Shown here one piece after another: positions 1 to 28,259 of a DNA stretch of 28,259 nt. The position numbers and the translations under genes are program-made. The notes beneath the pieces were generated by a model that saw only the letters and a list, made by a program, of their open reading frames with translations, searched no databases and was not told the origin of the DNA. How positions within the stretch are numbered: the first letter of the stretch is position 1; every line of letters starts with the position of its first letter. The DNA comes from a virus: positions 1-28,259 of the IMG/VR virus record IMGVR_UViG_3300021475_000046; one strand, written 5' to 3'.

Positions 1-263
1 ACCGGAGCTAACGTCTCAAATTCGTAACACGCCACATTTAGCCTGTCAATCATTTTCTGTAATTTATTTATAGATAGGGGCTCTCTCTGGCTGTCGCTCT
101 AGGATGCCGGATACCCTTCACTAGCCAGTTTTTATGTGCTTGTGGAACATGGAATCACAGTACCGCCATGCTCACAATACTTATTGGAAGGTGGTGACCA
201 GCATATCATGTGGTTCGACGCAGCCTAGTGGCCTCAGATGGCGTCTAGTGAATTTTGGCGTTT
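1..263. other. Gene-free left edge
   Basis: No convincing gene is seen here. The first 110 bases are AT-richer than the rest of the window. The hexamer CACTAG (or its complement CTAGTG) occurs at 119-124, 225-230 and 245-250, the last two exactly 20 bases apart. Reading frames that enter from the right are antisense or shifted frames of the minus-strand gene ending at 264. The region may hold the end of the replication operon transcript, but no hairpin with a T-run was found. Confidence 0.4.
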
Positions 264-779
264 TCAGTCCGATCCTTCGGCCCATGTGCTGCACTTCGTC
301 AACTCGGCGGCGATCCGGGCGGCTTTCTCGGCAGCGATCCGCGATGCCTTGCGCTTGTTCCATTCGTCCTCGCGCTGCAGCCGCAGCTTGTCGGCATAGC
401 GCACGCTGGCCTCGATGCGATCCTCTGCTGCCGCCTCTGCTGCCGCTCTCGTGCGTCGCTTGCGTTCGGCCTCGATGCGCTCCAACAACTCGCCGAGTGA
501 GGGGAACGCAGTTTCGAATTCGCCGCGTGGTGCGATCGAGATCGCGTAGAGCGCATGGTCCACATCGGCCTGCATGTACTTCTCGCCATCGAGGAGGCTC
601 AGTTGCTTCGCATACACGCCGATGTCGTTCGCGCTTAGAGCGGCCTGCCTGCACGCCACCGTCGCCATGAGCGCTTTCTCTAGGCGCTGCACATCCTGCA
701 CGGATCGCAACAGCGGGCGCATGATCTCGCCGCGCTTCTGCAGAACAATTTCGTTGAAAAGTTGCTCTGTCTCGCCCAT
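264..779 (-). CDS. Small protein after replication initiator, possible helicase loader
   Basis: 171 residues. The start is the ATG at 779, four bases after the initiator stop; the frame is open further upstream, but only inside the initiator gene. Residues about 50-100 (Y-x-K-Q-L, then D-V-D-H-A-L-Y-A-I, then A-F-P-S-L-G-E-L-L) follow the helical pattern of phage helicase-loader/G39P-like N-terminal domains, where a Y..L pair, a run of helix and an FPSLGEL-type turn recur. Residues about 105-165 are an Ala/Arg/Glu-rich predicted coiled coil. Position directly behind an O-like initiator is where lambdoid phages carry the loader gene P, and the two genes are surely cotranscribed. The loader role is inference from context and a weak pattern. 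It could equally be an uncharacterised replication accessory protein. Confidence 0.8.
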   Translation of the reverse strand: MGETEQLFNEIVLQKRGEIMRPLLRSVQDVQRLEKALMATVACRQAALSANDIGVYAKQLSLLDGEKYMQADVDHALYAISIAPRGEFETAFPSLGELLERIEAERKRRTRAAAEAAAEDRIEASVRYADKLRLQREDEWNKRKASRIAAEKAARIAAELTKCSTWAEGSD

Positions 780-783
780 GGGA

Positions 784-1866
784 TCACTCCGAAATTCCGT
801 AGGTTTTGCGGTAGTAATCCGGGTCCGCGTGGCGCTCTTGCATCTCCTGCACGAGTCGCCCGGTCTTCGACCACGCGGCCCCCTGACGCTTCTCGGGCTC
901 GTTGTGGTACGGCTTGTCCGCGAAGTAAAACGCGAGTTTTTTGCTCCGGTACGAGTTGAACTCCTTCGGCGAATTTTTCTCGTGCTGCACGATGCAACGG
1001 CGCAAAGCTTCCAGCGCATCGCCGAGTGACGGGAGTTGTGTGACGGGATTGCTGAGATAGTTTTCGATCTCCCACCTCGCCGCCGCGAAGACGATGCTTC
1101 GTTGCGCCGCCGTGATCGTCGCCGCCGCGACATCCGGCTTCGCCCGGTAGTACGGCGAGGCGAGTACGGCCAGCGTCGCGAGGTCGCGGATCGTGGGGTT
1201 CTTCTCCGGGTCGGGCGACACGACCAAGGCGGGACCGAGGGGCGTGTCGGGTTTGTCACGCGGAGCGTCCGGGGGTTCGCAGGATGCCGGTTGCGTGGCC
1301 GGTGGCGGCGTAGGGGGTGACCCCGAAGGGGGGGGGTTTAAGTTCTTTGCTTCTGTATCTGCATCTGCATTATGACCACACGCGTCCACGCCTGTCCACG
1401 TTTGTCCATTTTGTCCACGTGTTTGTCCACGCGAATCAGGTGCTTTTTGTGGACTTTTACGTGGGTTTTTTTGTCCACTTTCTTGTCCACGCTCATCTTT
1501 GATTCGAGCCCTTCTTTTGCGCTCACTTTCGGCCTTGTTAGCCCTGCGTTGGTCCTCGTCTCGGATGCTTCGATACTTGCCGTGATTTAGCAGCGCCCAC
1601 CCGCCGTCAATCTCCTTGATACGCCTACCTTCGAAGTCTTTTGTGCGAGAATCTTCGTCCGGCTCTTGGAAGAGTTTTATCGCCTCGCGAGTCACGCTAA
1701 CCGACACTCTGGCGCGATTGGCAAGGCCCGGAATAGTACCCCACACCCTTCCGTGCCGGTCGGCCATGGCGAGCAATGTGATCCAGACGATGCGAATATC
1801 GGAGGGCTCACACCAGACCGTCGATTCCGTGATCGAGCCAAAAAGTTTAGTAAAAGTGCCGCTCAT
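784..1866 (-). CDS. Phage replication initiator (O-like, helix-turn-helix)
   Basis: 360 residues. The N-terminus (residues 1-105) has the layout common to phage replisome-organiser proteins: F-T-K-L-F, S-T-V-W, R-I-V-W-I-T-L-L-A-M-A-D, then G-T-I-P-G-L-A-N-R-A-R-V-S and G-R-R-I-K-E-I-D-G-G-W, which in the family forms a winged-helix origin-binding domain. A Lys/Arg-rich stretch (about 105-150) and a Pro/Ser-rich linker (about 170-215) lead to a C-terminal helical domain that in such proteins recruits the helicase or its loader. The linker DNA holds the iteron cluster at 1384-1491. The start ATG at 1866 has only a weak AGGCGG upstream. Expected role: bind origin repeats and begin phage DNA replication. 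The family call is firm; the exact partner is inferred. Confidence 0.88.
   Translation of the reverse strand: MSGTFTKLFGSITESTVWCEPSDIRIVWITLLAMADRHGRVWGTIPGLANRARVSVSVTREAIKLFQEPDEDSRTKDFEGRRIKEIDGGWALLNHGKYRSIRDEDQRRANKAESERKRRARIKDERGQESGQKNPRKSPQKAPDSRGQTRGQNGQTWTGVDACGHNADADTEAKNLNPPPSGSPPTPPPATQPASCEPPDAPRDKPDTPLGPALVVSPDPEKNPTIRDLATLAVLASPYYRAKPDVAAATITAAQRSIVFAAARWEIENYLSNPVTQLPSLGDALEALRRCIVQHEKNSPKEFNSYRSKKLAFYFADKPYHNEPEKRQGAAWSKTGRLVQEMQERHADPDYYRKTYGISE
1384..1491. repeat. Iteron cluster, candidate replication origin inside the initiator gene
   Basis: Cores reading GTCCAC (plus strand) begin at 1384, 1394, 1413, 1425, 1473 and 1485, with a GTCCAT variant at 1404 and an inverted copy GTGGAC at 1449. 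The consensus is TTTGTCCACG. Spacings are 10, 10, 9, 12, 24, 24 and 12, that is about one or two helical turns. On the coding strand the same word is read as Gly-Gln, Trp-Thr and Val-Asp, i.e. in all three phases, so the repetition is at DNA and not protein level. An AT-richer stretch with repeated ATCTGC follows at 1337-1378. Lambda carries its ori iterons within gene O in the same manner; origin function here is inferred. Confidence 0.75.
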
Positions 1867-2070
1867 CGGATCGCCGCCTGTTTACGGAAAAGGTGCGTCC
1901 CTGCTAGGCTATTGCGCTCTTTGTTCGGTCGTAGTACAGTCGTTTCAGTCACAACGTAGCTCCTGTTTTTAGCGCAAAAAGGGGTGGCCTTCTTACGAGG
2001 GGGTTGTGTTCAGGGATTCAGATCGAAAGCACCTTGGCAGGGGGAGACGATCTAATCCAGCGAATTTGAT

Positions 2071-2097
2071 AAAGGCCCGGTGAAAACCGGGCTTTTT
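2071..2097 (+). terminator. Rho-independent terminator-like hairpin
   Basis: Stem GCCCGG (2075-2080), loop TGAAAA, stem CCGGGC (2087-2092), then TTTTT. A preceding AAA can pair with the T-run, so some bidirectional function is possible. The T-run is better on the plus strand, yet no plus-strand gene lies upstream. Either it ends a short untranslated plus-strand RNA antisense to the replication operon leader, or it acts on the minus strand (where CCGGGC is followed by CTTTAT) between the two early operons. Confidence 0.7.
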
Positions 2098-2250
2098 GCT
2101 GCCCTAAAAACTCCTTGATTCAACTACGCATCATAGCGCGTTTCACCGATGAGTAATACACAATCGGTAACAGGGGAATCAGCCTGCAAAATGGGGTATT
2201 TGGCGGGTTTAGGCCGCGCACAACGTTACCGTCAGGATCAACGGCGTTAG

Positions 2251-2274
2251 GTAGGTCTATGAGGTTAGACCTGC
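2251..2274 (-). terminator. Hairpin after the leftward early operon
   Basis: Arms AGGTCTA (2253-2259) and TAGACCT (2266-2272) are perfect. They extend to 9 bp with one G-T pair and enclose a six-base loop. It begins 13 bases past the last stop codon of the leftward operon (2287). There is no T-run, so it may be a weak terminator, an mRNA 3' stabiliser or an operator. Confidence 0.4.
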
Positions 2275-2286
2275 TCATCTGCAGCG

Positions 2287-2730
2287 TCAAGGCTCATGCG
2301 GTGCGGTCACAAGCTGCAATCGCATACGCTTCTCGCCCTGGCCGACACTCGCCTGCGATCCACCGAAGCCATCCATAGGCAAAATGCCCTTGTAACAGTG
2401 GGGGCATGTGGGAACGTACTTCCGTCTGCGCCAAGCCTTTTCGACACGCAGCGCGGCGGTGTGAGTGAGCGCCGTAGCCATGTCCTTCTCTAGCGCCTCG
2501 CGTGCGGAATCGAGACGATCTTTGATGGTTTTGAAGTTGCGCACCATGCGCATGAAGGCCCACCATGGATCGATTTGTTTCTCACACTGTTCGCACTCAA
2601 CGGTGCGTCCTGTCTCGCTGTACACGAGGTTGCGATGCGGGCATTCTGTGTCGCCTTGGAAGGTGAGCCCTAGCGTGTCCGGCTTCACCTCAACGCGGAA
2701 ATCGCCGATGTCATAGACCGTCGCCATCAT
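2287..2730 (-). CDS. Cys-pair (zinc ribbon-like) phage protein
   Basis: 147 residues from the ATG at 2730; a second ATG follows directly at 2727 and either may be used. Cys30, Cys46 and Cys49 (C-P-H then C-E-Q-C) and a second pair C109-P-H-C112 can form zinc sites. Between them residues 53-100 are helical with W-W-A-F and an Ala/Glu-rich stretch. The protein is the last of the leftward operon and overlaps the previous gene by 20 bases, which suggests coupled translation. Proteins of this type recur among phage early genes, but I know no defined function. DNA or RNA binding is a guess from the zinc pattern and the neighbouring recombination gene. Confidence 0.78.
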   Translation of the reverse strand: MMATVYDIGDFRVEVKPDTLGLTFQGDTECPHRNLVYSETGRTVECEQCEKQIDPWWAFMRMVRNFKTIKDRLDSAREALEKDMATALTHTAALRVEKAWRRRKYVPTCPHCYKGILPMDGFGGSQASVGQGEKRMRLQLVTAPHEP

Positions 2731-2980
2731 TGGCCCCCTCTGACGGTGCCTCGGCTGCGAGCTTCCCCGCCTCGGACTTGCGCCACGCTTTGAAGAGCTT
2801 GATCTCATCAGGCGTCGCAGGCTGCATACAGTACCGGCATTTCTTCCGCGCCACGCGGCGATGCAGGTAGCGCGTGCGTTCCTTCGCGCACGAATCACTG
2901 CATGTGATCGAGCGCTTTTTCTTACGCTCTTCCGACATCGTTTCACCGCACATCACGCAGTACAAAGTCTCAGTTGTCAT
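2711..2980 (-). CDS. Small Cys-rich putative zinc-finger protein
   Basis: 89 residues, ATG at 2980, overlapping the upstream gene by 11 and the downstream gene by 20 bases. Three Cys groups are visible: C8-x2-C11, C-S-D-S-C near residues 27-31, and C-x2-C near 48-51, embedded in a very basic background (E-R-K-K-K-R-S, R-T-R-Y-L-H-R-R-V-A-R-K-K). This looks like a treble-clef or HNH-type zinc scaffold, but no His-Asn-His catalytic set is present, so it is not called a nuclease. The acidic C-terminus (E-G-A-N-D-G-D-G-L) overlaps the next gene. A nucleic-acid-binding early protein is the likeliest reading; its function is unknown. Confidence 0.75.
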   Translation of the reverse strand: MTTETLYCVMCGETMSEERKKKRSITCSDSCAKERTRYLHRRVARKKCRYCMQPATPDEIKLFKAWRKSEAGKLAAEAPSEGANDGDGL

Positions 2981-3308
2981 CCTCTTCCTCCAAGTCCTTC
3001 ATCGATTTCATAGGGTGCAGTTTTTCTAAATCTTCCAGCGATAACAGGTGGTACTTCGCTCCTTCGGGGATTTGGTAGCTCTCATCGTCCGGGATCGGGA
3101 AGATACGCACCTCGCCACCGGGCGAAAGCTTCTGTAAATTCGCAGCAATGGCAGCGCTCGCAGGCCCAAAGGCTTTGAGATACAACCCGCCACGAAAACC
3201 GTTCTCATCGGCATAGCTCAGGTAAAACCACGACGAAATTCCCTTCGCGGCAATAAATTCATCATGGCAAAGATGGATGGCTCGTTGTCTCTTCTCTTCA
3301 TCGGTCAT
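2970..3308 (-). CDS. Hypothetical early phage protein
   Basis: 112 residues from the ATG at 3308, overlapping the rusA-like gene by 11 bases and the next gene by 11. The N-terminus M-T-D-E-E-K-R-Q-R-A is helical. The middle (S-S-W-F-Y-L-S-Y-A-D, G-G-L-Y-L-K-A-F-G-P) looks like a small alpha/beta fold, and the last ten residues are strongly acidic (D-L-E-E-E-D-D). I recognise no family. It sits inside a compact operon with a resolvase and two Cys-pair proteins, so a role in early DNA metabolism or host takeover is plausible but not shown. Confidence 0.72.
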   Translation of the reverse strand: MTDEEKRQRAIHLCHDEFIAAKGISSWFYLSYADENGFRGGLYLKAFGPASAAIAANLQKLSPGGEVRIFPIPDDESYQIPEGAKYHLLSLEDLEKLHPMKSMKDLEEEDDN

Positions 3309-3726
3309 AGAAACTCTCCACGATCAGGAAGGTGCGCGGATTGTTGGGGTTTTTGCGATCATCCCGGTGCGGCACAACGCGAAAGTCTACATCGTGATCG
3401 GCATGGATCACACCGGCGTACTTCAGGCCGTCGCAGATCGCTTTTCCGGTGTTATCGGGATCTAGCTTCTGCCCTTCCCCGTAGTGAAGATGCGCCTCAA
3501 CCCGATAACGGCAGCGCCGACGCTCACGGTCCTCGCGTGGTGCAACGGTCATACCCCTTGCGAAGATCGCGACTGCAGCTTTCCATGCCTTCGCCTCTGG
3601 TGACAACTTCCGGCCCCGGTGACCATAGCCGTCTTTGCCGGTATACATTGTGTCCTGCCAGTAATGATTCACGCTAGGCGGGAGAAGGTACTCAACCGTG
3701 AATTCAACGTGATGCATGATGGTCAT
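3298..3726 (-). CDS. rusA: RusA-like Holliday junction resolvase
   Basis: 142 residues. RusA enzymes are small dimeric Mg-dependent endonucleases that cut Holliday junctions, in phages usually to resolve replication or recombination intermediates. The signature is clear: D89-P-D91-N92, K95, D99 and D110-x-D112. The spacing D89/D91/K95/D110 equals the known catalytic set D70/D72/K76/D91 of Escherichia coli RusA. The N-terminal P-P-S-V-N-H-Y-W is also typical. It is the first gene of the leftward early operon. Start choice is open: ATG 3726 has no leader to speak of, whereas ATG 3717 (M-H-H) has AGGTC about ten bases upstream. The call is firm. Confidence 0.93.
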   Translation of the reverse strand: MTIMHHVEFTVEYLLPPSVNHYWQDTMYTGKDGYGHRGRKLSPEAKAWKAAVAIFARGMTVAPREDRERRRCRYRVEAHLHYGEGQKLDPDNTGKAICDGLKYAGVIHADHDVDFRVVPHRDDRKNPNNPRTFLIVESFYDR

Positions 3727-3754
3727 GACCTATAGTATATTGTGTAGTCACAAT
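3721..3754. promoter_or_regulatory. Divergent operator/promoter region with two palindromes
   Basis: GGTCATGACC (3721-3730) is a perfect palindrome covering the rightmost start codon of the resolvase gene. ATTGTGTAGTCACAAT (3739-3754) has six-base arms and overlaps the start codon of the rightward regulator gene. Between them lies an AT block offering TATATT (3736-3741) as a plus-strand -10 and TATACT (3739-3734) as a minus-strand -10. Transcripts from either would be nearly leaderless. A ribbon-helix-helix gene next to its own inverted repeat fits autoregulation. The -35 boxes are poor, so promoter strength is uncertain. Confidence 0.5.
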
Positions 3755-3947
3755 GAAGAGAATAAAAAGAGTACCTAACCGGCCCAAGGGCAGTCGCGCC
3801 GAGGTGATGATGCAATCGATCCGAATGACCAAGAGCGACAACCGCAGCATGAAGGCGGCAGCGGCCCGCCAAGGCGTAACCTTCAATCGTTGGGCGACTA
3901 CGATCCTATTGCGAGCGGTCCAGAGAGAGAGTAAAAATGCCGACTGA
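3753..3947 (+). CDS. Small ribbon-helix-helix (Arc/MetJ-like) regulator candidate
   Basis: 64 residues. Residues 19-58 read as a short strand (M-Q-S-I-R-M-T) followed by two helices (N-R-S-M-K-A-A-A-A-R-Q-G-V-T-F-N-R-W-A), the pattern of ribbon-helix-helix DNA-binding proteins. The N-terminus is very basic (K-R-I-K-R-V-P-N-R-P-K). Such proteins bind short inverted repeats as dimers of dimers, and one lies across its own start. No Shine-Dalgarno precedes ATG 3753. An internal ATG at 3810 has GAGG five bases upstream and would give a 45-residue core without the basic arm. It likely controls the divergent early and rightward operons; that role is inferred. Confidence 0.72.
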   Translation: MKRIKRVPNRPKGSRAEVMMQSIRMTKSDNRSMKAAAARQGVTFNRWATTILLRAVQRESKNAD

Positions 3948-4260
3948 AGAGGAAGTTCTCAAAGAAATTTTCGAAAAAGCTACCGGCAAAGTCGCAAGGC
4001 TTCTGGATGCAATGCTGAAGCTGAATGTGGCCGCAGACGCAGAAATTATGAGCGTGAACGTGTTCACGATCGTCGCAGCGTCACATCACGGCAATATCGA
4101 TGGATCACGGCTGCAGCTATGCGATCAGTGCGGCGCGGAAGTTTGGATAGGTCCGGGCTCACAGCGAAAAATCGACGCTCGCGGAAGCCTGCCGACACGA
4201 ATTATCTGTATCCCCTGTTTTTCGGAAGACATTTTGAAGGAGGAGATGAAAGATGCCTAA
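3937..4260 (+). CDS. Zinc-ribbon-like hypothetical protein
   Basis: 107 residues, overlapping the regulator gene by 11 bases, with GAGAGAG before the ATG. The N-terminal half is helical (residues 1-50). The C-terminal half carries C62-D-Q-C65 and C91-I-P-C94, a spacing typical of a small zinc ribbon. It ends K-E-E-M-K-D-A. Its stop codon overlaps the next gene start, and the Shine-Dalgarno of that gene (AAGGAGGAG) lies within its last codons. No family recognised. Presumably an early nucleic-acid- or protein-binding factor. Confidence 0.72.
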   Translation: MPTEEEVLKEIFEKATGKVARLLDAMLKLNVAADAEIMSVNVFTIVAASHHGNIDGSRLQLCDQCGAEVWIGPGSQRKIDARGSLPTRIICIPCFSEDILKEEMKDA

Positions 4261-4429
4261 TTTCCGCGTGTGCTGGCAGGGCGGCGAGGAAGACATCGAA
4301 GCGATCGACGAAGCCGATGCCATCGAAACCGCCAAGGACTATGTAATCTTCGAAACCGAGACGATCGAGGATGACGATGACGATGACGAAGATGAAGACG
4401 ATGACGAAGACGATGAGGGCGACGAATAA
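4253..4429 (+). CDS. 58-residue protein with poly-acidic tail
   Basis: The start ATG 4253 follows a strong AAGGAGGAG. Residues 1-38 (P-N-F-R-V-C-W-Q-G-G, then A-I-D-E-A-D-A-I-E-T-A-K-D-Y) look like a small beta-alpha unit. Residues 39-58 are 19 Asp/Glu out of 20, encoded by a GATGAC/GACGAA simple-sequence run. Such acidic tails occur in DNA-mimic and histone-like-protein antagonists, but also in many unrelated phage proteins, so no function is assigned. Overlap with both neighbours (8 and 17 bases) and the good ribosome binding site argue that it is real despite its size. Confidence 0.7.
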   Translation: MPNFRVCWQGGEEDIEAIDEADAIETAKDYVIFETETIEDDDDDDEDEDDDEDDEGDE

Positions 4430-4694
4430 TAATTGGTGGACCGTCGTTACCTCGGACGCGGATCAGTCGCGCCATGTCCTGCCGACAATCGAGGTTGGTT
4501 TATTTCCGACCGAAGAGGCCGCTCAAGAGATGAAGCGAATGCTCGAAAGCCGCGATGACGTTCTCCACTTCGCGAGCGAGGATGACGAGGACGGCGATAT
4601 TCGCTTTGTGAGCATCGGCCATACCCTCGACAGCAAATGCCCCTGCCAGCCCGTCCAGCGCGGCGATGCGCTGGTTCACAACATGATCCAGTGA
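4413..4694 (+). CDS. Hypothetical small acidic phage protein
   Basis: 93 residues if started at ATG 4413 (M-R-A-T-N-N-N-W-W). The frame is open further upstream to 4371, but only as M-T-M-T-M-T-K generated by the neighbour's GATGAC run, so the later start is preferred. No Shine-Dalgarno is seen, so translation is probably coupled to the preceding gene, which ends at 4429. The region W-W-T-V-V-T-S-D-A-D and G-L-F-P-T-E-E-A-A-Q-E-M-K suggests a small alpha/beta fold. C-P-C-Q near the C-terminus adds another close Cys pair. No family recognised. Confidence 0.68.
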   Translation: MRATNNNWWTVVTSDADQSRHVLPTIEVGLFPTEEAAQEMKRMLESRDDVLHFASEDDEDGDIRFVSIGHTLDSKCPCQPVQRGDALVHNMIQ

Positions 4695-4700
4695 GGACAA

Positions 4701-4994
4701 ATGAGCCGACGAGTCGAAGCGCAATGGTGTCCGTCATGCTTCGAAAGAATCGATATGACGCCGCAGATCGTAACGCTCCGCGATCTAGTCACGCACGAGG
4801 CTAAAGCCCGACCCGGTGATTACACCGTTTGCATTAAGTGCGCGGCTCTGCTGCGTTTCGGACGGAAGATGCTGCTGAAGATCATCGACGCGTCCGAGGT
4901 TGAAGACAAAGCTACCCGCGCCAAGCTGCTCACCGTCAGCAGGACCATCAAGGAACTACGGAAAGAGAACCCTATCAATGTCTGGAAAAACTGA
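4701..4994 (+). CDS. Zinc-ribbon-like hypothetical protein
   Basis: 97 residues, ATG 4701 preceded by GTGAGGA. Cys pairs C10-P-S-C13 and C44-I-K-C47 frame a short loop region, followed by a basic helical C-terminus (R-T-I-K-E-L-R-K-E-N-P). This is the common design of tiny phage zinc-ribbon proteins. It comes two genes before the terminase, where small-terminase subunits often lie, but nothing typical of a TerS (a helix-turn-helix plus oligomerisation helices) is visible. Function unknown. Confidence 0.74.
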   Translation: MSRRVEAQWCPSCFERIDMTPQIVTLRDLVTHEAKARPGDYTVCIKCAALLRFGRKMLLKIIDASEVEDKATRAKLLTVSRTIKELRKENPINVWKN

Positions 4995-5193
4995 GAATGA
5001 AATGCTGATGACACACGTCTTTCGCGGGGGAACCTGCGGCGTCGATCGCAAGGGTACGAATTGCCGCGTGCTGCGGCGTTTTGGCAATATGGCTCAGATC
5101 GAATTCGAGGACGGTTATAAGATCATCGTCACCGGCTACCTTCTACGGAGGATCGGCAAAAATGACGAACTTCGACTGGCGGCGTCTTCGTGA
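4978..5193 (+). CDS. Hypothetical 71-residue protein overlapping terminase
   Basis: The chosen start ATG 4978 has GGAAAGAG upstream and overlaps the previous gene by 17 bases. In-frame ATGs at 5002 and 5008 are alternatives. The C-terminal part (N-C-R-V-L-R-R-F-G-N-M-A-Q-I-E-F-E-D-G-Y-K) resembles a small beta-barrel of the SH3/KOW kind by its G-x-x-C-R-V...A-x-I-x-F-x-D-G pattern. It overlaps the terminase start by 32 bases, and the terminase ribosome binding site lies inside it. Function unknown; a small-terminase or packaging accessory role is only a positional guess. Confidence 0.66.
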   Translation: MSGKTENEMLMTHVFRGGTCGVDRKGTNCRVLRRFGNMAQIEFEDGYKIIVTGYLLRRIGKNDELRLAASS

Positions 5194-6892
5194 TCCGAAT
5201 CAGGAGAACGGCATCAACCGGCAGTGGCGCACCGATCTAACCGCGCTGGTGATGGCTGACGACGAGCTTCGCGAGGCTGGTCGCCGCGTGTGTATGAACA
5301 ACCTTCTCGGCCTGTCCTATGTCCTGGGCTACTGCCTGATCGATGAAGACGTCCACCGCGAGGCGATCGCCTTTTTCCCGAAGCATGATCCCGAAAAAAC
5401 TGTCTCCGATCTCGGAAAAGGACTCAAGCGCCGACGCTCTCTGCTCTATCCGCGCAACACCTTCAAAAGCACGCTCAATATCGCATTCTGCGTGCAACTC
5501 ATCCTCTGCTACTTCACAACGATCTCGATCCTGATCCTCTCAGGCTCGAAAGAACTGTCTTACGCGTTCGTCGATCAGGTGGCGAGCTTCTTCATACGCA
5601 ATGGGCGCAGCGTGACCCTCTTCCAAGCCCTCTTTCCCGAGTTGTGCGTCGATCGCTGGCGCAACTCTGGATGGTTCACCGCAGCGATCCGGCAGAGCGA
5701 GCCCGAGATCATCGAGCCCCTGATATGGGCAAACTCCGTCGATTCCGCGACAACCGGATGGCATCCCGACGCCTTCATCTGTGATGACGTCAACAACAAT
5801 CGCAATTCGCGCAAATACACCTCTCGCGCTCGCCTGACGAAAGAGTACAAAATGGTGCGCAAGGTGCTGAAGCCGACCGGCATCGAGATCAAGATCGGCA
5901 CCTGCTACGGACCCGGCGACATCTTCAACGATGAACTGCTGACGGCGCGGCCCGGAAGCTATGAACGCGTCATCAAGCCCGCGATGCGGCTCAAGAGCGG
6001 CGAACGGCTCGATGCGAACGGCTTTCCCGATGAGAACGATGTGGAACTGCTGATGCCCTCGATTCTCAGTTACGAAATGCTGCGCGAAGAGTACGAATCG
6101 GACTATGAATCCTTTATGTCGCAGTACATGATGGACAACTACGGAGCCTCAGAGATCGTCTTTGACGAGCGCGAGATGCTGCAGGCGATCATGCACGAGG
6201 ACCGCATCCCCCTCGAAGGCAGATATCACATTGCCTTTCGCTTCCCCTGCCTCTCGCGCAAGTGGGGTACGCTCTCTGGTGCAGTTGGCATCGAGCACCT
6301 AAACCGCATCTTCATCGTGCAGATCATTCAGGGCCACTACAAGCCTTCCGTGATGGCGAAGATCATCCACGAGACGGCGCGGCGCTATGGCCTGCACCGG
6401 ATCACCGCAGAAGAGAGTCCCGGCGCTCGTTCCTACCAGAGCGCGATCGAGAACTATGCGCTCACAACCGGCTGGCCGCTCTCGATCCGATGGATACCGT
6501 TCGAAGAGGATGAATCGGTGCGCGATACGGAGATTCGCAACCTTGAGGCGCTGATCGCCACCGGACGGCTCTACTTCTCCGCAGCGGTCAAAACCAAGCC
6601 GCTCATCACCGGCTTCGTCGAGTACGGAATGCAGGCAGAGACGGGACTTCCCGATGTGGTGCGGCACATCACGAGTAACCTGCCGATCTCGATCGCCGCG
6701 ACGGATCAGGAAGACGACGATGCTTGGCGAATGCAGCGCGAGCGCGATCACTTCAACATGGTCTACCAGCGCGGCCCGTATGCCCCGGCAGAGCCCGAGC
6801 CTGAAGAGATCGCCGAGGAAGAGCCCTCGATCGAGGACCAACTTTACATGGAGAACGGGCTCGAAATCCTGATCCCCGGACTGGAGCGCTAA
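5162..6892 (+). CDS. terL: Terminase large subunit
   Basis: 576 residues. The start is ATG 5162 (M-T-N-F-D-W) with GGAGG upstream; the frame is open further left but only inside the previous gene. The N-terminal ATPase has a deviant Walker A P97-R-N-T-F-K102-S-T, a Walker B D203-A-F-I-C-D208-D209 and a coupling motif G-T-C-Y-G near 246-250. This is the packaging motor that pumps DNA into the prohead and cuts concatemers. The C-terminal RNase H-like nuclease (about 350-510) keeps E417/E418 and D498 but lacks the usual Asp in its first strand, which here reads I-A-F-R-F-P near 357-362. It ends with an acidic tail (P-E-P-E-E-I-A-E-E-E). The family is clear; nuclease competence is doubtful. Confidence 0.93.
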   Translation: MTNFDWRRLRDPNQENGINRQWRTDLTALVMADDELREAGRRVCMNNLLGLSYVLGYCLIDEDVHREAIAFFPKHDPEKTVSDLGKGLKRRRSLLYPRNTFKSTLNIAFCVQLILCYFTTISILILSGSKELSYAFVDQVASFFIRNGRSVTLFQALFPELCVDRWRNSGWFTAAIRQSEPEIIEPLIWANSVDSATTGWHPDAFICDDVNNNRNSRKYTSRARLTKEYKMVRKVLKPTGIEIKIGTCYGPGDIFNDELLTARPGSYERVIKPAMRLKSGERLDANGFPDENDVELLMPSILSYEMLREEYESDYESFMSQYMMDNYGASEIVFDEREMLQAIMHEDRIPLEGRYHIAFRFPCLSRKWGTLSGAVGIEHLNRIFIVQIIQGHYKPSVMAKIIHETARRYGLHRITAEESPGARSYQSAIENYALTTGWPLSIRWIPFEEDESVRDTEIRNLEALIATGRLYFSAAVKTKPLITGFVEYGMQAETGLPDVVRHITSNLPISIAATDQEDDDAWRMQRERDHFNMVYQRGPYAPAEPEPEEIAEEEPSIEDQLYMENGLEILIPGLER

Positions 6893-6900
6893 GGGAAACT

Positions 6901-7155
6901 ATGAACGAGATCGGACGAAGACTCAGGCTAGATGAGCTAAAAAAGAAGACAGTCGTGGTCGTTGCCAAGGTCGGAAACCCGAACGCGGTGACGGCGTGGG
7001 TATCTGAAATCCATGAAGACTATGTGACCTTTTACATGGGTGTAACGAAGACAACCTTTATCGCGAAACGTCAAGGCGATGATCTCGTCGATAACGTCAA
7101 CAGCACAATCGAAGTCTTCGAATTCCTCGGCGTGGTGCAGGAGCGTCCGCAATGA
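6901..7155 (+). CDS. Hypothetical small protein
   Basis: 84 residues, ATG 6901 eight bases after the terminase stop, preceded by AAGGGAAAC. A basic N-terminus (R-R-L-R-L-D-E-L-K-K-K) precedes an alternating hydrophobic stretch (T-V-V-V-V-A-K-V, A-W-V-S-E-I-H-E-D-Y-V-T-F-Y) that suggests a small beta-barrel. The stop overlaps the next start as ATGA. No family recognised. Present between terminase and portal with other accessory genes. Confidence 0.75.
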   Translation: MNEIGRRLRLDELKKKTVVVVAKVGNPNAVTAWVSEIHEDYVTFYMGVTKTTFIAKRQGDDLVDNVNSTIEVFEFLGVVQERPQ

Positions 7156-7406
7156 TTGTCAACCGGAGAACCTTCATCGCAGGCATGGTCGCCAGCCTCG
7201 CGGTGCGACAGAAGGCGCTTGCCGCGCCACCGATCGGCGCAGTGGATGCCGTAGCACCAGAGATCGTCGCCTTTCACGAGTCGTGGGACTTCAGCGTGCT
7301 TGCGGTGCGATCGCGGGTCGTCATCGTCGGCAGCGCGGCCCGCGAACTCCTGCAGCGCGAACCTACGATGTGGAGCGCGGTGATGATCGAGCGAAAACTA
7401 ACGTAG
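7152..7406 (+). CDS. Small protein with Tat-type signal peptide
   Basis: 84 residues, ATGA-coupled to the preceding gene, with GGAGCG upstream of the start. The N-terminus reads N-R5-R6-T-F-I-A-G, a short hydrophobic stretch M-V-A-S-L-A-V, then K-A-L-A-A-P with an A-L-A cleavage site near residue 25. That is the layout of a twin-arginine signal (RR-x-F-[IL]). The mature part would be about 59 residues, with V-L-A-V-R-S-R-V-V-I-V-G-S-A and no Cys. An exported phage protein from this position could modify the envelope, for example in superinfection exclusion. This is inference; the hydrophobic core is short and a Sec signal or simple anchor remains possible. Confidence 0.7.
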   Translation: MIVNRRTFIAGMVASLAVRQKALAAPPIGAVDAVAPEIVAFHESWDFSVLAVRSRVVIVGSAARELLQREPTMWSAVMIERKLT

Positions 7407-7409
7407 CGT

Positions 7410-8039
7410 ATGACCCATGCCGATCTTGTAACACGCGCAATTCGATGGATGAGAGGTAAGAAGTTCGATCCGGTGCTCGCGGGGATCGCTTCCTGCGAAG
7501 AGATACCCGATGTCATCGGATGGAATTCCCGAGCGAGCGCGGTTGTGGAGTGCAAGGCTTCTCTTTCTGACTACAGGCGCGATCAGAAAAAATATTTAGA
7601 ATATCGCCGTGGAACCTTCGCCATGCCCTTCAAAAGGGTTCGTGGCCGCACAATCGAAGGCTTCGAACTCGTGGCAAAAAAACGCATGGGCTTCCACCGT
7701 TATTTCATGTGTGCTGACGGCGTAATCCCGGCGTCTCTAGTAAGAGAACAGCATCCCGATCATGGATTGCTTTACGTGACGGGCAAGATTGTGCGCACAG
7801 TGATCCCCGCGCCTGCCCGCATAGAGATGCGAGACTTCGAAAACGAGGTTAGATATTTGCGTTTTGCTCTCGTTCATCTTCGCGACAACCTTGGGCAGCG
7901 AGGGGTTACCTGCAATTTGATAAGAGCAACGCTGTATTTCGGAGCGCAGGACGGAATCCTCTTTCGCGCAGGAATGTCAGCGGAGACTGCAATAGGCGAA
8001 AGGCAGGCGAAAACCCCTGCAGGTCCATCACAAGATTGA
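7410..8039 (+). CDS. Putative PD-(D/E)XK nuclease
   Basis: 209 residues. Near the N-terminus E-E-I-P33-D34-V-I-G-W, then V-V-E47-C-K49-A-S, form the P-D-(x12)-E-x-K core of the PD-(D/E)XK superfamily; the following S-D-Y-R-R-D-Q-K-K-Y is typical of small phage and restriction-like members. The rest (Y-F-M-C-A-D, G-L-L-Y-V-T) fits the remaining strands of such a fold. Metal-dependent DNA cleavage is therefore expected. Its position between terminase and portal suggests a packaging or recombination role, and it might make up for the poor nuclease site of the terminase. No Shine-Dalgarno is visible before ATG 7410. The superfamily call is good; the target is unknown. Confidence 0.78.
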   Translation: MTHADLVTRAIRWMRGKKFDPVLAGIASCEEIPDVIGWNSRASAVVECKASLSDYRRDQKKYLEYRRGTFAMPFKRVRGRTIEGFELVAKKRMGFHRYFMCADGVIPASLVREQHPDHGLLYVTGKIVRTVIPAPARIEMRDFENEVRYLRFALVHLRDNLGQRGVTCNLIRATLYFGAQDGILFRAGMSAETAIGERQAKTPAGPSQD

Positions 8040-8189
8040 GACGCTTCCAGAAAAACTGTAGTAGAGTAACCGGCTAACGGGCGTTGTGCTTTCGGGCTAT
8101 GCGCTCCATGTGGTTGCGGGCCGTTGGAGGAAATTTCTAGGATTTCCTCCCGAACCCCGCTCGAAACCTTCGTGGAGTCGTGTAATCCA
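8040..8189 (+). promoter_or_regulatory. Portal gene leader with strong hairpin
   Basis: 150 non-coding bases. Arms GGAGGAAAT (8126-8134) and ATTTCCTCC (8142-8150) are a perfect 9-bp inverted repeat with a seven-base loop, locking up a Shine-Dalgarno-like GGAGG. No T-run follows. A TTGAGA at 8036-8041 with TAGTAG 17 bases on is a weak sigma70-like promoter candidate. The likely portal ribosome binding site is GGAG around 8174, outside the stem. This is the first real gap in the rightward operon and probably the start or a control point of the structural-gene transcript. Confidence 0.5.
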
Positions 8190-10307
8190 ATGCCCTCCCC
8201 TCTTCTCGCCGATGGCAATGCGACAGCGCCGGTCAGACCGCAGGACGTCACCACGCCTTCGACGTTTGCCCCGGACCCGAAGTACACCGACGAAGCTGTG
8301 TTATCGATCGTGGTGCAGGACTACGAAACCGCATCGTCCTGGCTGAATGCAAAGCTTTGGCTGCTCCACTGGCGTGAGTCCGACACCCTCTACCAAAGCC
8401 CGCGATCGCAGGCGTCCTACGAAGGTTCATCGATCTCCCGCGCCAACGTCTCACGCTTCAACGTAGCTCGATCGGTAAACTCACTTGCCCCGGCCCTCAA
8501 CGGGGCAATTTTTTCGGACTCAACTCCGTTCGAGATCAGACCCCGGCCCAACGTTCACCAGAACACCGCACGCGGCTGGAAGGAACTGCTCGCTATCTGC
8601 CTCGATCTCTGCGATTTCAAATCCGAGCTTTGCTATGGCGTCGAGGGCATGGTGAATCAAGGCACGGTGATCTTCAAAATCGGATGGGAAGAGTACACCG
8701 AGAAACAGACGCGATGGGTGAGGAAGAAAGCCCCGGCGCAGTTCGATATGCCCCTCGGAGGCCCGCCAGTCCTCGTCTTTACCAAAGAGACGGATGAGTT
8801 TGAAAAGGTCACAAAGGATGTCGTCAAAAAGCGCCCGATCTTCGAGAAGTGCGAGCTTGGCACCGTCTTCCCTAACCCGAAGTGGAACCGGCCAAATCAG
8901 ATGTGGAAGGCCGGATGGGTGGTGCAGGAGTTTTATGTCAACTACGAAGACCTTGTGAAGCTGCGGCAGAATCCCGATTACGACATCCCGCCTGATGACG
9001 TTCTGCGCTTCATCTTCCTCGGCGGCGCGGAACAGACCGAGGATGCAAGCGTCGTCAGCGATACATTGCAATCGAATCCGGCAGTCGCTCACGCGGAACA
9101 GCAGGATGAAAATTTCAGCACCGACCCGCTATTGCAGCCGATGCAAATCCTCGAATGGTGGAGCGAGGACAAGGTTCGCGTGGTCCTGCAGCAAAAGGTG
9201 GTCATTCGAAAAGACGATCACGAGCTTGGACAAATTCCCTTCCTCTCGGCGAACTTCTGGAACATCGAAAATTCAGGCTTCGGGATGGGCGTGGGGCGCA
9301 TTTCCGGCAGCGATCAAAGAGTCGATCAGGGGATCACGAACGCGGCTTTGGACATCATCGCTTATGCCGTGCAGCCCGAGTACGCGATCGCTCGCGGCGC
9401 GAACGTGCCGACGCAGGAGCAACGGCGCAGGCTAGGCGGCATTCGCATCGTCGATGGAACGGATGCAACAAGGGCCGTCGCTCTGGTGCCGCAGCCGAGC
9501 GTCCCTAGTGACGCATGGCGGGCGCTGCAGGTATCGAACAATGCTGCCGAGGCCACCACCGGAGCGGATCAGGCCGCAGTCCAAGGCGTGTTACCGGGGC
9601 GAGGTTCGAGCGTCGGCAGGTCCGGCACTGGCGCGGGAATGCTGCAGGCAGCATCGCAGGGCCGGTTACAGGCACCTGTAGAGCGCGTGATCGATGGCGT
9701 GGTGCTTCCCTTCATCAAGTTCCTCTGGAATCAGGTCAAACAAAGCTTCACCGTGCAGGAGATCAGAGCGCTGCTTGGCAACAATATGGCCGACGCGATC
9801 ATGATCGACTTCAACGATTTCTATAACGCCGATCTCAAGTTTGATACGCTCGCCGGGACGCGTCTCGCGGCCCGTACACGCATGGCGCAGTCGCTTCCCT
9901 TCCTGTTAGAAATCTTCGGCACACCGGCGCTGGTGCAGCAGCTTGGGCAAATCGGCTGGAAGGTCAATGTCCTCGAAGTAACAAACATGGTGATGGACAT
10001 CAGTGAGTGGAAGAACCAGCGCGATCTCATCGTCGAGATGACGGATGAAGAGAAGCAGATGATGATGCAGTCGAATCCCGAGGCGATCCGGGCGCAGGCG
10101 GCAATGGCGCAGCAGCAGCAGCAACATCAGAACGATGTCGAACTGGAAGACATGAAGATCAATGGACGTATCGCTGCGGAGAGCGTCAAAAACCAAGGCA
10201 AAAAGTTGATCGAGTCGCCGCTACAGCGGGCCATAAGCTACGCGCAGCGATCAGCAGACCGCGATGCGATCAATAGCAGTCCGTACTTCATGGGATCGGC
10301 ACAATGA
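8190..10307 (+). CDS. Portal protein
   Basis: 705 residues from ATG 8190. The frame continues upstream to a TTG at 8124, inside the hairpin leader, which is less likely. Portal rings (dodecamers) form the DNA entry channel at one capsid vertex and seat the terminase. Supporting marks are the length typical of podovirus portals, an N-terminal helical region, the segment N-F-W-N-I-E-N-S-G-F-G-M-G-V-G-R followed by S-G-S-D-Q-R-V-D-Q-G-I-T-N, and L-Q-A-P-V-E-R-V-I-D-G-V-V-L-P-F preceding the crown helices. The C-terminus has a Gln run (Q-Q-Q-Q-Q) and a long charged helix, as in barrel-forming portals. Position right before a scaffold-like gene and the capsid gene supports the call. Confidence 0.87.
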   Translation: MPSPLLADGNATAPVRPQDVTTPSTFAPDPKYTDEAVLSIVVQDYETASSWLNAKLWLLHWRESDTLYQSPRSQASYEGSSISRANVSRFNVARSVNSLAPALNGAIFSDSTPFEIRPRPNVHQNTARGWKELLAICLDLCDFKSELCYGVEGMVNQGTVIFKIGWEEYTEKQTRWVRKKAPAQFDMPLGGPPVLVFTKETDEFEKVTKDVVKKRPIFEKCELGTVFPNPKWNRPNQMWKAGWVVQEFYVNYEDLVKLRQNPDYDIPPDDVLRFIFLGGAEQTEDASVVSDTLQSNPAVAHAEQQDENFSTDPLLQPMQILEWWSEDKVRVVLQQKVVIRKDDHELGQIPFLSANFWNIENSGFGMGVGRISGSDQRVDQGITNAALDIIAYAVQPEYAIARGANVPTQEQRRRLGGIRIVDGTDATRAVALVPQPSVPSDAWRALQVSNNAAEATTGADQAAVQGVLPGRGSSVGRSGTGAGMLQAASQGRLQAPVERVIDGVVLPFIKFLWNQVKQSFTVQEIRALLGNNMADAIMIDFNDFYNADLKFDTLAGTRLAARTRMAQSLPFLLEIFGTPALVQQLGQIGWKVNVLEVTNMVMDISEWKNQRDLIVEMTDEEKQMMMQSNPEAIRAQAAMAQQQQQHQNDVELEDMKINGRIAAESVKNQGKKLIESPLQRAISYAQRSADRDAINSSPYFMGSAQ

Positions 10308-10699
10308 ACCATAAACGTACAGAGCGCAGGGTGGGCGTGACCGATAAAATCTCGCACAGCGCGGAGCGTAATCTCTTCGTGCTGATTCACTCTGAGACGT
10401 GGGGAGATCTTCTCGATGTACTCGAACGTTGCTGCGTCGAGATCGAGACGCAGTTGATAAGCGTGGATGTAGCGAATACGCGGGCCGTGCTGGAAAATCA
10501 CAAACTCAGTAAGGCGGCGTGGGTCATCTTCGAACGTATGCAGGATCGAATCATTGCAGCGAGTCAGACTTATTCCAGCAGTGTTGCCACACAACCCATA
10601 GAGCCAGAGCTAACAGCAGAGGAAGCCGAGCGGGAATTCACGCTTAACCCGACGCGCTTCCCTCCCCTGCAGGAAGTCGATGAAGGCTTCGGCGTCTGA
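10304..10699 (+). CDS. Hypothetical protein between portal and scaffold
   Basis: 131 residues, ATGA-coupled to the portal. Residues 20-90 look helical (E-R-N-L-F-V-L-I-H-S-E-T-W-G-D-L-L-D-V-L-E), with two Cys at C-C-V-E-I-E. The C-terminus (E-P-E-L-T-A-E-E-A-E-R-E-F) is acidic and probably unstructured. It overlaps the frame of the next gene, but that gene most likely starts further on at 10728. No family recognised. The position suggests a capsid assembly accessory, without further evidence. Confidence 0.72.
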   Translation: MNHKRTERRVGVTDKISHSAERNLFVLIHSETWGDLLDVLERCCVEIETQLISVDVANTRAVLENHKLSKAAWVIFERMQDRIIAASQTYSSSVATQPIEPELTAEEAEREFTLNPTRFPPLQEVDEGFGV

Positions 10700-10727
10700 T
10701 GGAATTTTTCGAGTGGAGCGGAAACAA

Positions 10728-11570
10728 ATGCGCAAAGAATGGTTGAACAATCGACAGCCTGACGCAGACGGTTACTACACGCTGATTATTAAAAACAGCC
10801 AAGGCAAGGTGATATCAACGTATCGTCGCAAATCGGAGTCAGAAATTCTCGATGACCTCGCGGATACTGCAGTCAATGCGAACCGCAAGCTAGGGCAGAT
10901 ACTCGGCAAACCCGATCGCGCCAATCCACCGGCCCCTGCAAGCTTCAGCGATCGCGAAAAAGTCGATATGGGCAGCGCTGTAACCGCCGACCCTAACAAG
11001 CTGGTGGATACCGTCCAGACCATCGCGCAGCGCCAACAGGAAGCGCAGCGCGAGCGCGACGAATACTACCGTGGGGAGGCCGAAGCCTTCCGTGCCGCGC
11101 ATCCCGACTACTATCCCTCGGAACGCAACCAGATCGCGCTCTTCAAACGCCTGCAGGAAAACGGGTGGGACTTGACCCGCAATAACCTCGCGCTCGTCTT
11201 CGAACAGCTTCGTGGCGGCGACGATATCGAAGGCGTGCTGGAAGATGCCCCGGCCCCTCCACGGAGCCCGTCGCGAGGCGCGGAAGCACCTTCCGAAGAG
11301 GACGAGGAAGAGGAAGAGTTGGTCGGTGCTGGCACCGGGACGGGGAGACGTGTCGAACCGCCTGCAACACCTCAGCCCCGGCGCTCTGGCTTGCGCAGTT
11401 CGGACGCCTCGGCGCTCAGGCCCGTACCGACAGCGGCGACCAAGAAGCCGGTTATTACGTGGGAGCAGCTTGAACGTATGCCCCGCGAAGAGTACCGCGA
11501 AAAGCTTCGCGATCCAGTCTTTCGACGCGCCGTGGATGAACTCGGCGAAAAGAGGGCCGCGACCCGATAA
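10728..11570 (+). CDS. Putative capsid scaffolding protein
   Basis: 280 residues from ATG 10728, preceded by GTGGAGCGGAAACA; the open frame reaches 10680 but would overlap the previous gene. Scaffolds are helical, highly charged, disordered proteins encoded just before the capsid gene, and this one fits: a charged N-terminus, a coiled-coil-like middle (Q-R-Q-Q-E-A-Q-R-E-R-D-E-Y-Y-R-G-E-A), a Pro/Glu-rich linker with E-E-D-E-E-E-E-E-L, and a short basic C-terminal helix (R-E-E-Y-R-E-K-L-R-D-P-V-F-R-R-A-V-D-E-L) of the type that contacts coat protein. No protease motif is seen. The assignment rests on composition and position, not on a recognised family. Confidence 0.74.
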   Translation: MRKEWLNNRQPDADGYYTLIIKNSQGKVISTYRRKSESEILDDLADTAVNANRKLGQILGKPDRANPPAPASFSDREKVDMGSAVTADPNKLVDTVQTIAQRQQEAQRERDEYYRGEAEAFRAAHPDYYPSERNQIALFKRLQENGWDLTRNNLALVFEQLRGGDDIEGVLEDAPAPPRSPSRGAEAPSEEDEEEEELVGAGTGTGRRVEPPATPQPRRSGLRSSDASALRPVPTAATKKPVITWEQLERMPREEYREKLRDPVFRRAVDELGEKRAATR

Positions 11571-11695
11571 AAGTTTTGCCCGAAAGCAAAATGAATCCCC
11601 GTCCGGCAGGGCGGGAAATATGAGGCGGTAAAGACCCGCACGGAGCCTAATCCTCCACGTTGTTTTGCAAGAGATTTTGCAAGGAGGTTTTTCCC
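11571..11695 (+). promoter_or_regulatory. Structured leader of the major capsid gene
   Basis: 125 bases with three successive hairpins: TTTTGC/GCAAAA (11574-11579 with 11586-11591); CCCGTCC/GGGCGGG (11598-11604 with 11609-11615, one G-T pair, loop GGCA); and TTGCAA/TTGCAA (11665-11670 with 11677-11682). The last directly abuts a near-perfect Shine-Dalgarno AAGGAGGT (11681-11688). TTTTGCAAG is also a direct repeat (11663-11671, 11675-11683). CCTCC at 11652-11656 could pair with the GGAGG and enclose the third hairpin, masking the ribosome binding site. Confidence 0.5.
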
Positions 11696-12859
11696 ATGCG
11701 ATCGAAATCGCCTGCCGCTCGATCCGGCGAAGCGTTTGCTCGCCGAATCATTGTCCCGGCCCTTGAGTTTCTGTGCGCGATCGGCAGCTATGTCGCCGTC
11801 TTCGCAGGAACTCAAGGACGGATGCGTTTGAACGGCGCTCTCGGCCTCGGCGTGAGCCCCGCCTCGAACCTGACGACCAATCTTCCGCAGTCAACGGTCA
11901 CAACCTATGACAAGGTTTTTATCGAAAACCTCAAGGGCAATACGCCTTGGGTGAGAGCCACCTCGCGTCGATCGATCGACGCGAACAGTGGTAATCAACT
12001 TCAGTTGTTCATGTATCAGAATCTCGCGCCACCGCCGATCACGACTGCACCTGAAGGCACGATACAAACTGGTTTGACCGTCACGGTCCTGCAGAACATC
12101 TCCGTGATGGGTCAGTACGCCGATTACATGAACATCTCGGATTACGCGCTAGGAACGGCGATCGATCCGACCCTCGAAGCCCTCGGCGTGCAGATGTCCT
12201 ATCGGCTCGCCCAGGTCATCAACACCATCCTTCAGAACACCGCAGACTCGGCATCGACAGTCGATCCTCTGGTGGACAATCTTTCGAAGGATGGAGTAAC
12301 CCCGCTCACCAACACCGATATCACCGCAGCCGTTCAGTCTTTGGCAGGCGTCAATGCTCTGCCGCAGGCTAACGGATCGTACTTCGGTATCACGCACCCC
12401 TTCTCCGTCGGCGACATCCTGATCGACAAAACAAACAACTCGCTCACCGACGTAGTGAAGCGCACCGCAGAAGGCATCGAGCTTCTGCGCGAGCTTCCAA
12501 GCCCGTCCGGTGATCGCATCCCGGTTATCGATTGGGGCGGTGTGACGTTCTTCCAGTCCACCTATGTCAAGCAAACCCCGAACTACAAGGGCGGCGGCGG
12601 CACGGCGCTGCGCACCTACATCGTCGGCAACGACGGCGTAATCGGCGTCAGCTTCGGCGGGCGCGATCACACACAGATCGGCGAGGGCAACTGGCGCAAC
12701 CTGCAGGTATGGGTGCGGCGGCTCTCCGAGCCCTCTGGCTATGATCCGTCGCGCATGATCGGGGGCTTCGCTTCCTACAACGCGATGTATACGGCGACGC
12801 TGCCACCTGACCCGGTACAGCGAATCCGCTACATCGATGCGGTATCGGCGATCGCCTGA
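11696..12859 (+). CDS. Major capsid protein, N4-gp56 type
   Basis: 387 residues from ATG 11696, which follows AAGGAGGT at ideal spacing. From residue 43 on (M-R-L-N-G-A-L-G-L-G) the sequence has the layout of the N4-gp56 capsid family, an HK97-like fold: T-Y-D-K-V-F-I-E-N-L, L-Q-L-F-M-Y-Q-N-L, P-E-G-T-I-Q-T-G, Q-Y-A-D-Y-M-N-I-S-D-Y-A-L, D-P-T-L-E-A-L-G-V-Q. It builds the icosahedral head shell. Residues 1-42 are an unusual extension: basic, then hydrophobic I-I-V-P-A-L-E-F-L-C-A-I-G-S-Y-V-A-V-F-A-G. An internal ATG at 11822 with AAGGA upstream would give a 345-residue family-length form. The family assignment is good; the true N-terminus is open. Confidence 0.87.
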   Translation: MRSKSPAARSGEAFARRIIVPALEFLCAIGSYVAVFAGTQGRMRLNGALGLGVSPASNLTTNLPQSTVTTYDKVFIENLKGNTPWVRATSRRSIDANSGNQLQLFMYQNLAPPPITTAPEGTIQTGLTVTVLQNISVMGQYADYMNISDYALGTAIDPTLEALGVQMSYRLAQVINTILQNTADSASTVDPLVDNLSKDGVTPLTNTDITAAVQSLAGVNALPQANGSYFGITHPFSVGDILIDKTNNSLTDVVKRTAEGIELLRELPSPSGDRIPVIDWGGVTFFQSTYVKQTPNYKGGGGTALRTYIVGNDGVIGVSFGGRDHTQIGEGNWRNLQVWVRRLSEPSGYDPSRMIGGFASYNAMYTATLPPDPVQRIRYIDAVSAIA

Positions 12860-12864
12860 TTTGA

Positions 12865-12901
12865 GCAGGAGGGGGAGAACAGGGCAGTCTTCCCCTCCTG
12901 C
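12865..12901 (+). terminator. Strong hairpin after the capsid gene
   Basis: Arms GCAGGAGGGGGAGA (12865-12878) and TCTTCCCCTCCTGC (12888-12901) form a 14-bp stem with a single G-T pair and a nine-base loop, starting five bases after the capsid stop. There is no T-run, so full termination is doubtful. A stability element protecting the capsid mRNA 3' end, or a partial terminator lowering downstream expression, is more likely. Confidence 0.65.
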
Positions 12902-12939
12902 CTCAATCTCTGACTAAACAAATCGGAAGGAGGCCAGAG

Positions 12940-13413
12940 ATGGCCGAAGACAAGATCGAAATCGAATTGAAGCAACTGCAGCTTGAACAGACACGGCATG
13001 AAGTGTCTGTCATGCGCAGCGCACAGGAGATGCGCCGGACCCGCGTGAGATCGATCGAGGCATCTCTCGCTGCCGACGCGCAGCGCAGAGAAGCGGTGAT
13101 GGCCGCTTGCTCGCACCGAAAGGGCGGCAAGGACCATAACCAAATCTATCGCGGCAACGACTCCAACTATGCCGTTGTGAAGCACCAGCTTCCCACCGGC
13201 CCGATCATCGTCGTCTGTCAGCGATGCCCGAAGGTGTGGAGAGCGCCGGATCGCGCTCTCATCGCCAAGGGCGCGAGCGCAGAAGATCGCAAACGGTATG
13301 CCCGCGAACTCAAGGAATATAACGACGCGATGGACTTCCCGACTGACAACGAAATGAGCGGATCGCAACTGTTCTCAGTAGTCAATTATCAGGAACTTTC
13401 ACAGGCGGTATAA
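12940..13413 (+). CDS. Coiled-coil plus zinc-type hypothetical protein
   Basis: 157 residues with a strong GGAAGGAGG before ATG 12940. Residues 1-55 form a charged coiled coil (K-I-E-I-E-L-K-Q-L-Q-L-E-Q). C57-S-H59 with C93-Q-R-C96 can complete a zinc site around a beta-rich middle (Y-A-V-V-K-H-Q-L-P-T-G-P-I-I-V-V-C). The C-terminal third is helical and acidic. Proteins with this order sit right after capsid genes in several phages without known function; a head-decoration or head-completion role is possible by position. The stop is three bases before the next start. Confidence 0.76.
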   Translation: MAEDKIEIELKQLQLEQTRHEVSVMRSAQEMRRTRVRSIEASLAADAQRREAVMAACSHRKGGKDHNQIYRGNDSNYAVVKHQLPTGPIIVVCQRCPKVWRAPDRALIAKGASAEDRKRYARELKEYNDAMDFPTDNEMSGSQLFSVVNYQELSQAV

Positions 13414-13416
13414 GCC

Positions 13417-14190
13417 ATGGCTACCAAAAAGAAAACTCCGCTGCGCAGGGCGACACCAGTTCACGCCAAGCCCGCAAAAAAGGCCGCGAAGAAGTTGTCG
13501 CTTGTGAAGCGGACTCACCCCAAGAAACGGAGTCGAGCGATGGACGATAAAACGAAGGTCAACGAATTCGAAAAGTCGCGTGAGCAGGGAACCGATGTAA
13601 GCCATTCGGCGGCGGGCAGCAATCCCCGGCAAGGCGCTGCCACCGACAAACCGGGCGACAAGGACAAGGAGAAGGACAAGAGCAAGACGCCTGATCCGAA
13701 AAAGCCCCACGACAGCGAGAAGGACGAAGACGACGAAGAGGAAGAGGAAGAGAAGCCCGAAACCCCTTTGACGGATGAAGCCATGGATCAGGAAGGCGAC
13801 CCTGAAAAGGGGCATTACACCGCGAAAGAACTCGCCGACCGTTTCAATCCTCGCCTGATCCCGATTCGCGATCGCCGCGCCTACCTCATCGATCAGGCTC
13901 TCAAAAACGAAGCCGTGCACGATGAATTCAACGCTCACGAAGTACAGGCAATCAACGATCGCCGCAAGAAGTTTGCCATGGCGGTGGACCTCGATCAGAT
14001 TCGCGAGGACACGCTTGCGGCAGGGCTCGCGCAACTGGACCTAGCCACTGACGAGGGCCAGCAAAATATCGCTCGCAATCGGCAGGCCATGGCCGAGGCC
14101 CGCAGAGCGGATCACAACCCAACTCCTGTACCGGGAGACACGTCCGGCGGCATCGGCGGCGGCTCTCGGCCAGAGAACCAAGGCGCTTAA
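13417..14190 (+). CDS. Disordered basic/acidic virion-region protein
   Basis: 257 residues. Residues 1-41 are Lys/Arg/Ala/Pro-rich like a histone H1 tail (A-K-P-A-K-K-A-A-K-K-L, K-R-T-H-P-K-K-R-S-R). Residues 42-125 are a highly charged linker with D-E-D-D-E-E-E-E-E-E. Residues about 130-225 are helical (Y-T-A-K-E-L-A-D-R-F-N, D-R-R-A-Y-L-I-D-Q-A-L) and look folded, and a Gly-rich tail ends the protein. An internal ATG at 13540, in frame, has GGAG seven bases upstream and would give a 216-residue form lacking the basic arm. Location between capsid and adaptor genes suggests a head protein, perhaps DNA-binding. Function unknown. Confidence 0.76.
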   Translation: MATKKKTPLRRATPVHAKPAKKAAKKLSLVKRTHPKKRSRAMDDKTKVNEFEKSREQGTDVSHSAAGSNPRQGAATDKPGDKDKEKDKSKTPDPKKPHDSEKDEDDEEEEEEKPETPLTDEAMDQEGDPEKGHYTAKELADRFNPRLIPIRDRRAYLIDQALKNEAVHDEFNAHEVQAINDRRKKFAMAVDLDQIREDTLAAGLAQLDLATDEGQQNIARNRQAMAEARRADHNPTPVPGDTSGGIGGGSRPENQGA

Positions 14191-14211
14191 CTCGTGGTAC
14201 GGAGATCACCG

Positions 14212-15228
14212 ATGGGCAACTCTACGACAACCCTTCAAATGATCGTCGATAGCGTCTCCACTATTGGCGATCTCCGTCCCATTTTGCTCAGTACGGGAGG
14301 CTTCTCCCAAGAGCCCGCCGTCACCATGGGAAACGATGTGATGATGGAGCTTCTGAGCGAGCGTTTTCCGTGGAAGTGGAATCGCTTCAAGCTGCCGCCG
14401 TTCTACATCAATTCCAGACAGCAGGATTACCCGATGGTCCGCGAGCGCGGCATCGGATGGCTGGAAAACGGCTTCCGCGTCGATGCCAACTCGCCGCATT
14501 TCCCGCCGTCCGTCGCTCCGCTGGTGGTTGTGCGTGATCTTCCCGTATCGCGTGCCGACGCAGGCTGGCCGGTGCGGGCGTGCTGGCTTCCTAACGATCA
14601 ACTGGAATGGGGAACATGGCCGGGGGCGAACGTTACCTTCTACGACCCCAAGGGTCACCCGAGTATGCCGTCGAATCCATGGCAGGCTATCGAGATCGCA
14701 GACGGCTCTTTGCTCAAGCTGACCAAGTACGGCATCACCGGATCAACCGCGCCAACCGTGCCAGAGCCGCCGACTGACGCGCCTGACGACTATCCGATCG
14801 GCGTCGTGATCGAAGACGGCACGGTGGAGTGGACCGTATGCGATCCCAAGGCGCAGGGCATTCGTCTGTTTCCGCAACCGCCTGATTCGAGCGCGAACAT
14901 CTGGCTGATTCGCCTCTTCGCACAGCGCAAGGCACAGCCGATCACCGACATCACAAAGTTTATCGAGCCCATTCCCGACGATCAGGTGAAGTGGTTCCGC
15001 GATGGCTTCATCGCCTACGGGCATCGCTACTCCGATACAGATAAGGTCAGAGCCCGCTACCCGCAGATGAAGTCGGAATGGCTGGCGGCGATGACGGCGG
15101 CGACGAAGGAAGCGGATCGCGAAGAAGAGTCCTATGGCTTCTTCCCCGATCGTTCGATCATGGCGGGCGATGTAACCGCAGAACCCGGCCCCGGCAATCC
15201 ATTCGCACGCAACTGGGGAGGTGCGTGA
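14212..15228 (+). CDS. Head-to-tail adaptor, long paralogue
   Basis: 338 residues from ATG 14212 (GGAG upstream); a GTG at 14194 in frame is less likely. Marks: F-P-W54-K-W-N-R-F, Q71-D-Y, G82-W-L-E, then in the C-terminal part A-Q-P-I-T-D-I and P253-I-P-D-D, closing with a charged helix. These recur with the same order and near-equal spacing in the protein encoded at 15386-16105, so the two are paralogues. This one has about 100 extra residues including a G-x-T-G-S-T-A-P...D-G-T-V-E-W module (174-210), also found in the nozzle-like protein. In podoviruses this slot holds the gp11/gp4-type ring joining portal and nozzle. The adaptor call rests on context and size. Confidence 0.8.
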   Translation: MGNSTTTLQMIVDSVSTIGDLRPILLSTGGFSQEPAVTMGNDVMMELLSERFPWKWNRFKLPPFYINSRQQDYPMVRERGIGWLENGFRVDANSPHFPPSVAPLVVVRDLPVSRADAGWPVRACWLPNDQLEWGTWPGANVTFYDPKGHPSMPSNPWQAIEIADGSLLKLTKYGITGSTAPTVPEPPTDAPDDYPIGVVIEDGTVEWTVCDPKAQGIRLFPQPPDSSANIWLIRLFAQRKAQPITDITKFIEPIPDDQVKWFRDGFIAYGHRYSDTDKVRARYPQMKSEWLAAMTAATKEADREEESYGFFPDRSIMAGDVTAEPGPGNPFARNWGGA

Positions 15229-15389
15229 TGGGCTTCACCAAGCGATGCGCCATGGTCATAGAGGGAGTACGGTGCAGCAACAATATCCCCGATAAAGACG
15301 AGATTTGTTCTGCGTGCTGCGAGGCTTTAGAGAAAGCCATCGCCGAAGAATATGCCATTGCTGCACATGAATCGGGAGGTGCGTGATGG
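15216..15389. repeat. 16-bp direct repeats flanking a 52-codon gene
   Basis: GGGAGGTGCGTGATGG occurs at 15216-15231 and again at 15374-15389, 158 bases apart. Each copy contains a Shine-Dalgarno, a TGATG stop/start junction and the codons for a terminal Gly-Gly-Ala. Recombination between the copies would remove the small gene exactly and leave the long adaptor joined to the short adaptor by the same TGATG junction. Confidence 0.85.
15228..15386 (+). CDS. 52-residue Cys-rich mini-protein
   Basis: The start ATG 15228 overlaps the adaptor stop (TGATG) and has GGGAGG upstream. Cys7, Cys16, Cys27, Cys30 and Cys31 (R-C-A-M-V, R-C-S-N, E-I-C-S-A-C-C-E-A-L) give a compact zinc-knuckle-like pattern followed by an acidic helix. 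It lies between two paralogous adaptor genes and within 16-bp direct repeats, so it looks like a separable cassette. No family recognised. Whether it is a virion part or an unrelated passenger cannot be told from the sequence. Confidence 0.72.
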   Translation: MGFTKRCAMVIEGVRCSNNIPDKDEICSACCEALEKAIAEEYAIAAHESGGA

Positions 15390-16105
15390 CGGCAACGCGA
15401 AACATTATGTCGAGCGCTCTGTTTGCGCTGCCATTCCTCGGATATCAGCCCGTCGATATCTCGAATGGGGAGCCCGCGCTGCAGGCGGCGAATCTCGTCA
15501 AGCAAACCATCTTAGGCGCACCTTTTGTATGGCCGTGGAATCGAACAACCTTCGAATTCCCGATCTCGAAAGAGGATGGGCAGGATTACTACACCGATAT
15601 TCCGGCAGATCAACCCTTCGGCTTTCTCGAAAAGCCATGGCTCACCGATGTCAAGGGGAAGAGCACAGAAATCACCGTCGTGCTCTCGCTCTCACAGGAG
15701 AGCAACATTCAACGACCGGCATCGATCGCGGCGCAGGACATCGAAGATGACGGCAACGTGATCTTTCGCATGAACGCGATCCCCGATCAGGCTTACACCC
15801 TCGGAGGTTCCTATCAGCGTGCGCCTATTCAAATGACCTCGCTCGCTTCGTTATGGTCACCGATTCCCGATCGCTATGCATACATCTACGACTGGGGTTT
15901 TCTCTCGGTCATGGCGCTGCTGACGAAAGATGTACGCGTCCCACTTTTCGCGCAACGCTTCGTCTCGCATCTTCTCGGAGCGCAGGACGGATTGAACGCG
16001 ACGCAACGCAACATCTTCATCGGCAACTGGCTCAACCTTCTCACCGAGCCCACACGTGCAGCGCAGTCAGCCGCGCTCGCGACGCAGGCCAGAGGGGGGA
16101 TGTAG
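15386..16105 (+). CDS. Head-to-tail adaptor, short paralogue
   Basis: 239 residues from ATG 15386 (a GTG one codon earlier overlaps the previous stop). W49-P-W-N-R, Q66-D-Y, G79-F-L-E, R-A-P-I-Q-M-T-S-L and S-P159-I-P-D match the longer adaptor. In both proteins the W-x-W-N-R to Q-D-Y distance is 17 residues. Helices at the N-terminus (about 25-45) and C-terminus (about 185-230) flank a beta-rich middle, as in ring-forming adaptors. It directly precedes the nozzle-like gene, one base apart. Two tandem adaptors may form stacked rings, or one may be a diverged duplicate. This is inferred; no direct family name is claimed. Confidence 0.78.
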   Translation: MAATRNIMSSALFALPFLGYQPVDISNGEPALQAANLVKQTILGAPFVWPWNRTTFEFPISKEDGQDYYTDIPADQPFGFLEKPWLTDVKGKSTEITVVLSLSQESNIQRPASIAAQDIEDDGNVIFRMNAIPDQAYTLGGSYQRAPIQMTSLASLWSPIPDRYAYIYDWGFLSVMALLTKDVRVPLFAQRFVSHLLGAQDGLNATQRNIFIGNWLNLLTEPTRAAQSAALATQARGGM

Positions 16106-19063
16106 ATGCCCTCGGCTCTGACGAACTCCGGTGCCGCGCTGCAGCCGAGCGATTTCGCTCCGCTGCACCTCAACCGCATGGTCACCGGCATGTGGTCGAA
16201 TTCGAATCCGCTGCGCGATGCTTCAACGCCGCTCTATGTGGAGAAGTATCAGGGCGGCAGACAGGATCGCATCAAGTACGGCCTGAATACGGAGATCAGT
16301 TCGCGCCTCACGCTGATCCGACGCAAGGGATTCAGAGTTTACAACTCGCGCACATGGCCGAGGATCAACCGCTTTTACAGTTGGAATACGTTCTCGATCA
16401 ACAATGAGAAGATTCGCGTCATGGTCGATACGGCTGGCACCGTCTATGACGGCACCGGCCCAGATACGCAGGTTGCAGTGTGGCAGAAATCGGCGGGCGC
16501 GGGATCGACCTATTTCCTCGGCGTTGGCAATCTTCTCTACTTCACCAACGGCGTCGATAACCGGCAACTCTGGAATGCTGCGCAATGGCAACCAAATCAC
16601 CCATACAAAATCGGCGACATCGTATCAGAGGCGGGCTACCTGCATGAGGCGTGGGGCATCGATCCGGCGCAGGTATCTACGCTGCAATCGGGACTATGGA
16701 ACAACACACAGAACGTCCTAACTCTCACCACCGTGGGAGGAAACAATCCGTTCAACCTCGGAGAGAATGTCATGCTCCGGGGAGCTTATGCGTACACCTC
16801 TGCCGATGGACTATCCGGCCCCATTGCTCAGGCGGGAGGACCGTATGTCACGGTGTACGTTCCCGCCTCGGCAGGAGTTACCAGCGGTCCAGTAGCATCA
16901 GGTGGTTTCGTTGCGAGCCTCGATCGAACCAACGGCGTCAGCGGCGGGACAAATGGCGTGTTCAGTCAGCTACGCGGGGGCGTCAGCATCGATAGCAATA
17001 TCGCGTGGATCAATCGTGGGCCTATCTCGCAGCAATGGGGAATCACTCCACCGAAGATCCCGCCGACCATCTCACAGCAACAGAGGCCGAGTCCCTATAA
17101 ATCTTGGCAAACCCTCGCGCTCTATGCCTTTCATGGCGCTTCGAATGACAGGCTAACGATCGTAGTCAACGGGTACGCGCAATCGGCGCTCAAATTCGAC
17201 TATCCCTTTACTACTGGAATGACGGAACCGAACTGGAACAACACACCGGGGGGAACCACACCGGATGTCTCAGGAACGTTCAACTGGCAAAACGAGGGAT
17301 CGGCGACGTGGACGGCAAATACAAACTACGTGCAAGATCACGGCTATGCTCGCGTGCTTTTGGGGGCGACGTGGTATGCCTTCCGTGCGCTTACTTCCGG
17401 CACCAGCGGACCATCAAGCCCGCAGTGGCTTTCGGCGATCGGCTCGCGTGTCACTGACGGCAGCATGACGTGGATCAATATAGGCAATCCGCTCACATGG
17501 AATGATGTCGCCGATCGGCCTGTATGGGTGATCGATCAAATTCTCGACGGCAACGGCTATATCCAAAACCTGATCGTGAATGGAAGCACAGGATCGACGA
17601 CGCCGAACTGGTCAACCGTCATCGGCGGCATCACCGTAGAACCGCCGACGCAGTTCTACCAGACGGCGCAGTGGCAGAACGCAGGACCGTTCTCTGTTCC
17701 AGCAACAGCGTCTACACAGTACGGCTACGCATGGAAAAATTCTGTAACAGGAGATGTATCAAATATGTCTCCTGCATCGACGACCATTACGCGCTCCGGT
17801 GGAGCGCAGATCATCGTTCAAGGCCCGCTTTCGCCCGATCCGCAGTTCGATACCGTTGTGATCTATCGCCTGCTACAGGGGGGATCAACTTTCCTATTAC
17901 TCGATGAGATTCCCGCTCCGATCGCAGGAGATTCGTGGACCTACATCGACACAAAGACAGACGACGCGCAACTGAACACAGAGATTCAGGCGCAAGTGAA
18001 TGGCGAGGGTACACCTCTGCCATCAGGCGCGACGTGCTTGGAGTATCACCTCGGCAGGCCATGGGCCGCAGTCGGCAATGTCGTTTATGCGGCGAGCGGT
18101 CCCGCTGCCGCAGTCTCAGGTTCTAGCGGCAACGCGGGATTCAACACAACCTTCACCATGCAATCGAAGGTGATTCGCCTTTGGGGAAACTCTCTCGGCA
18201 TGGTTGTCTACACGCTGCGCGATGCGTACCTGATCGCCGTTGATTCCGCGAGCGGGATTCTGACCACAACGCGATGGATCGAGAATCTTCCACTCTTGAA
18301 CTACGACGCGTTTACCGTGCTGCTGACGACGCCGTATATGTTCAACGGCAATCGCATCGTGGCAACGCTCGATTCAGGAGCGGGCATCGTCGAGATGAGC
18401 TTTCCGATCGCCGATCAGGTGGCGAAGATCGATCCCTCGACGGCCTATTGCACCTTCCATACCGGGCCGACCGGCGAGACGGCGCTCTATCTCGCGAACG
18501 GGCAGGATCGCTACTTCCGCATGAGTCCGACCTCGGCCCCGGAGTCGGGCATCGTATGGCATCCCATGGCGGCACCGGCAGGAGGCATGAGCGCCATGGA
18601 ATCTACCGAGATCACACCCGGCACGCGGGCGCTGCTGATGGGACCGGCGAGCAGTGGTCCGATCCTGATGCGCGATCCCTCGATCAACACCGACAACGGC
18701 ACACCGTATGAGGCTTATGCGGACTTCGGCAGCGTAGTTTTAGCGCTGCCAGGACAGCTTGCGGGACTGGCATGGATGACCCTCGAATCCACGAAGTGCG
18801 GGAGCGCTCCGAAACTAGGCATTCTGCTGAATGAGATCGATGGAGATTTCGAGGACGTACCGCGTACCCGGCAAGACCCTACGAACCTGCCGCCGTCGAA
18901 GAGTGTCATCAGCAACCGGCACAGCCTGATGCAGAACCAAAATCCGGTGTGGTGCAGGCACATGCAGTACAGCATTTCGTGGCCCGCCGAGGATGCCCCG
19001 AATGAGCTTCTAACGACGACCATCTTCGGGCAGACGTGGCAGGAGCAAAGGAGCCAGCAGTAA
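16106..19063 (+). CDS. Large tail nozzle-like protein
   Basis: 985 residues, ATG 16106 directly after the previous stop with GAGGGGGGA upstream. The N-terminus (G-M-W-S-N-S-N-P-L-R-D, D-R-I-K-Y-G-L-N-T-E-I, R-L-T-L-I-R-R-K-G-F) is a signature of large podovirus tail proteins that sit in the T7 gp12 nozzle position. Residues 278-527 hold at least four copies of a G-T-S-G-x-x-P-x-W...D-G-x-x-x-W-x-x-x-G module; the stretch W-Q-P-N-H-P-Y-K-I-G-D-I-V near 161-173 resembles chitin-binding-type modules. The C-terminal half is beta-propeller-like in composition (repeated W/Y, G, N). Expected role: nozzle at the tail tip, perhaps with glycan contacts through the inserted modules. Stop and next start share TAATG. 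Confidence 0.82.
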   Translation: MPSALTNSGAALQPSDFAPLHLNRMVTGMWSNSNPLRDASTPLYVEKYQGGRQDRIKYGLNTEISSRLTLIRRKGFRVYNSRTWPRINRFYSWNTFSINNEKIRVMVDTAGTVYDGTGPDTQVAVWQKSAGAGSTYFLGVGNLLYFTNGVDNRQLWNAAQWQPNHPYKIGDIVSEAGYLHEAWGIDPAQVSTLQSGLWNNTQNVLTLTTVGGNNPFNLGENVMLRGAYAYTSADGLSGPIAQAGGPYVTVYVPASAGVTSGPVASGGFVASLDRTNGVSGGTNGVFSQLRGGVSIDSNIAWINRGPISQQWGITPPKIPPTISQQQRPSPYKSWQTLALYAFHGASNDRLTIVVNGYAQSALKFDYPFTTGMTEPNWNNTPGGTTPDVSGTFNWQNEGSATWTANTNYVQDHGYARVLLGATWYAFRALTSGTSGPSSPQWLSAIGSRVTDGSMTWINIGNPLTWNDVADRPVWVIDQILDGNGYIQNLIVNGSTGSTTPNWSTVIGGITVEPPTQFYQTAQWQNAGPFSVPATASTQYGYAWKNSVTGDVSNMSPASTTITRSGGAQIIVQGPLSPDPQFDTVVIYRLLQGGSTFLLLDEIPAPIAGDSWTYIDTKTDDAQLNTEIQAQVNGEGTPLPSGATCLEYHLGRPWAAVGNVVYAASGPAAAVSGSSGNAGFNTTFTMQSKVIRLWGNSLGMVVYTLRDAYLIAVDSASGILTTTRWIENLPLLNYDAFTVLLTTPYMFNGNRIVATLDSGAGIVEMSFPIADQVAKIDPSTAYCTFHTGPTGETALYLANGQDRYFRMSPTSAPESGIVWHPMAAPAGGMSAMESTEITPGTRALLMGPASSGPILMRDPSINTDNGTPYEAYADFGSVVLALPGQLAGLAWMTLESTKCGSAPKLGILLNEIDGDFEDVPRTRQDPTNLPPSKSVISNRHSLMQNQNPVWCRHMQYSISWPAEDAPNELLTTTIFGQTWQEQRSQQ
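16937..17686 (+). repeat. Tandem glycan-contact-like modules within the nozzle gene
   Basis: Protein residues about 278-305, 369-398, 430-460 and 493-527 share Gly/Thr-Ser-Gly, then Pro-x-Trp, then Gly, then Asp-Gly or similar, then Trp-x-Asn-x-Gly. A fifth copy lies in the long adaptor (residues 174-210, bases 14731-14841). DNA identity between copies is low, so these are old protein repeats. Confidence 0.65.
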
Positions 19064-19299
19064 TGCCATCGATTCGACAGTCCGCAAACGTGGATATGAC
19101 AGGGTGGGAACCGGCCCCGCCGAATCCCCGTCCGCAGGGCATGACGGCGAACGATCCTAACCCGCAGAGAAACCCCGCGATGCTGGCCTCGATGCCAGCC
19201 ATGGCATCAACTGCAGACGCCTTTCAGAGGCAGTTTTATGGGGGCGCAAACATCCCTGCATTCCGCATCCTTCCGGGCAGGCGCGGAGGTGGCGTATGA
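19063..19299 (+). CDS. Small Pro/Met-rich hypothetical protein
   Basis: 78 residues, TAATG overlap with the nozzle gene and AAAGGAG upstream. The composition is unusual: W-E-P-A-P-P-N-P-R-P-Q in the first third, then a Met/Ala-rich stretch (A-M-L-A-S-M-P-A-M-A-S). The end (A-F-R-I-L-P-G-R-R-G-G-G-V) is basic. It is probably disordered. It is ATGA-coupled to the next gene. Position suggests a minor virion or assembly protein; nothing more can be said. Confidence 0.7.
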   Translation: MPSIRQSANVDMTGWEPAPPNPRPQGMTANDPNPQRNPAMLASMPAMASTADAFQRQFYGGANIPAFRILPGRRGGGV

Positions 19300-19775
19300 C
19301 GTTCGCCTTCGATCGCTTCCATGTGCGACCTACAGAGGAGCGCGATCGCGCCTACCTTGAGGCTCTGATCGCCAAGGATCGGTATCACGCCGGAATGGAC
19401 CCGAATTACTTCCTGCATCTGCTACCCGGCGAGGACGCTTGGGCGATCGAGAATGAGCGGGGGCGCGTGGTGCTGTACTTCCGCACATCCGTGGCGGCAC
19501 GGCTGGCGATGCTCTTCGGCGACGAGGGAAGACTCGAAAACTACCGTGCTCTTACCGAAGGCATGACGTGGATCGAGGGCGTTCTCGCCCGGAACCGTTT
19601 CCGGCAAATCATCTTCGACACAGAGGGTCAAGAACTGCGATCGATGGCTCTCCGACGCCTCGGCTTCCTAGAGCTTCCGAATGCCCTCGGCAGGTCGATA
19701 CACCCAACAGCGATCGACGAGAGCATGGCGGCACTGTGGAACCGCCTTCCACAAGCATCTAGGGATGGGGGGTAA
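19296..19775 (+). CDS. GNAT acetyltransferase-like protein in tail region
   Basis: 159 residues with GGAGGTGG before ATG 19296. The order of elements resembles the GNAT fold: F-H-V-R-P-T-E-E-R-D (first strand and helix), A-W-A-I-E-N-E-R-G-R-V-V-L-Y-F-R (strands 2-4), a helix with W-I-E-G-V-L-A-R-N, then I-I-F-D-T-E and S-M-A-L-R-R-L-G-F, the usual last part where N/S-x-x-x-x-x-x-x-L-G-F occurs. A clear acetyl-CoA-binding R/Q-x-x-G-x-G/A loop is not evident, so it may be inactive. Phages do carry such proteins among virion genes with unknown roles. Family moderately likely; activity uncertain. Confidence 0.72.
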   Translation: MTFAFDRFHVRPTEERDRAYLEALIAKDRYHAGMDPNYFLHLLPGEDAWAIENERGRVVLYFRTSVAARLAMLFGDEGRLENYRALTEGMTWIEGVLARNRFRQIIFDTEGQELRSMALRRLGFLELPNALGRSIHPTAIDESMAALWNRLPQASRDGG

Positions 19776-19780
19776 ACGGC

Positions 19781-20542
19781 ATGTGCGGACCTTCGCAGCA
19801 GGAAAAAGCAATCTCGGCGAGTCAGCAGCAGATGTACGACACGCTGACGCAGAACTACAACACCGCATTCGCGCAGCAGCAGAACATCACCAGCGCTCTG
19901 ACGTCGATGTTTCAGCCGATCCTTGCTGCCGGACCCACGCAGGCGGGATATTCGCAGGCGCAATCGGATGCCCTCAACACAGCGGCGGGAGAGAAGGTTG
20001 CGACCGACTACGCGCAGGCGCAGAGAGCGACGCAAAACATCCTCGCTTCGCGGGGCGGCGGCGATACCTTTTTGCCCGATTCGATCTCGGCAAATATCAC
20101 CGCATCGACCGCCAACGATGCCGCCAGAGCGCGGGCCGCAGCGCAGAATTCGATCACGCAGGCCAACTATGCGCAGGGCTATCAGAACTGGAATACAGCG
20201 GCGAGCGTGCTAGGCAGTACGGCTGGCCTTTTGAACCCGAATACGTATGCTTCGACAGCCACCGGAGCGGGACAGGCGGCGAGCAGCACCGCGCAGGCGA
20301 TGGCAGCGCAGTCGAATTCGATATGGAACTCGGCGATCGGAGCCCTCGGCGGGATCACCGGAGCGGCCCTCGGCAACCCGTCTGGAATCCTCTCAATGTT
20401 CGGCAAATCAGGCACGGCAGTACCGTACAGTTTCAATCCAACCCTCACCACCGTGCCTAGCACTCTGACGAGCGGAATACCTTACATCCCATCGGTAGGA
20501 TCGGTGCCGTATGCCGCTGCCGGACAGTACCTCGGAGGCTGA
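19781..20542 (+). CDS. Internal virion (ejection) protein candidate
   Basis: 253 residues starting M-C-G-P-S, a start often seen in small internal virion proteins of podoviruses. It is rich in Ala, Gln, Ser and Asn, with long helical stretches (Q-Q-Q-M-Y-D-T-L-T-Q-N-Y-N-T-A-F-A-Q-Q-Q) and a hydrophobic Gly/Ala patch (I-G-A-L-G-G-I-T-G-A-A-L-G) near residues 185-200 that could insert into membrane. It is the first of three adjacent genes with this composition behind the nozzle, the T7 gp14-gp15-gp16 position. Such proteins leave the head first and build a channel across the envelope. The role is inferred from composition and order. Confidence 0.74.
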   Translation: MCGPSQQEKAISASQQQMYDTLTQNYNTAFAQQQNITSALTSMFQPILAAGPTQAGYSQAQSDALNTAAGEKVATDYAQAQRATQNILASRGGGDTFLPDSISANITASTANDAARARAAAQNSITQANYAQGYQNWNTAASVLGSTAGLLNPNTYASTATGAGQAASSTAQAMAAQSNSIWNSAIGALGGITGAALGNPSGILSMFGKSGTAVPYSFNPTLTTVPSTLTSGIPYIPSVGSVPYAAAGQYLGG

Positions 20543-20544
20543 TT

Positions 20545-22224
20545 ATGGGAAGCACAACAACCTTCGCTCCACCACCTGATCCAATGGCTACCGTTGACCC
20601 TAGCGGACAGATGATCGCGCCGATGGCTGTACCGCAGTACGCGCAACCGGGCATGAGCTACGCTCCGCAAGGGGCGCACATGGACCCAGAACTGCAGGCG
20701 GCGTCAGTCCATCACGGAAGGCTCGCAACGGCGCTGAACGCGGTGGGAAACATCCTCGGCGGGGCGCGGAATTACAACCTGCAGACAAACCCCGATGGCA
20801 CCGTCGATATCCAGCCCGTCGAATCGACGCCGGGGCAGAAGTGGGGGCGCATCGCTGCAGCCGCTCTGCAGGGCGCAGCGACAGGCTTTGCCGCAGGACA
20901 GGGACCGGGCGGGCAGGCCCGCGCCTTCGCCGCTGGACTCGATCGCTCCATGGCGGCGACGCAGGCGCAGCAGGACAAGACGCTGCAGGAGGCGCAGCGG
21001 CAGGAGAACCAGAACCGGCAGCGCCAACTCTTCAACGCGAACATGGCGATGACGCATCAGCAACTCATCAAGGCCACCTTCGACAATCAGGCGTCGAAAG
21101 TGAGGTTTGGGCAAGAGCAGGTAAAGTTCGCGACCGATCTAAAAAAACAGTTGAACGACATGGGCGCGACGCTGGCGGGAGACTACAGCACGCCGGACGA
21201 ACTCTATGCCCACGCCAACGGCAACCCGCAGGCGATCGATGCGCACGTCGGCAAGAACGGAATGCTTGTCCCGGTGCCGACCTATGACGCTTCCGGCAAT
21301 GTGACCGGAGGCAGTCTCTACATCATTCCCGAGGATCGACGGAAGCAACTGAACGATATCGCGATCGATATCCCATTCACTACGACCGTCAACAACGCGC
21401 AGGGCAAGGCCGAAACGAAGACGGTATGGCAGCACATCGACAAAGGCATGATGGACTGGGAACACATTATCGCAGCGCAGCAGCAGGCGCTTGTGCAGGG
21501 CAATAATGCGACGATCTCTGCCGCACAGCTTGGCCTTCAACAAGACGCGAATCAGCGAGCGGAGGAACTTGCGCCGCATACGATCGCGAACGTTGACGCA
21601 GAAACACAGGCAGCGCGGGCTCAGGCTGCGAACGCAGGGACGGGGACGCTGCAAATGGTAGAGACACCGGATGGCGGCTCTGTGTTGCTCAACACCAAGA
21701 CGGGAACCGTCTCCGCGCCATCTACCAGTGTGCAGAAAATAGGCACTGCAGCAAAGCAGGCGGCGGCGATCGAGAAGCAGATAGGACCAGCAAGAGATGC
21801 GATGAACTTTGCTAATAGCTATCTCGCTATGGGTCCGGCTCACTTCACCGGAGCGGGAGACGAAGCGCTGATGGAGAAGTATTTCGAACTCGCCAAGCCT
21901 TCCAGCGGCTTCAGGATGACGCAATCGCAACAGGACATGCTTAAGAATTCGCAAGATGCTTTCAATTCGCTGAAGGCTCGCGCTGGCCACCTCGCACACG
22001 GCACATGGTTCTCTGACCAGCAGCGGCAACAGATCGTCGGCGCTATGGCCGACCTCGCGAGATCGAAGGCTGCAGGAGCGGCAGCGGTCCATGGCGGCGG
22101 CGTACCGCAGCCTGCAGCCCCGGCAGCAGCACCGCCGCCAGCGGTGGGAGCGATCGTTGACGGTCACCAATTCCTCGGCGGCGATCCGAGCAATCAGGCG
22201 AATTGGAAGGTGGCCCCGCAATGA
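20545..22224 (+). CDS. Large internal virion protein candidate
   Basis: 559 residues, ATG 20545 with CGGAGG upstream. The N-terminal 60 residues are Pro/Met-rich. Residues about 65-165 include a Gly/Ala hydrophobic stretch (A-A-L-Q-G-A-A-T-G-F-A-A-G) and a Gln-rich coiled coil (Q-D-K-T-L-Q-E-A-Q-R-Q-E-N-Q-N-R-Q-R-Q). The middle is mixed beta, and a second helical region follows. The C-terminal G-A-I-V-D-G-H-Q-F-L-G-G-D-P-S-N-Q-A-N-W is a short motif shared by many phage internal proteins. No lysozyme or transglycosylase motif is seen. By order it corresponds to a gp15-type ejection protein; this is inference. The stop overlaps the next ATG. Confidence 0.76.
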   Translation: MGSTTTFAPPPDPMATVDPSGQMIAPMAVPQYAQPGMSYAPQGAHMDPELQAASVHHGRLATALNAVGNILGGARNYNLQTNPDGTVDIQPVESTPGQKWGRIAAAALQGAATGFAAGQGPGGQARAFAAGLDRSMAATQAQQDKTLQEAQRQENQNRQRQLFNANMAMTHQQLIKATFDNQASKVRFGQEQVKFATDLKKQLNDMGATLAGDYSTPDELYAHANGNPQAIDAHVGKNGMLVPVPTYDASGNVTGGSLYIIPEDRRKQLNDIAIDIPFTTTVNNAQGKAETKTVWQHIDKGMMDWEHIIAAQQQALVQGNNATISAAQLGLQQDANQRAEELAPHTIANVDAETQAARAQAANAGTGTLQMVETPDGGSVLLNTKTGTVSAPSTSVQKIGTAAKQAAAIEKQIGPARDAMNFANSYLAMGPAHFTGAGDEALMEKYFELAKPSSGFRMTQSQQDMLKNSQDAFNSLKARAGHLAHGTWFSDQQRQQIVGAMADLARSKAAGAAAVHGGGVPQPAAPAAAPPPAVGAIVDGHQFLGGDPSNQANWKVAPQ

Positions 22225-24350
22225 GCACAGCAGGATCGCCATGGCTGCGCTATCAGGCGCAACCCTCACCAACGCCGACACCAGCGGCACCGCCTGCAGG
22301 AGCGCCCGCAGGAGCGCCATGGGAGCGCTATCAGGCGCAACCGACAACACCAGCGGCAGCGCCCGAGCCGTGGGATGCCCCGCTTACCACACCGGCCCCG
22401 GTAGACAATCGCTCTTTTGGCCAGAAGTTCGTCGATTCGCTGCATGGCGATCCAACCAAATCCACCGGATCGGATGTGCTCGATGCCGTTCGCGACTTCG
22501 GCACCGGCACAGCGGCAGGATTTTCGGAAGTGCCGGCGACGATCGGCGGTGTGGTGCATCGCATCGGCGGCAACCTGATCGGCGATTCCGATCGCGTCAC
22601 CGACGCTTTCAAAAAAGCCACTACGGATACACCGGACACATTAGCGGCGAGCGGCGGCAAACTCTTCGAAGGCGTGGCTGAATGGATCGTCGGCGAAGGC
22701 GTGCTGAAAGGTCTGACGCAGGCGGGCCGCATGAAAAAACTCGCGCCAGTTGTCTCGATGCTGGAACAACACCCGAAGATTGTCGAGGCAACGCTCACGC
22801 ATCCCGAGGTGTTCCGCTACCTGCCGGACGCGATCCGAGGCGGCATCCTCGGCACCACGCAGACCGCAGCCCATGGCGGCACCGCTGGCGAATCGCTCGA
22901 ATCAGGATTGCTCGCAGGCGCGACAGGTTACGTTGTGCCGAGCGTGGCTCGTGGCGTTATGCGTGATCTCGGCAGAGTCGCCGAAGAGGTGCAGCCGACT
23001 GTACGCGATCTCGAAGGCGCACGTTTCCGCGTGCTGGCGTCGGAGGCTCGCGGGCCGAATGGTGAGATCATCGCGACACCGCGAGCGCAGGCCGCTGCCG
23101 ACATCGCGAACGAGTCAGTCATACGCGCAGAGCGACAGGGCGCATTCAAGCAACTGCACACGAATCTCGCGAAGCGAGGCGTCGAGCAGGGACTACAACA
23201 GACCAACGACGTTATCAATGCATCGGGATCAGTCTCGCCGAATATCCGTCCGACGAGCTTCGCGGGAGACTGGCGCTATATCCCCCCGGATGGATCTACA
23301 GCGCTCACCGGCGATGAAGCGCGATCGGCGATGAACGAAATCAGAGATCAATGGCTCAGTCGTGATTGGACCCCGGAACAGGACACAAGATTCCAGCAGG
23401 CTTACAACGACATACGAGATCAGGTTAAGCGCAGTGACAACTTTGAAGCTTCACAGGGGCTCAGGGCGCACGATGCCGCAGGCGCAGCGCGAGGAGTAGA
23501 GAACTATCGCGATGCTGCTGACCTCTTCGATAGAACTTCGAATGCAAAGATGCAGCACATCGGTGAGCTTCGCTCGCAATATGACCAACTGATTCAAGCC
23601 CGCGACGATGCCCAAAATGGCTACTATCGCGCATGGAATCGCGGCGAGGACAGCGCCAAGGCTCTTGCATTAGTCAACGCATCCGATAAAGAACTCGAAA
23701 ACTTCGTCAATAGCGATGCCGTGCAGGGACAACTCGCACCGGGCATTGCGAAGCGTGCCGCCGAAGAGCAGAGGCTATCGAGCGCATTCCGACGCCTGCA
23801 GAACGTCACCGATCGAAGCTTCAACCTGCCGACCGATACCGCAGAGCAGATCAATCAGCCGCGTCTCGCAACCCGTCTCGGATCGCTCGCGAACGACATC
23901 GAAGAGATCAAGACGCAGTATGGCGATGTGCTCAATCCGGTGCTTGGCGATCAGGGGCTCAATCACATCACCGAACTCGGCGAGCTTCTGAAGACGCCAG
24001 CGCAACAGGATGCCGCCAAGGGCTACATCGACAGCATTCTATCTACCGTGAAAAAGCACTATCAGGGCGGGCGTGGCGCGGCAGCGGTAGGAGCTACGGC
24101 ACTATTAGCGCATCATCTGGCGGGGCTCACAGGTGTGGGCACCGTGGCGGCTGCAGGATTAGCGGGAGAGGCGGGCTATCGGATGGTGCTGCGCAAGCTG
24201 GCCACTGATCCAGAACTGGCAACACGCTTCATCTCTGCAATGAGAAACGGAACGCCAGCGCGGATCGCCGGACCCCTCATGGCTTCCATGATTACAAACA
24301 TCAACCGAATCGTGCATCAACCGGAGCCGACGAATGCCCCAAGCCAGTGA
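22221..24350 (+). CDS. Largest internal virion protein candidate
   Basis: 709 residues from ATG 22221 (ATGA overlap, GGAAGGTGG upstream). It opens with two copies of P-W-x-R-Y-Q-A-Q-P encoded by a 78-bp-offset DNA repeat, a P-W-x-R-Y/F peptide type common at the front of phage internal proteins. Residues 75-150 contain G-T-A-A-G-F-S-E-V-P-A-T-I-G-G-V-V. The middle is helical, and residues 618-650 are a hydrophobic Gly/Ala segment (A-A-A-V-G-A-T-A-L-L-A-H-H-L) able to cross a membrane. There is no visible transglycosylase Glu motif. Likely the long ejection protein of the set. It overlaps the next gene by 17 bases. Confidence 0.76.
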   Translation: MSTAGSPWLRYQAQPSPTPTPAAPPAGAPAGAPWERYQAQPTTPAAAPEPWDAPLTTPAPVDNRSFGQKFVDSLHGDPTKSTGSDVLDAVRDFGTGTAAGFSEVPATIGGVVHRIGGNLIGDSDRVTDAFKKATTDTPDTLAASGGKLFEGVAEWIVGEGVLKGLTQAGRMKKLAPVVSMLEQHPKIVEATLTHPEVFRYLPDAIRGGILGTTQTAAHGGTAGESLESGLLAGATGYVVPSVARGVMRDLGRVAEEVQPTVRDLEGARFRVLASEARGPNGEIIATPRAQAAADIANESVIRAERQGAFKQLHTNLAKRGVEQGLQQTNDVINASGSVSPNIRPTSFAGDWRYIPPDGSTALTGDEARSAMNEIRDQWLSRDWTPEQDTRFQQAYNDIRDQVKRSDNFEASQGLRAHDAAGAARGVENYRDAADLFDRTSNAKMQHIGELRSQYDQLIQARDDAQNGYYRAWNRGEDSAKALALVNASDKELENFVNSDAVQGQLAPGIAKRAAEEQRLSSAFRRLQNVTDRSFNLPTDTAEQINQPRLATRLGSLANDIEEIKTQYGDVLNPVLGDQGLNHITELGELLKTPAQQDAAKGYIDSILSTVKKHYQGGRGAAAVGATALLAHHLAGLTGVGTVAAAGLAGEAGYRMVLRKLATDPELATRFISAMRNGTPARIAGPLMASMITNINRIVHQPEPTNAPSQ
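22238..22342 (+). repeat. 78-bp-offset direct repeat in internal protein gene
   Basis: GCGCTATCAGGCGCAACC is identical at 22247-22264 and 22325-22342; CGCCATGG precedes both copies. The offset of 78 bases is 26 codons, so the frame is kept and the P-W-x-R-Y-Q-A-Q-P peptide is doubled. The near-identity at DNA level suggests a recent duplication. Confidence 0.85.
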
Positions 24351-25056
24351 GATCGTTTCGAATCTGCCGCGCACAGGGCAGAGCTATGACGACGAGATGA
24401 ACGTGCGCCAGTCGTACGACAATGCACCGGCATATCGCCCGGATGTAAAAGTCATCGATCTCGAAGAGGCCGCAGGATCGCGCTTCGAGATGAACTATGC
24501 CGCTGCCGCAGAGCAGCGCATCGAGAATCAGGATCGTTTCATGGGCCGCGAGAATGAGCGTCGGCGCTTCGTCAATTTCATGCACCCGCATAAATTCTTC
24601 CGGCAGCTTCGACGGGCGGGCGTGGATGCGCGAATCGAGGCACCGAATTTCTACGTCTGGAAGCCGGACGATAAAACCGGCAAGCTGATCCAGATCAAAC
24701 GCGAGCGCAGCCATGGGCGGCTCTGGTTGCATGATGACGTGATCGAGGATCGCGTCGGCGTGAGCGCGAGAGTGTTCGATCTTGAGACGCAAACATGGTC
24801 GATCAGGCCGGTAACTTGGCTTCAATACCCGTATGGTCCCGAGTGGAGTCTCGTCAACTTCGACGAATACGACGTGCCGATGGGCGAGCGCTGGCGCGGC
24901 TGGCGCACGGCGCTGCTGCATCTGATCCTCGCCGATGTCATCACCGAGGCCGAATCAGTGAAAGCCTTCGGCAGGGTAGGGCTCAACGACATCAGCGTGT
25001 ATTACCGCAAGATGCTCGCGCACCATCGTCTGCGAAAGGCGGGACTGATCCGATGA
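24334..25056 (+). CDS. Conserved-looking phage protein of unknown function
   Basis: 240 residues, CCGGAGCCGACGA before ATG 24334. The first 80 residues are charged and partly disordered. From about residue 85 a folded domain rich in aromatic and basic residues follows (H-P-H-K-F-F-R-Q-L-R-R-A-G, F-Y-V-W-K-P-D-D, L-W-L-H-D-D-V-I), then W-L-Q-Y-P-Y-G-P-E-W-S and a helical end with R-W-R-G-W-R-T-A-L-L-H-L-I. The composition is unlike the Ala/Gln-rich internal proteins before it. It is ATGA-coupled to the next small gene. Possibly a virion or tail assembly protein; no family recognised. Confidence 0.76.
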   Translation: MPQASEIVSNLPRTGQSYDDEMNVRQSYDNAPAYRPDVKVIDLEEAAGSRFEMNYAAAAEQRIENQDRFMGRENERRRFVNFMHPHKFFRQLRRAGVDARIEAPNFYVWKPDDKTGKLIQIKRERSHGRLWLHDDVIEDRVGVSARVFDLETQTWSIRPVTWLQYPYGPEWSLVNFDEYDVPMGERWRGWRTALLHLILADVITEAESVKAFGRVGLNDISVYYRKMLAHHRLRKAGLIR

Positions 25057-25256
25057 TCCGGCACATCCACAACTGGCCCGAACTCGTTGCCGCGATCAAC
25101 GAGATGAACGAAGTGAAGTATCCCCGCGAGGGACGCGTGATCGTCTTCCATGACACCGGCGAACAAACATACCGCTTCGTCATCAGCGATCACGGTCTAT
25201 CGAAGCTGCCGAGCGACAAGCGCGGCAACGAACTTTATCCCGAGGTGCTGAGATGA
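25053..25256 (+). CDS. 67-residue hypothetical protein
   Basis: ATGA-coupled on both sides (starts in the stop of the previous gene, ends in the start of the lipoprotein gene). The sequence (H-N-W-P-E-L-V-A-A-I-N-E-M-N, R-V-I-V-F-H-D-T-G-E-Q-T-Y-R-F-V-I) fits a small helix-strand-strand fold. No signal, membrane segment or Cys pair is present. It shares the lysis-type segment with a lipoprotein and a wall hydrolase, but nothing ties it to lysis directly. Confidence 0.68.
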   Translation: MIRHIHNWPELVAAINEMNEVKYPREGRVIVFHDTGEQTYRFVISDHGLSKLPSDKRGNELYPEVLR

Positions 25257-25465
25257 AAGCCTCAATTCTGCTATTCGCCGTCTTCATCGTCGGATGTGGG
25301 CAGCGCTTTCACATTGCGAGTCCAACCTTCGAAAAGGCACCGGAGCTAACCTGCGTGATCTTCATCCAGAGCGACAAACTAAGCGATGAGCTTGCGAAGA
25401 CGATCGCCACTGTCTGCCGTGACAACGTGAAAACCGTAATGGAGCCGAAGGCGCTGAAGCCATGA
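25253..25465 (+). CDS. Small phage lipoprotein, possible spanin or exclusion protein
   Basis: 70 residues. M-K-A-S-I-L-L-F-A-V-F-I-V-G-C15 is a short hydrophobic leader ending in a lipobox (I-V-G-C), so the mature protein would be a 56-residue lipoprotein. Two further Cys (C-V-I-F and V-C-R-D) could form a disulfide in the periplasm. The ribosome binding site is GAGG upstream of ATG 25253. The neighbour downstream is a SleB-like wall hydrolase, so an outer-membrane spanin-like role is conceivable, but o-spanins are usually Pro-rich and paired with an inner-membrane partner not seen here. Superinfection exclusion is the alternative. Confidence 0.75.
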   Translation: MKASILLFAVFIVGCGQRFHIASPTFEKAPELTCVIFIQSDKLSDELAKTIATVCRDNVKTVMEPKALKP

Positions 25466-25884
25466 CCTATGAAAATTACATCAAGGCATCTCTCACCACG
25501 TTCGCCGCGAAGGAAGGTCTGCGCTATGGATCGACCGATTGCCCGCTCGCAATTGCGCAAGCCATCGCGAACCGTATTGCCCAAGGCTGGCAGGGCGGCG
25601 ACTGGCTCAAGGTGATCGAGGATGCCGATCGCGTGCGCGGCACGGTCTACAAAGAACCCTATGAGATCGAGTATCGCGGTCATGCCTTCCGTCAACTGCT
25701 GACGGCGATCGAGGATGTGTATCACGGCGTCGCAGAGTCGAACATCAACGTGGACGGCACGCCGGGGCTCTACTACTGCGAACTGCACAACGTCACCTCG
25801 CCATGGTTCTACAAGAACATCATCGAGAGGCCCGACGATCATCCACGCATCGCCAAAGTGGGAGAGCTTACTTTTTTCGCGTGA
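25462..25884 (+). CDS. SleB-like cell wall hydrolase (endolysin candidate)
   Basis: 140 residues, ATGA-coupled to the lipoprotein. SleB-type (Hydrolase_2) enzymes cut peptidoglycan glycan strands. Features: F-A-A-K-E18-G-L in the place of the catalytic E-A motif, L-A-I-A-Q-A-I-A-N-R for the typical A-V-x-x-V-I-x-N-R helix, and the C-terminal Y-Y-C-E-L-H-N-V-T-S-P-W-F plus I-A-K-V-G-E-L-T-F-F, matching the family's F-H-x-x-x-x-x-P-W...I-G-x-H-x-F-Y ending. No signal peptide. It may be the lysis endolysin or a virion-bound hydrolase used at entry. No holin gene is evident nearby. Family likely, exact use open. Confidence 0.78.
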   Translation: MTYENYIKASLTTFAAKEGLRYGSTDCPLAIAQAIANRIAQGWQGGDWLKVIEDADRVRGTVYKEPYEIEYRGHAFRQLLTAIEDVYHGVAESNINVDGTPGLYYCELHNVTSPWFYKNIIERPDDHPRIAKVGELTFFA

Positions 25885-25891
25885 GGGAACT

Positions 25892-26578
25892 ATGCCAACG
25901 GTCACAGGTCAACTATCGGCGGCAGGCAATAACGGTGCGGTGGCGGGCAGCGTCGATGTCATGCTCTGCGGCTACGGCTCGCAGGTGCCTCGCGTTGTAG
26001 GTCAATCGCTCGTTGCAGAGATCGAAACGATGACGATCCAAGCGGGCGCGGACGGACGCTTCTCCTTCACTTGTGCGGCGAACGATCAGATCAGTCCCGC
26101 AGGCACGTTCTACACCGTGCGCGTGCGCGATGCGAACGGCGACACCGCGCAGATCAATGCGTATCGCTTCAACGCAACTCCGGCAGCGTATGACCTCAAC
26201 ACGCTCGCGCCGATCGATCCCAACATCCCCCCGGCCCCGCTGCCGCCACCGGCACCTTACAATAACTGGCTTTGGGTGATGGGCAATCCCCCGCAATTCG
26301 ATGGGAGCCAATACACCACGCTTGGCTACCAGTTGCCGGACAATGATTCCGAAGTCATCACTCCACCGGCGATGACCGGAATCATTCCCGGCAACCTGTA
26401 CACGTTTTTCATCGCACAGAATGCGCAGGGCATCGGGCAATTCCACTGGCCACCGAACATTCATAACGGCACGGACATTCCCTTCGGTGCGCTCTTCGGC
26501 GTTACACAAACATTCGTCGCAACTGCAGCCGCCGACGCTCTCTACGCGATCGGACCCGGAGCGTATGACTTGGCATGA
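25892..26578 (+). CDS. Tail appendage protein, two-domain
   Basis: 228 residues from ATG 25892, preceded by GTGAGGGAAC; the longer open frame to the left lies inside the hydrolase gene. Residues 1-100 are beta-rich and resemble a carboxypeptidase-regulatory/Ig-like domain (G-R-F-S-F-T, G-T-F-Y-T-V-R-V-R-D-A-N-G). A Pro-rich hinge (N-I-P-P-A-P-L-P-P-P-A-P) follows. Residues 125-228 are a second domain with F136-D-G-S, F184-H-W-P and Q-T206-F-V-A-type marks shared with the next gene. This build suits a tail appendage or fibre base. ATGA overlap with the next gene. Confidence 0.74.
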   Translation: MPTVTGQLSAAGNNGAVAGSVDVMLCGYGSQVPRVVGQSLVAEIETMTIQAGADGRFSFTCAANDQISPAGTFYTVRVRDANGDTAQINAYRFNATPAAYDLNTLAPIDPNIPPAPLPPPAPYNNWLWVMGNPPQFDGSQYTTLGYQLPDNDSEVITPPAMTGIIPGNLYTFFIAQNAQGIGQFHWPPNIHNGTDIPFGALFGVTQTFVATAAADALYAIGPGAYDLA

Positions 26579-26949
26579 AAAAACTCAAGCTGAAGATCAT
26601 CAAACGCGAACGTCCGATGCCGAAGGCACAGCCGGTGCTTACGCGGCGAATCAAGGTCATCTCTCAAGGCCAAGCGCCGATCTTCGACGGCTCTGAGGCC
26701 GAGACGTTCGAGGTGCATCTACCGATCCCGCAAGGATCGATCGCACGCAATATGAATCCGGGCTATATCTACGTCTTCATCATTCGGCAACCATCGACCG
26801 GACACCAGAATTTCAACTGGCCCGCGAACTGCCGAACCGCAGCCGAGATCGAGCCGCAGGCGAATGCGATCACGATTCAAAGTTTCATCGCGAGTGACAA
26901 CGGGAGCGTGCTGCGAGAAAACATCCCCGGAACATGGTGGAAAGGATAA
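26575..26949 (+). CDS. Stand-alone paralogue of the preceding appendage domain
   Basis: 124 residues, ATGA-coupled. After a basic N-terminus (K-K-L-K-L-K-I-I-K-R-E-R), F37-D-G-S, F80-N-W-P and Q102-S-F-I-A align with residues 136, 184 and 206 of the upstream protein. The F-x-W-P to Q-x-F-x-A distance is 22 residues in both. This is therefore a single-domain copy of the second domain of the upstream protein. The tail fibre gene follows after five bases. Probably part of the same appendage, for example a connector to the fibre. Inference from context. Confidence 0.74.
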   Translation: MKKLKLKIIKRERPMPKAQPVLTRRIKVISQGQAPIFDGSEAETFEVHLPIPQGSIARNMNPGYIYVFIIRQPSTGHQNFNWPANCRTAAEIEPQANAITIQSFIASDNGSVLRENIPGTWWKG

Positions 26950-26954
26950 AGACG

Positions 26955-28259
26955 ATGAGCACAAGAATGGCACCAGTCAGCGTCGATCGCATCAACAACG
27001 AAGTTTATGTGGGACAGTTGCTCTTTCCTGATTCGATCCAGAGCGCGGTGAATTATGCCGTGAGCCTCGGCGTTCCCATGGATGTGATCGTGCCGCAGGG
27101 CTACACCGGAAGCGAGTCGATCGAGGCAATCACAGGCGGCAATTTCAGCGTCATCATCATCGATGAGCGCCGAGGGCAGCGCCAGCCTTATCTCTGGTAT
27201 AACGGCGCATATATCCCCGAGCCGATGGCGCAGCTTGGCGGCATCTCAAGCTTCCAACTGAATCACTATCTCTTCGCTGGCACCGGCAGGCTCACGACGA
27301 TCCAGAGCGCGATCGATTATGCGGTGACGTGGGGCGGCAGCTATTTCATCCTGATTACGACCTTCTACAGCGGGACGGAGCAAATCTCCGATCTCGTGGG
27401 AGCGAACAACGGAATCTTTCTCTCGGATCAGCGCACCGATCAGGTGATGAATTACCACTGGAACGGATCGACCTTCGTCCCGGCAACACTCATCATCCCG
27501 AACGATGTCACGATCCCCGGCAACCTTACCGTTGCGGGCTCGACGACGCTGCAGGGACCGCTCAATGCAGCGAACGTCAACGTCAGCGGAGCAACCTACG
27601 TCAACACGCTTACATCGTCCGGGCTCGCCGATCTCGCCAGTCTCAACGTGAGAACAACGGCGGCGATCGTAGGCGACGCGACGATCGGCGGCGAGGCGAG
27701 GATCACAGGAGCGGCACGCATCACCGGCAACGTCTATGCGGCGAACGCGTACGCGACCGGCGAAGTGCAGGCACCGACGATCCGGGCCGATAACGCTACG
27801 CTCGCGAACATCAGTGGAACCGAGGCGCATTTCACGGAATGCTTGGTCGATGACTCCCCGGTGAGAACGTTCGCAAACTCTGGCGGCGGCGACGGCATGA
27901 TATGGCCGACCGCAGGCATCGCAGTTTCGACCGGCGAGGAATGGGTTCATCCCTCGCTCGATCCGGCGAGCCTGCTTTATATCCCGATCACGAACAGCCC
28001 GCAGCTATTCACGACAGCCGGACTCTATCTCGGCTTCTTGGGAGGAAAGAGTCAGGTTTACAACCAAAGTGGCAGCGGTACGAATGTCGGCGGCTTCGAC
28101 TGGTACAGCGTGGATGCCAATGGAAATAGATTGCTGCTCGCGCAATTTTCATCGGGGCAGTTCCGCACATCGGCAGTTGTCGCTACAGCGACCGTGGGAG
28201 GCGACCCCGTTCCTAACTCGATGTGGATGGATAACTTCGGAGGAATGGGAAGGCTGATT
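26955..28259 (+). CDS. Tail fibre protein, partial (runs off right edge)
   Basis: At least 435 residues, ATG 26955, open to the last base of the window. Residues 26-88 and 114-177 are a tandem duplication: x-I-Q-S-A-x-x-Y-A-V, then Y-x-G-[TS]-E, G-x-N, I-x-x-x-D-x-R, and Y-x-W-[YN]-N-G. Residues about 185-295 are short repeats of beta-helix or trimeric-fibre type (N-L-T-V-A-G-S-T-T-L-Q-G, A-R-I-T-G-A-A-R-I-T-G-N-V, A-T-L-A-N-I-S-G). A Gly/Ser/Thr/Asn-rich shaft or tip follows. Such a protein binds the host surface. The start and the last tail genes before it fit. The C-terminal receptor-binding end is outside the window. Confidence 0.85.
   Translation, partial: MSTRMAPVSVDRINNEVYVGQLLFPDSIQSAVNYAVSLGVPMDVIVPQGYTGSESIEAITGGNFSVIIIDERRGQRQPYLWYNGAYIPEPMAQLGGISSFQLNHYLFAGTGRLTTIQSAIDYAVTWGGSYFILITTFYSGTEQISDLVGANNGIFLSDQRTDQVMNYHWNGSTFVPATLIIPNDVTIPGNLTVAGSTTLQGPLNAANVNVSGATYVNTLTSSGLADLASLNVRTTAAIVGDATIGGEARITGAARITGNVYAANAYATGEVQAPTIRADNATLANISGTEAHFTECLVDDSPVRTFANSGGGDGMIWPTAGIAVSTGEEWVHPSLDPASLLYIPITNSPQLFTTAGLYLGFLGGKSQVYNQSGSGTNVGGFDWYSVDANGNRLLLAQFSSGQFRTSAVVATATVGGDPVPNSMWMDNFGGMGRLI

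Follow-up and report, generated by a model that had tools for sequence, protein, structure and literature searches.

A 52-codon gene framed by exact 16-bp copies of a stop/start junction between two adaptor-like genes of a phage

It is a long-running question whether genes gained precisely at gene boundaries owe this precision to selection after random joins or to recombination that was targeted to boundary homology. The locus described here raises the question within a window of 28,259 bases (the whole stretch analysed), a virus record that encodes an SU10-like portal and a large terminase. The phage probably comes from soil, given that its closest named relative is a phage of Tunturiibacter from soil. 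Two adaptor-like genes of the window are separated by one small gene, and identical junctions stand on either side of the latter:

14194-15228, plus strand: adA, upstream adaptor-like gene (ORF), 344 aa, C-terminus NWGGA-stop
15216-15231, plus strand: J1, junction copy 1 (exact match), Shine-Dalgarno-like GGGAGGTG and TGATG stop/start overlap
15228-15386, plus strand: 52-codon ORF with five Cys (CX8CX10CX2CC), the presumed inserted gene, missing in relatives
15374-15389, plus strand: J2, junction copy 2 (exact match), same letters as J1
15386-16105, plus strand: adB, downstream SU10 adaptor-like gene, 239 aa, sub-threshold match to PF24175

adA and adB are diverged paralogues, as is evident from their profile comparison with hhalign (window 14194-16105; probability 98.9, E 2.5e-17). 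adA alone had no family match. The match of adB to PF24175 (E 1.8e-4, 22.4 bits) lies below the curated cutoff of 27, and three of seven adB family members tested matched the same profile (best E 2.4e-7).

The original prediction for this DNA had described exact 16-bp repeats on both sides of a Cys-rich gene of 52 codons, each repeat carrying a complete stop/start/ribosome-binding junction, and both statements hold. GGGAGGTGCGTGATGG occurs exactly at 15216-15231 and 15374-15389, with no third exact copy in the 28,259-base record; when up to three mismatches are allowed, the window has three matches against 0.39 expected, a number that no shuffle reached. The A of TGATG is common to the TGA stop and the next ATG in both copies (TGA 15226-15228 and ATG 15228 in J1; TGA 15384-15386 and ATG 15386 in J2). 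The direct repeat takes in the 3' end of adA (16 bp exact), and the GGA-stop of adA recurs at the end of the small gene (ESGGA-stop). Upstream of the 16-mer the likeness continues as a longer imperfect repeat of 27 nt with 81% identity (15205-15231 and 15363-15389).

The framed ORF encodes MGFTKRCAMVIEGVRCSNNIPDKDEICSACCEALEKAIAEEYAIAAHESGGA, a protein with five cysteines for which no homologue was found in viral contigs, phages, plasmids, solved structures or Pfam. Its G+C content is 0.51-0.53, compared with 0.55-0.61 in the flanks. The cassette has 142 bp of unique sequence; no donor of it was found, and because it encodes no mobility function, the earlier word 'self-contained' for the gene-gain route was too strong. 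That the gene arose from neighbouring DNA duplicated in tandem was rejected, as nothing else in the window resembles it credibly, and so was a structured RNA, as the cassette folds no better than shuffled sequences (z-score -0.35).

We consider it probable that the small gene is foreign, that it was inserted right at the adA/adB translation junction and that a 16-bp copy of the junction was left on each side. Such a gene would have entered at the stop/ribosome-site/start junction between the adaptors, with the upstream adaptor keeping its own C-terminus and stop; the old junction would have become the start of the new gene, and a second junction copy would form its end and offer its ribosome site to the downstream adaptor. 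With a junction copy on each side of the insert, translation of all three genes remains possible, and a deletion from one repeat to the other would bring back the empty state. The most likely step would be recombination, or template switching during replication, where the junction shares a short homology with a similar junction on the incoming DNA; this may have been homologous recombination at 12-16 bp. As the searches yielded neither a donor nor a homologue of the 52-aa protein, duplication of the target site and arrival of a matching junction with the gene cannot be distinguished.

Scans with adA and adB gathered 101 distinct loci having both genes. The two mostly abut in the window's clade (gap of -4 to +4 bases, one junction); thus, the adaptor pair with a single junction and without the small gene, for which the original prediction had proposed to look, is present in many relatives (L006, whose single junction reads CAGTGGGGAGGCAGATAGATG, L130-L133, L165 and others), all of them at most 61% identical to the window. 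Because even the nearest relative reaches only 61% identity, the empty state just before the window's insertion is not seen; if the window did gain its gene, the site of a close empty relative is expected to read ...AACTGGGGAGGTGCGTGATGGCGGCAACG. The window's nearest relatives on the tree are empty except for L166, which has a different insert; in outgroups such as Tunturi_3 the adaptors have nothing or unrelated genes between them. Inserts at this site occur in 8 of the 47 tree members of the window's clade, nearly all of them mutually unrelated, and the filled state needs at least seven changes on the tree of 77 members.

These distributions bear on a reading in which the 52-codon gene is ancestral and was lost in the relatives by deletion between direct repeats. 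Repeats of 16 bp that lie 158 bp apart are a substrate for deletion, which would leave one clean junction; however, the gene was absent from every relative found, the site is empty or occupied by unrelated genes in nearly all close relatives and in the outgroups, and losses would have had to occur many times in parallel. An ancestral gene is thus already disfavoured, and we give this reading hardly any credence. For insertion at the junction, the direction in the window would be gain.

The close-clade inserts have a lower G+C content than their flanks and no sequence in common except for the RNA of L240 and L170. Their assignments are as follows:

L159, between the adaptors: weakly D12-methyltransferase-like gene
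L160, between the adaptors: Mom-like gene (weak)
L155 and L166, between the adaptors: ORFs, no assignment
L008, between the adaptors: antisense ORF
L240 and L170, between the adaptors: structured RNA

Antisense ORFs lie between the adaptors of L008 (7011-7574, minus strand; 187 aa, AP2-type repeats by eye, no Pfam match) and of L269 (7996-8889, minus strand; C-terminal HNH endonuclease match, PF01844, E 1.2e-4), and Cys-rich antisense ORFs similar to that of L269 are found in L191 and L192. In a second clade (L003 5721-5885, L004 5818-5997 and others) nearly all members have a Lys-rich protein of about 45-70 aa between the adaptors, sometimes accompanied by further inserts; two members tested gave no Pfam match for this protein. 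The adaptors of L005 are separated by 5.4 kb with about ten ORFs (490-5916), ClpP-like and HNH-like ones by eye among them. L170 also carries a group I intron (3505-3718; Rfam RF00028, 73 bits).

The cassette might be, or be the remnant of, a transposon-like or homing element that duplicated its target site. The repeats do resemble target-site duplications of 12-16 bp, and the antisense HNH ORF of L269 and the antisense ORF of L008 (AP2-like by eye, without a Pfam match) occupy the same site. Against such an element, the window cassette with its 142 bp of unique sequence contains no mobility gene, the close-clade inserts share no termini, the framed inserts are mutually unrelated, and the length and sequence of the repeat follow the local junction. 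We regard an element of this kind as very improbable.

A repeat at a translation junction might also result from convergence, in that ordinary illegitimate recombination placed the gene and selection then polished both junctions towards a strong ribosome site with a TGATG overlap. Functional constraint acts on part of the 16 bp (GGAGG, TGATG), and exact copies of the 16-mer are common, being present in at least 119 viral-contig stretches, among which no donor was identified; some convergence may therefore have occurred. For 38 insert-bearing members the own pre-insert and post-insert junctions were compared, with the junctions of other members as the null. The own match is 16 in the window, 14 in L240 (TGGAGATGATATGC), 10 in L159 and at most 7 in the rest, while the longest match in 1406 between-genome J1/J2 pairs is 10 (p=7e-4 for own matches above 10). 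Among 1991 non-adjacent within-genome junction pairs of the family the longest match is 12. Given these two maxima, the window repeat exceeds the shared ribosome-site consensus. Framed inserts also repeat C-terminal codons of adA (GGA-stop, GWR-stop and, in L159, GWRL-stop, the last of which matches the empty relative L152). A junction repeat is seen in two to three of the eight close-clade inserts; the five to six others are without it, and gain through a junction repeat is thus one route among others.

The clearest view of the step is offered by a different junction of the same family, where the empty L147 and the filled L150 align over 10.6 kb with 98.2% identity. A gene of 211 codons is missing in L147 and present in L150, and the junction copies number one and two, respectively. 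The empty site is GGAGCGGGAGCATGAGACC and the filled one GGAGCGGGAGCATGAAGA...GGAGGCGGGAGCATGAGACC; in longer form, L147 reads GAGAGGAGCGGGAGCATGAGACCACCGC without a gene, and L150, L145 and L146 read GAGAGGAGCGGGAGCATGAAGATTTT, the 211-codon gene and GGAGGCGGGAGCATGAGACCACCGC. At the insertion the two alignment blocks of the pair have 15 bp in common. Divergence between the two is too small for polishing, which argues against convergence at this junction. A search for a donor of the gene returned only the same three contigs (L145, L146 and L150) and remote relatives, and as no further contig was found to carry it, gain is the simpler direction. The second junction copy of L150 deviates from the target in a single G, and this leans towards a copy that was borne by the donor or altered later. 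The window repeat probably stems from the same kind of event. A further framed gene is found in L244, where CAGGAGGCGGAT stands on both sides of a gene for a Cys-rich protein of 58 aa; L154 and L161, which are 81-84% identical in the upstream gene, are empty there and have one junction. A 13-bp repeat in L151 was dropped as a framed insert because it belongs to a tandem paralogue.

Junction-framed genes are in excess both in this family and in unrelated phages. When L145 and L150 were taken as one and in-register matches framing one gene were counted, 4 of 284 adjacent junctions in the family shared at least 12 bp, as against 1 of 1991 non-adjacent ones (p=0.001; p=0.007 without the window). 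The counts were 10 of 408 and 9 of 3198 (p=1e-5) in 119 loci of unrelated phages, which had been chosen because they contain the 16-mer once, and the excess persisted when repeats overlapping the picking motif were dropped (p=4e-4). All these junction counts are approximate owing to alternative start choices and related contigs; filters against overlapping starts were applied, and L244 was missed because of its start choice. The search for other genes framed by the same junction, proposed along with the original prediction, was thereby answered in the affirmative, some of them being framed by GGAGGTGCGTGATG itself (L096, L047, L023/L027). In L010, L067, L113, L095 and L090 the repeat reaches into C-terminal codons. 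No relatives of L096 and L010 were found among phage records.

In favour of convergence, some non-adjacent pairs in unrelated phages do match over 12 bp or more (the 9 of 3198 above). By contrast, non-adjacent pairs never exceed 12 bp in the family, nor cross-genome pairs 10 bp at the adA/adB site, and the repeats of L010, L067, L113 and L095 extend to C-terminal codons that lie outside the ribosome site. We consider convergence unlikely as the origin of the window repeat, albeit deserving of some weight. What had been foreseen as a gene-gain route using translation junctions as homology is thus supported to a large extent by the L147/L150 pair, the empty relatives and the excess of framed genes, but not as the sole or main route, given the close-clade inserts that lack a repeat.

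An RNA-like element, strongly structured and covarying, occurs at several different late-gene junctions:

L240 8012-8346, L170 6682-7000 and L158 7822-8079: RNA-like element at late-gene junctions
L289 3386-3558 and 5436-5605: two copies of the element in one contig, at late-gene junctions

Fold z-scores range from -5.0 to -6.7 for three copies, and 17 of the 50 pairs of the consensus show compensatory changes on both sides. A covariance model of the element finds the second L289 copy with an E of 1e-31; the copies of L240 and L170 gave no Rfam match. The copies also preserve an uninterrupted reading frame of about 100 codons between the flanking junctions, so that a coding role is conceivable. 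A head motif, TTTGATACAAT, which resembles an extended -10 promoter, starts the element in L158 (7822) and a hairpin-rich insert in L159 (7717) that is located after adB.

It is tempting to speculate that tailed phages use translation junctions generally as docking sites, and that insertion with duplication of the local stop/ribosome-site/start motif is a recurrent way for them to gain small genes and structured RNAs, a possibility that we put forward tentatively. If so, each insertion would regenerate two usable junctions and hence two new docking sites. The signature of targeted recombination is repeated in one family, includes one near-identical filled/empty pair and is in excess in unrelated phages. 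Because it recurs and its excess can be measured, the question of how genes are gained at boundaries becomes countable in existing genomes.

Several known systems invite comparison. T4-type phages contain mobile regulatory cassettes, PeSLs (Arbiol et al. 2010 and Comeau et al. 2014, as listed in PMC4503421). As in the window, intergenic regulatory DNA would serve as homology for the shuffling of small genes; by contrast, PeSLs reportedly carry a promoter and a stem-loop, whereas the homology of the window is a translation junction, and its cassette does not fold better than shuffled sequences (z-score -0.35).

The mycobacteriophage mobile element MPME1 is conserved, measures about 440 bp, and has inverted repeats and a 6-bp addition (PMC3029335). 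MPMEs resemble the present cassettes as ultra-small insertions in phage genomes but are conserved and have inverted repeats, whereas the cassettes are mutually unrelated and without shared ends. In lambdoid phages, too, short homology at gene boundaries has been proposed to guide the exchange of modules with the genes unharmed (Susskind and Botstein 1978; Clark et al. 2001; cited after PMC3029335 and PMC3233612). There the short conserved boundary sequences are common to different phages; here two copies of the junction enclose one new gene in the same genome.

The closest parallel is found in mycobacteriophages of Cluster I. Gene 68 of Island3 encodes an orphan of 85 residues and closes with a repeat of the 3' end of gene 67; in Brujita gene 68 is absent, and the repeated sequence is present as one recombinant copy (Pope et al. 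2011, PMC3029335). These authors proposed that general recombination acted on the two repeats, in one direction or the other, and linked the case to recombination at boundary sequences (Clark 2001; Susskind and Botstein 1978). Both cases feature a small orphan gene whose end repeats that of the gene before it, and a relative with one copy and no gene. In Island3 the two genes share 60 bp at their 3' ends (18 residues), while the repeat of the window is 16 bp and almost exactly the stop/ribosome-site/start junction. The window case is of the same kind as the published Island3 gp68, with a shorter repeat that is centred on the stop/start junction.
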